A stretch of 64,000 nucleotides of DNA from Rhodothermus sp. (lineage in GTDB: Bacteria; Bacteroidota; Rhodothermia; Rhodothermales; Rhodothermaceae), in assembly GCA_030950375.1 (NCBI GenBank), contig JAUZRN010000030.1, forward strand, positions 1 through 64,000, written 5' to 3'. Each line of letters begins with the position of its first letter. The stretch's first letter is position 1. The position numbers were made by a program, and so were the translations under genes. Shown one piece after another: positions 1 to 64,000 of this stretch. The notes beneath the pieces were generated by a model. It saw only the letters and a program-made list of their open reading frames with translations. It ran no database searches and was not told where the DNA came from.

Positions 1-17
1 GAAAAGCAAAAAGATCG

Positions 18-209
18 ATGGCGGACGCTGCAGTGCCCAAAAAGTCGTGGGCGCGTCCCACGCTCAAGGAGCTTGGTGCGTTGAAGGCGCTGACGGGTTC
101 AGGATGGGGAAGGCCCCCGCACATTCCACGAGGTTGGGGCCATCACTGGGGCCATCACCATCCCCACCACGGGCCCTGTCCCGCAGGGGGGGATCTCAGT
201 AGGATCTGA
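18..209 (+). CDS. RiPP precursor peptide with lasso-type leader and His/Gly/Pro-rich core
   Basis: A 63-residue peptide. Residues 11-26 fit the lasso leader signature YxxP-x-L-x3-G-x5-T, with W11 for Tyr, then P14, L16, G20 and T26. Family knowledge places leader cleavage two residues after that Thr, after G27. The predicted core (28-63) starts SGWGRPPHIP and holds eight His, eight Gly, six Pro, three Trp and one Cys (C54). It has no Asp or Glu until D59, so a normal lasso macrolactam (acid at core position 7-9) cannot form. The exporter and leader-recognition genes follow on the same strand. The ATG is 17 bases from the window edge, so its upstream signals cannot be judged. The product could be a non-lasso RiPP or a metal-binding peptide. 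Confidence 0.7.
   Translation: MADAAVPKKSWARPTLKELGALKALTGSGWGRPPHIPRGWGHHWGHHHPHHGPCPAGGDLSRI
135..158 (+). repeat. 12-bp tandem duplication inside the precursor core
   Basis: The 12-mer TGGGGCCATCAC occurs twice back to back (135-146 and 147-158), encoding the repeated Trp-Gly-His-His of the core. This suggests the His-rich stretch grew by duplication. Confidence 0.8.
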
Positions 210-281
210 AAGAGCCCACGCACGTTTTGTGGAACCTTGTTGTTTCCATATCGTCTGGAGGTTTACTTTGAATAGATCGCA

Positions 282-2186
282 TTGCTCGATCTTATGCAGC
301 TAATAGGGTCGTGGCGCCGGAGTCTACAGGAAGTGCAGGTGAAGATAACTTATCTGGTACGGGCGCTGCGACTTATCTGGGAAGCGACAGGTCGTTGGAC
401 GCTGCTTTGGTTGCTGTTCCTCCTGGTCAGTGGGGTGCTGCCCGCTGCGCTGGTGTACCTGACGAAGCATCTGGTGGATGCTGTAGCAGCCGCCATTGGC
501 GGTGGACTTTCGTGGGCGACCGTGCAGCCGGTGCTGTGGCCAGCCCTGCTCATGGGGGGGGTACTGCTGCTGTCGCAGGGCCTGAGTGGGTTGACGAACT
601 GGATCCGCACGGCGCAGGCCGAACACGTGCTGGATCATGTGAAAAATCTGATCCACGCCAAAGCGGCTGAGGTCGATCTGGCCTTCTATGACAACCCGGA
701 TTACTACGACCACCTGGAGCGGGCCAACAGCGAGGCGGCCAGCCGATCACTCTCGCTGCTGGACAACCTGGGGAGTTTACTCCAGAACGGGGTGACGCTG
801 CTCAGCATTGCCGCCATTCTGGTGCACTACAGCATCTGGTTACCGCTGGCCCTGTTGCTGACCACCCTGCCTGCCCTGTTCGTTGTGGTGCATCATCATC
901 GCCGTGAGCATGCCTGGTGGACCGCGCATACGGTGGATCAGCGCAAAGCCGGATACTTTGATCGTCTGCTGACCATGGCCTTCTTCGCGCCAGAAGTGCG
1001 GGTGTTCGATCTGGCCGGCCATTTCCGGCAGCAGTATCAGGAAGTGCGGCGGCGGTTGCGGGAAGGACGGCTGGAGCTGATGCGTCGACAGGCCTGGGCC
1101 AGTCTGGGGGCCGGTCTCGTCGGTTTGCTGGCCACAGCGCTGGTAATGGTCTGGATGGTCGCGCGGGCGCTTCGTGGACTGGCCTCGCTGGGCGACCTGG
1201 CGCTTTTCTACCAGGCGTTCAACCAGGGACAGGGGCTCATGCGCGCGCTGCTCAGCAGTGCCGGCCAGATGTACGCCAACACGCTCTTTCTGGAACACCT
1301 GTTTACGTTTCTGGCACTTCCGTCTGGGTTGCCCGATCCAGAGGATCCGGTGCCGGTGCCACGACGACTGCGGGAAGGCATTCGCTTCGAACAGGTCACC
1401 TTTCGCTATCCGGGTAGCAGTCGGCCGGTCCTGCAGCAGCTCGATCTGTTCATTCCGGCCGGTCGCACGATCGCCATCGTGGGGGCGAACGGCGCTGGCA
1501 AAAGCACGCTCCTCAAGCTGTTGTGCCGGTTTTACGATCCAGATGAAGGGCGCATCACCATCGACGGGATCGATCTGCGGCGCTTTCGCCGGCGTGAGCT
1601 GCTTGATGCCATCACCGTGCTGTTTCAGTTTCCCGTACCCTACCAGGACACGTTGGCCCGTAACATCGCGCTGGGCGATCTCAAGCAGCCGCCGACCCGA
1701 GCCGCCATCGAACAGGCCGCCCGGAGCGCGATGGTCGATGAAATCGCCCGAAAGCTTCCCGAAGGGTATGATACGCTGCTGGGTAAGTGGTTTTCAGAAG
1801 ATGGCGCTGAGTTGAGCGGCGGCGAGTGGCAGCGGGTCTCGCTGGCCCGGGCGTTTTACCGACAGGCGCCCATCGTTGTGCTCGACGAGCCCACCAGCGC
1901 CATGGACTCCTGGACGGAAGCCGAGTGGATGGACCGCTTCGGCGACCTGGTGCGCGGCCGTACGGCCCTGATCATCACGCACCGGTTCACCACCGCTATG
2001 CGTGCCGATCTGATCTACGTAATGGACGAAGGACGGGTTATCGAACAGGGCACCCATCATCAGCTACTGGCCCTGAACGGCCATTATGCAGCTTCCTGGC
2101 GTCGCCAGATGCGCCAGCACCTGGAAGGAGAACCGTCTGACTTTCCAGCTCAAGTTTCCTTGCCGCCGGTCGATAAAAAACGTTAG
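282..2186 (+). CDS. ABC transporter, permease-ATPase fusion (RiPP exporter)
   Basis: A 634-residue half-transporter of the McjD/MsbA type, expected to dimerise in the inner membrane and export the mature peptide made from the preceding gene. The first ~330 residues hold the transmembrane helices. The nucleotide-binding domain has Walker A GANGAGKST (401-409), signature LSGGE (511-515), Walker B IVVLDE (531-536) and the switch His at about 567. There is no N-terminal C39 peptidase domain, so leader removal must come from another protein. The start is uncertain: TTG at 282 or ATG at 294. A good GGAGG (257-261) is placed for neither. Operon with the precursor and the PqqD-like gene is inferred from order and spacing. 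Confidence 0.88.
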   Translation: MLDLMQLIGSWRRSLQEVQVKITYLVRALRLIWEATGRWTLLWLLFLLVSGVLPAALVYLTKHLVDAVAAAIGGGLSWATVQPVLWPALLMGGVLLLSQGLSGLTNWIRTAQAEHVLDHVKNLIHAKAAEVDLAFYDNPDYYDHLERANSEAASRSLSLLDNLGSLLQNGVTLLSIAAILVHYSIWLPLALLLTTLPALFVVVHHHRREHAWWTAHTVDQRKAGYFDRLLTMAFFAPEVRVFDLAGHFRQQYQEVRRRLREGRLELMRRQAWASLGAGLVGLLATALVMVWMVARALRGLASLGDLALFYQAFNQGQGLMRALLSSAGQMYANTLFLEHLFTFLALPSGLPDPEDPVPVPRRLREGIRFEQVTFRYPGSSRPVLQQLDLFIPAGRTIAIVGANGAGKSTLLKLLCRFYDPDEGRITIDGIDLRRFRRRELLDAITVLFQFPVPYQDTLARNIALGDLKQPPTRAAIEQAARSAMVDEIARKLPEGYDTLLGKWFSEDGAELSGGEWQRVSLARAFYRQAPIVVLDEPTSAMDSWTEAEWMDRFGDLVRGRTALIITHRFTTAMRADLIYVMDEGRVIEQGTHHQLLALNGHYAASWRRQMRQHLEGEPSDFPAQVSLPPVDKKR

Positions 2187-2202
2187 CTTTCTGTAGTCTG
2201 CT

Positions 2203-2535
2203 ATGAGTCTGCTGCATCGAACGGATACGCCTATGGAGCGCACCGCGCTGACCCTTGAAACCGTCGTCGTCGCCTCTCCCGAACAGGTCTCCTCCAGGCT
2301 GGGCGAAGAAGTGGTTATTCTGAACCTGCGCAATGGGGTCTACTACGGACTGGATCCGATCGGCACGCGCATCTGGGAGCTCATCCAGGAGCCCCGTTCC
2401 GTGCGTCAGGTGTGTGAGGTGCTGCTCGAAGAATATGAGGTCACTTTTGAACAGTGCGCCGAGGATGTCCTGGCGCTTATGCGTGATCTGTATGCCCAGG
2501 GCCTGATTGAGACCCCTGAGGATCAGGGCACGTAA
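2203..2535 (+). CDS. PqqD-like RiPP recognition element (lasso B1-type)
   Basis: A 110-residue single-domain protein of the PqqD family; ATG at 2233 is an alternative start. Its body (EVVILNLRNGVYYGLDPIG, then a winged-helix-like region) matches RRE/B1 proteins, which bind the leader peptide and present the precursor to the maturation peptidase. It starts 16 bases after the exporter and is the last gene of the locus. A separate B2 (transglutaminase-like) peptidase and an Asn-synthetase-like cyclase are normally encoded nearby. Neither is to the right, so they are either left of the window or absent. The 3' end overlaps the convergent next gene by 13 bases. Confidence 0.85.
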   Translation: MSLLHRTDTPMERTALTLETVVVASPEQVSSRLGEEVVILNLRNGVYYGLDPIGTRIWELIQEPRSVRQVCEVLLEEYEVTFEQCAEDVLALMRDLYAQGLIETPEDQGT

Positions 2536-3296
2536 ACAAGAACCTGTTGAAAATGCCGGTTGCCTGCTTTCAGCCGAACGACATACAGCCCGGCCGGTAG
2601 CCTGTCGGGGTGCCAGGTGTACCGGTAAGTGCCCGGCCGTAACGACCCAGTAAGCAGCCGTGCTACTTCCTGGCCCATCAGGTTGTACACCACCAGCCGT
2701 ACCTCGGCCGCTTCTGCCAGATCGACCTTCAAGGTAACATGGGTGCGAAAGGGATTGGGGTAGGCTGCATGCAGTCGGGTCACGGCTGGCAGCTCGGTTG
2801 CAGGTGCTACAGGGGTGGCTCGGTCTGGAATGACAATCATCCGGGCCACTTTGTACAGCGCATTGGGCTGGTACCGGCCACTGTCCAGAAATACGTTGCC
2901 CGAAGCGTACTGCACCTCAATTCGTCCGTTGTCCGGACCGATATGCTGGTCCCGATCCCGATCCCACACATGAAACAGAATGGTGTCGCCCGGTGCAAAC
3001 CCTTCCTTGGTATCGGGCGTGATCAGTGGATCGTCACCCCATAGCGTCAGCACCATTGATTGCTGTCCATCCCACACCGCAGCTCCTGCGCAGATGCCCT
3101 CCGGCGTGTAAGCGGCCAGCTCGCTACCCGGGGCAAGGGGAACGCCATCAAGCAGCGGGGGCGTTTCGAGCGGAATCGTCAGCGTTGCATTGTTGTCGGT
3201 TCCTCTGGTACATCCAGTAAAAAACTGTTGACCTTTTGCAGGAAATGCTATCAGCAGGCTCATGGGCCATATCCACCGGTACCACAACCCCATCAT
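2523..3296 (-). CDS. secreted protein with type IX secretion sorting domain
   Basis: A 257-residue protein with an N-terminal signal peptide (about 1-22, hydrophobic, ending near AKGQ). The body has no recognised catalytic motif. The C-terminal ~80 residues contain YPNPF, VYNLMGQEV and LPAGLYVVRL, the hallmarks of the Por/T9SS type A sorting domain that directs export and surface attachment in Bacteroidota-type bacteria. The middle part mentions no obvious metal site; a small beta-sandwich is likely. ATG codons at 3296 and 3293 are both possible starts. A functional link with the convergent RiPP locus is not supported by orientation. Confidence 0.85.
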   Translation of the reverse strand: MMGLWYRWIWPMSLLIAFPAKGQQFFTGCTRGTDNNATLTIPLETPPLLDGVPLAPGSELAAYTPEGICAGAAVWDGQQSMVLTLWGDDPLITPDTKEGFAPGDTILFHVWDRDRDQHIGPDNGRIEVQYASGNVFLDSGRYQPNALYKVARMIVIPDRATPVAPATELPAVTRLHAAYPNPFRTHVTLKVDLAEAAEVRLVVYNLMGQEVARLLTGSLRPGTYRYTWHPDRLPAGLYVVRLKAGNRHFQQVLVYVP

Positions 3297-3516
3297 ATCC
3301 CTGAACGTGTTGGTGGTAGCTCAAGGAAGCAGGAAGATGGGGGTTCAATTGCGATGCCATCTCCACTACAGGTGATATATTGGACAAACAGACCGATTTT
3401 GAAAAAGACAGAAACGTGAAAGCGAAACCAGCGGGTAGAAAAGAAGCAGGTAGCTGTAACTGGTGTCCTGCCCGCTCGTAGGAAAGGACACGGATGTACC
3501 AGGTGGTGGAATTCCC

Positions 3517-4425
3517 ATGCAAAAGCGAGGGATAAAGATCGGACTGCTGAGCGGACTCCTCGGGCTGGTTGGCGTCGCACGGGCGGATGGCCTGGTGGAG
3601 ATCACGGATGTGGTCAAACGGGCTTTCAAGGTCGCACCGGATGGTCGTCTGGAGGTAGAGGTTGACCGGGCCGAGCTGGAGATTCGCGCCACCGAGGAGG
3701 CTGCCGTTTACGTCGAAGTCATTCGCACCCTGCAAACCGAACGGCGTGAAGAGGCCCGGCGGTTACTGGAAGCGCACCGGCTTGTCTTTCAACAGGAAGG
3801 CCAAACGATTTACATCAAGTCGCAGCTTTCGGAAGACGGAAGCTGGCGTTTCTGGAAGCGCAAACGCACTCGGATCAAAGTGACGATTCGTTTCCGAGTG
3901 CCCCGGCGCTTTCACGTGATGTTCACAAACGGAGCGGGCAACGTAGCACTCAGTGATCTGGAAGGCGAGGTTGAAGGAGAAACCGGGGCAGGTAATGTGA
4001 CGCTGCGCAATCTGCGGGGAAGGGTCCAGATCAACACCGGAGCCGGTAATGTGGAAGTGACCGAACTGGAAGGAAGGTTGGAGGTAAAGACTGGGGCGGG
4101 CAACATTACGATCAAGGGATTGCGTGGAAGTGCTGAGGTGGAGACCGGGGCGGGCAACATTACGGCCGAATTTGTGGCCCCTCCTGAACAGGATAGCCGC
4201 CTGGAGTCAGGGGCAGGCAATGTAACGGTTTTTGTACCTGTGCAGGCAGGCTTTACGCTGGAGGCTGCTACAGGGATTGGATCGATCAGCACCGATTTCG
4301 AGCTGCGCATCGATCGCGATTGGATCGGCGCCAAAGCACGTGGTGTGGTGAACGGGGGAGGGCCTGCGCTTCGCCTGGAGGCGGGGCTGGGGAACGTGTC
4401 GATCCGTCGGTTGCCGAGCTCCTGA
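3517..4425 (+). CDS. DUF4097-type secreted solenoid protein
   Basis: The chosen ATG (3517) is followed by a signal peptide ending near ARADG; the frame is open 54 bases further upstream, but that part lacks signal-peptide character. The protein (302 residues) carries five GAGNV/GAGNI units spaced exactly 18 residues apart (codons starting at 3931, 3985, 4039, 4093 and 4147), ending with SGAGNVTVFV and GLGNVSIRRL. This is typical of the DUF4097 putative-adhesin family, predicted to fold as a beta-helix. It probably sits in the periplasm or on the cell surface. Precise function is unknown. It may be co-transcribed with the membrane protein 104 bases downstream. Confidence 0.8.
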   Translation: MQKRGIKIGLLSGLLGLVGVARADGLVEITDVVKRAFKVAPDGRLEVEVDRAELEIRATEEAAVYVEVIRTLQTERREEARRLLEAHRLVFQQEGQTIYIKSQLSEDGSWRFWKRKRTRIKVTIRFRVPRRFHVMFTNGAGNVALSDLEGEVEGETGAGNVTLRNLRGRVQINTGAGNVEVTELEGRLEVKTGAGNITIKGLRGSAEVETGAGNITAEFVAPPEQDSRLESGAGNVTVFVPVQAGFTLEAATGIGSISTDFELRIDRDWIGAKARGVVNGGGPALRLEAGLGNVSIRRLPSS

Positions 4426-4528
4426 AGTTGCTGCAACGTCTCCTGGGTTTCTGTCTCTTTTTGCGGAAGCTGAAACAAGGCGGGGCCCCCCTCGTTGGAG
4501 CGACGGCGTTGATATCGGAGAGCGGCCC

Positions 4529-5173
4529 ATGAACGCCGGGAGCGGGCAACGTTCAGCGTATTATGTAGACACCCCGCGCGGGTTGTTTACCGCGGCCGGT
4601 CACTGGTTCCGCACTACTGAGACGTTGTTGCGATCCTATGCCGGGCCCCTCCTGGAAAAAGAACCGCTGGATCGACTGCTGCGCCAGGCCGATACGTGGC
4701 TGCGGCTCCCCGCCGCGTTGATGCTCTGGACGCTTTTGCCTTTGCTATGGATGTGGGAGCCGGTAAGAGCCGTTGGTACGACACTGGGATTGTATCTGCT
4801 GAGTAATCTGCTGTTGCCCCTGTTGATTCTACGGCCGCTGACTCCGATACTGACAGGACTGGCGCACCCCTGGCTCCAGGGCGCGGCTTATGTGGTGGGG
4901 TTGACGGGCCTGGCCTGGCAGGAAAACTTTTCGACTGTCTGGATAGGGCTGGGCGTGTTTGTACTGGTGCGGTGGGGCGTGCTCGACCGTTTGCTGCGGC
5001 CGCTGCTGGATCGGCTGAGTACGACGCTGTATCGTCTGCCCCTGTCCGATCAGGTGTTGCGGTCGCTGATCCTTCGGGCAGCCCTGGCGCATCGCATTCC
5101 GCTTCCCGCGCTGCAGGCGATGGAGCAGGAAGTGCTGCGGCGCCTGCGCCAGCTTCCCTGGAACCGAAACTGA
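4529..5173 (+). CDS. hypothetical integral membrane protein
   Basis: A 214-residue protein that I do not assign to a family. An amphipathic N-terminus (about 1-65) is followed by four or so hydrophobic segments between about 68 and 155 (for example LLLPLLILRPLTPILTGLA), and a Leu/Arg-rich amphipathic C-terminus. GGAGAG lies just upstream of the ATG. The stop is eight bases before the phosphatase start, which suggests one transcript with the menaquinone genes that follow. Confidence 0.65.
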   Translation: MNAGSGQRSAYYVDTPRGLFTAAGHWFRTTETLLRSYAGPLLEKEPLDRLLRQADTWLRLPAALMLWTLLPLLWMWEPVRAVGTTLGLYLLSNLLLPLLILRPLTPILTGLAHPWLQGAAYVVGLTGLAWQENFSTVWIGLGVFVLVRWGVLDRLLRPLLDRLSTTLYRLPLSDQVLRSLILRAALAHRIPLPALQAMEQEVLRRLRQLPWNRN

Positions 5174-5181
5174 CTGGAGGT

Positions 5182-5847
5182 ATGGCTGCAACTACGCTGT
5201 ATCTGGTACGGCATGGCGAGACGGACTACAACCGGCATAACATTGTGCAGGGACGGGGGGTAGATGCCCCGCTGAACGAACAGGGCCGGCGCCAGGCGAA
5301 AGCGCTGGCGCGGCGCTTTGCGTCGGTGCCGCTGGAGGCCATTTATACAAGTCCGCTGCAACGCGCCGTGGCCACGGCCGAGGCTGTGCGCCTGTATCAT
5401 CCCGAGGTGCCCCTCTATCGGATGGTCGATCTGGAAGAGATGGACTGGGGCCACCTGGAAGGCAAGCCTTATGCGCCGCCCTATGATGCGCAGATTCGTG
5501 CTGTCTATGAACGCTGGCGAGCCGGTGAGTACGCGTATCCAGTGCCCGGAGGCGAATCCATTCTGGATGTGCAACGTCGGGCATTGCGGGCGCTGGAGAC
5601 CATCCTGATGCAGCACGAAGGCAAGACGGTGCTGGTGGTAACACACGGACGCTTTCTCCGCGTGCTACTGGCTTCTGTGCTGCCCGAGTATGGACTGGCG
5701 CGTATGGAGGCGCTGCCGCATACCAACACGGCCGTCAACCACCTGGTATACGAACAGGGTCGCTTTCGGGCGCTTCGGCTGAATTGTACGGCCCATCTGG
5801 AGCAAGTCGCAGCAGCCGACGCATTCAGGACGGGGGTGGCGGCATGA
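5182..5847 (+). CDS. histidine phosphatase family protein
   Basis: A 221-residue member of the phosphoglycerate-mutase-like superfamily. The RHG motif LVRHGETDYN sits at about residues 7-16, with YTSPLQRAVATA next and the second catalytic His in VVTHGRF. It hydrolyses small phosphorylated substrates; the specific substrate cannot be told from sequence. The ATG at 5182 follows a perfect GGAGG (5176-5180); the frame is open much further upstream, but that part is a shadow of the previous gene. It overlaps menF by ATGA. In this position it could act on a pathway side product, which is only inference. Confidence 0.88.
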   Translation: MAATTLYLVRHGETDYNRHNIVQGRGVDAPLNEQGRRQAKALARRFASVPLEAIYTSPLQRAVATAEAVRLYHPEVPLYRMVDLEEMDWGHLEGKPYAPPYDAQIRAVYERWRAGEYAYPVPGGESILDVQRRALRALETILMQHEGKTVLVVTHGRFLRVLLASVLPEYGLARMEALPHTNTAVNHLVYEQGRFRALRLNCTAHLEQVAAADAFRTGVAA

Positions 5848-7247
5848 AGCGGTTGGAGCCATCGGCGGCAGAGGGTACCATGCCGGTGTGTGCACCGGAG
5901 GAGCTACCCCGCGTGCTGGGCCGCCGCATCCAGCAGGTGCTCCGCGCAGCGGACGACGACCGCATCGTATGTCTGCGCTGTCGGATTCCACCGATTGACT
6001 TGCTGGCCTGGCTGGCTGCGCAGCCAGCACCTGTCAAATTTTACTGGGCCGATCGCTCGGGTACTGAGGCTGTAGCTGCCCTGGACATGGTGCTACAGTA
6101 TGCCCTCGAGGCCATGCTTGCCCACGAAGCCCTGCAGCCCCTGGAGGCCCGACTGCAGCAGGCCGCGCCTGAGGTTCGGTTTTACGGAGGAGGACGCTTC
6201 GATGGATGGGCGGCGACGGCTTCGTACTGGCAGCCGTTTGGCGTCGGGCGCTTCTGGCTGCCGCGTTTTGAAGTCCGCCAGAATGCGTCGCGCTACTGGC
6301 TGATCTGTAATCTGATCCCTGCGCTGGATCGGGCGCATGAAACGTCAATCATAGAAGCGCTGGCTGCGCTACGATGGCCCGAGGTGCCGCTGACCTCGGA
6401 GCTACCGCTGCCGATAGATCGCCGCGACACCCCGGACCAGACAGGCTGGATACACAACGTCAGGCGAGCGCTGGAAGCCTTCCGGCAGGGGCAGATGGAG
6501 AAGGTGGTGCTGGCCCGGCAGGTGCGGTACGCGTTCGGAGAGCCGCTGGACGGGTTGGCCCTGCTGCAACGGCTGCAGGAGGCGACGCCGGGCTGTTTCC
6601 ATTTTTATTATCAGCCTCAGCCGGGTACAGCTTTTCTGGGTGCTTCGCCAGAACGGCTGTTCCGGCGTGCCGATGGCTACGTATGGAGCGAGGCGGTTGC
6701 CGGCACCCGGCCGCGTGGTCAGACAGAGGCGGACGATGCTCGCCTGGCTGCGGAACTGCTGCAAAGCGAAAAGGATCGACGTGAGCAGTATTACGTGCAG
6801 CAGAGCATTATTGAGGAACTGCGTCCGCTATGTGAAACGCTGGAGGCCGATGCCCAGCTCTCTGAAATGACGCTGGCCCGCGGCCGGCACCTGTACACGG
6901 GTATCCGAGGACGCCTGCGTGCAGACGTGTCCACGGGTGCGTTATTGGAAGCGTTGCATCCCACGCCGGCTGTCGGGGGCTATCCGCGTGCGGTCGCCAT
7001 GGAGGCTATCCGTGCCTGGGAGCCCTTCGACCGTGGCTGGTACACCGGTCCCATCGGCTGGATGAGTAGCCGGGCGGCCGAGTTTGCCGTGGCCATCCGC
7101 TGTGGGCTGGTAGCGAAGCATTACCTGTATCTTTACTCAGGTGCCGGCCTGGTGGAAGGCTCGGTGCCCGAACAGGAATGGGAGGAGATCGAGCACAAGA
7201 TCAGTGACTTTGTGAACGTGCTGGGCCTTGAGCTTCGACGTTTGTAA
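5844..7247 (+). CDS. menF: isochorismate synthase
   Basis: A 467-residue chorismate-binding enzyme converting chorismate to isochorismate, the first committed step to menaquinone. Family signatures are GASPERLFRR, EAVAGTRPRG, the ELRPLCETLE region, HPTPAVGGYPR and SGAGLVEGSVPEQEW near the C-terminus. The start ATG overlaps the phosphatase stop by four bases, and the end overlaps menD by 20. Because menD follows directly, menaquinone rather than siderophore synthesis is the likely role. Confidence 0.93.
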   Translation: MKRLEPSAAEGTMPVCAPEELPRVLGRRIQQVLRAADDDRIVCLRCRIPPIDLLAWLAAQPAPVKFYWADRSGTEAVAALDMVLQYALEAMLAHEALQPLEARLQQAAPEVRFYGGGRFDGWAATASYWQPFGVGRFWLPRFEVRQNASRYWLICNLIPALDRAHETSIIEALAALRWPEVPLTSELPLPIDRRDTPDQTGWIHNVRRALEAFRQGQMEKVVLARQVRYAFGEPLDGLALLQRLQEATPGCFHFYYQPQPGTAFLGASPERLFRRADGYVWSEAVAGTRPRGQTEADDARLAAELLQSEKDRREQYYVQQSIIEELRPLCETLEADAQLSEMTLARGRHLYTGIRGRLRADVSTGALLEALHPTPAVGGYPRAVAMEAIRAWEPFDRGWYTGPIGWMSSRAAEFAVAIRCGLVAKHYLYLYSGAGLVEGSVPEQEWEEIEHKISDFVNVLGLELRRL

Positions 7248-8976
7248 GCAACAGGAGTGGGCTGATCGACTCATCGACGAGCTGGTGCGTTGTGGGGTGA
7301 CATGCTTCTGCATCGCCCCTGGCTCGCGGTCCACGCCGCTGGTGGCAGCCGTCGCCCGTCATCCGGCAGCCCAGGCTCTTGTCCATTATGATGAACGTGG
7401 AACGGCCTTCTGGGCCCTGGGCTATGGTCGGGCTACTGGACGCCCGGCCGCCTGGATCACCACGTCCGGCACGGCCGTCGCCAATGGATTGCCGGCCGTC
7501 GTCGAAGCCAGTCAGGATGAAATCCCCCTCCTGCTCCTTACGGCCGATCGACCGCCGGAGCTGCGCGACACCGGTGCCAATCAGACCATCGACCAGGTGA
7601 AGCTCTTCGGCGCCTACGTGCGCTGGCAGTTCGAATTGCCTGTGCCCGATTCTGACCTGGATCCGGCCCTGGTGCACACGACAGTGAACCAGGCCGTCTA
7701 TCGCAGCCTGCGGCCACCGGCGGGTCCTGTCCACCTGAACTGTCCATTCCGGGAGCCGCTGGTGCCCGAGCCCGACGAGCTTACCACCCTCAGGGCATCC
7801 GACAGGCCCTATACGCGCTATGCGGCGCCTGTCATGGTACCGGATCCAGCCGCTCTCGCCGACCTGGCGGCTCTGCTACGCACCGTGGCCCGCGGAATTG
7901 TGATTGCAGGACGCCTGCGCACGGCGGAAGCAGTTGCCGCCGCGGCAAAGCTGGCCGCGCATCTGGGCTGGCCTCTGTTGCCCGACGTGACCTCCGGACT
8001 GCGGCTGGGGGCCGGGCGGTTTCCGCAGGTGCCGTTTGCCGAACTGCTCCTGACCGATCCGGAACAGGCAGCCCGTACGCTGCGACCGGAAGCCGTACTG
8101 CATCTGGGGGGACGCTTCGTCTCCAAACGCCTGTTGCAGTTCGTGAAGGCCAGCCAGCTTCGCTGCTATGCCCACGTGCATGATAGCCCGATCCGGCTCG
8201 ACCCGGAGCACCGGGTAACGTTTCGGCTGGAGGCCGACGTTGCCCGTGCCTGCACGGCCCTGACCGAGACGTTGCCGGCTGCAGACAGGCCGTCTGCATG
8301 GAGTCAGCACTGGCAGCAGGCCAACGAAGCCGCTCGCAGACGCCTGCAGCAGCTGTTCCAGCACGGAGAGCTGGCCGAACCAGATGTTGCCTGGCATCTG
8401 ACCCGCTGGCTGCCTCCAACGCACGGACTGGTGCTGGCCAGTAGTCTGCCCGTACGGCTTGTGCAGACCTGGGCGGCGCCTGACGGCGCACAACCACCGG
8501 TAGCCGCCAACCGGGGGGCCAGCGGAATCGATGGCACGGTAGCCACGACAGCCGGCTTTGCCACGGGACTGGAACGTCCGGTAACCCTGCTGATCGGTGA
8601 TCTGGCGCTACTGCATGATCTGAACAGCCTGGCGCTGCTGCGCGATCGGCCCGTCGTGGCCGTGGTGCTGAACAACGACGGCGGCGGCATTTTTTCTTTT
8701 CTACCCGTTGCGCGCCATACGGAAATGTTCGAGCCGTTTTTCGGAACGCCGCACAGGTTGCGGTTTGCGCACGCAGCTCATCTGTTCGGGTTGGCCTACG
8801 AGGCCCCTCGAACGCTTCAAGAACTGGAGCAGGCCTATCGCGAAGCCACCCGCCGTGCTACGGCTACGCTGATTGAGGTGCGTACTGAGCGTACCCGGAC
8901 CTATACCCGCTGGCAGGAGCTGGAGGCAGCACTGGCCGACGTTCGCGAAGCCTTCTACGAGCCGCTCAGCTCCTGA
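7228..8976 (+). CDS. menD: 2-succinyl-5-enolpyruvyl-6-hydroxy-3-cyclohexene-1-carboxylate synthase
   Basis: A 582-residue thiamin-diphosphate enzyme joining isochorismate and 2-oxoglutarate. The N-terminus (EWADRLIDELVRCGV, FCIAPGSRSTPL, HYDERGTAFWALG) is characteristic. The ThDP/Mg site is GDLALLHDLNSL to NNDGGGIFSFLP. The start is a TTG at 7228, inside the menF end; no ATG or GTG fits the conserved N-terminus, so a weak start coupled to menF translation is likely. The stop overlaps the convergent gene by 22 bases. Confidence 0.93.
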   Translation: MSFDVCKQQEWADRLIDELVRCGVTCFCIAPGSRSTPLVAAVARHPAAQALVHYDERGTAFWALGYGRATGRPAAWITTSGTAVANGLPAVVEASQDEIPLLLLTADRPPELRDTGANQTIDQVKLFGAYVRWQFELPVPDSDLDPALVHTTVNQAVYRSLRPPAGPVHLNCPFREPLVPEPDELTTLRASDRPYTRYAAPVMVPDPAALADLAALLRTVARGIVIAGRLRTAEAVAAAAKLAAHLGWPLLPDVTSGLRLGAGRFPQVPFAELLLTDPEQAARTLRPEAVLHLGGRFVSKRLLQFVKASQLRCYAHVHDSPIRLDPEHRVTFRLEADVARACTALTETLPAADRPSAWSQHWQQANEAARRRLQQLFQHGELAEPDVAWHLTRWLPPTHGLVLASSLPVRLVQTWAAPDGAQPPVAANRGASGIDGTVATTAGFATGLERPVTLLIGDLALLHDLNSLALLRDRPVVAVVLNNDGGGIFSFLPVARHTEMFEPFFGTPHRLRFAHAAHLFGLAYEAPRTLQELEQAYREATRRATATLIEVRTERTRTYTRWQELEAALADVREAFYEPLSS

Positions 8977-9848
8977 TAGACTGCCCGGATGGCATTGGGA
9001 ATGCCCTGCGGCCAGCTTTCCACATAGTGCTCCGGAAACTCCGGCAACCGATCGACTACCAGCTCGTCAATGGATTTGCCCGCCTTGATCCCGGCATCCA
9101 CATAGCGCCGCAATCCTTCCAGAAAATCACGCATCACCAGCAAATCGGCACGCCCCCCGACCACCCCATACTTCGGATGACCATGGCCGAAAATGAACTG
9201 GGTCTCGTCGTCGTAGGTGGCGTGCAGACGCTCCAGCGCCGCGATCCAGCCTTCGGTCGTCGCACCGCCTGGCAGATCAATGAAGCAGGGCATCCGATTG
9301 AAGACCAGGTCGCCCACGTGTACGATGTTGGCTTTTTCAAAGTGAATGATCGCATCGCCACCGGTATGGGCCGGACCATAGTAGATGATGTGCACGCGTT
9401 CGTCGCCAGCCTCAAGCGTGAGCGCATCGTCGAACGTGCGGCTGGCATAGACCTGCCGGTCGAGCGTGCCTTGTTGCTCGGCAGCGCGTCGTTGCAGTAC
9501 GGGCACATTGCGATGGGCGATAATCTGGCGGGCGTGCGATTTCAGCGCGACGTTGCCGGCTGTGTGGTCCCGATGGTGATGCGTGTTGATGAGCGCGTCG
9601 ATCATGCGGTCGGTGCGTTGCTGCAGGCCTTCCCAGCACTGCGTGGCCGTCTCGGGAAACTGCGCATCGACCACAATCAGCGCTGCTTCCGTAGCCAGCC
9701 AGCCGATTGTGCCACCCCGTCCGAGGAAGAGGCCGACGTTACGACGTAGGGGACGAAACGACGATGCCTGCAGGCGAATGCCTCGGGGAGAGAGCAAGGG
9801 TAGTAGCGTGGCGGCGAGCGTCTGTTGCAAAAAAGTGCGTCGGTTCAT
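8955..9848 (-). CDS. MBL-fold metallo-hydrolase with Tat-like signal
   Basis: A 297-residue protein starting at ATG 9848 behind GGAGGAGCG. Residues 1-25 (NRRTFLQQTLAATLLPLL) resemble a twin-arginine signal, suggesting periplasmic location. The metal-binding HxHxDH motif is present as HHHRDH within NTHHHRDHTAGN. A later Asp (HVGDLVFNRMPCF) and His (FGHGHPKYG) complete the dinuclear zinc site. The substrate is unknown; quinoprotein-relay, lactonase or beta-lactamase-like roles are all possible. It is divergent from the molybdenum hydroxylase genes, with 162 bases between. Confidence 0.85.
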   Translation of the reverse strand: MNRRTFLQQTLAATLLPLLSPRGIRLQASSFRPLRRNVGLFLGRGGTIGWLATEAALIVVDAQFPETATQCWEGLQQRTDRMIDALINTHHHRDHTAGNVALKSHARQIIAHRNVPVLQRRAAEQQGTLDRQVYASRTFDDALTLEAGDERVHIIYYGPAHTGGDAIIHFEKANIVHVGDLVFNRMPCFIDLPGGATTEGWIAALERLHATYDDETQFIFGHGHPKYGVVGGRADLLVMRDFLEGLRRYVDAGIKAGKSIDELVVDRLPEFPEHYVESWPQGIPNAIRAVYQELSGS

Positions 9849-10010
9849 AGGGCGCTCCTCCAGTTTAGGTGCAGCGCTACGGTTCAGGTACCACAGCGTA
9901 CGTAACGCTTGCATGACAGCAAATCTTTTTGTAAATGTACGAAAAATGGGTATGGGCGTGAAAGGAGGTGAAGCAAGCCCTGTCCGCAGCGAAACCAAAA
10001 CAATGCGCGC

Positions 10011-10487
10011 ATGGCACGATTGGAATTGCTGGTCAACGGGCATCGACACACGGTTGAGGTGCCGCCCGACATGCCGTTGCTCTGGGTGTTGCGGGATGTG
10101 CTGGGGTTGAAGGGGACCAAATACGGTTGTGGGAAGGCGCTCTGTGGAGTCTGTACGGTGCATCTGAACGGCACCCCGGTGCGCTCGTGCGTGCTGCCGG
10201 TTTCGGCCGTAGTTGGTCAGCCCATTACTACGATTGAAGGGTTGGATCCGCAGGGAGACCATCCGCTGCAGCGGGCCTGGCGTGAGCTCAATGTGCCGCA
10301 ATGTGGCTACTGCCAGGCCGGCCAGCTCATGACGGCCGCTGCGCTACTGCAGCAGAACCCGAATCCTACCGACGAAGACATCATCGCCGCCATGGCCGGT
10401 AATCTGTGCCGGTGCGGTACCTACTACCGTATTCGTCAGGCGATTCATCGGGCCGCAGAAATTATGCGGCAGGAGGGGACGCAATGA
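10011..10487 (+). CDS. 2Fe-2S subunit of a molybdenum hydroxylase (isoquinoline 1-oxidoreductase type)
   Basis: A 158-residue small subunit. It has a plant-type ferredoxin cluster (C40, C45, C48, C60) and a second all-helical 2Fe-2S domain (C98, C101, C133, C135 in QCGYCQAGQ and [12 protein letters not shown]). It passes electrons from the molybdenum centre of the partner protein to an external acceptor. The next gene starts within its stop codon (ATGA). No FAD subunit is present, which fits the two-subunit IorAB/aldehyde dehydrogenase type rather than three-subunit xanthine dehydrogenases. Confidence 0.92.
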
Positions 10488-12706
10488 ACGGCTATGAATG
10501 GATGCAGGAGCGCCTGGAAGCTCGCCGTAATCCGGCGATGCTCAGCCGGCGGACCTTTTTGCAGGTGAGTGTCGCCGCTACGGGTGGGCTGCTCGTCAGT
10601 GGACTGGTCCCCAGCCTTGGGAAGGCAGTGGCCGAAGAGTCGGTAGCGCTGAACCCCTATGTACAGATCGACCCGGATGGTACGGTCCGCATCTATGTCC
10701 CGAAGTCCGAGATGGGACAGGGAGTACGCACGGCGCTCTCCATGCTGGTGGCTGAGGAGCTGGATGTTGACTGGGAGCAGGTGCGTGTGATGCAGGCGCC
10801 GCTTGATCCGAAGTACGGTAACCAGGGAACAGGGGGGAGCAGTAGCGTTCGCACCCGCTGGCAGGAACTCCGGGAAGCCGGAGCGATAGCGCGAGCCCTG
10901 CTCGTCGAAGCGGCTGCCCGACGCTGGGGCGTTGCATCCTCCCGCTGCCGCACGGATAAGGGGCAGGTGCTCCACCCGAACGGACATGACACCCTGAGCT
11001 ATGGCGAGCTGGCGGCCGAAGCGGCCCGGCTGGAGCCACCGGCTTCGGTGCGCCTGAAGGATCCGGCCGATTTTCGGCTGATCGGCCACCCCCGAAGCAG
11101 CGTGGACATCCCCGACATCGTCACGGGAAGGGCCACCTATGGCATTGACGTGCGCGTGCCGGGCATGCTGGTGGCCAGTGTAGCGCGGTGTCCATACGTA
11201 GCCGGTCGGCTGATCCGGTATGACGATACGGCCGCCCGTCAGATCCCTGGCGTGCGTGCGGTGGTTGAGGTGCCGGCCATCGGCGACGACGTACATGTGC
11301 GGCCGGGAGTAGCGGTGGTGGCCGAACATACCTGGGCGGCGATGAAAGGGCGGCAGGCGCTCCGGATCGAATGGGAGGCTGGCGATACCGATCGACATCG
11401 CTCAGCGGTTTACCTGGAGCAGATGCAGGCGCTTATTGCCGAGCCAGGACAGGTGGTGCGTGAACGGGGTTCGGTGGAGAAGGCCCTGACGCAGACAGAC
11501 CGTCGTCTTGAAGCCACCTATGTGCTTCCCTTTCTGGCGCACGCCCCCATGGAACCCATGAACGCAACCGCACACGTCGAAGGCAATCGATGCACGATCT
11601 GGGCACCTGTGCAGATTCCCGCCTGGGTCGCCAGCGCTACAGCCCGTGCCCTGGGCATTCCTGAGCGGAACGTGCGTGTCTTTATCACGCTACTGGGAGG
11701 CGGCTTCGGACGGCGACTGAATCCGGACTATGCGGTCGAGGCCGCGCTGATCTCAAAGGCCGTAGGCGCCCCCGTGCAGGTGGTCTGGACGCGCGAAGAT
11801 GACCTGCAGTTTGATTTTTACCGCCCCATGGCCGTGCATCGCCTTCAGGCTGCACTGGACGCTAATGGGCGGCCGCTGGCCTGGTATCACCGCCTGGTTT
11901 CCACGTCGATCCGCGCCACGCTGCAGGGACCCGATGCGCCCGAGCAGCACCGCTCCGAAGTGGGTGGGGCCGATCTGCTGCCGTATCGCGTACCCAACTG
12001 GCGGCTGGAGTACCGGCCGTTCCAGAGTCCCCTACCCCGTGGATGGTGGCGGTCGGTCGATCATACGCATACGGCTTTCGCCGTCGAGAGCTTCATCGAT
12101 GAACTGGCAGCCGCTGCCGGGCGCGATCCGCTGGCGTATCGCCTGGAACTGTTCGATATGGAAGCGCGCACCGACGGGCCGTATGGCTACGATCCGGTTC
12201 GGCTGCGGCGTGTGCTGGAGCTGGCGGCCGAAAAGGCTGCCTGGGGCCGAGCGCTCCCGGAAGGTCACGCGCTGGGTATCGCCTGCCACTGGTCGTTTGC
12301 CAGCTATGCCGCCGAAGTAATCGAAGTGTCCGTGGACAACAACGGCCAGGTGCACGTGCATCGGGTGGTGGCCGTGCTGGATTGCGGCCGTGTCGTCAAT
12401 CCGAGCGGGGCCGAGGCCCAGGTGATCAGTGGCGTGCTCGATGGCCTGTGGACGGCGCTCAAGGCCGAGATTGTGCTGGAAAACGGTCGCGTTGCCACGA
12501 CCAACTTCGACACCTACCCGTTGCTCCGTCAGAACGAGCTCCCACCAGCCATCACCGTCCATTTTGTGCAGAGCGAAGCCGCCCCCACCGGCCTGGGCGA
12601 GCCCCCGGTGCCACCCGTAGCGCCCGCGCTGGCCAATGCGATCTATGCAGCTACAGGCCACCGCATTCGACAACTTCCTATCCGGGCCGAGATGCTGCGC
12701 GGATAA
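10484..12706 (+). CDS. molybdopterin-binding subunit of xanthine dehydrogenase family (IorB type)
   Basis: A 740-residue large subunit. The ATG at 10484 overlaps the small subunit stop. A twin-arginine signal ([18 protein letters not shown], about 21-38) predicts export of the folded enzyme with its partner to the periplasm. Features include [18 protein letters not shown], the GGGFGRR loop and [17 protein letters not shown] near the C-terminus, where the catalytic Glu of this family lies. It oxidises N-heterocycles or aldehydes; the true substrate cannot be read from sequence. It ends six bases from the convergent protoglobin gene. Confidence 0.9.
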
Positions 12707-12712
12707 GGACAC

Positions 12713-13303
12713 TCAAAAGTCGCCCTCACGAGCATAAGGATAGCTCCACAGTACCACCTGCAACGTGACCGCCTTGAACCAGGCCTGGTGCATTTTTTCT
12801 ACCTCCTCCGGCGGATGCCCCTTGCGCGCCAGAAAATCGCGTATGGTCAAAGTGATAGGTACAATGAAGGCAATCAGATAACGCAAGGGCACATGAGGAG
12901 GCGCGGTCACGCCATCGGTCTGGTTTTTCTTGGTGCGATGATGCCGGAGACCGATTTCCATCTGGTAGTTGAGCCAGTCCTGATCGTACGGACGCCGGCA
13001 GGTATCCAGGATCCATTGACCAAAGCGAGCCCGCACGCGCTCCAGGTACTCCTGAATGGGACGACCCTCAGGATCCTGAAAGTAATAGATCAGATGCGGA
13101 TGACTCCCCACAAAACTGTACCATAGATCCAGCACCGCCTCAATCTGGTCTTCCAGCACGTCACCGGCCATACGCAGATAATGGACGTCTTCGTCGGTAA
13201 AGAGTACGGTCTGTTTTAGCTGGGCGAATGCTTCCATCGAAAGCGGCGAACGGGCCACGTCAGGCTGGCCGTAGGTGTAACCGGGAATTGTTTGCGTTGT
13301 CAT
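12713..13303 (-). CDS. protoglobin (single-domain haem sensor/binder)
   Basis: A 196-residue single-domain protoglobin. The strongly typical stretch EIGLRHHRTKKNQTD holds the proximal haem ligand, H121 or H122. Other marks are the aromatic-rich N-terminal helices and the HVPLRYLIAF segment. It has no attached output domain, so it is either an O2/NO/CO-binding protein or a sensor acting through a partner. It is divergently transcribed from a LysR regulator across a 99-base region with paired inverted repeats, which makes that regulator its likely controller. Confidence 0.88.
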   Translation of the reverse strand: MTTQTIPGYTYGQPDVARSPLSMEAFAQLKQTVLFTDEDVHYLRMAGDVLEDQIEAVLDLWYSFVGSHPHLIYYFQDPEGRPIQEYLERVRARFGQWILDTCRRPYDQDWLNYQMEIGLRHHRTKKNQTDGVTAPPHVPLRYLIAFIVPITLTIRDFLARKGHPPEEVEKMHQAWFKAVTLQVVLWSYPYAREGDF

Positions 13304-13348
13304 GGCTGCGTGGTCGTTGGGTGAAACTTGCTATCAAAAAGCTAAAAG

Positions 13349-13394
13349 CTTATCTTCGATAAGTAAAATATTTTAAATTTCTAACTACGATAAT
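13349..13394. promoter_or_regulatory. paired LysR-type operator between protoglobin and regulator genes
   Basis: A perfect palindrome CTTATC-TTC-GATAAG lies at 13349-13363, and its right half recurs imperfectly as TACGATAAT at 13386-13394. The matching parts are 31 bases apart, three helical turns. The region is sharply AT-rich compared with its surroundings. A strong recognition site plus a weaker activation site is the usual LysR layout. Confidence 0.6.
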
Positions 13395-13402
13395 ATTTGC
13401 TT

Positions 13403-14311
13403 ATGGAACTGCGAGCATTGCGCTACCTGCTGGCCGTGGCCGAGGCAGGAAACTTCACGCGGGCGGCCGAGCGCTGTTTCGTTTCGCAGCCAGCCCTTTC
13501 GCAGCAGATTCGCAAGCTGGAGGAGGAGCTGGGTGAGGTGCTGGTGGATCGGTCGTTGACTCCGGTTCGGTTGACAGCGGCCGGTGAGGTAGTAGTAGCT
13601 CATGCGCGGCGCATGCTGGCCGAGCTGGCGGCCATGCGCGTAGCGTTGGACGAGCTACAGGGGCTTCGGCGTGGACATCTGATCATTGGGGCTGTCCAGA
13701 CAGTGCGAACGTACCTGATGCCTTATGCAGTGACCACGTTCGCCCGCACCTATCCCGACGTGCGACTGCAGGTGCTGGAGCTGCCGGCCGATGAAGTGGA
13801 AGCCGGGGTGCTGGAAGGTCGCTTTCACCTGGGTTTAAGCTTTGTGCCGACCGTACAGGAAGGGCTGGACACCGAACCGTTGTTTACAGAGGAGCTGGTA
13901 TTGATTGTACCGCCGGATCATGCGCTGGCGGGCCAGCAGGTGGTGCCGCTGGAAGTGCTGGCACAGACCCCGTTGGCCCTGTTGCCGGCCATGTATTGTA
14001 CCCGACGGTTATGGGATCGGTGGGTTCGAGCGGTGGGTTTGCATCCCAGGATCCGTCTGGAGATGAACACCATTGAAGGCCTGCTGCATGCGGTTCGGAT
14101 GCTGGGCATGGCGACGGTGTTGCCCGCCTTGACGTTGCATCTCGAAATCGCGCATGATTTGCGGGCGGTGCGGCTTCCGAGGCCACCGTGTCGTACAGTG
14201 GGGATTATCTATCGCCAAGGTGCCTACCGCTGTCTGGCAGCGCGCACCTTTGCGGAGGTGTTGCGGTCCTGGCGTAGAACGGTGCGGAACGGACAGGCGG
14301 CTGCTGCGTGA
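13403..14311 (+). CDS. LysR family transcriptional regulator
   Basis: A 302-residue regulator. The N-terminal winged helix-turn-helix is clear (MELRALRYLLAVAEAGNF, then RCFVSQPALSQQIRKLEEEL). It is followed by a linker helix and a periplasmic-binding-like effector domain (RGHLIIGAVQTVRTYLMPY onwards). The ATG at 13403 matches the family N-terminus; a TTG six bases upstream is less likely. It probably binds the palindromes just upstream and controls itself and protoglobin. The effector is unknown. Its end overlaps menA (GTGA), so it may also be co-transcribed with menaquinone genes. Confidence 0.9.
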   Translation: MELRALRYLLAVAEAGNFTRAAERCFVSQPALSQQIRKLEEELGEVLVDRSLTPVRLTAAGEVVVAHARRMLAELAAMRVALDELQGLRRGHLIIGAVQTVRTYLMPYAVTTFARTYPDVRLQVLELPADEVEAGVLEGRFHLGLSFVPTVQEGLDTEPLFTEELVLIVPPDHALAGQQVVPLEVLAQTPLALLPAMYCTRRLWDRWVRAVGLHPRIRLEMNTIEGLLHAVRMLGMATVLPALTLHLEIAHDLRAVRLPRPPCRTVGIIYRQGAYRCLAARTFAEVLRSWRRTVRNGQAAAA

Positions 14312-15270
14312 AGGAGGCCGTCCCCGTAGAGCAGGAACGCAACGACACCATGGCGGACGGATTCGGTTCGACGACCTCGGTACCGGCCCTGCCGCGCTGG
14401 CGCGTCTGGGTGCTGGCGGCGCGTCCCAAAACGCTGACGGCAGCCCTCGCCCCTGTGCTTATGGGTACGGCTCTGGCCTGGGCCGATGGTGGTTTCCACT
14501 TGCCCTCGGCGTTGCTGGCCCTGGTCGGTGCTTTGCTGATTCAGATTGGGACAAACTTCGCTAACGATTATGCCGACTACCTGAAGGGCGCTGATACGGC
14601 TACCCGTAAAGGACCCCTTCGGGTTACGGCAGCGGGCCTGGTAACACCGGACGCCATGCGGCGGGCCACGACGCTGGTGTTTGCGCTGGCCATCGTGGCC
14701 GGACTTTACCTGATCTGGCGGGGAGGCTGGCCGGTGCTGGTTATTGGGTTGCTTTCGATCCTCTTTGGCATCCTGTACACGAGCAGTCGGTACGCGCTGG
14801 CCTATCTGGGACTGGGAGAGCTCTTCGTGCTCATCTTCTTCGGACCGGTGGCCGTAGGCGGCACCTACTACGTACAGACGCTCACCATCACGCCAGAAGT
14901 GCTTCTGATGGGGTTGGCGCCGGGGCTTATTTCGACGGGCATCTTGCTGGTGAACAACGTGCGGGACATTGAAGAAGATCGGCAGGCCGGTAAGCGAACG
15001 CCTGTGGTGCGCTTCGGACGAACCTTCGGAGTTGTGCTGTATGCCTTCTGCCTGCTGGGAGCCCTGTGGCTGCCGGTTATCTGGTATCTGCTGACCTACC
15101 GGCATGGTGGCGCACTGGCTGTCCTGGCGTTGCTACCAGCCAGCGTGCGTGCCATCTGGACGCTGGCGCGGGAGCGAGAAGGGCCCGTGTTGAATGCGTT
15201 GCTGGCGGCCACCGGACGCCTGCTGCTGCTGTACAGCCTGCTGTTCTCAGTGGGATGGATACTGACCTGA
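14308..15270 (+). CDS. menA: 1,4-dihydroxy-2-naphthoate polyprenyltransferase
   Basis: A 320-residue UbiA-family membrane enzyme that attaches the isoprenoid tail to dihydroxynaphthoate. The two Asp-rich motifs are NDYADYLKGAD (about 86-96) and NNVRDIEEDRQAGKRT (about 216-231). Eight or nine hydrophobic helices are visible. The GTG start at 14308 is coupled to the LysR stop; ATG at 14350 is a reasonable alternative because the first 14 residues are not conserved in character. menC follows after seven bases. Confidence 0.93.
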   Translation: MKEAVPVEQERNDTMADGFGSTTSVPALPRWRVWVLAARPKTLTAALAPVLMGTALAWADGGFHLPSALLALVGALLIQIGTNFANDYADYLKGADTATRKGPLRVTAAGLVTPDAMRRATTLVFALAIVAGLYLIWRGGWPVLVIGLLSILFGILYTSSRYALAYLGLGELFVLIFFGPVAVGGTYYVQTLTITPEVLLMGLAPGLISTGILLVNNVRDIEEDRQAGKRTPVVRFGRTFGVVLYAFCLLGALWLPVIWYLLTYRHGGALAVLALLPASVRAIWTLAREREGPVLNALLAATGRLLLLYSLLFSVGWILT

Positions 15271-15277
15271 GGCGACG

Positions 15278-16357
15278 ATGCCTGAAGTTACCTGGCGACT
15301 GTTTCGCTTTCGGCTGCCACTGACGCGGCCACTTCCGTCGGGGGCAGTAGTACGGCAGGGATGGCTGGTGCAGGTCCAGGGTGAGGAGGCTGTGGGATGG
15401 GGGGAGGTGGCCCCCCTGCCAGGATTCAGCAGGGAGACCCCGGAAGCAGCTATACGCGCCCTGCAGGACTGGCTGCCGCGGCTGTCTTTACTGCCAGCGA
15501 CTGCTACATTTATGGAATATGGGGAGGCGCTGGTGCCGATGCTTGCCGGAGCGCCAGCTTCGGTGCGATGGGGACTGGAGCTGGCACTTGCCCAGTGGCA
15601 GGCGACCCGTCAGGGCCGGCGACTCGATACCTGGCTGGCGTCCGATCCACTGACAGTGGTAGCGATGAACGCACTGGTAGCGGCACAAGGGCAGGAGGAC
15701 GTTGCGCAACTGGCGGCAATTCGAGCAGCCGGATACCGGACAGTCAAGCTCAAAGTAGGTGAATATGTTTGGGAGGAAGCAGTGCGGTGGGTGCGGCGGT
15801 TCCGGGAGATACTGGGTCCTGAAGTGACGCTGCGCGTGGATGCCAACCGGGCCTGGTCGTTGCGGGAGGCACTGGCATTTGCCGAGGCGGTGGCCGACCA
15901 GGGGATCGCTTACATCGAAGAACCCGTGCGCGATCCGGAGCAGTTGCAGGCATTCGTGCGGCAGAGTCCAGTGCCGGCTGCGCTGGACGAAACGCTGGCC
16001 GAGCAACCGGAAACACCGCTACATTACTGGGAGGGGGTAGCGGCGGTGGTCCTGAAGCCGGCCCTGATAGGTGGACTGTGGCACGCCTGGCAGCGTGCGC
16101 AGGAGGCAAAAGCACTGGGCATGGCCGTGGTCTGGAGTGCGGCTTTTGAGGCCGGAATCGGCACGCGTGGACTGCTGGCACTGGCCGCCGCTTCTCGAAG
16201 CACAGCCGCAGCCGGGCTGGATCCTTACCACTGGCTGGCCGACGATGTGGTGCATCCCCGGCTGCACCTGCAACCCCTGACCGCGGTGGCTGAAGCGCTG
16301 ACCGGACCCTGGCAACACAATCCGGCTGTACTGGAAGAGATCAATGTCTGCGCGTGA
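15278..16357 (+). CDS. menC: o-succinylbenzoate synthase
   Basis: A 359-residue enolase-superfamily enzyme dehydrating SHCHC to o-succinylbenzoate. The catalytic frame is visible: KxK in TVKLKVGEY, the metal ligands in LRVDANRAW and YIEEPV, and the second Lys in VVLKPALIGG. It is located between menA and menE and overlaps menE by 14 bases, which supports MenC over other superfamily members. Confidence 0.9.
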   Translation: MPEVTWRLFRFRLPLTRPLPSGAVVRQGWLVQVQGEEAVGWGEVAPLPGFSRETPEAAIRALQDWLPRLSLLPATATFMEYGEALVPMLAGAPASVRWGLELALAQWQATRQGRRLDTWLASDPLTVVAMNALVAAQGQEDVAQLAAIRAAGYRTVKLKVGEYVWEEAVRWVRRFREILGPEVTLRVDANRAWSLREALAFAEAVADQGIAYIEEPVRDPEQLQAFVRQSPVPAALDETLAEQPETPLHYWEGVAAVVLKPALIGGLWHAWQRAQEAKALGMAVVWSAAFEAGIGTRGLLALAAASRSTAAAGLDPYHWLADDVVHPRLHLQPLTAVAEALTGPWQHNPAVLEEINVCA

Positions 16358-17777
16358 AATCACCTGTCCGCTCTTTTGGTGGAGTAGCCAGATGCCGGAC
16401 CGACCGGTCGTGCAGTTGCCCTCGGGATCGATCTCGGCAGGCCTGCTGGAGCAGCGGGTGCGAACGGTGTCAGGGCAATTGCGGGCCGCAGGGATAGCGC
16501 CGGGCGATCGGATCGGACTCTGGCTGGAGGATCCGGTGGCCACAATGGTTTGCTTGCTGGCCCTCTGGCGACTTCGTGCCGTGGCCTGTCTGGTAAGTAC
16601 GCGTATGCCATCTGGTGGACTTGGCGAACTGGTCCAACAGATTGGACTGCAGGCACTGATTACCGATCGTCCCTCATCGACGACGTTGCCCTGCTGGCAT
16701 CCCGACAATCTGGCGGAGGGCGTGCCGGAAGCAGTGGAAACGGCCCCACGACTGGCGCTGGCGCAGTATGCCACGGTTTTTTTTACGTCGGGCAGCACGG
16801 GCACGCCTAAAGGCGTGTTGCATACGATCGGCAACCATATCTACAGCGCACGAGGCGTGATACGGCACCTACGGGTACAGGCGGGCGATCGCTGGTTGCT
16901 GGTACTGCCGCTTTATCATGTGGGAGGCATGGGGGTGGTTCTGCGTTGTCTGCTGGCCGGGGCCGTGATCGTTGTTCCAGAGCGGCGGGAGCCCCTGGCG
17001 CAGGCGTTGGTTCGCTACGGCCCAACGCACGTATCGCTGGTCCCCACTCAACTCTGGCGTCTGTTGCGAGCAACTGAGGGGGGGCCACCGGATACGTTAC
17101 GGGTGGTATTGCTCGGGGGTAGTGCCGTTCCGGAAGGCGTGTTGGAAGAGGGGGCAGCGCGGGGGTGGCCACTGCACACCAGCTATGGATTGACCGAGAT
17201 GACCTCGACCGTTACAGCGACGCCACTCGGTGCCTCGCGGGCATTGCTGCGGACGGCCGGGCAGGTGTTGCCCTATCGCGCCGTAAAGATCGGAGCAGAT
17301 GGCGCCATTCTGGTGCGCGGGCCGGTGCGGTTTGTCGGGTATCTGGCGCGTGGGCAGCTACAGCAACCTTTTGACGAAGCCGGCTGGTTTGACACCGGTG
17401 ATCTGGGTTGGTTAGATGAACAGGGGCTGTTGCACGTCGAGGGGCGACGGGACAACCGGTTCATCTCGGGAGGGGAGAACATTCAACCTGAAGCGATTGA
17501 GCGCGCGCTGCTGCGTCTGGATGGCGTTGCCGAGGCCGTGGTTGTGCCGATCCCTGACCCTGAATTCGGTGAGCGGCCGGCCGCATTTGTGCGACTGGAT
17601 GCCCGGGGTACCTGGGCGCCTGAGCAGTGGCGCCGCCGGCTGCGTCAGCAATTGCCGGGTTTTATGATACCGGTGGCCTTCTGGCCCTGGCCTGAGATGT
17701 TGGAAAGGGGCCTCAAAACGGCACGGCACCACCTGCAGGAAGAAGCCTTACGCCGGTGGCAGGCAGGCCATCGGTAG
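16344..17777 (+). CDS. menE: o-succinylbenzoate--CoA ligase
   Basis: A 477-residue adenylate-forming ligase making OSB-CoA. The P-loop is FFTSGSTGTPKGVLHT. Later motifs are TSYGLTEM, DTGDLGWLDEQGLLHVEGR and RRDNRFISGGENIQPEAIE. The final ~100 residues form the mobile C-terminal subdomain, with a Lys in LERGLKTARHHL near the end. It closes the menA-menC-menE run. menB and the thioesterase that should act next are not in this window. Confidence 0.92.
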   Translation: MSAREITCPLFWWSSQMPDRPVVQLPSGSISAGLLEQRVRTVSGQLRAAGIAPGDRIGLWLEDPVATMVCLLALWRLRAVACLVSTRMPSGGLGELVQQIGLQALITDRPSSTTLPCWHPDNLAEGVPEAVETAPRLALAQYATVFFTSGSTGTPKGVLHTIGNHIYSARGVIRHLRVQAGDRWLLVLPLYHVGGMGVVLRCLLAGAVIVVPERREPLAQALVRYGPTHVSLVPTQLWRLLRATEGGPPDTLRVVLLGGSAVPEGVLEEGAARGWPLHTSYGLTEMTSTVTATPLGASRALLRTAGQVLPYRAVKIGADGAILVRGPVRFVGYLARGQLQQPFDEAGWFDTGDLGWLDEQGLLHVEGRRDNRFISGGENIQPEAIERALLRLDGVAEAVVVPIPDPEFGERPAAFVRLDARGTWAPEQWRRRLRQQLPGFMIPVAFWPWPEMLERGLKTARHHLQEEALRRWQAGHR

Positions 17778-17828
17778 CGTCGCGTTGGCCGGAACCGGCG
17801 GCGCCCAGAAGGCAGGGACCGCCATGCT

Positions 17829-18944
17829 TTAGCTTAATCGCTCCATCCAGAAAAAGAGAATGTCGTCGTCGAACGTATCGGTGTTGCAGCGGCTCAGGAT
17901 GCCATCCAGCAACGTCTGCACAGGATCTTCGGCCCCGACCATTTGGGGTGCCAGTTCGGCAATACCCTGTTCGCCGAACATCTCACCACTGGCCGTGCGT
18001 TGCTCCATCAGACCGTCTGTGTAGAGCAGTAGGCCACCACCGGCCGGAATGGTCAGTGTAGTATCCTGGAAGGTGGCGTTGGCATCCAGGCCCAGAATCA
18101 GATCGCTGTGTTCGACCACCTCCGCGGTCTGCCGATCTTTGACCAGAATGGGACGGCAGTGGCCGGCATTGGCATAGGTAATTTCATGTGCCTCGGGGTT
18201 CCAGCGTACGATCAGGAGCGAGGCGAAAGTTTCCTCCATGACGGTATCCTGCATCAGCACGTGATTGACGCGCTGAAGCAGTTCGGCCGGTGACTGTGAA
18301 GTCTGGAGCATGGCATAGAGCGTGCCTCGGATGTAGCTGAGAAAACTGAACGCATAGAACTTGGCATGGAGGCCTTTGCCCATCACGTCGCCGATGGTCA
18401 GAAAGAAAGCCCCACTCGGATGTTGGGTCCAGTCGAAGAAGTCACCTCCACCGTATTCTTTGGGGCTATTGTGGAAGTAGAGACGGTAGCCCGGGACGGA
18501 AGGAAGTTCTTTCGGCATAAGCTTCTGAGAAAAGTCCTGTCCGATCCGAGCGTCAAGTTGGGTCTGGAAAAACTTGGTGCGTTCCAGCAGACGTTCGATC
18601 CGTGCCAGCAGCTGATCGATGTCGAATGGTTTAGTGATATAGTCATCCACGCCCATGCGCATGCCGCGCATGCGGCTCTGATCGTCCGCTTTCGCCGTCA
18701 GAAAAATAAACGGGATGGCGCGGGTATCTTTGCGGGCCTGAAGGGCTTGTTGCAATGCGAATCCGTCCATCTGGGGCATCATGATGTCCGAGATGATCAG
18801 GTCGGGGATTTCCTCCAGCACCAGCTGGAGGGCCTCTTCGCCGTTGGCGGCTGAGCGTACGCGATAGTACTTACCCAGGCGGTATTCGAGCAGACGGCGA
18901 AGCGTATGCTCATCCTCGACCACTAAAATGGAATATCGAGCCAT
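17829..18944 (-). CDS. response regulator receiver fused to PP2C-type SpoIIE phosphatase
   Basis: A 371-residue protein. Residues 1-125 are a receiver domain with phosphoacceptor D53 (IISDIMMPQMDG) and the conserved Lys in DDYITKPF. Residues ~150-371 form a PP2C/SpoIIE phosphatase with metal-binding Asp residues in GGGDFFDW, IGDVMGKG and DDDILFFW. Phosphorylation of the receiver probably switches phosphatase activity toward the phosphorylated STAS protein encoded upstream in the same operon. Its start overlaps the kinase-like gene by 22 bases. Confidence 0.92.
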   Translation of the reverse strand: MARYSILVVEDEHTLRRLLEYRLGKYYRVRSAANGEEALQLVLEEIPDLIISDIMMPQMDGFALQQALQARKDTRAIPFIFLTAKADDQSRMRGMRMGVDDYITKPFDIDQLLARIERLLERTKFFQTQLDARIGQDFSQKLMPKELPSVPGYRLYFHNSPKEYGGGDFFDWTQHPSGAFFLTIGDVMGKGLHAKFYAFSFLSYIRGTLYAMLQTSQSPAELLQRVNHVLMQDTVMEETFASLLIVRWNPEAHEITYANAGHCRPILVKDRQTAEVVEHSDLILGLDANATFQDTTLTIPAGGGLLLYTDGLMEQRTASGEMFGEQGIAELAPQMVGAEDPVQTLLDGILSRCNTDTFDDDILFFWMERLS

Positions 18945-19387
18945 GGATCCTCGTCTTTGACCATAGTGAAGATCAAGCGGTGCCGCCCATCTTTCAGGCG
19001 CACATAGTTGAGCTCGCGCGTGCAGGCGCGAATAAAGTGCAGGCCCATGCCTCGTTCGGGGAAAGCTTCCTGAATGGACGGATTGGACTTCAGGCGTCCG
19101 TTCAGGTCAAAGCCCTCTGAGTTGTCGTCGATAAAACATTCTACCAGTTCGCCGTTGCTGCGAATGGTGAGCTCAATGGATGGACGCCGATTGCCAAAGC
19201 GGGCATGTTGAATCAGGTTGGCCAGCCATTCATGGATGGCCAGTTGCACCCGGTAGCGCACTTCCCCTTCCGGAGGAAGCGGCAGATCGGCGTCCGGATT
19301 GGAGAAAAGTGCGTGGACCCGATCGATAAGATCTTCCAGATTGTCGAAGCAGTAACGCACTTCTTTCATCATAGGTTCGGGCCGCAT
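18923..19387 (-). CDS. RsbW-like GHKL ATPase (anti-sigma/serine kinase)
   Basis: A 154-residue protein with the GHKL ATP-binding fold: N-box AIHEWLANLIQHA, DDNSEGFD, and GMGLHFIRACTREL. In partner-switching systems such proteins bind a target and phosphorylate the STAS antagonist. It sits between the STAS gene and the phosphatase gene, completing the module. ATG at 19372 (MMKEVRY) is an alternative start. No sigma factor gene is nearby, so the output may not be transcriptional. Confidence 0.88.
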   Translation of the reverse strand: MRPEPMMKEVRYCFDNLEDLIDRVHALFSNPDADLPLPPEGEVRYRVQLAIHEWLANLIQHARFGNRRPSIELTIRSNGELVECFIDDNSEGFDLNGRLKSNPSIQEAFPERGMGLHFIRACTRELNYVRLKDGRHRLIFTMVKDEDPWLDIPF

Positions 19388-19435
19388 CCGGGTAAGGGGG
19401 ATGAGCTCACCCGCAGCCGGAGCCTGTTGTGCCCG

Positions 19436-19780
19436 TCAGGCCTGCTGCAATGCTTCCTGCGCCGCCTCGACCGAGGGAAACTGGCGGAAAACCTTATACG
19501 TTCGTGTCAGCTGAACCACCACCTGCACAGGGCGGGAGACCGACGCAAAGACTACCTGGCCATTGCGCGGCGAAACCTGCCGGTACAGGGAAAAAATGGC
19601 GCCCAGGCCTGTAGAGTCGAGAATGCCTGTTTCTGAAAAATCCAGAATAAAGTTGCGGACGCCTTTTTGCACCTGTTCCTGGCAGATGGCCTTGAATTCG
19701 GCCGCGTTGCGAAAGTCCAGGGCTTTGCCGATGCGAATAACGACCGTTTCGGCGTTCAGCAGTTCAACCGTAAAACTCAT
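19436..19780 (-). CDS. STAS domain anti-sigma factor antagonist
   Basis: A 114-residue single STAS domain. The conserved phosphorylatable Ser region is present as GILDSTGLGAIFSLYRQ. The ATG at 19780 (MSFTVELL) gives the usual family length; in-frame ATGs at 19798 and 19867 are possible but add unconserved residues. It is the first gene of the three-gene switch: kinase phosphorylates it, the receiver-phosphatase resets it. Confidence 0.88.
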   Translation of the reverse strand: MSFTVELLNAETVVIRIGKALDFRNAAEFKAICQEQVQKGVRNFILDFSETGILDSTGLGAIFSLYRQVSPRNGQVVFASVSRPVQVVVQLTRTYKVFRQFPSVEAAQEALQQA

Positions 19781-19960
19781 GACCGACGGGTTGTGCATCA
19801 CACGTTTGGGGGCTGGTTCCGGGTGGTTTACAGTATCGACCGGTTGGGAAGCAGCTAAAGGGTACATCTCCAAACCGACCGGAAGGGGTCTCAAACTCCA
19901 TACCACCCGGCGTGTCTTTATACTACAACCTTTCTGCTGAAAAAGAAAGACCTGAGAGGA

Positions 19961-20659
19961 ATGAAGGTACAAATTGAACACGCTATTCCACGCAAGGATG
20001 CATTGCTCGGGTTAATACGGGCCGAAGGGTTGAACGTCGGTGCCGAACCGGCCGGGTTTTCAGAAGCCCTGCAGCAATTGCTGCTCAGGCGGCAACATTT
20101 GCCGCCTGAACTGGAAACGAGGCGGCAAGCTGTTCGGGACCTGCTTCGCAACGGGCGATATAAGCCCACCGGTCGAGCCAAGCCTGCCAGTGAATACCTG
20201 CTGCGGGAAGCACAGGCTGGACGTTTTCCCCGCATTAACGGGCCGGTAGATGTGGCCAATTACATTAGCCTGCAGCACATGCTACCGGTCTCGCTCTGGG
20301 ATCTGGATCGGGCCGGTAGTACGTACTTTCGGTTTCGGCTGGGACGGGAGGGGGAGGCGTACGTGTTCAATACAGCCGGACAGCAAATTGCGCTGGCTGA
20401 TCTGATCATTGGCTGTCGGGTGGACCCGGAGACGGGTGCGGACGTGCCCATTGTCAACCCTGTCAAGGACAGTCTGGCCACAAAGACCGACGAGACGACT
20501 ACCCGGGTAATGGCCTGTGTCTACGCGCCAGCTTCGGCCGTGTCGGTGGAGACGCTGGAAGACATCTGCCAGAGCTTTGCTGCCTGGCTGGGCCGCTGCG
20601 GCGCCCATGTCGAGACGGCCTGGATGGTTGTACAACCAGAACAGAGCTGCATCCTATGA
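19961..20659 (+). CDS. stand-alone B3/B4 tRNA-synthetase-like domain protein
   Basis: A 232-residue protein related to the B3/B4 domain of phenylalanyl-tRNA synthetase beta chain. The typical core is PRINGPVDVANYISLQHMLPVSLWDLD, followed by GREGEAYVFNT and NPVKDSLATKTDETTTRVMA. Free-standing relatives are thought to edit or bind aminoacyl-tRNA or free aminoacyl species; this is unproven here. The gene overlaps the LptC-like gene by ATGA, an odd partner that suggests shared transcription only. Confidence 0.82.
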   Translation: MKVQIEHAIPRKDALLGLIRAEGLNVGAEPAGFSEALQQLLLRRQHLPPELETRRQAVRDLLRNGRYKPTGRAKPASEYLLREAQAGRFPRINGPVDVANYISLQHMLPVSLWDLDRAGSTYFRFRLGREGEAYVFNTAGQQIALADLIIGCRVDPETGADVPIVNPVKDSLATKTDETTTRVMACVYAPASAVSVETLEDICQSFAAWLGRCGAHVETAWMVVQPEQSCIL

Positions 20660-21231
20660 GCCATCTGGCCTCTTACGGTCTGTTGATGTGTGGCCTGCTG
20701 CTGGTGACGACCTGCCGGCAGCCGCCTGCACCCGAAGTGATCGCGGCGCTCCAGGCCGAACAGCAGCCGGAGCAGGAGAGCTGGCAGGTGGACTACCGGC
20801 TTTCTCTGGAGGGCAGACCCCGGGCCCGTTTGCTGGCCGCTCATCTGATCCGCGAAGAATTTCCTGAAAGCACGTACGTCGTGCTTGAAGGAACAGCTCA
20901 AGAGCCGGTGCGGGGGTGGATTTTTACGTCAACGGGTGATTCAGCGGCAATGCTTCAGGCTCGTCGCATCGTCTATTACGAAAACCATCGTCGCTTTGAG
21001 GCCGAAGGTGCGGTAGAGCTGGTTACCCGGGAAGGGCGGCGGCTGCTGACCGAGCAGCTACGCTGGCTGGAGGATCGACAGCGGCTCTATGCGCCAGGCT
21101 TTGTGCGCATCCTGGCTCCTGACGAACAGATAGAGGGTTTTGAGCTGGATGCCGACGAACAGCTCAGCGCCTATCGGCTACGCCGCGTGACCGGGCATGT
21201 CGTGCTTCGAGAGGAATCGGACGCGGAATGA
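20656..21231 (+). CDS. lptC: LptC-like LPS export protein
   Basis: A 191-residue exported protein. The N-terminus is a hydrophobic signal ending in LLLVTTC, a lipobox-like sequence with an unusual Thr before the Cys. The rest (SLEGRPRARLLAAHLI, MLQARRIVYYENHRRFEAEGAVEL, GRRLLTEQLRWLEDRQRLYA) follows the LptC/OstA beta-jellyroll pattern. It would bridge inner and outer membrane LPS transport components. Genes for an OstA-like protein and LptB follow directly with overlaps. Confidence 0.78.
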   Translation: MSHLASYGLLMCGLLLVTTCRQPPAPEVIAALQAEQQPEQESWQVDYRLSLEGRPRARLLAAHLIREEFPESTYVVLEGTAQEPVRGWIFTSTGDSAAMLQARRIVYYENHRRFEAEGAVELVTREGRRLLTEQLRWLEDRQRLYAPGFVRILAPDEQIEGFELDADEQLSAYRLRRVTGHVVLREESDAE

Positions 21232-22727
21232 TGATGCGCCTGCTCTGTCTGTTGGTGGGGATCTGGAGCCTGTTCGGTGGGGCCTTAGGGCAGGCACAGC
21301 CGGCCGACACGTCGCGTCGTCCTATAGCGCTACGGGCCGACTCACTGGTTGGTGGGGTCGATGCCGCCGGTCGACGCTTTCGTGAACTGATCGGGCATGT
21401 CGTTTTGCAGCAGGAAGCCACGCGGCTCTGGGCCGATCGGGCGATCCAGTGGCCGGATCAACAGCGCATCCGCTTTGTCGGTCGTGTGCGTATCGTGGAA
21501 CGTGGCGATTCGCTCGCAGCCGACACGATCTATTACGACAGCCGCCAGAAAGTCGGAAGGGCTGTCGGGCACGTGCGGCTCTGGGATGGCAGCGTGACGG
21601 TAGAAGCGCCGCTGGGATGGTACTACACGCGGGAAAAACGGGCTGTCTTTGAGGCCGGGGTGCGCCTGGCCGACAGTGCCGCCGTATTGACCAGCCAGCG
21701 CGGCGTGTACTGGTCCGACGAGAAACGGGCCGAGTTTTACGGAAACGTACGGCTCGAAGGGAGCAACCGCTATCTGGAAGCCGATACAGTTATTTATTTC
21801 CGCGAGACCGAGGTGGCGCTGGCCCGGGGACGCGTCTTCATCGAACAGCAGGATACGAGCGAAGAGGGTACGATCACGCGCGCGCTGCTCTTTGGGCGTC
21901 AGGCCTTCAATAATGAACAAACGGGCTACAGCCGACTGACAGGGCAACCGCTGCTGGTGCTATTGCGACCAGATTCGACCGGGCAGATCGATACGCTGCT
22001 GGTTCGAGCCGGACAGCTGCACTTTACCCGGATGGATTCGCTACGACGATTGATCGCTGTCGATACGGTTCGACTCTGGCAGCGGCGACTGGCTGCGCGG
22101 GCCGACTCGCTGGTGTACGATCGGGTCGTACGGGAGGGGGTAGTGGTCTGGGAGGAAGTGCGGTTGTTTGGCAGCCCGATCGCCTGGTTTGATGCAACGC
22201 AGGTGTCGGGCGATACACTCTGGTGGCGCAGCAGTCCCGAAGGGGAGGATACACTGCACGTGTTTCCGAACGCATTTGTGGTGCAGCATGATACCGTGCT
22301 CAATCGCCTTCAGCAGCTCAAAGGACGGCGCCTGGTGGGGTACTTTGTGCAGGATTCGCTACGCCAGCTTGTGGTCGGACCCAACGCGGAGGCCATCTAC
22401 TACCTGCGGGATCGTAACGATTCCCTTCGAGGTGCTGTACGCGTCTCCGGAGATATGATCACCTTCTGGTTTGCCGGCAGCCGGGCACGTCGGGTACGGA
22501 TAGCAGGGGGCGTGCAGGGGGTACAATACGACCGCGATCGGATTCCAGAGCCATTTCGACTGGAAGGCTTCCACTGGGTGCCGGAACTTCGACCCGATCC
22601 GGCCGATTTGCTTCAGGAAAACTGGATGCGGCAACGGCTCCGCACGCTCCCGGAATGGCAGCGGCCCGTGCCGCCGGTGATGCCAACGGCGAACCCTACC
22701 GCCCATGAACGCCCGGGAAAATATTGA
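21228..22727 (+). CDS. OstA/LptA-like LPS transport periplasmic protein
   Basis: A 499-residue protein with a signal peptide (to about AQPADTS) and repeated OstA-type strands ([78 protein letters not shown]). The repeats form an extended jellyroll that shields lipid A on its way across the periplasm. It is longer than LptA of enterobacteria (about 185 residues), as is usual for Bacteroidota OstA-like proteins. The start overlaps lptC; the end overlaps lptB by 23 bases. Confidence 0.8.
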
Positions 22728-23454
22728 GCTGCGGGCTGAGGGACTCTCCAAACGTTACCGCAGGCGCTTCGTGGTGCAGCATGTCAGCCTGCGCGTGCGG
22801 CAGGGGGAAATTGTGGGGCTACTTGGCCCGAACGGTGCCGGTAAGACAACCACCTTTTATATGATTGTGGGGATGGTGCGTCCCGATACCGGTAAGATTT
22901 TTCTGGGCAATCGGGAGATCACACACCTGCCCATGTATCGGCGGGCGCGGTTGGGAGTGGGCTATCTGTCGCAGGAAGCTTCGATCTTTCGCCAGCTAAC
23001 CGTTGAGGAAAATCTGGAAGCCGTACTGGAGTTTCAGCCGCTGAGTCGGGCCGAGCGTCGCGCTCGCGTGGAACAGTTGCTGCAGGAGTTCGGTCTGGAG
23101 CGTGTGCGTCGCGCGAAGGGCTACACGCTTTCAGGCGGTGAGCGACGGCGTACGGAGATTGCACGGGCGCTGGCAACCCGTCCGCGTTTTCTGTTGCTGG
23201 ATGAACCCTTTGCCGGGATTGACCCGATTGCTGTCGAAGAGCTGATGGCGCTTGTGGCTGAGCTGAGAGACCGGGGCATCGGGGTGTTGATCACAGACCA
23301 CAACGTGCACGAGACGCTGGCCATTACCGATCGGGCCTATCTCCTCTACGAAGGACGTATCTTCCAGCATGGAACTGCCGAAGAACTGGCGGCCGATCCC
23401 GAGGTGCGCCGCCGCTACCTGGGCGAAAAATTTACGCTCGAACGCTATCGCTAA
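22705..23454 (+). CDS. lptB: LPS export ABC transporter ATP-binding protein
   Basis: A 249-residue ATPase that drives LPS extraction from the inner membrane together with LptF/LptG. It has Walker [14 protein letters not shown]-loop [11 protein letters not shown], signature [15 protein letters not shown], Walker [15 protein letters not shown] and switch [12 protein letters not shown], all closely LptB-like. It is encoded last in the lpt run; the partners LptF and LptG are not in the window. The stop overlaps thiI on the other strand by four bases. Confidence 0.93.
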
Positions 23455-24953
23455 AGCTCCGGCACTTCAATACCACGACGCTGCGCGTAAGCTTTGAGGG
23501 CCGGCAGGCCGCCTTTGAACGAGTAGGCTTCGTAGCCCTCCCGTTGCATGACTTCGGCCACGTAAGCCGATTGCAATCCACGCGGACAGTAAAGCACATA
23601 GACCCGGTTGCGGTCCAGGTGCCGGAATTGCTGAAGCAGCTGCCAGGGATCCATGTGGCGCGCGCCTGGATAGTGCCAGTGGGCGTAGAGGGCTTCGCTC
23701 TGACAGTCGATCACCTCGGCGTCTTCTGGGATTTCTTCGATGAAGAGATACGGCGTCACCAGTTCCGAGGCCGATAGCGCCCGCATATCGTACACTGCCG
23801 CCTGGGCGACGGCCTGCTCAAGCACCGACAGATCCAGCCGGGCCATTTCGGCATCAACGGCCTCGGGGCGCGTGGCTGTCACCGGTCGGTCGGGCGTCAG
23901 CGCACAGTATTCGCGCACACGCTCTGAGAGCGTAGCAGTGCCGATCTTTCGAGCCAGGTGGATGATCTCCTCCTTGTCGTAGGTGAGCAGTGGGCGCAAT
24001 ACGGGCAAGGAGGTGCCTGCTTCGATCGCCTGCAGATTTTTGAGCGTCTGGGAAGAGACCTGGCCGAGCGACTCACCAGTGATGAGCGCCGATGCTTCAG
24101 TCTGGCGCGCTACAGCCTCGCCGGCCCGGTACATTAGCCGTTTAAGGACCACCTGCCAGTAGGCCGGACGCACATGGCGGCGCATTTCGTCCACTACTGG
24201 CCCGAAATCCACCGAGTAGAAACGAGGACGCGTACCAAAACTCCAGGCATCGGCCAGTACTTTGGCCACCTGTAACACAGCTCGTTCGTAGGCTTTGCCG
24301 CCCAGGTTGCAGAACAGATAGTCCACAGCCACCCCGCGTCGCATGGCCAGCCAGGCTGCCACGGCGGAGTCGAAGCCACCGGAGAGGAGCACCAGGGCCT
24401 GTCCCTGGCTGCCGAGGGGTAGCCCTCCCAGACCCTTGAGAATGGTTGTGTAGAAGTACGCGCGGTCTTCGCGCACTTCCACGTATACGGTCACTTCCGG
24501 GTTGGTCAGATCGACCCGCTCTGCAAAAGGACGTAGCGCGGCGCCAAGCTCTACCTCAATGTCCCGTGAGCGATAGGGATGATCGCCGCGTCGCCGCGCC
24601 CGTACAGCAAAGCGACGGTTGCGCACGCGCTCGGCAAACACTTCGGCCCCACGCTGCACGATTTCTTCCAGCGACGTGCCGGTAACCAGCTCCACCGGCA
24701 TAATGGGACCGATGCCCGGCACATGACGGAGTGCTTCGAGGGCCTGTAGGGGAGTCTCCGTCTCAATCAGAAACCAGCTCCAGGAGCCCTGAAACCGAAA
24801 AGGAATGTGCTGACTGCGCAGCGCATCTTTCAGATTGCGCACCAGCAGCTGCTGGAAGCGACGACGCGTCCGGCTCGACTTCAACGTCAGTTCAGAAGCC
24901 GGCCGAAGAAACAGAAGCGCTCGGGCATGGGTGTCAGGGGCGCGTGCGGTCAT
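23451..24953 (-). CDS. thiI: tRNA 4-thiouridine synthase with C-terminal rhodanese domain
   Basis: A 500-residue ThiI. Order: N-terminal ferredoxin-like and THUMP domains (about 1-165), PP-loop ATPase with [14 protein letters not shown] (SGGxDS motif), a conserved Cys in [13 protein letters not shown], and a C-terminal rhodanese domain with the active Cys in [19 protein letters not shown]. It uses sulfur from a cysteine desulfurase to make s4U8 in tRNA and may supply sulfur for thiamin. ATG at 24953 was chosen because the extra 60 upstream residues have no ThiI similarity. Confidence 0.93.
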
Positions 24954-25281
24954 AAGCCCTGTGGCGTTTGTCTCATGATTCCACAATCTCTGCTCAGGGG
25001 CCGTTTGTTCAGACAGATACCGACCGTTGCCTTCAGTCATGCGGGCCCGGTCATCTACGGCCAGCCTCGGGCAGGCCCTGTCCACCTGGCCTGGCGCTGC
25101 AAAGCGTGCAGCACACCCGCCTTTCTTTGTCAAGACCAGATAGCCCTGACTGTCTTTTGTAAATGGTTAAAACGTGCACAGGTTCGGCAAAAAACATGCG
25201 TAGATTTTCACAGTAGTTGAAACTTTTGTATCTTGAACTGCCATAGAGGCCATGTCTTGGAACACGCAATGGTAAGGGGGT
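24954..25281. other. intergenic region between thiI and aroF
   Basis: This 328-base region separates divergent genes. No ORF or RNA gene is recognisable. The right third is AT-richer and holds possible promoter elements for aroF, for example TATCTT around 25232 with TTCACA about 16 bases upstream. A GGGGG-rich ribosome-binding site (near 25274) precedes the aroF ATG. Otherwise nothing stands out. Confidence 0.4.
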
Positions 25282-26319
25282 ATGGTTGTCGTGATGCAAC
25301 CCGGGGCCACCGAGGCTCAGATCCAGGCGGTAATCGAACGGCTCAATGCCTACGGTTTTGACGTGCATCGTTCAACCGGCGTCAACCAGACCGTCCTGGG
25401 GGCTATTGGCGTGAAGCCGGAGTTTGACATTCGGCACATTAAAGTGCTTGAGGGAGTGGCCGACGTGTATCGGGTGACGGAGCCCTACAAGTTTGCCAGC
25501 CGTACCTGGAAGAAAGAGGACACGCAGATTGAGGTCAAGGGGGTTGTCATTGGTGGCTCCGAGGTGGTGGTGATGGCCGGCCCTTGTTCTGTCGAAAGTG
25601 AAGAACAGATTATGGCAACGGCCGCCCATGTGGCAGCGCAGGGGGCGACCTTTCTGCGGGGAGGAGCCTTTAAGCCGCGTACCTCGCCTTATTCCTTTCA
25701 GGGACTGGGCGAAGTGGGGTTGAAGTTGCTGCGAGCGGCGGCCGACCGATACGGCCTGCGGGTGATCACGGAGGTGATGGAAGTCAATCAGATCGAACTG
25801 ATTTATCCCTATACCGACATCTTCCAGGTCGGAGCCCGCAACATGCAAAACTTTGCCCTGCTCAAAGAGCTGGGCAAGGTCGATAAGCCGGTCTTTTTGA
25901 AGCGGGGACCTGCGGCCACCATTGAAGAATGGTTGATGAGCGCTGAATACATCATCGCGCATGGCAACCCGCAGGTGATTCTCTGCGAGCGGGGCATTCG
26001 TACGTTCGAGACGCAGACCCGCAACACGCTCGATCTTTCCGCAATTCCGGTGATCAAGCAGAAAAGTCATTTACCCATTGTGGCCGATCCCAGCCATGGC
26101 ACAGGATTGCGTGACAAGGTGATCCCGATGGCACGGGCAGCGGTGGCAGCCGGTGCTGACGGCATCATGGTTGAAGTGCATCCGGATCCTCCCTCAGCGA
26201 AAAGCGATGGACCGCAGTCGCTTTATTTCGACCAGTTTGCCAGGTTGATGCATCAGCTTCGGCTCATTGCGCAGGTGATCGGGCGTACGGTTCGGGAGCC
26301 GCTTTCGGAAACTGTATGA
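25282..26319 (+). CDS. aroF: 3-deoxy-7-phosphoheptulonate synthase (DAHP synthase)
   Basis: A 345-residue type I-beta DAHP synthase that condenses PEP and erythrose 4-phosphate, the entry to the shikimate pathway. Residues ~1-70 form the ferredoxin-like regulatory domain known from Thermotoga ([20 protein letters not shown]). The catalytic domain has [49 protein letters not shown] and VADPSHGTG. It feeds chorismate to the menaquinone genes and the chorismate mutase elsewhere in the window. Confidence 0.94.
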
Positions 26320-26347
26320 GGCATGTCGGGTTGCCTATCCACGTGCA

Positions 26348-26387
26348 GCCGGCCCGGTGGGAGGCATTCACCTGCTGCCGGGCCGGC
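26348..26387 (+). terminator. GC-rich hairpin between aroF and glmS
   Basis: A perfect 10-base inverted repeat, GCCGGCCCGG at 26348-26357 and CCGGGCCGGC at 26378-26387, encloses a 20-base loop and is followed by AAGTATTTT. The T-run is weak, so it may be an aroF terminator or a structural element of the glmS leader. Confidence 0.45.
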
Positions 26388-26455
26388 AAGTATTTTGCAG
26401 ACAGGAAGCCCGAAGTGCCTGACGGCATCCTGCAAACCCAAGTTTCTCATTACCT

Positions 26456-28291
26456 ATGTGTGGAATTGTCGGATACATTGGCCAACGCCCAGCCGCTGCC
26501 TTACTGCTGAACGGTCTCAAGCGGCTGGAATATCGCGGGTATGATTCCGCCGGCATTGCCGTAGTGGGCAATGGTTGCCTGCAAGTCTACAAGCAGCAAG
26601 GTAAGGTCGACGAGCTGGCTGCGGCGCTGCGAGCGCGTCTGCCCGAGGGTACGCTGGGGATCGGACATACCCGATGGGCCACGCACGGCGAGCCCAACGA
26701 TGTCAATGCACATCCCCACGTCAGTAGTGGGGGCGACTTTGCCCTGGTACACAATGGTATTATCGAAAACTATGCGGCGCTGCGCAAACGTCTGCAACAA
26801 AAAGGCTATGTATTTCGAAGCGAAACCGATACCGAGGCCCTTGTACACCTGATCGACGATGTGCGGCGTACGACCGGGCTGCCGCTTCCAGAGGCCGTCC
26901 GTCAGGCCCTGACCCAGGTAGTGGGCACCTACGGGCTGGCCATCGTGTCGGCATCGGATCCGGATCTATTGATTGCTGCCCGAAAGGGAAGTCCGCTGAT
27001 TCTGGGAATCGGTGAGGGAGAGTACTTTCTAGCCTCCGATGCAGCACCCATCGTGGAGCATACGCGCCAGGTGGTTTATCTGAACGATGGGGAAGTGGTG
27101 GTCGTGCGTCGTAATGGCTACGAGGTGCGTACCACCGACAACGTATTGCTCGAAAAAGAAGTCCATGAGCTGGAGTGGGATCTGGAGCAAATCGAAAAGG
27201 GCGGCTATCCCCACTTCATGCTCAAAGAGATCATGGAGCAACCCGAAGCGCTGGAGAATTGCCTGCGCGGGCGCCTGGATCTGCAGCATAACACGGTGCA
27301 GCTGGGGGGGTTGATTGATGTGATGGACCGCATTCGGGCAGCTGATCGCATCATCATCTGTGCCTGTGGTACCTCGTGGCATGCCGGGCTGGTGGGGGAG
27401 TACCTGATCGAAGAATTTGCACGCATCCCCGTCGAAGTGGAGTACGCCAGTGAGTTTCGCTATCGCAATCCCATTCTACGCCCCGGCGATGTAGTAATTG
27501 CCATTTCGCAGAGTGGGGAGACGGCCGATACGCTGGCAGCCGTGCGTGAAGCCAGACGTCAGGGCGTGCTGACGCTGGGGATCTGTAACGTGGTGGGATC
27601 GACCATCGCTCGGGAGACGGACGCCGGGGTCTATCTACATGTCGGGCCAGAAATCGGTGTGGCTTCAACCAAAGCGTTCACGGCCCAGGTGGCCGTGTTG
27701 ACTATGCTGGCGCTCAAGCTGGCCGAGGGCCGTACGCTTTCGGCGGCGGAAATTGCGCAGATGTTGCGGACGCTGGCCGAAATTCCCGATAAGGTGCGTC
27801 AGGTGCTGACGCTTGACGACGAAATTCGACGTATTGCGCACGTCTATCGCTATGCCTCCAACTTCCTGTACCTCGGGCGGGGTTACAACTTCCCCGTGGC
27901 GCTTGAAGGGGCGCTGAAGCTCAAAGAGATTTCCTACATTCATGCCGAGGGTTATCCAGCCGCCGAAATGAAGCACGGGCCGATCGCGCTCATCGACCGC
28001 TTTATGCCTGTGGTCTTTATCGCCATGAAAGACCGCACCTACGACAAGGTGGTCTCCAACATCGAAGAAGTCGTGGCCCGTCAGGGATCTGTTATTGCGA
28101 TCACGGATGAGGGGAATGGGGAGCTGGATACGCTCTGCGAATACGTTATTCGCATCCCTCCAGCGCCGGAATTTCTGACGCCACTGCTGACGGTGATACC
28201 ACTGCAGCTGCTGGCCTATCATATCGCTGTGATGCGCGGCTGTAATGTGGATCAGCCGCGCAACCTGGCCAAAAGCGTGACGGTGGAGTAG
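26456..28291 (+). CDS. glmS: glutamine--fructose-6-phosphate aminotransferase (isomerizing)
   Basis: A 611-residue enzyme making glucosamine 6-phosphate, the start of peptidoglycan and LPS amino-sugar synthesis. The N-terminal nucleophile is Cys2 (MCGIVGYIG). The glutaminase domain carries [11 protein letters not shown] and HNGIIENY. Two SIS domains follow ([41 protein letters not shown]) and the C-terminus ends LAKSVTVE. Length and motifs are standard. The first ATG fits exactly because Cys2 must follow it. Confidence 0.96.
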
Positions 28292-28349
28292 GTCTGGCAC
28301 TTTCGATCTGCTGCCGGCGTTAGCAGCCGCGGAAACCTTAGCAGCCGAT

Positions 28350-29432
28350 ATGATCCCGAAGGAACCGCTGGAAGAAATCAAGCGACGCTACGAGGAGGTT
28401 ACGCAGGCGCTGTCGGATCCGGCGGTGGCTGCCGATCCCAGACGGCTGGCCGAGCTGGGACGCGAGCATGCCAGCCTGCGCGCTGTGGTGGAGGCCATTG
28501 AGGCCTATGAACGGTTGCTGGCCGAACAGGAGAGCCTGCGCGAGCTGATCCGTACCGAGTCGGACCCGGAGCTTGTGCGCATGGCACGGCACGAGCTGGA
28601 GGAACTGGAGGCGCGATTGCCAGCCGTCGAGGAAGATCTGCGGTTGCGTTTGATCCCTCGGGATGAGATGGATCGGCGCAATGCCATTGTGGAGATCCGA
28701 GCAGGTACGGGCGGAGATGAAGCCGCCCTGTTTGCTGGCGATCTGTTTCGGATGTACAGTCGCTTTGCCGAACAGAAAGGCTGGAAGCTGGAGGTGCTCG
28801 ATGCGTCACCGGGTACGGTGGGCGGCTTCAAAGAGATCATCTTCAGCCTGAAGGGGCCGGACGTGTACGGCACCATGAAGTACGAAAGCGGCGTGCATCG
28901 TGTGCAGCGCGTGCCCATTACCGAATCACAGGGCCGTATCCACACCTCGGCAGCCAGCGTGGTTGTGCTGCCCGAAGCGGAAGCGGTAGATGTAGAGATC
29001 CGTCCCGAGGACCTTCGAATCGATGTCTTTCGGGCCAGCGGACCGGGAGGACAGCACGTCAACCGTACCGAGTCGGCCGTCCGCATTACGCATATCCCGA
29101 CGGGTATCGTCGTCTCCTGTCAGGACGAAAAAAGCCAGCACCAGAATAAGGAAAAAGCGCTGCGCATTCTGCGAGCCCGCCTCTATGAGCTGGAGCGTGA
29201 GCGCCAGCGGGCCGAACGTGATGCGATGCGACGCGCCTCCATCCAGACCGGCGATCGGTCGGCCAAGATCCGCACGTACAACTTTCCGCAGGATCGCGTA
29301 ACCGATCACCGGCTCGAAGGCGAGCTGAAGAACTGGCCGCTACACCGCGTCATCGAAGGTGAACTGGATGAACTGATCAATGCATTGCGTACGGCCGAGC
29401 ACGCGGAGCGCCTGGCCCAGCTCAAGGCCTAA
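28350..29432 (+). CDS. prfA: peptide chain release factor 1
   Basis: A 360-residue class I release factor reading UAA/UAG. The GGQ motif is in [20 protein letters not shown], and the RF1-type stretch [19 protein letters not shown] precedes it. Length matches RF1, and no RF2-type programmed frameshift is present. It lies 58 bases after glmS and 124 bases before the rpsF operon. Confidence 0.95.
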
Positions 29433-29556
29433 TTTTCCGCAAAGAAGAACCGTCCTTTTGCGTTCAGCGTTGAAGCGCCGTACCTTGCCTGCCTCCCTGC
29501 TCCCGTGGCAGACGGGGGCATGACCCGAACCGGTAATCATTCCACAGGGAAGGACC

Positions 29557-29997
29557 ATGTCGGAAGCCAAGAACTTCTACGAGCTGACTTACATTATCAA
29601 CGCGACGCTCAGCGACGACCAGATCAAGGAGGTTATCCGCCGCGTCAATCAGTACATCGAAGAGCACGGCGGCGAAATCGTCGAGGTCGATGAGTGGGGC
29701 ACGCGGCGCCTGGCCTATCCGATTCAAAAGCGTCGGAACGGCTACTATGTAAACATGTACTTCCGGGCGCCCGGCTCGTTCATTGCCGCTCTGGAGCGTT
29801 TCCTGGAGATCGACGAGCAGGTAATGCGCTACCTGACGCTGCGTATGGACGCGAAGATGCTGCGCCACTATGAGCGGCGTAAGCAACGGACTGTCGAGGC
29901 AACGCAGCCGCAACCGACAGATGTAGAGGTGGAAGTGGAAGAGGAAAAAGAAGTCGAAGTAGAGGTGGAAGAAGAAAAAGAGGAAGAAACGGAATAG
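29557..29997 (+). CDS. rpsF: 30S ribosomal protein S6 with encoded acidic tail
   Basis: A 146-residue S6. Residues ~1-105 form the standard ferredoxin-like S6 fold (YELTYIINATLSDDQIKEV, WGTRRLAYPIQKRRNGYYV). A C-terminal extension follows; its last 24 residues contain 15 Glu and include the 10-mer VEVEVEEEKE twice in tandem. In E. coli, RimK adds Glu residues to S6 after translation; here a comparable tail is genome-encoded. AGGGAAGG precedes the ATG. Operon with rpsR and rplI, as in most bacteria. Confidence 0.95.
   Translation: MSEAKNFYELTYIINATLSDDQIKEVIRRVNQYIEEHGGEIVEVDEWGTRRLAYPIQKRRNGYYVNMYFRAPGSFIAALERFLEIDEQVMRYLTLRMDAKMLRHYERRKQRTVEATQPQPTDVEVEVEEEKEVEVEVEEEKEEETE
29923..29982 (+). 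repeat. tandem 10-codon repeat in the rpsF acidic tail
   Basis: Codons 29923-29952 and 29953-29982 encode the same ten residues but differ at five synonymous third positions, so the protein repeat is kept while the DNA has drifted. Confidence 0.85.
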
Positions 29998-30033
29998 TCG
30001 TCGGTCTTCATCAACCTGAAGCAACATAGAGCC

Positions 30034-30231
30034 ATGGCACGTAAGCGTGATCTGGAATACGTTGACTACAAGGATGTTGAGTTTTTGAAGCAGTTTATTA
30101 ACGAGCAGGGTAAGATTCTGCCGCGTCGAATTACGGGCGTATCGGCCAAAACGCAGCGGCAGATTGCCCGTGCCATCAAGCGGGCGCGTCACCTGGCCCT
30201 GCTGCCGTTCGTGTCTGATGCCGTTAAGTGA
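30034..30231 (+). CDS. rpsR: 30S ribosomal protein S18
   Basis: A 65-residue S18 with the typical [24 protein letters not shown] and [25 protein letters not shown]. It binds the S6 partner encoded just upstream. It has no Cys residues, so it is a zinc-free form. Confidence 0.96.
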
Positions 30232-30282
30232 GCTGCAAGATGCAGCCGTAGATGGACGCTTTACCATAACCGCAATGTTGCC

Positions 30283-30738
30283 ATGAAAGTACTCCTATTG
30301 CAGGATGTAGAAAAGTTGGGCCTGGAAGGAGAGGTGGTAACCGTACGCGATGGCTACGGACGGAACTACCTGATCCCGAAAGGTCTGGCCATCGAGGCGA
30401 CGCCGGGTGTGCTCAAAGACCTGGAAGAGCGACGTCGTCAGCAGGCACGTAAGCTGGCCCGCCTGCGCGAAGAGGCTGAACGCATGGCCGAAGAACTGGC
30501 GAAGACCGAAGTAGTCATCCGAGCCAAAGTCGGTGAAGAAAACCGCATCTTCGGTACGGTTACTTCAAGCCAGGTAGCCGACTATCTGGCGCAGCGAGGT
30601 TTTCAGATTGATCGGCGTCGCATCGAGATGCCCGAAGACATTCGAATGCTGGGGGTCTATACGGCACGCGTCAGACTTCATCCCGAAGTGGTGGCGCAGA
30701 TCAAAATTCGCGTCGAGCCAGAGACATCTGAAAGCTAA
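30283..30738 (+). CDS. rplI: 50S ribosomal protein L9
   Basis: A 151-residue L9: N-terminal globular domain (MKVLLLQDVEKLGLEGEVV, VRDGYGRNYLIPKGLA), a long charged central helix (about 42-75), and the C-terminal domain (FGTVTSSQVADYLAQRGF). It is the last gene of the rpsF-rpsR-rplI operon and is followed by a strong terminator. Confidence 0.96.
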   Translation: MKVLLLQDVEKLGLEGEVVTVRDGYGRNYLIPKGLAIEATPGVLKDLEERRRQQARKLARLREEAERMAEELAKTEVVIRAKVGEENRIFGTVTSSQVADYLAQRGFQIDRRRIEMPEDIRMLGVYTARVRLHPEVVAQIKIRVEPETSES

Positions 30739-30767
30739 GCGACTTTCCGATGGGCAACAATTGGCGA

Positions 30768-30800
30768 AGGCGTTCGTTTCTCCGACGAACGCCTTTTTTT
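30768..30800 (+). terminator. intrinsic terminator after rplI
   Basis: A 9-base stem (GGCGTTCGT at 30769-30777 pairing with ACGAACGCC at 30785-30793) with a 7-base loop is followed directly by seven T residues. It ends the ribosomal operon. Confidence 0.92.
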
Positions 30801-30825
30801 GTTGAAAAGCCGTAACCGATCCATT

Positions 30826-32850
30826 ATGAAAGTCGGACAACGGTTGTCATACACCGGCCTGCTGGTGTTGCTTGTGCTGCAGGTATGGCCGGTGCAGGCG
30901 CAGCGGGCGACCGATCTGGTACAGTGGCGGGCCCGGGCCTATCCGGAAACGGTGGCGCCGGGCGACTCGCTCTGGCTTCGCCTGGAAGCGAGCATTGCGG
31001 AGGGGTGGAAGATGTATGCGCTCGACTCGCCCCCCCCTACGCGTGGCGTTCGGGTTCGCCTCGACACATTACCGGCCGGGATACGACAGGCGGGACCGCC
31101 ACGCCAGCAGCCTCCTCGTGAAGGCTATGATCCGTTTTTCGAGCAGGTCGTTCGCTATTTCATGAATCAGACCGTGCTGGCGGTGCCGCTGGTTGTGGGG
31201 GCGGACGCCACCTCCGGCCCACGTACACTGAAGGCCCGGGTCGAATTCACCATCTGCAACGATCGGATCTGCCTGCCTCCCACGGAGGTGCCCGTTGAGG
31301 CAACCGTTCGCATTGATCCCCAGGCTCCTCCGACGGCTACCCTGCCACGCTTTGAACCAGCGGTGCCTCCGATCGATCCGGCATCGTCCACGCCAACGAC
31401 GGAAGACGTGCCGGCCCTGACGGAAGCGGCCACACAGGATCTGGCACGGGCGCGTTCTGGTGGACTCTGGGGCTTTCTGCTGCTGGCCATAGGGGCCGGC
31501 CTGGCAGCGCTGCTTACCCCCTGCGTCTTTCCCATGATTCCCCTGACCGTTTCGTTCTTTACCCGACAGGGAGGGAATCGGGCACAGGCCGTCCGCATGG
31601 CGCTCGTCTATGGGCTGGCGATTGTGGCGACGTTTACCGGGCTGGGTGTGCTGACGGCCCTGCTCGTCGGGGCATCCGGAGCGCAGACTATCGCAGCCAA
31701 TCCCTGGATCAACCTTTTCATCGGGCTGGTTTTCATTCTGTTTGCGTTGTCGCTGCTCGGACTCTACGAACTGCGCCTGCCTTCCGGATTGATCAACTAC
31801 TTTAACCGCCAGAGCCAGACGCATGGCGGCTATTTGGGAGTGCTCTTCATGGGGCTGACCCTCACGCTGGTGTCGTTCTCCTGCACGGCGCCCTTCGTAG
31901 GGGGCCTGCTGGCTGCTACGGCGCTGGGTGAGTGGGGCTATCCCATACTGGGGATGGTAGCCTTCAGCCTGACGTTCGCGACGCCGTTTGTGCTGTTTGC
32001 GCTGTTTCCTCGGGCCCTGCAGGCCCTACCGCGCTCGGGGTCCTGGATGCAAACGATCAAGGTGATGCTGGGCTTTGTGGAGCTGGCGGCTGCCCTGAAG
32101 TTTCTCTCGAATGCGGACCTGGTATGGGGCTGGGGGATCCTTTCCCGACCGCTGGTGATTGCGCTGGTGGCCGTACTGTTTTTCCTGACGGGCCTGTACC
32201 TGATCGGTAAGCTGCGCCTGTCGCATGAACCACCCGTAGAAACCGTGGGTGTCGGACGGTTGCTGGTGGCCGTGCTGTTCTTCGGCCTGTCGCTCTACAT
32301 GCTACCCGGTCTGCTGGGTGCGCCGCTGGGCAACCTGGACGCGTACCTGCCGCCCCGCCGGGCTACGGACGTAGGGCTGGTGGCGCTGCTCCAGAACAAC
32401 GGCGGTGCCGGAAATGCGGCGGAGCTGAGCTGGCATGAAGACCTGGAAGCAGCCCTGAACGAAGCACAGGCGACGGGGCGTCCCGTGTTTATCGACTTTA
32501 CAGGCTACACCTGCACAAATTGCCGTCAGATGGAAGCTACTGTGTTCCCGCACCCGGAGGTGGCGCGGCGGTTGCGGGAAGATTTCGTGCGGCTTCGGCT
32601 CTACACCGACGATGCATCGGTAGGGCCGAAGTGGCAGCGCTATCAGCTCCAGTTAACCGGTACCGTGGCACTCCCGACCTATGCGATTGTGCCCCCTGAG
32701 GGCAGACCCTTGCTGGCAAGGCATATGGGACTGGCCTCGGTGGAAGAGTTTGTAGCCTTTCTGGAAAGAGGACGACAGGCCTTCAGGCAGTGGCTGGCAG
32801 AAAAAGCTGGAGCGCGTAGGGCCTCCGAGGCGACGGCTGCCCTGCGCTAA
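30826..32850 (+). CDS. DsbD-family thiol:disulfide interchange protein
   Basis: A 674-residue protein. A signal peptide (to about VQAQ) leads to a periplasmic DsbD-alpha-like domain (FTICNDRICLPPTEVPVEA, with two Cys). An eight-helix membrane domain follows, with Cys in LLTPCVFPMIPLTVSFF and FSCTAPFVGGLLA. The C-terminal thioredoxin-like domain has the active pair CTNC in FIDFTGYTCTNCRQME. It carries electrons from cytoplasmic thioredoxin to periplasmic thiols. The ATG at 30826 removes nine unlikely residues of the longer frame. The MFS gene follows 12 bases on. Confidence 0.92.
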   Translation: MKVGQRLSYTGLLVLLVLQVWPVQAQRATDLVQWRARAYPETVAPGDSLWLRLEASIAEGWKMYALDSPPPTRGVRVRLDTLPAGIRQAGPPRQQPPREGYDPFFEQVVRYFMNQTVLAVPLVVGADATSGPRTLKARVEFTICNDRICLPPTEVPVEATVRIDPQAPPTATLPRFEPAVPPIDPASSTPTTEDVPALTEAATQDLARARSGGLWGFLLLAIGAGLAALLTPCVFPMIPLTVSFFTRQGGNRAQAVRMALVYGLAIVATFTGLGVLTALLVGASGAQTIAANPWINLFIGLVFILFALSLLGLYELRLPSGLINYFNRQSQTHGGYLGVLFMGLTLTLVSFSCTAPFVGGLLAATALGEWGYPILGMVAFSLTFATPFVLFALFPRALQALPRSGSWMQTIKVMLGFVELAAALKFLSNADLVWGWGILSRPLVIALVAVLFFLTGLYLIGKLRLSHEPPVETVGVGRLLVAVLFFGLSLYMLPGLLGAPLGNLDAYLPPRRATDVGLVALLQNNGGAGNAAELSWHEDLEAALNEAQATGRPVFIDFTGYTCTNCRQMEATVFPHPEVARRLREDFVRLRLYTDDASVGPKWQRYQLQLTGTVALPTYAIVPPEGRPLLARHMGLASVEEFVAFLERGRQAFRQWLAEKAGARRASEATAALR

Positions 32851-32862
32851 TCGTTTGAAGTT

Positions 32863-34044
32863 ATGACAGCGCACCCTTTCGGGGTGGTTACGCGACGAGC
32901 CTACTGGCTGATCGTGCTGTTCGGGCTGGTCAGCCTGCTGGCTGATCTTACCTATGAGAGTGCCCGTAGTCTGATCGGGCCTTATCTGGGGTGGCTGGGG
33001 GCGTCGGCCACCGCCGTGGGTGTCGTAGCAGGAGCCGGTGAGCTGGTCGGCTATGGGCTCCGGCTGGTCAGTGGCTATCTGAGCGACCGGACTCGGCGTT
33101 ACTGGACGCTCACGCTGCTGGGCTACGCGATCAACCTGCTGGCCGTGCCTGCTCTGGCACTGGCTGGTCGCTGGGAGGTGGCGGCTGCGCTGATTATCGC
33201 GGAGCGGGCTGGAAAGGCATTGCGCGCACCTGCCCGTGATGTGCTGCTGTCGCATGCGACGGCGCAGGTGGGTCATGGTCGAGGGTTCGGGCTGCACGAA
33301 GCGCTGGACCAGATCGGAGCGGTAGCCGGCCCGCTACTGATGGCTGGCGTGCTATGGCAGGGCGGGAGTTACCGAAGCGCCTTCGCGCTGCTGCTGGTGC
33401 CCGCACTGCTGGCGCTGTTGCTGCTTGGCGTGGCCCGGCTACGCTATCCACGTCCCCAGGAGCTGGAGGCAGCAGCGGCTATGCATCCAGCAGATCAGGC
33501 CCTTCCCCGTACGTTCTGGATCTATCTGGTGGGTGCCGGACTGCTGGCGGCTGGCTATGCCGACTTTCCCTTGATAGCCTTTCACTTTCGGGAAGCGGAG
33601 GTGCTGCCCGAAGCCTGGATTCCCCTGAGCTACGCCCTGGCGATGGGCGTCGATGCCGTAGCGGCACTGGGACTGGGACGGCTGTTCGATCGCTTTGGCC
33701 CTATCATACTGGCGCTGGTGGTGGCGCTCAGTGCGGCTTTTGTCCCGCTGGCCTTTCTGGGAGGTGCCGTAGCAGTATGGGCAGCCATGGTGCTGTGGGG
33801 CATCGGCATGGGCGCGCAGGAGTCCATCCTGCGGGCTGCGCTGGCCCAGATGATCGCGCCGGGTCGGCGGGGCGTAGCTTTCGGGTTGTTTCATGCCGTT
33901 TTCGGTGTGTGCTGGTTTGGAGGAAGCGCATTGCTGGGCGTGCTTTATGATACCTCAAGGACGGCCCTGGTGATCGTGGCGGTAACGCTTCAGTTGCTGG
34001 CTGCCCTGGTATGGGGTTGGATGAGTCGTCAACCGAAGCGGTAG
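32863..34044 (+). CDS. MFS transporter
   Basis: A 393-residue major facilitator protein with about 12 hydrophobic helices. The loop 2-3 signature is present in the form SGYLSDRTRRYWTLTLLGY, and ALDQIGAVAGPLLMAG belongs to helix 5. The substrate cannot be predicted. Starts shortly after the DsbD gene; the stop overlaps btuC on the other strand by 16 bases. Confidence 0.88.
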   Translation: MTAHPFGVVTRRAYWLIVLFGLVSLLADLTYESARSLIGPYLGWLGASATAVGVVAGAGELVGYGLRLVSGYLSDRTRRYWTLTLLGYAINLLAVPALALAGRWEVAAALIIAERAGKALRAPARDVLLSHATAQVGHGRGFGLHEALDQIGAVAGPLLMAGVLWQGGSYRSAFALLLVPALLALLLLGVARLRYPRPQELEAAAAMHPADQALPRTFWIYLVGAGLLAAGYADFPLIAFHFREAEVLPEAWIPLSYALAMGVDAVAALGLGRLFDRFGPIILALVVALSAAFVPLAFLGGAVAVWAAMVLWGIGMGAQESILRAALAQMIAPGRRGVAFGLFHAVFGVCWFGGSALLGVLYDTSRTALVIVAVTLQLLAALVWGWMSRQPKR

Positions 34045-35051
34045 TGGCCGCGGCGTAGTAGCATCAGAAAGAAGGGAACGCCACACAGGGCAGTGACCAC
34101 GCCCACAGGTAGCTCGACACCCGGTAGCACCAGCCGGGCTGCCAGATCGGCCCAGATCAGGAAGATAGCCCCCAGCAGAAAGCTCAATGGCACTACCCTT
34201 CGGTGAGGGACGCCCGTCAGCGCACGAACGGCGTGGGGGATGATCAACCCGACAAAGCCGATCGTGCCGGAAAAAGCGACCAGCGTACCGGTTACCAGCG
34301 CCGCCATGAAAATCAGAAGACGCTTGGCGCGTTCGACAGGAACGCCAAGCTGAGCAGCCGGCTCTTCACCCAGCAACAGCAGATCCATCGGCCGCGTGAG
34401 CGCCAGCATACCAAGTAGACCCAGCAGGGCAGCCAGAGCCGGAAGGGGCAACAGGGACCAGCGGGCGCCGCTAAAGGAGCCCAGCAACCAGAATAACACG
34501 GCGCGGAGCTTGTCCGGGCTGGGCGAGGCAAACGTGATGAACGACGTGATGGAGGCCATCAGCGCCGAGATCGCCACTCCCCCCAACAACAGCCGCGTAA
34601 TCGAAAGCAGGCCGTTCTGACGGGCCACCAGATAGACGAGCGTTAGCGCGAGCAGGGCGCCCAGAAAGGCCGCCAGGGGCATCGAGAGCGTACGCGACAG
34701 GAGGGGAGGCAGCAAACCCAGATAGAAGAGCGAAGCACCGACACTTGCACCGCTCGAAAGCCCGAGAATATACGGCTCGGCCAGTGGATTACGCACCAGT
34801 GCTTGCATGGCTACTCCCACAATCGCCAACCCGCCGCCGGTCAGGAGTGCCATCAACACCCGGGGCAGCCGAAGTTGCCAGACGATCCGTTCGGCAACCG
34901 GATCGGCCGGCGCACCCACCAGCCGGCCAAGTAGCGCGTGCAATACGACATCTGGAGCCAGGGAAACGCTCCCCAGCGCCACACCGGCCCCTACTGAGAC
35001 AAGCAGCAGACCAAGCAGCCAGAAGCCCAGGGACAACGCACGCAATTTCAT
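34029..35051 (-). CDS. btuC: FecCD/BtuC-type ABC transporter permease
   Basis: A 340-residue permease of the iron-siderophore/cobalamin family. About ten helices are visible, with LRLPRVLMALLTGGGLAIVG, MQALVRNPLAEPYILGLSSGA and the cytoplasmic coupling segment GTIGFVGLIIPHAVRALTG. ATG 35051 overlaps the binding-protein stop (ATGA), so the two are translationally coupled. The substrate (cobalamin, haem or ferric siderophore) is not settled by sequence. No ATPase gene follows in the window. Confidence 0.9.
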   Translation of the reverse strand: MKLRALSLGFWLLGLLLVSVGAGVALGSVSLAPDVVLHALLGRLVGAPADPVAERIVWQLRLPRVLMALLTGGGLAIVGVAMQALVRNPLAEPYILGLSSGASVGASLFYLGLLPPLLSRTLSMPLAAFLGALLALTLVYLVARQNGLLSITRLLLGGVAISALMASITSFITFASPSPDKLRAVLFWLLGSFSGARWSLLPLPALAALLGLLGMLALTRPMDLLLLGEEPAAQLGVPVERAKRLLIFMAALVTGTLVAFSGTIGFVGLIIPHAVRALTGVPHRRVVPLSFLLGAIFLIWADLAARLVLPGVELPVGVVTALCGVPFFLMLLRRGHYRFG

Positions 35052-35962
35052 GGCAGCTTGCGAGCCAGTGCCGGATGAAAACATTGCAGCAGGGCTTCCA
35101 GGCCATCCAACAGACGGGGGCCGGGACGCAAGATAAGCGAAGGCTCAATCCCACAGATGCGTCGGTTGCGGACGGCCGGCAGCAGGTCCCAGGATGGATG
35201 CTGCTGCAACAGCCGGTCTGGATCATAGTCGGCTCCGGCTGCCACGACAATGAACTCCGGTTGAAGCTGCAGAACCAGCTCCTCGCTCAATACTGGTGCC
35301 GGGTTGGGGAGTGAAGCCGTCAAGCTTTCCCCACCGGCGCGGGCTACCAGGTCGTGCACGTAGCTGCCCCGACCGAAAGCGTAAAGCGTTGCATCGCTGA
35401 TCAGCACCAGTACGGAAGGACGCTGCTGAAGCGTATCGACCACGGCGGCCAGTCGGGCAAGTCGAAGGCGTAGCGAATCTACGGTGCGACGGGCAGCCGA
35501 CTCGGTTCCCAGTAGCGCGCCTGTGGTCAGGATCGCTTCCAGCACATCATCGAGCGAAGCATACGAAAAAAAGTACACCGGCAGTCCCAGCGCTTCAAAG
35601 GTGGTTGCATCACGCGGATTGTTCACCTGGTCGGTGGCCAGCACCAGGTCTGGTTGCAGTGCAACGATCGCCTCGAAATTGACCGGTAACGCGCTGAAGC
35701 GAGGAAGCGTGTCAACAGCCGGAGGATAGTCGTCAGCAGTGGTGACCCCAACCAGCTTGTGGCCGGCTCCGGCTGCAAAGACGATTTCGGTCAGGCTGGG
35801 GGCCAGCGTTACCACACGCTCCGGCACACGGGATAGGGTGACCACACGCCCCAGGTCATCCGTGAAGGACAACGTGCCGTCGGTCGGTGCTGGTGAGCGA
35901 CGACAGGCTCCAAGCCCAACCAGCAGCAACAGCAGTAGCAGCCGACTTGAAAAAAGCCGCAT
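35048..35962 (-). CDS. btuF: periplasmic substrate-binding lipoprotein, BtuF/FepB type
   Basis: A 304-residue class III binding protein. The signal ends in LLLVGLGAC, a clear lipobox, so it is probably a lipoprotein. The mature part has the paired-lobe layout: VVTLAPSLTEIVFAAGAGHKLVG, LQPDLVLATD, LGLPVYFF, and LVARAGGE. It delivers substrate to the coupled permease. ATG 35962 was chosen because it directly precedes the signal; the longer frame to 36088 lacks one. BtuF is the closest match by motif, but iron-complex binding remains possible. Confidence 0.85.
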   Translation of the reverse strand: MRLFSSRLLLLLLLVGLGACRRSPAPTDGTLSFTDDLGRVVTLSRVPERVVTLAPSLTEIVFAAGAGHKLVGVTTADDYPPAVDTLPRFSALPVNFEAIVALQPDLVLATDQVNNPRDATTFEALGLPVYFFSYASLDDVLEAILTTGALLGTESAARRTVDSLRLRLARLAAVVDTLQQRPSVLVLISDATLYAFGRGSYVHDLVARAGGESLTASLPNPAPVLSEELVLQLQPEFIVVAAGADYDPDRLLQQHPSWDLLPAVRNRRICGIEPSLILRPGPRLLDGLEALLQCFHPALARKLP

Positions 35963-36243
35963 TGTCCAAACCGCGCTTCGTGTGCCTGTAAGATAGAAAC
36001 GGCTCGTAAAAACAGCCTGGACCCTGAAGAGTTTCGTTTTTACCTGGTGGCGACTGATCGGAAACGTCTGGATATAAACCGCTGGCAAAAAGAAACCGTC
36101 GTCTGCAAACAGGTCCAGCTATGCAGCGAAACGGCATGTCTGTTTCCTGAACGAAATCACTTCAGTTCGAAACTACTTGGCCGATACTATAAGCTGCGGA
36201 GGTGCCTTCGTAGGAATTGTTACCAATTTACCCCCCCTGTCCT
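35963..36243. other. divergent intergenic region between btuF and NtrC-type regulator
   Basis: A 281-base region without a recognisable gene. It contains an 8-base inverted repeat, GTAAAAAC at 36006-36013 and GTTTTTAC at 36036-36043, on the btuF side. The cobalamin-riboswitch core motifs were looked for on the minus strand and not found. GGAGG (36199-36203) is too far from the regulator ATG to be its ribosome-binding site. Confidence 0.4.
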
Positions 36244-37635
36244 ATGGCAAAAGCCTGTGTGTTTGTGGTGGATGATGAGCCCAAGCTGGGCGAGCTGTTT
36301 GCCAACGTGCTCCGGCGGGACGGTTATGAGGTATATCCCTTTGTACATCCACAGGCCATGCTGGAAGCCATGGAGCATGGCCGACAGCCCGATGTGGTAC
36401 TGGCCGATCTGATGATGCCGGAAATCAACGGTATCGAATTGCTGGAAATTTTGCGAAAGCGTCGGTTGCACGTGCCCGTGATCATTATGACCGCGCATTC
36501 GTCGGTGCAGACGGCTGTTGAGGCCATGCGACGGGGCGCTTTTCACTATCTCCAGAAACCGGTCAATCTGGAGGAGATGCGCATGCTCCTCAAAAAGGCC
36601 CTGCACCGTCAGGAGCGCACGCCCATTTCGTCGGCTTCGCCAGATGAAGCCTCGGATTATCCCATCTCAGGTATCCTGGGAGAAAGCGAGCCTATTCGTA
36701 AGGTGCGTCAGACCATCGAAATGCTTCGAGATGTCCCGGGTACGATTGTGTTGATTCGGGGTGAGACCGGTACCGGCAAGAATCTGGTGGCTCGTACGAT
36801 CCATGCTAATTCCTGCTACAGTAGCGGACGCTTTGTGGAGATCAATTGCGCGGCGTTACCCGACAATCTGTTGGAAGCCGAGCTGTTCGGGTACGAAAAA
36901 GGCGCTTTCACAGATGCCCGAACTTCCAAGCCGGGTCTGCTCGAAGTGGCTGATGGGGGCACCGTGTTTCTGGACGAGATCGATTCGATGAGCCTGGCTC
37001 TCCAGGCCAAGCTGCTATCGTTTCTGGAAAGTAGAACCTTCCGACGCCTGGGGGGGATCGACGATATTCAGGTTAACGTACGCATTCTGTGTGCCACCAA
37101 CGTCAATCTGGAGCAACTGGTGGCTGAGCAGAAATTTCGGCCCGACCTTTTTTATCGCATCAATGTGGTCAATATCTATTTGCCGGCGTTGCGTGAGATG
37201 GGGAAGGATGTCCTGCTGATTGCCCGCCACTTTATTGCACAGTTCAACAGAGAGCTGGGACGGCAGGTCAAGGGGCTGACACCTGAGGCCGAAAAGAAGC
37301 TGCTGAGCTATCACTGGCCCGGTAATGTGCGTGAGCTGCGTAACGTGCTGGAGCGGGCTATGATTTTCAACCGTAAAGCATGGATTGAAGCGGACGATTT
37401 GCACCTACTTCCGGCGAACGTGGCTTCTGGAGCAACGCTACCCCCATCCAATGGCATCTTTTACTTCCCCAGTGGCAGCACTCTGGAAGAGCTGGAGAAA
37501 GCTTATATCCTGCACACCCTCAAGCACTACAAGGCTACCTTCACGGAGGTGGCCCAGATGCTGGGCATTTCGAAGAAGACGCTCTGGGAAAAACGCAAGC
37601 GCTACAACCTGGATCGCGAGCTGGCCCGGTCCTGA
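36244..37635 (+). CDS. sigma-54-dependent response regulator (NtrC family)
   Basis: A 463-residue regulator. The receiver domain has phosphoacceptor D55 (VLADLMMPEINGIELLE). The AAA+ domain has Walker A GETGTGKN (with Asn for the usual Glu), the sigma-54 loop GAFTDA (a common variant of GAFTGA), Walker B GGTVFLDEID and the R-finger region FRPDLFYRINVV. The C-terminal Fis-type helix-turn-helix is FTEVAQMLGISKKTLWEKRKRY. It activates RpoN promoters. No histidine kinase lies next to it, so it is an orphan in this window. ATG at 36244 replaces a longer frame start with nine unlikely residues. Confidence 0.94.
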   Translation: MAKACVFVVDDEPKLGELFANVLRRDGYEVYPFVHPQAMLEAMEHGRQPDVVLADLMMPEINGIELLEILRKRRLHVPVIIMTAHSSVQTAVEAMRRGAFHYLQKPVNLEEMRMLLKKALHRQERTPISSASPDEASDYPISGILGESEPIRKVRQTIEMLRDVPGTIVLIRGETGTGKNLVARTIHANSCYSSGRFVEINCAALPDNLLEAELFGYEKGAFTDARTSKPGLLEVADGGTVFLDEIDSMSLALQAKLLSFLESRTFRRLGGIDDIQVNVRILCATNVNLEQLVAEQKFRPDLFYRINVVNIYLPALREMGKDVLLIARHFIAQFNRELGRQVKGLTPEAEKKLLSYHWPGNVRELRNVLERAMIFNRKAWIEADDLHLLPANVASGATLPPSNGIFYFPSGSTLEELEKAYILHTLKHYKATFTEVAQMLGISKKTLWEKRKRYNLDRELARS

Positions 37636-37719
37636 GCCTGACCAGCGGATCCGTAGATGGGCCAGCAGAAGCGGCCAGGAGCTTGCAGTTCGCGGAGGAA
37701 GTGCATCCGGATGCGCCCA

Positions 37720-39396
37720 TTACCTGGCATAGGCAACCGAGCGCACTTCGCGGATCACCGTTACCTTGATCTGCCCCGGATACTGCATCTCCTGCTGGAT
37801 TTTTTTGGAGATGTCCAGGGCCAGCTGTTCGGCCTGCGCATCGGAAACCAGGTCGTGGTTGACGATCACGCGCACCTCGCGTCCGGCCTGGATGGCATAG
37901 ACGCGTTCAACGCCGGGGAAAGAGGCAGCCAGCGCCTCGAGTTTTTCCAGTCGCTTAATGTAGGCCTCCAGCGCTTCGCGCCGAGCGCCCGGACGGGCTC
38001 CTGAGATGGCGTCGGCTGCCTGTACGATGGGTGCGATCAAGGTGGTCATTTCGATTTCGTCATGGTGGGCTCCCACCGCATTACACACTTCCGGATCCTC
38101 CTTATATTTGCGGCAGAGCTCCATGCCCACCAGGGCGTGAGGGCGGTCAATTTCTTCTTCGACCACCTTCCCGATGTCGTGCAGCAGGCCGGCCCGACGG
38201 GCCTTGTCGGCATCCAGTCCCAGTTCGGCGGCAATGAGGGAGGCGATACGTGCCGTTTCGATGGAATGGGCCAGAAGATTCTGGCCGTAACTCGTGCGGT
38301 AACGCATGCGACCAACAAGCCGGATCAGCTCTGGATGCATGCCATGCAGATTCAGATCGATAACCGTCCGTTCGCCAATCTCCAGGATCTCCTCTTCGAT
38401 CTCGGCCGTTGCCTTCTCGACCACTTCTTCAATGCGGGCCGGGTGGATGCGGCCATCTTGGATCAGCCGGGTCAATGCCAGTCGAGCAATTTCACGACGG
38501 ATGGGATTGAAGGCCGAGAGGATGACCGCCTCGGGAGTGTCGTCAACAATTACTTCGACTCCGGTGGCTGCCTCGAACGCGCGGATGTTCCGGCCTTCAC
38601 GTCCGATGATCCGCCCTTTCATCTCGTCGGATTGAATATTAACCACCGAGACGGTGTTTTCGATGGCATGGCTGGCCGCTGTTCGCTGAATGGCCGTCAG
38701 AATGATCTTACGGGCTTCGCGGTTGGCCTTCAGCCGGGCTTCGTCGCGAATCTCTTTGATCATGGAGGCCGCCTCCAGTTTGGCCTCTTCGATCAGTTGT
38801 GCCATGAGCATTTCTTTGGCCTCCTGGCGCGACAGGCCCGCAAGCTGTTCCAACCGGCGCATCTGCTCATCAAGCATCCGGTCCAGTTCTGCCTGTTTGG
38901 CTGCAAGTTCTTCCTGCAGCCGCCCGACTTCAGTTTCACGCTGCGCCAGCGCTTCCTGTTGGTGACGCAATGCTTCCAGGAGGGCCTGCGCCTGCTGATA
39001 TAGCGCTTCTGCCTGCCGGAAGTTGGCATCGGCTTCACGGCGTAGGGCCTCAATGGCTTCGGCGGCTCTGGCCAGCGCTTTTTCGCGTTCGTTGACGCGC
39101 AGCGTGCGGCGGTTCAGGGCTTCCTGGCGTTCGGCCAGGCGTTCCTGGGCCTGATGCAGGGCCTTGCGTGCCTCGGCGCGTTCCTGTTCAAAGGCCTGCC
39201 GTTCGCGTTGCAGGATGGCCTGTGCTTCTTCCAGGCGTGCACGTTGCTGGGCTGCTGCTTTTGCTTCGGCTTCGGCCAGAATCTGCCGTGCCTGCTCACG
39301 CGCCGACTTCAGTGTGCGGGTCAGTAACCATCTATCCAGGGCAATGCCGGCACCAACAGCCAGAAGGGCAAGGCCGGCAATGAGTAGCAGGTCCAT
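37720..39396 (-). CDS. rny: ribonuclease Y
   Basis: A 558-residue membrane-anchored endoribonuclease that starts mRNA decay. Layout: one N-terminal helix (3-20), a long Gln/Glu/Arg-rich coiled coil (about 30-205), the KH domain ([22 protein letters not shown]) and the HD domain ([30 protein letters not shown]). It matches the family in length and order. It is preceded by the structured RNA and zapA on the same strand. Confidence 0.95.
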
Positions 39397-39452
39397 AAGA
39401 TTGTACAGTCTGCCAGGTTCGTGTCAAAGTCAACACATGCGTTAAGGAACAT

Positions 39453-39496
39453 TAAAAAAGGACGCCCCGGCAGGTTCCGCAACCATGCCGGGGCGT
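39453..39496 (-). terminator. intrinsic terminator of the zapA-linked RNA
   Basis: Read on the minus strand, ACGCCCCGGCA (39496-39486) pairs perfectly with TGCCGGGGCGT (39472-39462) over 11 bases, followed by CC and TTTTTT (39459-39454). Confidence 0.92.
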
Positions 39497-39690
39497 GGAA
39501 GATCCGGCCACAAACCTGCAGTCCGGGTTCAAGGAACCCCCTCATCGACACAGTGGGTGCCGCTCCGACCGTTCCGACTTCCTCGGCCCCTTCCTTGAAG
39601 GAAGGAGATCCCGACCTGGTCGGGACTGAGGCCTGTCGTCCGGGTCGGAAGGAAGGCTCCCTCGCGTATAGGTGTTAGGTCCCTTTATTA
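39453..39690 (-). ncRNA. structured non-coding RNA downstream of zapA (6S RNA candidate)
   Basis: The 341 bases between zapA and rny lack an ORF but are rich in pairing on the minus strand. A possible closing stem pairs 39678-39683 with 39533-39538. Inside it, 39655-39661 pairs with 39555-39561 (one mismatch) and 39643-39649 with 39564-39570. Two terminal hairpins lie at 39609-39625 and 39589-39605. A strong intrinsic terminator closes it. ssrS (6S RNA) commonly lies beside zapA, which makes 6S the leading guess. Ends are approximate; the fold was made by eye. Confidence 0.5.
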
Positions 39691-39737
39691 CGCGCGACTG
39701 CAGGCTTGCGCCGGCCTGCCAGAGGCAGGCAGCGCCT

Positions 39738-40067
39738 TTATATGGCATCAGAGGCAGGCTGTTCCGGCAGGGTTGCCGCAGATTCCGGATGTTCCAACAG
39801 TGTCAGTAGCTCCTGGACGGTTTCACAAAGTGTTGCGTCCAGTGCGCGTAGCGTCTCGTGCGCTTCATGCAGCGCTTCCGCCAGCGAGAGCGCTACAATG
39901 ACAGCGGCCGTAAGCTCAGGCTGTTCCGGGTGGGCTGCCCGAAATGCCTGCATTTTTTCATCGACCACGGCGGCCAGGTGGTACATGAGCGCTTCATCGG
40001 CAGGACGTACCCGGAGCGGGTATTTACGTCCCATGATGGTAACCTGTATGGACTTTTCCAGGGCCAT
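39738..40067 (-). CDS. zapA: cell division protein ZapA
   Basis: A 109-residue ZapA, which binds FtsZ and bundles its filaments. The N-terminal strands (KSIQVTIMGRKYPLRVRPADE) and the following helix (VVDEKMQAFRAAHP) are typical; the C-terminal helix dimerises. It sits after the pheST genes and a small coiled-coil gene. A GCCTGCC-TCT-GGCAGGC hairpin (39714-39730) lies just past its stop, without a T-run. Confidence 0.9.
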   Translation of the reverse strand: MALEKSIQVTIMGRKYPLRVRPADEALMYHLAAVVDEKMQAFRAAHPEQPELTAAVIVALSLAEALHEAHETLRALDATLCETVQELLTLLEHPESAATLPEQPASDAI

Positions 40068-40082
40068 GATCAGGCATGTGGA

Positions 40083-40427
40083 TCAGGAGGCAGTTGGGGA
40101 CGAGCCTGCCGTGCCGAGGTCCTGCTCCAGGTAGTAGTCAACAGCTTCGATGAACGTCTGTACTTTCTGGCGCAGCACTTCTGGATCCTCCGGAAAGACA
40201 ATGCGGGTGCCACTGCCACCCGGTGGCAGGGCCGGCATTTCGGCGGCCAGTGCGCTAAGCTGCTCGCGTAGCAACTGTTGCGCTTCGCGCAGATGAACCA
40301 GCTCATGGGCTGTAGCGACCACACGATCCCGCAGTTGCTCCAGCGCTTCCAGACTACGTAGATGAACCGGACCCGTGCGGTGCGGCCGCCGGTGTCGGCG
40401 AGACTTTCTATTTTTCCGGTTACCCAT
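40083..40427 (-). CDS. hypothetical coiled-coil protein between pheT and zapA
   Basis: A 114-residue protein of unknown family. The N-terminus is very basic (NRKNRKSRRHRRPHR). Residues ~25-65 are heptad-like (LRSLEALEQLRDRVVATAHELV, then a Leu/Glu-rich run), predicting a coiled coil. A short acidic helix (PEDPEVLRQKVQTFIEAVDYYLEQDL) closes the protein. ATG 40427 (MGNRKN) gives the compact form. Its position directly before zapA (15 bases) suggests a division-related or ZapB-like partner, which is inference only. Confidence 0.6.
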   Translation of the reverse strand: MGNRKNRKSRRHRRPHRTGPVHLRSLEALEQLRDRVVATAHELVHLREAQQLLREQLSALAAEMPALPPGGSGTRIVFPEDPEVLRQKVQTFIEAVDYYLEQDLGTAGSSPTAS

Positions 40428-40466
40428 GATTGTGTTTTGTTTCCGTGCCCGCAACAATATACGATC

Positions 40467-42944
40467 TCAACGCCGCAGTTGTGCACCAAATTGTTGCTGG
40501 AGTTGCTGCACAATCGCCTCGACGCGGGCGTCGACTTCTTCGTCGGTCAATGTACGGTCGGCTCCAAAGCGCAGCGAAAACGCCACGCTCTTTTTGCCGG
40601 CCGGGATGCGTTCGCCTTCGTACAGGTCGAAAATGCCCACGTGGCGCAGCAGATCACCTCCGGCTTGACGGATGGTTTCCAGCAGGGGACCTACGGGCTG
40701 GTCTCGGTCCACAAGTACGGCCAGGTCGCGATCCACTTCAGGGAAACGACTGAAGGGCTGGTAGCGGTGTTGCTGGGCCGGATAGGCAAGCTCAACAAAT
40801 GCTTCCCAGTTTAGTTCTGCATAATAAAGGGGGGCGCGTAGCTCATAGGTTGCCTGTAATGTATCCGAAAGGCGTGCCAGCGTACCCAGTAGGCGTCCGT
40901 CGGCCACCAGATGCATCTGGTAGGCGGCTGTGGGAGCAGGGGGATCGCCGGGAACTAGGGCAATACGGTTGTTCAGGTGCAGGGTTTTGAGCAGGGTTTC
41001 GATCAGGCCCTTGAGATCAAAAAAGTCGATCAGGCGAGGTGCCACGTCCCAGCCCTCGGGGGCATGGGGGCCGCTCAATCCAATGATGAGCGCTTCATGT
41101 TCGGCAAAGCCGGGTATGGGCGTATCGGTACGCTCTGTACGCATAAAAACGCGGCCGAACTCAAAAAAGCGCAGCACCTGCCGGCCCCGGTTCTGGTTGT
41201 AAACGACAGTCTGGACCAGGCCGGGCAGCAGCGACGGACGCAGTACGGCCATTTCGGCCGAGATGGGGTTCAGCGTTTCAACCAGGATAGGTTCAGTGTC
41301 CTGAGGGGCAGTCGCAGCAGCCGGCGTGAAGTGGCGGACCACCTCGCGAGGTAGCAGACTGTTCGTGTAGATTTCTCGCAGGCCCATTCCGGCCAGCAGC
41401 ATGCGCACGCGGCGACGCAGGGTCTGCGCGGGGGGTTCGGTGGGCACGCGCGCTGGTACAGTAAAGACGTCGGGCATGGGCAACCGGTCGTATCCGTGCA
41501 CCCGACCCACCTCCTCAATCAGATCGATTTCTTCGGTTACGTCCGGACGATACAGGGGGATCGTACAGCGAAGATGCTGGCCTTCGAGTGTCGGTGCAAA
41601 GCCCAGGCGGTGCAGGATGCGGGTTACTTCAGCGGTCGGAATTTCAGTGCCCAGCACGCGTGCCAGCCGGGACAGGCGCAGCGTTACGCTGCGTGGCTCA
41701 AAACGGCGCATTTGCACATCGACAAGGCCGGGTACGATCTCGCCACCGGCTATTTCGACAATGAGCTGGGCTGCGCGGGCTGCTGCCCAGCGTTGCAGAC
41801 CGGCATCAACACCCCGTTCAAATCGGTAAGACGAGTCTGTGTGCAGGTTCAGGGCTTTGGCGGTACGCCGAATGGTAGCAGGATCGAAATAGGCGCTTTC
41901 AATAAGGATATTTGTGGTGGTCTCGGTCACCTCGGAGTTTTCTCCTCCCATGATACCGGCCAGTGCAACCGGCCGTTCGGCATCGCAGATCAGCAGGGCG
42001 CCTTCCGGGAGCTGGCGGGTTTTCCCGTCCAGCGTGGTGAATTGTTCGCCGGCATGCGCGCGTCGCACATGGATGCGCCCGCCTATCAGTCGGTCAAAGT
42101 CGAAAGCATGCAATGGCTGGCCGCATTCGTGCATCACATAGTTGGTTACGTCCACCACGTTGTTGATGGAGCGCAGGCCGATAGCAGCCAGGCGCTGGCG
42201 TAGCCAGAGTGGCGAGGGGCCGACGCGCACATTGCGAATCAGCAGGGCAACGTAACGGGGACAGGCCTCCGGTGTGGCGATGGTAACCTGTACCTGACGA
42301 GCCGCTTCGCCACCGGGTTCGGGCACCGATACGTCGGGGCGGTGCAGCGGCCGGTCGAGCAGGGCCGACAGGTCGCGTGCCACGCCGAGGTGGCAGGTGG
42401 CATCGGCCCGGTTGGGCGTCAGGCTGACCTCCAGCCGGTAATCGGGCACCGTCAGGCCCTGTCGGTGCAGATATTCCGTAAAGGGCCGGCCTACTGGTAG
42501 GTCGTCGGGCAGCACCAGGATACCGCTGTGGTCGTCTGAGAGGCCAAGTTCGTCCTCGGCACAGATCATCCCTTCGGACAGCTCGCCTCGGATTTTCGTC
42601 TTGCGAATCGTTACGTGCTGGCGGTTGCCTTCCCGATCGGTCAGGAGCAGGGTGGTACCGGGGGTAGCCACGGCGACCTTCTGGCCCGCGGCCACATTGG
42701 GTGCGCCGCACACGATGGATACTGGCGCCCCGTTGCCCAGATCGACCCGGCAGCACGTCAGCCGATCCGCATGGGGATGGGGGTGCACCTCCAGTACCTG
42801 ACCGATCACTACACCCTGCAGGTCGGTACCCAGAGGTTCCACAGTTTCCACTTCCAGACCCAGCCCGATCAGGGCTTCGGCCAGCTCAGCGGGCGACAGG
42901 TCCAGTTCGATGTATTGCTGTAGCCAGCGGTAGGAGAGCTTCAT
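40467..42944 (-). CDS. pheT: phenylalanyl-tRNA synthetase beta subunit
   Basis: An 825-residue beta subunit of the (alpha-beta)2 enzyme. It contains the N-terminal EMAP/tRNA-binding domain (VVIGQVLEVHPHPHADRLTCCRVD), B3/B4 editing domain (INNVVDVTNYVMHECGQPLHAFD), B5 domain and the C-terminal anticodon-binding FDX-ACB domain (FSRFPEVDRDLAVLVDRDQPV). The alpha gene ends two bases before its start. Confidence 0.96.
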   Translation of the reverse strand: MKLSYRWLQQYIELDLSPAELAEALIGLGLEVETVEPLGTDLQGVVIGQVLEVHPHPHADRLTCCRVDLGNGAPVSIVCGAPNVAAGQKVAVATPGTTLLLTDREGNRQHVTIRKTKIRGELSEGMICAEDELGLSDDHSGILVLPDDLPVGRPFTEYLHRQGLTVPDYRLEVSLTPNRADATCHLGVARDLSALLDRPLHRPDVSVPEPGGEAARQVQVTIATPEACPRYVALLIRNVRVGPSPLWLRQRLAAIGLRSINNVVDVTNYVMHECGQPLHAFDFDRLIGGRIHVRRAHAGEQFTTLDGKTRQLPEGALLICDAERPVALAGIMGGENSEVTETTTNILIESAYFDPATIRRTAKALNLHTDSSYRFERGVDAGLQRWAAARAAQLIVEIAGGEIVPGLVDVQMRRFEPRSVTLRLSRLARVLGTEIPTAEVTRILHRLGFAPTLEGQHLRCTIPLYRPDVTEEIDLIEEVGRVHGYDRLPMPDVFTVPARVPTEPPAQTLRRRVRMLLAGMGLREIYTNSLLPREVVRHFTPAAATAPQDTEPILVETLNPISAEMAVLRPSLLPGLVQTVVYNQNRGRQVLRFFEFGRVFMRTERTDTPIPGFAEHEALIIGLSGPHAPEGWDVAPRLIDFFDLKGLIETLLKTLHLNNRIALVPGDPPAPTAAYQMHLVADGRLLGTLARLSDTLQATYELRAPLYYAELNWEAFVELAYPAQQHRYQPFSRFPEVDRDLAVLVDRDQPVGPLLETIRQAGGDLLRHVGIFDLYEGERIPAGKKSVAFSLRFGADRTLTDEEVDARVEAIVQQLQQQFGAQLRR

Positions 42945-42946
42945 CG

Positions 42947-43969
42947 TTAAAACTGCTCCAGAAAACGCAGGTCGTTCTCGTAAAACAGGCGAATGTCATC
43001 GATGCCGTAGCGTAGCATGGCGATGCGTTCGACGCCCATTCCGAACGCGTAGCCGGTATAGCGTTCGGGATCGATACCTACAGCACGAAACACATTGGGA
43101 TGTACCATGCCGCAGCCGAGAATCTCCATCCACTGACCACCCTCCGGATGGTCGGGCAGCGGCCACCAGATATCTACCTCGGCACTCGGTTCGGTGAAGG
43201 GGAAAAAGCTGGGGCGAAAACGCATGCGCACATCATCGCCAAAAAGCGCCCGGGCAAACAGGTACAGTACCTGCTTCAGATCGCCCATCGACACGTCGCG
43301 GTCTACGTAGAGACCTTCGACCTGATGGAACAGGCAGAACGACTTGTAGGAGACGGCTTCGTTGCGGTAGACGCGGCCCGGTGCAATGATGCGAATAGGG
43401 GGAGGGGTTTGCTCCATCACACGAATCTGCACGGGCGAGGTGTGCGTGCGGAGCACCACGGCGTCCCGGTACGAGGCGCCCTGACGCAGGAAGAAGGTGT
43501 CCTGCATATCTCGGGCTGGATGGTCGGGCGGAAAGTTCAGGGCGGTAAAATTGTGCCAGTCGTCTTCGATTTCCGGTCCTTCGGCGACTGAAAAGCCCAG
43601 CTGCTCAAAGACATGCACGATGGCCTCAAGCGTCTGGGTCAGCGGATGGAGCGAGCCGGTGAAAGCACGGCGGCCGGGCAGCGTCAGGTCAGGTACTTCG
43701 GTGCGGGGACGGGCTGCCTGGCGCAGGCGAGCGCGAGCTTCTTCCAGCCGCTGCTCGGCCAGGCGCTTCAGCGCATTCAACTGCTGACCGATGCGGGGAC
43801 GTTCTTCCGGAGGGATCTCCCGAATGCGTTTGAATAGATGCGTGATCTGACCGCTTCGCTGTCCTAAGAAGCGAATGCGGAAAGTCTCGGCCGCTTCCTC
43901 CGAGTCGATGGGCGTGTTTTCGATGGCGTGACGTAGCGCTTCGAGTTCTTCTTGCATGGAGATCGCCAT
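42947..43969 (-). CDS. pheS: phenylalanyl-tRNA synthetase alpha subunit
   Basis: A 340-residue catalytic subunit that charges tRNA-Phe. Class II motifs are visible: [19 protein letters not shown] with [11 protein letters not shown], motif 2 [25 protein letters not shown], and motif 3 [23 protein letters not shown] 43969 ([12 protein letters not shown]) was preferred; ATG 43957 is possible. The longer frame to 44116 runs through a terminator hairpin and is not credible as coding. Confidence 0.95.
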
Positions 43970-43981
43970 GGCGTGTCCGGA

Positions 43982-44018
43982 AATAAGAAAGCCCGCCGGC
44001 CTGTAACAGGGGCGGGCT
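43982..44018 (-). terminator. terminator or attenuator between rplT and pheS
   Basis: On the minus strand AGCCCGCC (44018-44011) pairs with GGCGGGCT (43997-43990), with a further inner CCTG/CAGG stem and a two-base bulge. TTCTTATTT follows. It ends only 13 bases before the pheS start, a place where E. coli has the pheST attenuator. Confidence 0.75.
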
Positions 44019-44099
44019 GGGAATACCTGCACGACGTTCGGCGCCCCGGTTACAGGCCAGCGGCGCGAACGCGGAAAAATCGGATGGTGGGCAACAGCT

Positions 44100-44447
44100 T
44101 CATGCCGAAACAGCACGTACGATCTGACTGAAGGTATCAGGATCGTTGACCGCCAGATCGGCCAGCACCTTGCGGTTCAATTGAATGTCAGCTTTACGAA
44201 CCGCCCCCATAAAGCGGGAATAGGTGGTGCCATTCTGGCGCGCTGCTGCATTGATACGGATGATCCACAGCCGCCGGAACTGGCGCTTACGCTGGCGGCG
44301 ATCCCGGTAAGCATACTGGAGTGCTTTTTCTACAGCGTGCTTGGCAATCGTGTAAATCTTACTCCGCCGGCCCCAGTAACCCTTTGCCATATTCAGGATC
44401 TTCTTGCGCCGGCGGCGTGCTGCGGCTTTATTTGTGGCGCGTGGCAT
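44100..44447 (-). CDS. rplT: 50S ribosomal protein L20
   Basis: A 115-residue L20 with the basic N-terminal helix ([33 protein letters not shown]) and the globular C-terminus ([21 protein letters not shown]). In other bacteria L20 represses the infC-rpmI-rplT transcript. Same gene order here. Confidence 0.96.
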
Positions 44448-44467
44448 GACCTTCGTTTCCTCCAGCG

Positions 44468-44674
44468 TTATCCCTTAGGACCCATATGCAACAGACGCCG
44501 AATGCGGCCCACATCGGTTGCGTCAACCAGGGCGCTCTGGCGCAGACGACGTTTCCGTTTTTTGGATTTTTTGGTCAACAGGTGGCTATGAAAAGCTCGC
44601 CGCCGTTTGATCTTGCCGGTAGCGGTTACTTTGAACCGCTTTTTGGCCCCACTGTTTGTTTTAACTTTTGGCAT
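44468..44674 (-). CDS. rpmI: 50S ribosomal protein L35
   Basis: A 68-residue L35, with the family start [25 protein letters not shown] and a Lys/Arg-rich body ending in HMGPKG. It lies between infC and rplT, 20 bases from the latter. Confidence 0.95.
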
Positions 44675-44709
44675 AGCTTCTGTCCTTTCGCAATCCCAAA
44701 GAGGCTGCT

Positions 44710-44738
44710 ATTATACGCTTCAGCCCTCCTTTCGGCAA
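44710..44738 (-). promoter_or_regulatory. putative internal promoter upstream of rpmI
   Basis: Minus-strand TTGCCG (44738-44733), a 17-base spacer and a perfect TATAAT (44715-44710) lie in the 115-base gap between infC and rpmI. It could give rpmI-rplT-pheST transcription independent of infC. Confidence 0.6.
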
Positions 44739-44789
44739 GCCGCTCTACAACGTCTTCTATGGAAGGTAAGGGAATTTATGATGAAACGT

Positions 44790-45308
44790 TTATTTCTTTT
44801 TCGTGGGAGAGAGAATCAGTGTCATCCGCCGGCCTTCCATTTTGGGCGGTTGGTCAATCTTGGCCACATCCTGAAGCGCCTCAATAAATCGACGTAGTAG
44901 ATCCAGCCCGGCATCCTGATAGATGATGTCCCGTCCCCGGAACTGCACCCACGCCTTTACCTTGTGCCCGTCTTCGAGGAAGTGACGGGCGTGGCGCGTC
45001 TTGAACTCGAAATCGTGGGTATCTGTGTGAGGACGGAAGCGAATCTCTTTAATCTGCTGGGCATGTTGCTTACGGCGCGCCTCTTTTTCTTTTTTCTGCT
45101 GCTCGTAGCGGAACTTGCCATAGTCGATAATTCTACAGACCGGTGGGTTGGCATTAGGAGCCACTTCCACCAGGTCCAGCCCACGCTGGCGGGCCATTTC
45201 CAATGCGGTCTGCAGATCGTAAATGCCGTGTTGTCCTTCGGGGTCAACGACACGAACGCGAGGCGCGCGGATTTCTTCGTTGACCCGGAATTTGTCTACC
45301 TTAGCGAT
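44790..45308 (-). CDS. infC: translation initiation factor IF-3, non-AUG start
   Basis: A 172-residue IF-3. The N-domain is FRVNEEIRAPRVRVVDPEG to LDLVEVAPNANPPVCRIIDYGKF; a Lys/Glu-rich linker and the C-domain (IKEIRFRPHTDTHDFEFKTRHARHFLEDG) follow. The first ATG in frame (45203) would delete the conserved N-terminus. Between it and the in-frame TGA at about 45348 no ATG, GTG or TTG exists. The likely start is ATC at 45308 (giving M-AKVDKFRVNEE), three bases from AGGAG (45311-45315). Rare start codons are a hallmark of infC, allowing IF-3 to repress itself. Confidence 0.88.
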   Translation of the reverse strand: MAKVDKFRVNEEIRAPRVRVVDPEGQHGIYDLQTALEMARQRGLDLVEVAPNANPPVCRIIDYGKFRYEQQKKEKEARRKQHAQQIKEIRFRPHTDTHDFEFKTRHARHFLEDGHKVKAWVQFRGRDIIYQDAGLDLLRRFIEALQDVAKIDQPPKMEGRRMTLILSPTKKK

Positions 45309-45313
45309 AGCTC

Positions 45314-45331
45314 CTACCTGGTTTGGTTCAT
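45314..45331 (-). other. five-codon mini-ORF ending inside the infC ribosome-binding site
   Basis: ATG AAC CAA ACC AGG TAG on the minus strand, with GAGG about 11 bases upstream. Its stop codon overlaps the infC Shine-Dalgarno sequence, so terminating ribosomes could be handed to the infC start. Whether it is translated is unknown. Confidence 0.35.
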
Positions 45332-45402
45332 GGATGCAACAACCTCAATCGGAGCGGACTCACGCACAGCACGCCCAGGAGTTCCACCCGGTTCAGGCAA
45401 AT

Positions 45403-47391
45403 TTAAGCGTTTTCCGAAACGGTTGCACGTTGCATGGTCGCTTCGATTTCGGTGCGCAGGTGCTTGATAAAGTCGTCGAGTGTGCTGGGACCCAGATCAC
45501 CCGCCCCGTGCTTACGAACGGCTACCGTGCCAGCTTCACGCTCTCGACGACCTACGATCAGCATGTAGGGAATCTTCTGAACCTCTGCCTGACGAATTTT
45601 GTAGCCGATCGTTTCGGTACGGGTGTCCACCGTTACCCGGAAGCCGGCTTCCAGTAGCTGGCGACCGATCGTTTCGGCATACTCATTCAGCTCGTCATTG
45701 AGCGGCAGCACGGCTACCTGCACAGGGGCCAGCCAGAGCGGAAAGTTGCCAGCGCAGTGCTCAATGAGCACGCCAATAAACCGCTCCAGAGAGCCAAACG
45801 GCGCGCGATGGATCATCACAGGCCGATGTTTCTGATTATCGGCCCCGATGTAATACAGGTCGAACCGCTCAGGCAGTACATAGTCGAGTTGTACGGTGCC
45901 AAGCTGCCAGCGACGCCCCAGCGCGTCACGCACCATGAAGTCGAGTTTGGGCCCATAAAAGGCGGCTTCACCGATTTCTTCTGTGGCCCGGAGGCCCATT
46001 TCCGCCGCCGCTTCGCGGATGGCCTGCTCGGCTTGCTCCCAGAGCGCATCGTCGCCCACGTATTTTTCGCGATTGTTCGGGTCGCGCAGCGAAATCTGCG
46101 CTTCGAACTCGTCGAAGCCCAGCGCCCGGAAGACATAAAGGGTCAGGTCGATAACATTTTTGAATTCCTCTTTGACCTGATCCGGCCGGCAGAAAATGTG
46201 GGCGTCGTCGATGGTGAAGCCGCGGACGCGGGTCAGACCACTCAACTCGCCCGTTTGCTCATAGCGATAGACCTGACCGAACTCGGCCAGCCGAAGCGGC
46301 AGCTCGCGATAGGAACGCGGGCGATCTGCATAGATCATGATGTGGTGCGGGCAGTTCATGGGTTTGAGCAGATAGCCCTCGCCCGTTTCCGGGTTTTCAA
46401 GCATGGGCGGAAACTGGCTGTCCTTGTAGTACGGATAATGCCCGCTGGTTCGGTACAGCTCCAGGCGGCCGATATGCGGTGTAACTACTGGTTGATAGCC
46501 CCGCCGGATCTGCTCCTCCCGCAGGAAAGTGATCAGCGTTTCACGCAGTGTGGCGCCACGGGGTAGCCAGAGCGGAAGCCCGGGCCCGACCTTCGGGCTG
46601 AAGGTGAACAGCTCCAGCTCTCGGCCCAGTTTGCGATGATCGCGTTTGCGCGCTTCCTCAAGCCGGTGGAGGTATTCGTCCAGCTCTTTCTTTTTAGGGA
46701 AGCTAATGCCATAGATGCGGGTAAGCTGTGGGCGGCGTTCATCGCCACGCCAGTAAGCACCGGCCACATTGAGTAGTTTGACGTGCTTGATGTAGCCCGT
46801 TGAGGGCACGTGCGGCCCCCGACAGAGATCGACAAAGTTACCCTGGCGATAGAAAGTGATCGTGCCCTCTTCCAGTTCTTCGATCAGCTCGACTTTGTAG
46901 GGATCTCCTTTTTTCTTGAAATACGCCAGCGCTTCCTCTTTGGAGACCGGGATGCGTTCATAGGGCACATCCCGGCGGGCGAGCTCCCGCATTTTCTCTT
47001 CGATGCGGGCCAGGTCGTCGGCCGACAGTTTGCGTCCATTCAGGTCTACGTCGTAGTAAAAGCCCTGCTCGATCGGCGGGCCGATCCCGAATTTAACGCC
47101 CGGATAGAGGGCCTCGAGCGCTTCGGCCATCAGGTGCGCCGTCGAATGCCAGTAGACGGCCTTACCTTCCGGATCCTGCCACGTCAGAATGCGCACGCGG
47201 GCATCCTCTTCGATCGGACGACTCAGGTCGCGTACCTCACCGTTGACTTCAATGGCCAGTGCCTCACGGGCCAGGCGCGGTGAGATCTGCGCGGCCAGTT
47301 CACGTCCGGTGATTCCTTTCGGAAACGTGCGCTCTGAACCGTCTGGAAACGTAAGGTGAATAACGTTGGGCTGTCCGTTGCCTGCCATCAT
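45403..47391 (-). CDS. thrS: threonyl-tRNA synthetase
   Basis: A 662-residue enzyme. Domains: TGS (about 8-70), the second editing domain with [11 protein letters not shown] and the zinc-like [10 protein letters not shown], the class II core (motif 1 region; [53 protein letters not shown]) and the anticodon-binding domain. Full standard length. It is the first gene of the minus-strand translation cluster. No T-box leader is seen upstream. Confidence 0.96.
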
Positions 47392-47452
47392 CCTTGCCGG
47401 TTTGCATGGCCCTTTCTACCCGCAATCGTACGGGGATGCTCCCGCATACCAA

Positions 47453-47466
47453 CAGGTTGTAACCTG
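47453..47466. promoter_or_regulatory. perfect palindrome upstream of thrS
   Basis: CAGGTT-GT-AACCTG is a perfect inverted repeat with 6-base arms in the 143-base region between the divergent thrS and DUF5916 genes. It may be an operator for either gene. Confidence 0.35.
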
Positions 47467-47534
47467 ATCGCGGTGGTTTCCGTAGACCGAGCCGCTTCTA
47501 CGATGCTACATTCACAACCTTCCCTCTGCGACGC

Positions 47535-50027
47535 ATGGTCAGGTCTGGTTCTATGTGGATGGTGGCGCTGTGCCTGTGGCTGACCGGTGCGCTTCAGGCG
47601 CAGCCGCAGCAGGCCCCAACGCTACGCGCGGTACGGCTTACCGATGCTTTAAAATTGGACGGCCATATTGACGAGAGGGTCTGGCAAAAAGCGCCGGCTG
47701 CAACAGATTTCTGGCAACGGGAACCGCATGATGGCCATCCTGCTACCGAATCTACCGAGGTGCACGTGCTCTATGATAAAGAAGCGCTTTATGTCGCATT
47801 TATCTGCTATGATCAGGCGCCCGATCAGATTCTGCGCCGGCTGGCCCGACGCGACCGGTGGGTGCCGGCCGACTGGGTAGGCGTGCTGATCGACAGCTAT
47901 CGGGATCGCAAAACGGCCTTTGCTTTTCTGGTCAATGCGGCCGGGACAAAAAGCGACTTTCTCATTTTAAACGACGCTGAACAGGATTTTAACTGGGATG
48001 CCCTGTGGGAGGCACACGTGGCAATGCGGGAAGATGGGTGGAGCGCAGAATTCCGGATCCCTTTTGCTGCGTTGCGCTTCAGCCGAACGGATACACTGCG
48101 GTGGGGCATTAACTTTATTCGCATCATTGGGCGAAAGAATGAGCAAGTTTTCTGGGCGTACATACCCCGAACATCGGGCGGATTCGTCTCTAAATTTGGA
48201 ACTCTTGAAGGAATCGAAGGGATTCGGCCGCCCCGGGCGTTGCTGTTGACACCATACGTAGTAGCCAGCGGAACGCGCTGGAGCGCCGAGCTGGTGCCCG
48301 GTTACCTTCACCGACTTAGTCCGACGTTTCGCACAGGCGGAGATGTGCAGTACAACTTATCCGACAATACCGTTTTGAACCTGACCGTAAATCCCGATTT
48401 TGGCCAGGTCGAATTGGATGAAGTGGTGCTCAATCTGACCGCTTTTGAAACTTTCTACCCTGAAAAACGCCCGTTTTTTCTGGAAGGAACGTCAATTTTT
48501 CAAACAGTAGGGAGCAGCGGCGATGGCGCGCTACGGACCTATCTCTTTTACTCGCGGCGGATTGGTCGCCAACCTCGCGGCTACTACAGCCTGCCTGACA
48601 CTGGAGAGGTCAAGGACTGGCGAGTTGTGGAAAACCCGGCCGCCGTACCCATTCTCGGTGCGGTCAAGCTAAGTGGAAGAACGACCGATGGCTGGGCCTT
48701 TGGTCTGCTGAATGCGCTCACGCAGCGCACCTACGCTGTATATGAGCATGTCAATGGTCAACGTCAGCGTATTCGCACCGAGCCGCTTACAGCTTATACC
48801 GTAGCGCGCGTGCAGCGTGAACTGCCAGCACCAGCCTCCTATGTGGGGCTCATTGGTACGGCTACCTGGCGCGAGGCGGGTATGGTGCGTCGGGCCTATA
48901 CAGGTGGGGTGGACTGGCGCTGGAATCCCTGGGACTATGGACTGGTCACCGAAGGGCTATTTTCTTTCAGCCGTCGCATACGACAGAACGGAGCACCTCA
49001 GGTGGGTTATCAGGGACAGATGCGTGTCGGAACGCTACGATCGCCCTACATCGTGGGCCTGGTAGGGGTCAACTTTGCTACACGTGACTATGACCCCAAC
49101 GACGTGGGCTTTCACATGTTGACGAATTTTGCCGTTACGTATATCTGGATGCAATGGCGCTATCTGCGTCCCTGGGGGCCATTCTGGCAAGTGCGACTGA
49201 ATCAGAATTACTGGTGGGCCTATCGGCTTTCGCCCGGCTTGCTTCTGAGGCGAGGTATCAGTCCCAATCTGCACCTGCAGTGGCGGAACTTCTGGTGGAT
49301 CCGATTGGGGCTCAATCTTGAATCTGAAGGTTGGGATCTGTACGAATCACGAGGGGCCGGGTTGTTTCGCAGTCCGCAGCGCTGGAACGTCTGGACTTCC
49401 GTGAGCACGGACGAGCGGCGTGCGGTGATGGTGTCGCTTCGGGGCAACCGACAGGTTGATCAATATGGCGGCAAGGTATGGGGTGGAGGACTCAGCGCGA
49501 CGGTACGCTTCGGTGAGCGCACCGACTTCAGCCTGGATCTCAGCGCGAGCTTCCGGCGCCGGGAAGTGGCCTGGGCGCAAAATGTACCTGATATGGAGGC
49601 GCCTGGTGTTACCACCAGTGTGTTCGGGCGGCGTGAGGTGGACCGTATTAGTTTGACGCTGCGAGGCACGCACACGTTTACGCGAGATCTGACGTTGCAG
49701 GGCTATGTGCAGTGGTTTGGGGCGCGGGTCCGCTATCGAGATTTTCAGCGATTGGGCAACGATGGACGGCTGGCACCGCTTTCGGTACCGTATGACCGCG
49801 ATCGCTACGGCAACCCGGACTTTCAACAGGGGACGCTGAACATCAATGTGATCCTGCGCTATGAGTATCGACCGGGCTCGACGCTGTATGTGGTCTGGAC
49901 CTGGAGCCAGCAGGGCTGGCATGAACCGAAGATCGGTGATTCCTACTGGGCGTTCATGCAGCGGGTGTTGCAGCGGTCGCCCACCAGCGTGTTGCTGGTG
50001 AAGTGGACGTATACATGGGGCGCCTAA
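47535..50027 (+). CDS. DUF5916 outer-membrane protein with CBM9-like N-terminal domain
   Basis: An 830-residue exported protein. A signal peptide (to about LQAQPQQ) is followed by a carbohydrate-binding-family-9-like domain (LDGHIDERVWQKAPAATDFWQREP, ALYVAFICYDQAP, FDKWDALWEA-type region as FNWDALWEAHVAMREDGWSAEFRIPF). The rest is a long beta-rich region (NPDFGQVELDEVVLNLTAFETF, FYSRRIGRQP) likely to form an outer-membrane barrel, ending in alternating aromatic strands (VLLVKWTYTWGA). The role is unknown; a sugar or peptide sensing function is only suggested by the CBM9 likeness. ATG 47553 is an alternative start. Confidence 0.82.
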   Translation: MVRSGSMWMVALCLWLTGALQAQPQQAPTLRAVRLTDALKLDGHIDERVWQKAPAATDFWQREPHDGHPATESTEVHVLYDKEALYVAFICYDQAPDQILRRLARRDRWVPADWVGVLIDSYRDRKTAFAFLVNAAGTKSDFLILNDAEQDFNWDALWEAHVAMREDGWSAEFRIPFAALRFSRTDTLRWGINFIRIIGRKNEQVFWAYIPRTSGGFVSKFGTLEGIEGIRPPRALLLTPYVVASGTRWSAELVPGYLHRLSPTFRTGGDVQYNLSDNTVLNLTVNPDFGQVELDEVVLNLTAFETFYPEKRPFFLEGTSIFQTVGSSGDGALRTYLFYSRRIGRQPRGYYSLPDTGEVKDWRVVENPAAVPILGAVKLSGRTTDGWAFGLLNALTQRTYAVYEHVNGQRQRIRTEPLTAYTVARVQRELPAPASYVGLIGTATWREAGMVRRAYTGGVDWRWNPWDYGLVTEGLFSFSRRIRQNGAPQVGYQGQMRVGTLRSPYIVGLVGVNFATRDYDPNDVGFHMLTNFAVTYIWMQWRYLRPWGPFWQVRLNQNYWWAYRLSPGLLLRRGISPNLHLQWRNFWWIRLGLNLESEGWDLYESRGAGLFRSPQRWNVWTSVSTDERRAVMVSLRGNRQVDQYGGKVWGGGLSATVRFGERTDFSLDLSASFRRREVAWAQNVPDMEAPGVTTSVFGRREVDRISLTLRGTHTFTRDLTLQGYVQWFGARVRYRDFQRLGNDGRLAPLSVPYDRDRYGNPDFQQGTLNINVILRYEYRPGSTLYVVWTWSQQGWHEPKIGDSYWAFMQRVLQRSPTSVLLVKWTYTWGA

Positions 50028-50029
50028 AA

Positions 50030-50063
50030 GCAGCAGGGGCAGGCATGCGCCTGCCCCTGCTGC
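50030..50063. terminator. bidirectional 14-base-pair terminator
   Basis: GCAGCAGGGGCAGG (50030-50043) and CCTGCCCCTGCTGC (50050-50063) form a perfect stem with a 6-base loop between the convergent DUF5916 gene and tRNA-Val. The T-run (CTTTTAG) is on the tRNA side, read on the minus strand. Confidence 0.88.
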
Positions 50064-50066
50064 AAG

Positions 50067-50140
50067 TGGGTCCTAGTGGATTCGAACCACTGACCTCCAC
50101 GATGTCAACGTGGCGCTCTAACCAACTGAGCTAAGGACCC
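50067..50140 (-). tRNA. tRNA-Val (anticodon GAC)
   Basis: A 74-base cloverleaf on the minus strand. Acceptor GGGTCCT pairs with AGGACCC and discriminator A. The D-arm is AGCTCAGTTGGTTAGAGC. The anticodon stem CCACG/CGTGG holds loop TTGACAT, giving GAC (Val codon GUC). The T-arm is GTGG-TTCGAAT-CCAC. CCA is not encoded. Confidence 0.97.
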
Positions 50141-50156
50141 GTGCAACCGCTCGGGA

Positions 50157-50186
50157 AAGATACCACTCCCGATGCGGGCATTTCAA
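50157..50186 (-). promoter_or_regulatory. putative promoter of tRNA-Val
   Basis: Minus-strand TTGAAA (50186-50181), an 18-base spacer and TATCTT (50162-50157), about 17 bases before the mature tRNA 5' end. Confidence 0.55.
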
Positions 50187-50358
50187 GCCACAAGGCGCGT
50201 CTGAAGTTCCCGGTCTGTTTGCTTTCACAGAAAGCCTATGCGCCAATGTTCGTATTTTGCGGAGGGCTACGCTGGTGTCGGCGTCAGCGGGTGGTTACGT
50301 TGAGGCAGGACACGCCCGCGCATTCGCCGGGGGGCCTTCGCTTTGAAAGCACGGACGA

Positions 50359-51024
50359 ATGGGACTGATACCGCATGTATTGCATGGCTGGTGTTTGTCG
50401 CCTGCTGAGGCGCAGGCGTTACAACGTAAGCTGGCCCGACAGGTCCGCTTTGAGGTGCCGGAGCGCATGGAGACGGTAGCCGGGTTGGATGTGAGTGTAC
50501 GGGGCAAGCGGGGGCGGGCGGCCGTGGTGGTGTGGGAGGTGGCAACGCAGCAGGTGCTGGAAAGTCTGACCGTCGACGGTGAGGTCTCGTTTCCTTACAT
50601 CCCCGGATTGCTCAGTTTTCGAGAAGTGCCGTTATTGTTGAGGGTGCTGGCGCGGTTGCATACCACGCCGGATGTACTGATGGTGGACGGGCAGGGGGTA
50701 GCGCATCCACGTCGGTGTGGATTGGCGACGCACCTGGGGGTGCTGCTGGATCATCCCACGGTAGGCGTGGCCAAGTCGCGATTGGTCGGGCACCATGCTG
50801 CGCCCGATCTGGAAAAAGGGAGCTGGGTACCGCTTTATGACCGGGAGGAGGTAATCGGTGCGGTAGTGCGCACGCGCACGGGGGTGCGGCCCGTGTACGT
50901 GAGCGTGGGGCATCGTATGACGTTGGAGACAGCCGTGGCGTTGACCCTGCGTTGCTCCACGCGCTATCGCCTGCCGGAGCCCACGCGTCTGGCCGATCAA
51001 CTCAGCCGGCAACGCGCGCCGTGA
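50359..51024 (+). CDS. nfi: endonuclease V (deoxyinosine 3' endonuclease)
   Basis: A 221-residue repair nuclease cutting next to deoxyinosine. Conserved blocks are VAGLDVSV (catalytic Asp), FPYIPGLLSFREVP (the wedge motif PYIP), LMVDGQGVAHPRRCGLATHLGV (second Asp and His) and VGVAKSRLVG. Length is typical. It lies alone between tRNA-Val and a convergent receptor gene. Confidence 0.93.
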   Translation: MGLIPHVLHGWCLSPAEAQALQRKLARQVRFEVPERMETVAGLDVSVRGKRGRAAVVVWEVATQQVLESLTVDGEVSFPYIPGLLSFREVPLLLRVLARLHTTPDVLMVDGQGVAHPRRCGLATHLGVLLDHPTVGVAKSRLVGHHAAPDLEKGSWVPLYDREEVIGAVVRTRTGVRPVYVSVGHRMTLETAVALTLRCSTRYRLPEPTRLADQLSRQRAP

Positions 51025-51051
51025 CAGGCGTGCCGGATTGGAGACTGGTGG

Positions 51052-53496
51052 TCAGAAGCGTACGCGGATGCGCAGGTTGAACGTGCGGGGCGTCAGACGG
51101 GTGGGGATGCGTTTCCAGATGCCATTCTGGCCGGGAATCCAGCTGTAATCGACGGTGTTGGTCATGTCGAACATGTTAAGGAGTTCGCCGCTCAGCTCCA
51201 GATGGATCGGCCGTCCATCGGGCAGACGGGTCAGCTCCAGCGTTTTGGTAGCGCCTATATCTACCCGGCGATACTCTGGATAACGGGCCGACATGCGGGG
51301 ACCGGGGACCTGCGTTACGTATGTGCCCACGCGGCGGCCGGGGACCGGTGGAGTATAAGGCAGGCCACTTCCGAACAGGATACGCAGGTGGAGCTTCCAG
51401 GTCGGATCGCCAGGCACGTAGTCCTGTACGAAAAGCGATAAGGTGTGCCGTTGATCAGTGGGACGCGGTCGCCAGCCCCGATTGTAGGCATTCTGATAGG
51501 CAGGCAGAAAGTGCTCGCGTGTGACCAGGAAACCGTAGTTCACCCAGCTTTCGACACCGGGCACAAACTCACCCCGCACCTGCAGGTCGAGGCCGTAGGC
51601 GTAGCCGTAACTGTCGTTGAGGCCACTGTATTCCAGGCGTACGTTTTCGACTTCGTAAGAAATCAAGCGATCCAGATTTTTCCAGTAGGCTTCGGCACGT
51701 AGGTAAAGTCGCTGGCGGGGTAAGAAGTACTCAGCACCGGCCACTACAAGGTGTGCCCGTTGTGCTTTCAAGTTACGGTTCAGTTGATCGCGCAGCGGAC
51801 GTTCGGGGGTGGGTTGCCCACGCAATTCCTGATAGGAAGGGGGCTGGTAATAAATGCCCCAGGCACCGGTTAACGTAAGTACTTCGGAAGCCTTATAGCG
51901 GATCGACAGGCGTGGAGAGAAGGTCCATTCGCCGTTAAAGTCGAAGTAATCCAGGCGTGCGCCCAGTGTGAGGCGCAGGCGGTTTTCAGGGAGTAGTTCT
52001 ATGGCGTCCTGCACGTACGCTCCGGTCTGCCAGGTATTCAGGCGTGCACGGGCCTTCAGGCTGTCCAGCACGACACGTAGCAGCCCCTGGCCGGAGGGAT
52101 TGGCGCCGATGGCCACAGAGCGTTCGTCAAGCCGATCGATAAAGACCAGACGACGTACGTAGACACCTGCCTCAATCGCGTGCCGGTGGGGGTAGATCTG
52201 CCAGCGTTGGGTGGCCGTCCAGGTTCGTACACGCACCTGGTTATCGGCCGTGTCCTGCTGGCGGGCGGCCCCTTCGGGTACGTGTTCCCCACTACCAGGG
52301 TCCACCTGATACAGTACAGCACGGGCTCGCACGTCGCGGTATTCGTTCTCTACGGTTTCAAAATAAGCGATTTCGTGGGCAAGACGAAGATTGGAAGTCA
52401 ACCAGCTTGCAAGGCGTGCGCCCCCGAAATGGGTGCGAAAGCCTGCCCGTTCCTCCCCTTCGTAGTCCAGCCAGATGGATTCGAGGGAAGACGGTTGCGT
52501 GGGGTCGAGGCTGACCGTGCCGAAATAGGTCTTGCGCGTGCCCGGATCGAGTAGAAAATCGTGACGGGCGATGATGCCAAGCAGCTCCAGCGTGTGGCGG
52601 GCGGAGGGACGAAAGGTCAGCGTGCCCTGCAGATCGGTGTAGTCCGGCTGGTAATTCCCTTTAAGCTCCTGCGTGCTGAAAAAGCGGCGGGCCCGAGCCT
52701 TTCGGACGCCGATCATCCAGCCAAGCTTACCCTCAAGAGCTGAAGCGCCAGCTGCCAGCCCTGCATCCAGCAGCGACAGAGTGGCCGATCCCCGCAACGG
52801 CTCCTGATAAGGACGCCGGTAGCGTACTTCCAGGGCTGAGGAGAGTTTGCCACCGTAGCGGGCGGGAAAACCGCCGGCATAGAGCGTGATCTGATCGGTT
52901 AAGGCCAGGTTCAGCAGCCCCAGCCCTTCCTGTTCGCCTTTCTGCGCCCGAAAGGGTAAGTATACCTCGAAGCCGTCGATGAAGACCAGGTTTTCGTTGT
53001 AGCCGCCACCCCGGACCGAGTACTGGTAAGAGAGTTCGTTGTTAGAGACAACGCCGGGCAGTACTTTCAGCGCTCGAAAACCGCTGCTGAGCGGGGCCGG
53101 GATACGCTGCGCAGTCTCCGGGTCGATCGTAAAGACGCCTGCCTCGGTTTCGACCGCCCGTGCCTCAATGGTTACGTCTTCCAGTTCGATAACTTCGACG
53201 GCCAGCGCGATGTCGAGCCAGGAGGTCGCGTCACGTACTACCTGTACTGTATCTCGTCGGGTCACGTATCCGATGGCCGAAAAGCGCAGCACATAACGGC
53301 CGGTCGGCAGACGGAGCTGATAGCGACCTGCCTCATCGGTGGCGGTACCGTAATTTGTACCATCGACGAGCACCGTTACGTTGACGAGCGGGGCGCCTGT
53401 CTCGGCATCGGTAACACGCCCGGCCACACGTCCCCACCCCTGTGCCAGCACCGTTGCAGCAGGAAGGAACAGCAGCAAAACAAGTAAACGCACCAT
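51052..53496 (-). CDS. TonB-dependent outer-membrane receptor
   Basis: An 814-residue receptor. The signal peptide ends near VLAQGWG. A carboxypeptidase-like regulatory domain follows (VAGRVTDAETGAPLVNVTVLVDG, about residues 22-100), then the plug (RIPAPLSSGFRALKVLPGVVSNNELSYQYSVRGGGYNENLVFIDGF) and a 22-strand type barrel ending in RTFNLRIRVRF. The ligand is unknown. No SusD-like partner is next to it. ATG 53496 gives a normal signal peptide; ATG 53523 adds nine charged residues. Confidence 0.92.
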   Translation of the reverse strand: MVRLLVLLLFLPAATVLAQGWGRVAGRVTDAETGAPLVNVTVLVDGTNYGTATDEAGRYQLRLPTGRYVLRFSAIGYVTRRDTVQVVRDATSWLDIALAVEVIELEDVTIEARAVETEAGVFTIDPETAQRIPAPLSSGFRALKVLPGVVSNNELSYQYSVRGGGYNENLVFIDGFEVYLPFRAQKGEQEGLGLLNLALTDQITLYAGGFPARYGGKLSSALEVRYRRPYQEPLRGSATLSLLDAGLAAGASALEGKLGWMIGVRKARARRFFSTQELKGNYQPDYTDLQGTLTFRPSARHTLELLGIIARHDFLLDPGTRKTYFGTVSLDPTQPSSLESIWLDYEGEERAGFRTHFGGARLASWLTSNLRLAHEIAYFETVENEYRDVRARAVLYQVDPGSGEHVPEGAARQQDTADNQVRVRTWTATQRWQIYPHRHAIEAGVYVRRLVFIDRLDERSVAIGANPSGQGLLRVVLDSLKARARLNTWQTGAYVQDAIELLPENRLRLTLGARLDYFDFNGEWTFSPRLSIRYKASEVLTLTGAWGIYYQPPSYQELRGQPTPERPLRDQLNRNLKAQRAHLVVAGAEYFLPRQRLYLRAEAYWKNLDRLISYEVENVRLEYSGLNDSYGYAYGLDLQVRGEFVPGVESWVNYGFLVTREHFLPAYQNAYNRGWRPRPTDQRHTLSLFVQDYVPGDPTWKLHLRILFGSGLPYTPPVPGRRVGTYVTQVPGPRMSARYPEYRRVDIGATKTLELTRLPDGRPIHLELSGELLNMFDMTNTVDYSWIPGQNGIWKRIPTRLTPRTFNLRIRVRF

Positions 53497-53632
53497 ATGC
53501 GGCCCGCCTCGTCGGGCGTACATAATCTTCTTGTTATAAAGAAGTCTGCTGAGGTTGTAGCAATGGAAGCGGCCGAAGGCGGGCTATGGGGAGTGAAACT
53601 TTTTACAAGTTATCGACGGAATGCTGGCATTT

Positions 53633-55156
<1,524 letters not shown>

Positions 55157-55348
55157 TCAGACCTCTGGCGCGTTCTCTAACGCTTCAGACGCTGCAAAAG
55201 TCGAAATCGGCCTGCAATTTGGTTCTTTTTTTACCGGAAGGCGTTCGCGAATATAGGTGTGAAGGGGCTGACAGACAAGCGCCAAACTTTTTAGGAAGCC
55301 CCGACGTTAACACCATGAACAATCCGTTAACCAGACCGGGCCCGAGCC

Positions 55349-56695
55349 ATGAACCGCCTGCTGCATCATCTGCATACCACGAAGCCGGCCCGCGGTAGCT
55401 TCTGGATCCTGCTGCTGGCCGGTCTGCTGCTGCCGGGACTGACAGGCTGCTACACGCAGCTGGCGGCCACCGAACGGGTCTATTATGAGGAAGGGGAAAC
55501 CTACGAGCGTCAGCCGGACCGGGTCATTGTGGAGCGCTACGATGACGATAGCACGGTGGTCAGGGAGTACTATTACTACGATCGCCCGTCGTACTACTAT
55601 CGCCGCTATTTTGCGCGTTTCTATGGGGATCCGTTTTTCTACTACGACTGCCTTGATCCGTTTTATTACGATCCCTTCTACTGCGATCCATTCTATTACG
55701 GACCGACCTTCCGTTTCCGGCTGGGCTTCTACTTCGGGGATCCATTCTTTTTCTGGCCGCCTTTCCATCACATACACCATGGATATTACTGGTTTTACGG
55801 CTTTGGGTATTACTATAGCCCGTATTACTGGGCCTACCATCCCGGCCATTTTTACTCGCGCGTTTACTTTTTCGGGCTGGATCGAGGGCGGATCGCGCGG
55901 AATTACGTGCCACGGGGAGCTTCAGTGGGGCGTAGTGCCTGGATGGGCCGTAGTCCGCGTTCCAGGCGTATCCTGAGGGATCGGGATGATGCGTATGCAC
56001 GCCCGCGGTCGATTGTCCGCACCACGCGGAGCACAACGGTCACGCCACGGGGGTCGTCAACCGGCGTAGAACGGTACAGTACGCAGGAGGCGACGCGGAC
56101 GCGGGCGCGTACGATGCGACGCACGCGCAACACGCAGGTACGCGGCGCTGAACGGCCCCGTGCGGTAACGGGCCGTTCGACGATAACGCGGCGTGCGCCG
56201 CGCTCCAGTGAACGAGCGCGTCCTACGGTGACGCGGGGCGCTCCGCATCGGGTCGACAAAGGGCGCTCAAGACCCACTGAAAAGGGACGGGCAACGGTAA
56301 GACGGGCACCCAGAAATCAGGGCGCAGGGCCGCATGTCCAACGGACGCCGTCCAGGCGTGTCCCCAGGCAGTCGGCGCGTCCGCCAAGGCGTACGCGATC
56401 GCGTGGGGGCAACAACGACCGACAGGAGCTTCAGTACCACCGCCCTGGGGTGGAACGCACCTACCAGGTACCATCTGTGCGACGGATGAGGTCGCCGGAG
56501 CGTTCTCGGATGGTAAGACGCGCGATACCGCTTTCGCCCCGGCTGCGGACCGCTCCATCGCGCACCAGTACGTCAACGCCGCGCGTGCACTCGGCCCCAA
56601 GGAGGCATTCGACGCCGGCTTTTCAGTCTTCTGGAAGTCGGTCCTCAGCAAGCAGCCGGGCAACAGTCCGCAGTAGGAGTGGGCGCGGGCATTGA
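55349..56695 (+). CDS. lipoprotein with Tyr/Phe-rich and Arg-rich low-complexity halves
   Basis: A 448-residue protein of no family known to me. A signal peptide ends in the lipobox LTGC (C34). Residues ~70-180 are dominated by Tyr, Phe, Asp and Pro (for example DCLDPFYYDPFYCDPFYYG). From ~185 to the end about a quarter of residues are Arg (about 70 of 265), with Ser, Thr and Pro. No Shine-Dalgarno is evident before the ATG. The Arg-rich half makes no hydrophobic core, so it should be disordered or bind an anionic surface such as LPS or DNA. A hairpin terminator follows. Confidence 0.7.
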   Translation: MNRLLHHLHTTKPARGSFWILLLAGLLLPGLTGCYTQLAATERVYYEEGETYERQPDRVIVERYDDDSTVVREYYYYDRPSYYYRRYFARFYGDPFFYYDCLDPFYYDPFYCDPFYYGPTFRFRLGFYFGDPFFFWPPFHHIHHGYYWFYGFGYYYSPYYWAYHPGHFYSRVYFFGLDRGRIARNYVPRGASVGRSAWMGRSPRSRRILRDRDDAYARPRSIVRTTRSTTVTPRGSSTGVERYSTQEATRTRARTMRRTRNTQVRGAERPRAVTGRSTITRRAPRSSERARPTVTRGAPHRVDKGRSRPTEKGRATVRRAPRNQGAGPHVQRTPSRRVPRQSARPPRRTRSRGGNNDRQELQYHRPGVERTYQVPSVRRMRSPERSRMVRRAIPLSPRLRTAPSRTSTSTPRVHSAPRRHSTPAFQSSGSRSSASSRATVRSRSGRGH

Positions 56696-56729
56696 ACGGC
56701 TTTCTACATGGCGGATGGCTTCTCACAAA

Positions 56730-56760
56730 AAAGCCCGCGTATGGACACTTCGCGGGCTTT
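56730..56760 (+). terminator. hairpin terminator after the Arg-rich lipoprotein gene
   Basis: AAAGCCCGCG (56730-56739) and CGCGGGCTTT (56751-56760) form a perfect 10-base stem with an 11-base loop. The T-run is short on the plus strand and longer (TTTTTT) on the minus strand. Confidence 0.75.
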
Positions 56761-56820
56761 CACATGAACGGAGGCAGGGTGGCGTGCCTGTGTCCTTTTT
56801 CACCAAGCATAACATAGGCT

Positions 56821-58422
56821 ATGAAGTACGTCGTACGGGAGCTGCTGGGTGGACTCTGCTGGCTCATACTCTTCACGATGCCAGTGTATGCCCAGACTGT
56901 GGATGACGCCTGGCGCTTTTCACAGCGGCTATCGGGCGTTGGAGTCCGTCTGACAGCTATGGCCGGGGCCAGTACAGCGGGGGTTGCCGACTATGGTACC
57001 CTTTACAGCAACCCGGCGGGATTGGGCTACTACCGGAGCTCAGAGGTCGTGGGCGGGCTGACCTGGCTCACTGCCCGGGATGCTGCTACCTACTATGTGC
57101 CCGGTAACCGCTTTGACTGGGAAAGTGACCTGCGCACGACCAACCTGGATCATCTGGCGGCTGTTTACAAGGTGCCAACGGTACGTGGTTCGCTGGTGCT
57201 GGCTATGGCCTATGCCCGGGTGGCCGACTTCTCACGCCGCCTCTACTTTCAGGGCGATAACAATACCAACTCGATCACCGATTCCTATCTGCCGTATCCA
57301 GATGAGTACACCGTAACTCCTGACGGAACGTTACAATTCAACAACGACATTCCCTTCATTGCCTATCAGGCCGGTGCCATCGAATTTTTGCCTTTAGAAT
57401 ACGAGGCCGGGCGCTATCCGTTCTATCAAGCCGTAGCCCCGGGGACGACCATCCGACAAATTGGCGAGGTGACTGAGGAAGGGGGACTCTACGAGTTGAG
57501 TTTTGGCGGGGCGCTGGAAGCAGCACCCAACCTGTTTGTGGGGGTTGCGGTCGGCATCGTCAATGGGGGCTATCGTTTTGAGCGGCTATACGAAGAAAAC
57601 GATTTTCGCAACGAGAACACGCCGGATCTGTACGTGGTGGCCGTTGATGATGGTTTGCTGCGCGGATTCGACCTGCTACAGGCGCGTGAATTTTTTGAAG
57701 CAGACCTGCAGGGCTTCAGCATCCGTACCGGATTGTCGGCGCGCCTGTCGTCGGGGTGGCGTCTGGGAGTGGGCGTCGAAACGCCCGTCTTTTTCTCTGT
57801 GCAGGAAGATTACACCACGGAGCTGGCGACGTTCTTTGATGAGGGAGGGACACTCCGATATGGTGGACAACCCGGGGATGCAGGAACGGGATCGTTCGAC
57901 TATGAGATACGCACACCCTGGCGGTTGCGGCTTGGGGTGGCTTATCAGACACGGCAGCTTTACATAGGATTGGATCTGGAGTTGATCGACTGGTCCCAGA
58001 TGCGCTTTGATGCTTCCACCAACCGCAGTTTCATCCAGGATCTGAACCGTCAGGTGCGGGATACGATGGAGCCGGTGCTCAACACGCGGCTGGGACTGGC
58101 CTACCATCTGGGAGAAACGACGCTGTACGGAGGCGTGGCCGTCTTTCCGGATCCGCACCGGGCTGAAATTCAAGAGGCGGAAGCTGACCGTCGGCGTGTC
58201 TTTGGCGCGCTGGGCGCTTCGATTCAACTGGCCGAATCGTTTCGGCTTCACATTGGCTGGACGCAGGAGCAGTTCAACGACTACTACCAGCCCTATGGGG
58301 ATGTCGAGACGCCCCCCCCGTACGTCCGCGAAGCGGTCCGGCGGAATCGGTTTGTGGTCGGACTGACCTACACCCTGCAACCCCCACGGCCTCGTGCTAC
58401 CCGTCCGCCTCGTCGCCGGTAG
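56821..58422 (+). CDS. OmpP1/FadL-type outer-membrane transport protein
   Basis: A 533-residue barrel protein. The signal peptide ends near PVYAQ. The family-typical N-terminus of the mature protein contains GVRLTAMAGASTAGVADYGTLYSNPAGLGYYR, matching the NPAGLA motif of FadL relatives, then many amphipathic strands ending VVGLTYTL. FadL proteins bring hydrophobic compounds across the outer membrane; the ligand is unknown. The stop overlaps mltG on the opposite strand by 26 bases. Confidence 0.83.
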   Translation: MKYVVRELLGGLCWLILFTMPVYAQTVDDAWRFSQRLSGVGVRLTAMAGASTAGVADYGTLYSNPAGLGYYRSSEVVGGLTWLTARDAATYYVPGNRFDWESDLRTTNLDHLAAVYKVPTVRGSLVLAMAYARVADFSRRLYFQGDNNTNSITDSYLPYPDEYTVTPDGTLQFNNDIPFIAYQAGAIEFLPLEYEAGRYPFYQAVAPGTTIRQIGEVTEEGGLYELSFGGALEAAPNLFVGVAVGIVNGGYRFERLYEENDFRNENTPDLYVVAVDDGLLRGFDLLQAREFFEADLQGFSIRTGLSARLSSGWRLGVGVETPVFFSVQEDYTTELATFFDEGGTLRYGGQPGDAGTGSFDYEIRTPWRLRLGVAYQTRQLYIGLDLELIDWSQMRFDASTNRSFIQDLNRQVRDTMEPVLNTRLGLAYHLGETTLYGGVAVFPDPHRAEIQEAEADRRRVFGALGASIQLAESFRLHIGWTQEQFNDYYQPYGDVETPPPYVREAVRRNRFVVGLTYTLQPPRPRATRPPRRR

Positions 58423-59440
58423 GAGTACGGGCTTCTCGTCGGCGTTGCTGCATCAGGCGGCGATAGCGGTTGGCAGCCTGCACATGTTCACGGAAGGTGC
58501 GGCTGAAGATGTGTCCGCCTTCCCCATCGGCCACAAAGTACAGGTAATCGTGTGCTTCAGCGTAGAGTACGGCATCAATGGCATTGGGGGACGGGTTGGT
58601 GATCGGACCGGGCGGTAGTCCACGAAAGCGGTACGTGTTGTATGGATGGGCGATTCGATAGTCAGCAAAAAGCAAGCGGCGTTTTTGCCCCTCTCGCTGC
58701 AGGATAGCATACTGGACCGTGGGATCGGCTTGCAGTGGCATACCTCGGCGCAGGCGGTTCAGATAGACGCCTGCGATACGGGGCCGTTCTTCAGGGCGGG
58801 CTTCCCATTCGACAATAGAAGCCAGTGTAATGACCTCGTCGATAGTCAGGCCCAGGCTATCAGCGCGGGCACGTCGTTCGGGGGTAAAAAAGTCGAGAAA
58901 GTGCCGGTGCACGCGTCGAATCACTGTGCGCGGGTCGGTGAGCCAGTAGAAGAAGTAGGTGTCGGGAAGTAGCCGGCCAAACAGGTGGTTTGTGTCGGTA
59001 CGCAGTTCGGCCGCCAGGTTGCTGTCACGCAATGCGGCCAGCATGGAGTCAGGTGGGCAGGCCAGGGCATTGCACACGAGGGCCGCTACAACTTCCGGAC
59101 GAGAGCCCGGAGGGATCGTCACCCGCACAGGTGTCTGCAAGCCCCGCCGCAGCACGCTGAGCAGATGATAGTTGGAAGCCCCGGCCTCAAACGTGTAGTA
59201 GCCCGCCTTGATCTGGCGATGCCAGCCGGTCAGACGTGCCAGCCAGACAAAGGGCTTCTGATAGCGCAGGATGCCTGCCCTCTGGAGTGAGTCCACAACC
59301 TGTGGGAATGTGGCTGCCCGAGGAATTTTCACGCCACGTGTGCCTTCGTACGCAGGCGTATTGGGCGCCAGCGCGATTCCTACCAGCCCTCCGGCGCAAA
59401 GCAGAAGAATCAGCACAATGCCAGCAATCCAGCGCTTCAT
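58397..59440 (-). CDS. mltG: endolytic murein transglycosylase
   Basis: A 347-residue YceG-family protein. One N-terminal membrane helix (about 4-26) is followed by a LysM-like part and the catalytic domain with TLASIVEWEARPEERPRIAGVYLNRL, where the catalytic Glu lies, LQADPTVQYAI and SPNAIDAVLYAEAHDYLYFVA. It cuts nascent glycan strands and sets their length. The chorismate mutase gene ends eight bases upstream. Confidence 0.93.
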   Translation of the reverse strand: MKRWIAGIVLILLLCAGGLVGIALAPNTPAYEGTRGVKIPRAATFPQVVDSLQRAGILRYQKPFVWLARLTGWHRQIKAGYYTFEAGASNYHLLSVLRRGLQTPVRVTIPPGSRPEVVAALVCNALACPPDSMLAALRDSNLAAELRTDTNHLFGRLLPDTYFFYWLTDPRTVIRRVHRHFLDFFTPERRARADSLGLTIDEVITLASIVEWEARPEERPRIAGVYLNRLRRGMPLQADPTVQYAILQREGQKRRLLFADYRIAHPYNTYRFRGLPPGPITNPSPNAIDAVLYAEAHDYLYFVADGEGGHIFSRTFREHVQAANRYRRLMQQRRREARTPTGDEADG

Positions 59441-59448
59441 GTTCGTTC

Positions 59449-59802
59449 TTACGGAGCGTCCTGGTATTTCTGTCGTTCCAGCGCGCGTGTTTCGTCAATG
59501 ACGCGTTCAAACAGGCGGCGTACCGCCTCGTTGGAAAGGGGACCTTCGTTGGCTGAGAGCACGTTACGCAGTACTTCTTCTTCACGCTCGGGTACATATA
59601 CTGGTAATCCCAGCTTCTTTTTGATATAGCCAATGATATTGGCGCAACGTGCGCGTTCGTTCAGCAGGCGCAGGATAGCCCGGTCGATCTCGTCGATGCG
59701 CCGTCGCCAGGGAATCATGTCTGCCTCAGTTGGCGATTCGGGTAGCTCCGGGCGGTGGTTTTGGGCGTGATCGATGGCGCTGTGGAGTTGTTCGAGCGAC
59801 AT
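59449..59802 (-). CDS. chorismate mutase, AroQ class
   Basis: A 117-residue all-helical enzyme converting chorismate to prephenate. Key stretch: IPWRRRIDEIDRAILRLLNERARCANIIGYIKKKLG with the active-site Arg and Lys, followed by VPEREEEVLRNV. A short N-terminal extension (1-30) precedes it. ATG 59802 was preferred over TTG 59808. Located between mltG and tsaD in a compact three-gene run. Confidence 0.9.
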   Translation of the reverse strand: MSLEQLHSAIDHAQNHRPELPESPTEADMIPWRRRIDEIDRAILRLLNERARCANIIGYIKKKLGLPVYVPEREEEVLRNVLSANEGPLSNEAVRRLFERVIDETRALERQKYQDAP

Positions 59803-59821
59803 AGGCAAGCATAGCCGGATT

Positions 59822-60838
59822 TCAGTCAGACAGCGCAGGGATGGCGGCCAGCGTCAGTGGGCTTCTTTGTCCGGCCTGTGCTTTGAAGTAGCCCGTAATC
59901 GCGATCATGGCAGCATTGTCCATACAGTAAGGAAGCGGCGGAATATACAACTGCACATCCAGCGCTTCAGCCAATGTCTGGGCTGCAGCGCGTAGGCCTG
60001 AGTTGGCCGAGACACCACCCACGATGGCCACATGACGGAGACCGGTGTCGAGAATGGCCCGGCGAAGCACGTCGATCAGTACATCGACGACGGCTTGCTG
60101 GAACGAGGCGCAGAGGTCGGCGCGGTGTTGTTCAAGTAGGCGGACCCGCTCTGCCTGCGAAAACTGATCGAGGTAATAGCGCACGGCTGTTTTCAGGCCA
60201 CTGAACGAAAAATCGTATCCTTCCAACCGGGGGCGAGGGAATGTTACAAAGTCGGGACGGCCCTGGCGAGCCAGTCGGTCGACTTCCGGACCGCCGGGAT
60301 AGCCCAGGCCCAGCAGGCGGGCCACTTTGTCGAAAGCCTCGCCGGCTGCGTCGTCGCGGGTACGGCCCAGAAGCGTATGGCGGAAGCCTGCGTCGACGCG
60401 CATCAACTGCGTGTGTCCGCCGGAGACGATCAGGCATAGATAGGGAAAGGGTGGTGAGGGAGGCTCAATAAAGACCGAGTAAATATGGCCCTCCAGATGG
60501 TTAACGCCGATGAGCGGGCGGCCCAGTCCCAGCGCAAAGGCTTTGGCAAAGCTCAGCCCCACCAGCAGCGATCCTACCAGGCCGGGTCCGTAGGTGACGG
60601 CAATGGCGTCGAGCTCCGAGGGATGCAGATCGGCTTCCTGTAGCGCCTGGCGAACAACCAGAACAATGCGCCGCTGGTGATCCCGAGAAGCAAGCTCCGG
60701 CACGACGCCACCGTAGCGCAGGTGCGTGGTCTGTTGGGAGGCCACCACGTTCGCGGACAACTGACCCCTGATAACCACGGCAGCGGCCGTGTCGTCACAG
60801 GACGTTTCGATTCCAAGAATGACTTCAGGCAGCGTCAC
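59822..60838 (-). CDS. tsaD: tRNA threonylcarbamoyladenosine transferase subunit TsaD
   Basis: A 338-residue enzyme that makes t6A37 in ANN-decoding tRNAs. It starts LPEVILGIETSCDDTAAAVV; the metal-binding HxxxH is in GVNHLEGHIYSV; SGGHTQLM and the ATPase motifs in FSFSGLKTAVRYY and GGVSANSGLR are standard. GTG at 60838 gives a normal N-terminus; the 36-residue longer version is unconserved in character. Confidence 0.94.
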   Translation of the reverse strand: MTLPEVILGIETSCDDTAAAVVIRGQLSANVVASQQTTHLRYGGVVPELASRDHQRRIVLVVRQALQEADLHPSELDAIAVTYGPGLVGSLLVGLSFAKAFALGLGRPLIGVNHLEGHIYSVFIEPPSPPFPYLCLIVSGGHTQLMRVDAGFRHTLLGRTRDDAAGEAFDKVARLLGLGYPGGPEVDRLARQGRPDFVTFPRPRLEGYDFSFSGLKTAVRYYLDQFSQAERVRLLEQHRADLCASFQQAVVDVLIDVLRRAILDTGLRHVAIVGGVSANSGLRAAAQTLAEALDVQLYIPPLPYCMDNAAMIAITGYFKAQAGQRSPLTLAAIPALSD

Positions 60839-60939
60839 CACAACCTGGATTGATGCATGGGAAAACCTCGGAGCTGAAAGGCATGCAGGAAAGCGCGAAA
60901 GGTTTCCATCGAAGCAACAATTGGACAGCAGGGCCGTTC

Positions 60940-60968
60940 TTGACAATAAAGGTCAGATCATGTACACT
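60940..60968 (+). promoter_or_regulatory. strong promoter-like sequence before the small exported protein gene
   Basis: TTGACA (60940-60945), a 17-base spacer and TACACT (60963-60968). It implies a transcript start near 60975, which excludes the ATG at 60960 and supports the ATG at 60999. Confidence 0.65.
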
Positions 60969-60998
60969 ATAGACACGAGCTTAACGGTAGCAAAAGCC

Positions 60999-61502
60999 AT
61001 GCGTAAGACCTTCCTGCTAATCGGACTGGTCGTGCTGCTGGGGGTAACGGTCCCGGCTCAGGCCCAGCTTCGCACCGAGGTTTCGTCGGCTGTACAGCGT
61101 GCTCCCATGCGCCTGTATCGTCCGGGCACTGGATTTTCGTTGAGCGATCTGTTCAGCCCGAAATACTTTCGCATGCAACATTCCTATGAAGTGAGCATGG
61201 GGAGCCTCGGGGGGTACAGCTACTCGCTGGGCGTGTACACCAACTCGATGCGCTGGCAATTCAGCGACAAGCTGGCAGCTCGGGTAGACATAGGCATTGC
61301 GCATACGCCGTTTGGTGGAAGTCTGGGATTGAAGCGACGGCCGCAGCTCTTCCTGCGTAATGCTGAAATTGCCTATCGTCCCCGGGAAAACATGCTCTTT
61401 CAGTTTACCGTGCGGCAGAGCCCCTATGGGTATTTCATGGCGCCGTATGGTTACTATCGATTGCATGCCCTGGAACGTGCGCTGTTCTGGAACGACCGGT
61501 GA
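60999..61502 (+). CDS. small exported protein, possible outer-membrane component
   Basis: A 167-residue protein with a clear signal peptide (RKTFLLIGLVVLLGVTVPAQAQ). The mature part is beta-rich, containing MQHSYEVSMGSLGGYSYSLGVYTNSM, FSDKLAARVDIGIAHTPFGG and LRNAEIAYRPRENMLFQFTV. It resembles a small eight-strand barrel or membrane-adjacent protein. Not assigned to a named family here. A strong promoter lies just upstream. The next gene starts 34 bases further. Confidence 0.72.
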   Translation: MRKTFLLIGLVVLLGVTVPAQAQLRTEVSSAVQRAPMRLYRPGTGFSLSDLFSPKYFRMQHSYEVSMGSLGGYSYSLGVYTNSMRWQFSDKLAARVDIGIAHTPFGGSLGLKRRPQLFLRNAEIAYRPRENMLFQFTVRQSPYGYFMAPYGYYRLHALERALFWNDR

Positions 61503-61536
61503 GATAGGCCGTATGCGCACCTGTTGACTGTGCGCT

Positions 61537-62016
61537 ATGAGGAAGAAGATGGGGCGTAAGCCACGGGGGCGTTCCAGAGGATTTGAAACGCTGCTGCTCT
61601 TTCTCCTTCTCGGGAGCGTTGGTCTTTTGGTGTATGCACTGGGGGTGCGTCTGTTGGCGCCGCGCGTTGACCCGGTGCGGGAGGCCAATCCAGCACATCT
61701 GGTAGGTGATATTATTCAACTGGAAGTGCGTAACGGATGCGGTGTGGATGGGGTAGCCGCCCGCACGACGCGTTATCTGCGTCGCCGTGGCTTCGATGTG
61801 GTGGAGGTGGGTGATTACACCTCGTTTGATGTGCCGCATTCGCTGGTTATCGATCGGGTGGGGGACCTGGAGGCTGCCCGCAAAGTAGCAGCCGTGCTGG
61901 GGATTCCTGCCGACCGGGTACGCCAGCAAATTCGACCGGATCTCTTTCTGGATGCCTCCGTCATTATTGGCAAAGATTATGCGCAACTGGCGCCCTTCAG
62001 GAATAAGTCAGACTAA
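61537..62016 (+). CDS. LytR C-terminal domain (LytR_C) protein
   Basis: A 159-residue protein. A basic cytoplasmic tail (1-16), one membrane helix (about 17-40), and a periplasmic LytR_C domain (IIQLEVRNGCGVDGVAARTTRYLRRRGFDVVEVGDY) are seen. The domain occurs with cell-wall enzymes but has no known activity alone. It lies directly upstream of rsfS, a pairing I would expect to be conserved in relatives. Confidence 0.85.
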   Translation: MRKKMGRKPRGRSRGFETLLLFLLLGSVGLLVYALGVRLLAPRVDPVREANPAHLVGDIIQLEVRNGCGVDGVAARTTRYLRRRGFDVVEVGDYTSFDVPHSLVIDRVGDLEAARKVAAVLGIPADRVRQQIRPDLFLDASVIIGKDYAQLAPFRNKSD

Positions 62017-62026
62017 ACCAGAGGGA

Positions 62027-62479
62027 ATGGATCCGATTCAAACAATGACGCAGACAGATCGTCAGCATCGCGTGCAGTCTTCGTCGCAGATGCTGGCGCG
62101 GCATGCGATTGATGCTGCACTGGAGAAGAAGGCGAAGGATCTGGTGCTTATGGATATGCGCCAGGTCAGCGGGGTGGCCGACTACTTTGTGCTCTGCACC
62201 GGACAATCGGATTTGCAGATTCGCGCGATTGCCGAAGCGATTGAAGAGCGTATTGAACAGCACTGCCAGGAGCGTCCCTGGCATATAGAGGGTTGGGAGC
62301 ACCTGCAGTGGGTTGTGCTTGATTACGTAGATGTGGTGGTGCACATCTTTACTCCCGAGAAGCGTGCTTTTTACGGGTTAGAACGGCTCTGGGGCGATGC
62401 GCCGCAGGAACAGATAACCGAAGACCGTTCGGGAGCTGATGTTCAGCTCCTGCAGGAGTCCGTGGTAACCACCGACTAA
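62027..62479 (+). CDS. rsfS: ribosome silencing factor RsfS
   Basis: A 150-residue Iojap/RsfS protein that binds L14 and blocks subunit joining in poor growth. Core: HAIDAALEKKAKDLVLMDMRQVSGVADYFVLCTGQSD, IEERIEQHCQERPWHIEGWEHLQWVVLDYVDVVVHIFTPEKRAFYGLERLWGDA. Start uncertain: ATG 62027 sits almost on GAGGG, ATG 62045 is further away. Confidence 0.92.
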   Translation: MDPIQTMTQTDRQHRVQSSSQMLARHAIDAALEKKAKDLVLMDMRQVSGVADYFVLCTGQSDLQIRAIAEAIEERIEQHCQERPWHIEGWEHLQWVVLDYVDVVVHIFTPEKRAFYGLERLWGDAPQEQITEDRSGADVQLLQESVVTTD

Positions 62480-62491
62480 TCCCTTCCAGAC

Positions 62492-62995
62492 GTGCAATTG
62501 TCGCGGGGGGCCGGGTGGCTGATGCTGGTGCTATTGAGCGCCTGTACCAGCTCCCGTTTGCTGGCGCCGGACGATCGTTTCGGACATCGCTATACCGGGC
62601 AGGCACCGGATGGTCGGATAACGCTCACGCTAACGCCTCCCGACACGACAATACCCTACTGGCGTTATCCGGTACCCATCGATACGGTCCATGTACGTCC
62701 GGCGCCTTTCCGAGATGACCAGCCTCCTGAGATGCAGGCCGTATCGGTGGAGCTGCTTATCAAAGGCACGTTGCCGGACCGCTGTTCAGCGCTGGACACG
62801 GTCGCACAGGAACGCGCCGGCACCTTGATTCGGGTTCAGCTCTGGATGCGACGACCGCAGCGCGTGCGCTGTCGGCCGGTGGTGTGGCCTTTTCGGTTTT
62901 ATATGAGGCTGGACGATCGTCTCGCACCCGGTAGCTATACCCTGAAGCTCAACGGCCATGTCTTCACCTTTGAGATTCGCCTTCCTGAAGAATAA
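62492..62995 (+). CDS. small putative lipoprotein
   Basis: A 167-residue protein with a GTG start. The signal ends in the lipobox LSAC (around residue 18). The mature part is Pro-rich with TLTPPDTTIPYWRYPVPIDTV and a C-terminal beta-stranded region (YTLKLNGHVFTFEIRL). Not recognised. It follows rsfS by 12 bases and may share its transcript. Confidence 0.65.
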   Translation: MQLSRGAGWLMLVLLSACTSSRLLAPDDRFGHRYTGQAPDGRITLTLTPPDTTIPYWRYPVPIDTVHVRPAPFRDDQPPEMQAVSVELLIKGTLPDRCSALDTVAQERAGTLIRVQLWMRRPQRVRCRPVVWPFRFYMRLDDRLAPGSYTLKLNGHVFTFEIRLPEE

Positions 62996-63063
62996 CCGAA
63001 CTGGAAACGCGCACCGAGCGCTGACGTAGTCGGAGCAACCTGTAACCGAAGACGGCAGCAACA

Positions 63064-63441
63064 ATGGCCCGAACATTCCTGGTGCTGGGCGCGCTGTTGG
63101 CCGGCATAGCGGTAGCGTTAGGTGCTTTTGCCGCGCATGGGCTGGCCCCACGAGTGACGCCCGAACGACTGCAGACGTTTGAGACAGGCGTGCGTTACCA
63201 GATGTATCACGCGTTGGCTCTGCTCCTGACCGGGTGGCTATTGCACCAGCTCGGGACGTCGGGGCTGACCCTGGCCGGATGGTGCTTCCTGACCGGCATT
63301 GTCCTGTTTTCCGGCAGTCTATACATCCTGGTGTTGACCGACACCCCATGGCTGGGCGCGCTGGCCCCACTGGGCGGCACCGCCTTCATGCTGGGATGGG
63401 GATGGATGGCCTGGGAACTCTGGAAGACGTTCCGTACCTAA
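63064..63441 (+). CDS. DUF423 family membrane protein
   Basis: A 125-residue protein with four hydrophobic helices. The start RTFLVLGALLAGIAVALGAFAAHGL, then FETGVRYQMYHALALL, identify the DUF423/YgdD family. Function unknown. The stop overlaps the convergent next gene by four bases. Confidence 0.9.
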   Translation: MARTFLVLGALLAGIAVALGAFAAHGLAPRVTPERLQTFETGVRYQMYHALALLLTGWLLHQLGTSGLTLAGWCFLTGIVLFSGSLYILVLTDTPWLGALAPLGGTAFMLGWGWMAWELWKTFRT

Positions 63442-63791
63442 CTGACCTCGTCCTCTTCAAAGAGTAGCGTAATGCTGGGAAGCAGGTCGTGCTCGCGGGC
63501 CAGCGCCAGCAATGCCTCGGCTGCTGCCTCGGGCGTATCATAGATGCCATACTCCTGAGAATCAACCGCCAGCGCGTAGCCTACTTCCTCGTCGACCTCC
63601 CCGGGCTCCCACGCCGTCGCTTCCTCAATCGTAAAGTGTCCCTCTTCCGGGATATAGGAAGCGATGAACCGTTCTTTGCCCTCTCGCGGATCGACCAGGC
63701 TGAGGTTGCCCAGTGCACCGTATTCTTCGTCATAAAAGAGGGCTTCGGCAATAAGTCGGCGTGTGAAGTGGTCAAGATTGAAAGTAGCCAT
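63438..63791 (-). CDS. hypothetical acidic protein
   Basis: A 117-residue protein starting at ATG 63791 (MATFNLDHFTRR); a TTG at 63830 gives a longer form. It is acidic with stretches such as GHFTIEEATAWEPGEVDEEVGYALAVDSQEYGIYDTPEAAAEALLALAREHDL. No family or motif recognised; soluble by composition. Confidence 0.65.
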   Translation of the reverse strand: MATFNLDHFTRRLIAEALFYDEEYGALGNLSLVDPREGKERFIASYIPEEGHFTIEEATAWEPGEVDEEVGYALAVDSQEYGIYDTPEAAAEALLALAREHDLLPSITLLFEEDEVS

Positions 63792-63860
63792 AATCCGCCC
63801 GTATAGGTTGACGAAGCGTTGTTCAGACAACCGAAATGGGTTGTCTGGGTTCCTTTTTAT

Positions 63861-64000
63861 TTATGATACAACATGGTCAGCTTTTACCCAACTTGCCAGG
63901 TCTGTTCGATTCAGGTAATCCTCCAGAAACGCGAAGGCATCACGGCCTTCATAGAAGGTCAAGGCGGCTTCGAAACGTGTAGCAAAATGGTGGAGCAGAC
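63861..64000 (-). CDS. C-terminal fragment of an unidentified gene running off the window
   Basis: The last 46 or so codons of a minus-strand frame end at TAA (63861-63863) with residues such as RFEAALTFYEGRDAFAFL and LNRTDLASWVKADHVVS. The frame stays open to the window edge and is helical in character. Its 5' part is outside, so nothing can be said on function. Confidence 0.55.
   Translation of the reverse strand, partial: LLHHFATRFEAALTFYEGRDAFAFLEDYLNRTDLASWVKADHVVS

Follow-up and report, generated by a model that had tools for sequence, protein, structure and literature searches.

A second precursor gene without a ring acceptor in the lasso operon of Rhodothermus, and its probable linear product

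Lasso clusters and their linear relatives

A lasso ring is formed by an Asp or Glu at core position 7-9 that closes on residue 1, and precursors lacking an acid at these positions misfit the usual lasso picture and are easily overlooked. The rhodolasso cluster is represented in NCBIfam by models for a precursor (NF033534), a cyclase (NF033535) and a PqqD chaperone (NF033536), and our literature search found no papers on Rhodothermus lasso peptides. Positions -17, -14, -12, -8 and -2 have been published for lasso leaders, and HPrK-like kinases phosphorylate Ser3 of a lasso precursor (PMC10368454). The linear polyphosphorylated peptides (LPPs) of Bacillota are phosphorylated by HPrK-like kinases, carry lasso-like leaders with the motif YxxPxVLxHQxIxFETxxS and are often encoded near lasso clusters, with an RRE of their own and a SipW-like peptidase (PMC13381572). 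An HPrK-like kinase phosphorylates such a linear peptide with a lasso leader, and the lasso and linear precursors of Bacillota are each served by separate, discriminating RREs (PMC13381572).

We analyzed a 64,000-nucleotide stretch of DNA (the window) that begins at base 1 of contig C30 in a 3.03-Mb genome, in 68 contigs, of the thermophile Rhodothermus. The initial annotation had described an exact lasso-type leader with Trp in place of Tyr, a 36-residue core with eight His and no acidic residue before position 32, and exporter and PqqD-like RRE genes after the precursor gene. These observations were all borne out (Table 1), with D32 as the only acid of the core. Its broader claim, of an undescribed system at the level of the entire locus, is not supported, since a canonical cyclase for lasso peptides lies on the left side of the operon, where relatives also have precursors already modelled in NCBIfam.

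Table 1. Features of the operon and of the adjoining genes within the window
Feature	Position	Strand	Basis
A2, second precursor gene of the lasso operon, 63 aa, ATG start	18-209	+	ORF; orthologues in six other genomes; pN/pS <1
Predicted leader, residues 1-27	18-98	+	motif match; invariant residues in seven orthologues; binding and cleavage predicted
Predicted RRE-binding motif WARPTL	48-65	+	within A2 leader
Predicted core, 36 residues	99-206	+	conserved S1, SG(W/F)GxPP and C-terminal LSx
D, MsbA-like ABC exporter without peptidase domain	282-2186	+	PF00005, PF00664; MsbA-type matches
B1, discrete PqqD-type RRE	2203-2535	+	NF033536, 80.1 bits (cut-off 80); PF05402, 75 bits; PDB 9x90, TbiB1 5v1u
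Protein with type IX secretion C-terminal tail	2523-3296	-	adjoins operon; conserved in relatives
DUF4097 protein with repeated GAGN(V/I) segments	3520-4422	+	adjoins operon; conserved in relatives

The operon around A2

The contig edge lies 17 bases upstream of the A2 ATG, so the remainder of the operon is invisible within the window. In five relatives the operon is contiguous on one strand in the order K (HPrK-like), C (cyclase), A1 (one or two copies), A2, D and B1, and one A2 gene always stands beside A1 in these contiguous operons. The lasso cyclase sought to the left of the window was found in the relatives' operons and on a second contig of the same genome, C66, which ends 89 bases past a cyclase gene that is preceded by an HPrK-like gene. 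Synteny and similar flanking sequence across the contig gap suggest that C66 and C30 join, which would place the window's A2 in the same setting of cyclase, B1 and exporter. The C66 cyclase scores 740 bits against NF033535, the lasso isopeptide-forming cyclase (cut-off 525), and the SGGLDSS motif of the operon cyclase is intact. A1 matches the "rhodolasso" model NF033534 in six of the seven Rhodothermus genomes examined; no A1 gene was found in the window genome, where it may lie within the C66-C30 gap.

Its genes mark this as a lasso cluster of a known kind, with A2 as a second precursor that matches no family model. It had been proposed that the leader machinery was reused here for something other than a lasso peptide. 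One part of this survives, as a precursor-like A2 does lie beside the RRE and exporter genes; but the canonical cyclase and the modelled A1 precursors indicate that the machinery is common to A1 and A2 and not wholly reused.

Of the solved chains, 9x90, which is named a lasso PqqD chaperone, is the nearest to B1 (61 bits), and 9x8z, a "PqqD family protein", is more distant (28.7 bits). PMC13381572 describes PbaB1 and LppB structures to which these two entries may correspond, although this is a guess. Translation of D more likely starts at the ATG at 294 than at the upstream TTG. The HPrK-like K protein scores 42.5 bits against its nearest curated model, far below the cut-off of 200; a profile of the HPrK-like proteins does find HPr kinases, with the P-loop and TDD kept, and the AlphaFold model of the protein is uninformative (pLDDT 34). 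No RNA families were found in the first 6 kb of the window, a promoter and terminator scan gave results near chance, and a hairpin between A2 and D in the window was no better than in shuffled sequences.

Upstream of K (region L033:3111-9420 in the window genome, G000:C66), several species carry a gene for an NTP_transf_5 nucleotidyltransferase, together with genes that by appearance encode FAD oxidoreductase-, homoserine dehydrogenase- and endonuclease/phosphatase-like proteins. NTP_transf_5 and its accompanying genes are not adjacent to K in genomes G002 and G004. Genome G006 (L026:452-2650, L032:1-2520) has two cyclase genes on two contigs, a second, cut copy of A2 at the edge of contig C60, and a precursor of a third kind, which has Ile at -2 and the core DIPPGDCLKPSGVGDVLRDSQDPSLLCFGDH.

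A2 as a conserved precursor without a ring acceptor

The A2 leader of the window genome is WARPTLKELGALKALTG and the core is SGWGRPPHIPRGWGHHWGHHHPHHGPCPAGGDLSRI. If the cut follows G27, residues W11, P14, L16, G20 and T26 of the ORF become W-17, P-14, L-12, G-8 and T-2, and the predicted cut is preceded by T(-2) and G(-1). The lasso-type leader pattern, [Y/W]xxPxL followed by T (or I/V) at -2, is present in the window A2 and in all of its orthologues (WARPTL...G.....T). The strict form [YW]xxPx[LIV]xxxGx5T occurred once among all window ORFs that are 30 aa or longer, against 0.16 occurrences expected after residue shuffling, which is weak evidence taken alone. Conservation at one operon position across the genus is, by comparison of the genomes, strong evidence for A2: the gene occupies that position in all seven, and leader residues W11, P14, L16, G20, T26 and G27 are invariant.

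The A2 reading frame is kept in six relatives, with conserved core ends and a variable middle. S1, G2, W/F3, G4, P6, P7, P10 and a terminal LSx are conserved in the seven orthologues, while the middle is rich in Gly, Trp, Pro and His and varies in length. The ratio pN/pS was below 1 in both leader and core wherever it could be computed, although as a simple count on short segments it is rough; core residues 1-10 are identical at the protein level among G002, G004 and G005 despite silent changes. We conclude from these comparisons that A2 is a protein under purifying selection. A chance ORF is rejected by the conservation in seven of seven genomes and by pN/pS. The AlphaFold model of the A2 precursor has no confident fold (mean pLDDT 56, pTM 0.13), which argues against a globular protein, one of the two possibilities that the initial annotation named as refuting its reading. 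Searches of 40 relatives and of 296 genomes from the phylum turned up no convincing A2 outside Rhodothermus; the phylum search returned only weak partial matches (E 0.003 or worse), and the ORFs around these and other weak matches looked like chance.

The core had been predicted to be unable to form a lasso ring, and comparison of the orthologues supports this for a macrolactam of 7-9 residues: Asp or Glu at core position 7-9 is missing from all seven A2 cores, and the G001 core has no acidic residue at all. As a control, we took 78 loci of related cyclases from named genomes; outside Rhodothermus, 24 of the 25 leader-motif precursors beside these cyclases have Asp or Glu at position 7-9. Set against this control, the absence in A2 is a real departure from lasso precursors. 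A frameshift or misassembly concealing an acceptor does not apply, as the frame is unchanged and the acceptor missing in the six relatives. A later cut, which would give the window core an eight-residue ring GPCPAGGD (G25-D32), was also rejected, being unsupported by the orthologues and impossible in the acid-free G001 core.

The A1 peptides provide a second departure. A1 genes were located at L027:8444-8828, L028:7829-8188, L029:8539-8896, L030:7586-7945, L031:8081-8230 and L032:239-394. If cut at the usual point, two residues after T-2, the A1 cores have no Asp or Glu at 7-9 and instead carry an acid at 2-3 or 12-19. Nine of ten A1 peptides contain GKxGGxxD, with the Gly-Asp spacing of an eight-residue ring and a conserved Cys on each side, and such a ring would require the leader to end 5-7 residues later. 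The genus may thus depart from the customary rule for cleavage or ring closure, so either leader removal or ring size would be unusual throughout, or A1 would not be a lasso peptide either. This departure keeps alive another reading of A2, in which the cyclase closes a non-standard macrocycle. The ring might join the N-terminus to an Asp close to the C-terminus, spanning ~30-40 residues, or run head to tail. A cyclase with an intact SGGLDSS motif in the same operon, together with the conserved core residue 1 and C-terminal LSx, would suit such a product; but the acid-free G001 core leaves the C-terminal carboxylate as the sole partner, and we know of no lasso cyclase that makes rings of either kind. 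We regard this reading as quite unlikely.

The likely product and its relation to LPPs

With the cyclase unable to close a ring of 7-9 residues, the A2 core would most likely be released as a linear peptide rich in Gly, Trp, Pro and His, and the operon probably makes a second, linear product. Our best explanation is that A2 is a companion precursor whose peptide, linear and possibly phosphorylated, is made with the leader, RRE and exporter of the lasso system; taken in full, it has about an even chance of being right. It draws on operon membership in relatives, leader conservation, the missing acceptor and selection. The A2 leader would be bound by B1, as the RRE common to A1 and A2, and would probably be cut after G-1 by a lasso B2 peptidase encoded elsewhere in the genome, and the linear peptide would be exported by D. 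Possible targets of phosphorylation by the HPrK-like K are Ser1 and the third-last Ser of the core. Both are kept in all seven cores and are the sole Ser/Thr residues in five; K may instead act on A1 only.

B2, which might have been expected to the left of A2, is absent from the operon; one B2 match over the cut-off was present in every one of the seven genomes, always at a separate locus. Removal of the A2 leader by B2 in trans is plausible. Where the contig extends far enough, the B2 locus (L034:7218-9078 in G000:C59; L122-L127) contains second HPrK-like and PqqD genes, and no recognized precursor or cyclase was found there in the genomes read. Given that B2 lies outside the operon with PqqD and HPrK-like genes of its own, its cleavage of A2 is a guess.

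The rhodolasso cluster shares its operon, leader motif, B1 and D with A2, whereas the A2 core is unrelated to that of A1 and lacks both the ring acceptor and the two Cys. NF033534 gave no match to the window A2 at E<=0.1 (curated cut-off 30 bits), and the G001 A2 reached 17.1 bits, through the leader alone and below that cut-off. A2 is thus a lasso-type precursor, to judge from its leader and operon only. The constant pairing of A2 with A1, its occurrence only where rhodolasso genes occur and its complete leader are also what would be expected of an accessory peptide of the lasso pathway, such as a leader-bearing decoy, a regulator or a self-protection peptide occupying B1 or D. A mere decoy would have no need of the intact T-2 cleavage signal, however, and the core is under purifying selection that keeps S1, SG(W/F)GxPP and LSx; we consider an accessory role unlikely.

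As a linear product, the core might have either of the activities suggested initially. Binding of metal by an unmodified His-rich peptide is favored by the eight His of the window, G005 and G006 cores, but the count falls to four in G002 and G004, three in G003 and one in G001. Since His-richness is not conserved, a shared metal-binding function is very improbable. A membrane-active antimicrobial peptide rich in Trp, Gly and Pro would fit the composition of all A2 cores, which have 3-5 Trp, abundant Gly and Pro and a net charge of +1 to +5 without His. This concerns composition only, however, and the charge is small in most species, leaving antimicrobial action at a low probability; it is compatible with the linear companion peptide, for which activity is left open.

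The LPP family is the nearest functional precedent for A2, with which it shares a lasso-like leader, a putative HPrK-like kinase, an MsbA-like exporter, a discrete RRE, a ringless variable core and the vicinity of a lasso cluster. Unlike an LPP, however, A2 has a WxxP leader without the YxxPxVLxHQxIxFETxxS motif, a host outside Bacillota, one RRE in the operon for both precursors, and a B1 that is closer to the lasso chaperone 9x90. A search with TIGR02228 found no SipW-like (archaeal-type) signal peptidase in any of the seven Rhodothermus genomes, with Bacillus subtilis on the control list. A2 may therefore work like an LPP, yet without this peptidase and leader motif it is not a member of the family. 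The paeninodin-like and Bsf phosphorylated lasso peptides (PMC13381572, PMC10368454) have in common with the Rhodothermus system a putative HPrK-like kinase, split B1/B2, a cyclase and an NTP_transf_5 gene, found nearby in several Rhodothermus species, and the WxxP leader of A2 is like that of paeninodins. They differ in that A2 lacks a ring acceptor and that the Rhodothermus B2 lies outside the operon.

A selected, acceptor-less A2 inside this operon throughout the genus suggests that linear peptides, too, can be produced with the lasso set of leader, RRE and exporter, a point relevant to the divergence between lasso peptides and linear phosphorylated ones. One Rhodothermus RRE seems to serve both precursors, unlike in Bacillota, which is directly testable. 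A bolder proposal, which we hold to be doubtful, is that one operon would make two RiPPs through one RRE and exporter, a cyclized A1 and a linear, Ser-phosphorylated A2. The latter would represent a class that resembles LPPs but lies outside Bacillota and originated inside a lasso cluster, with B2 replacing the signal peptidase.

In G002 and G004, a further small ORF lies ~2 kb past the operon (L030:12905-13060, L028:13145-13435). No NCBIfam or Pfam model matched it; its leader, FEPPRLKYQGRLTEQTG, is lasso-like, and it ends in the six residues GSFNFS.
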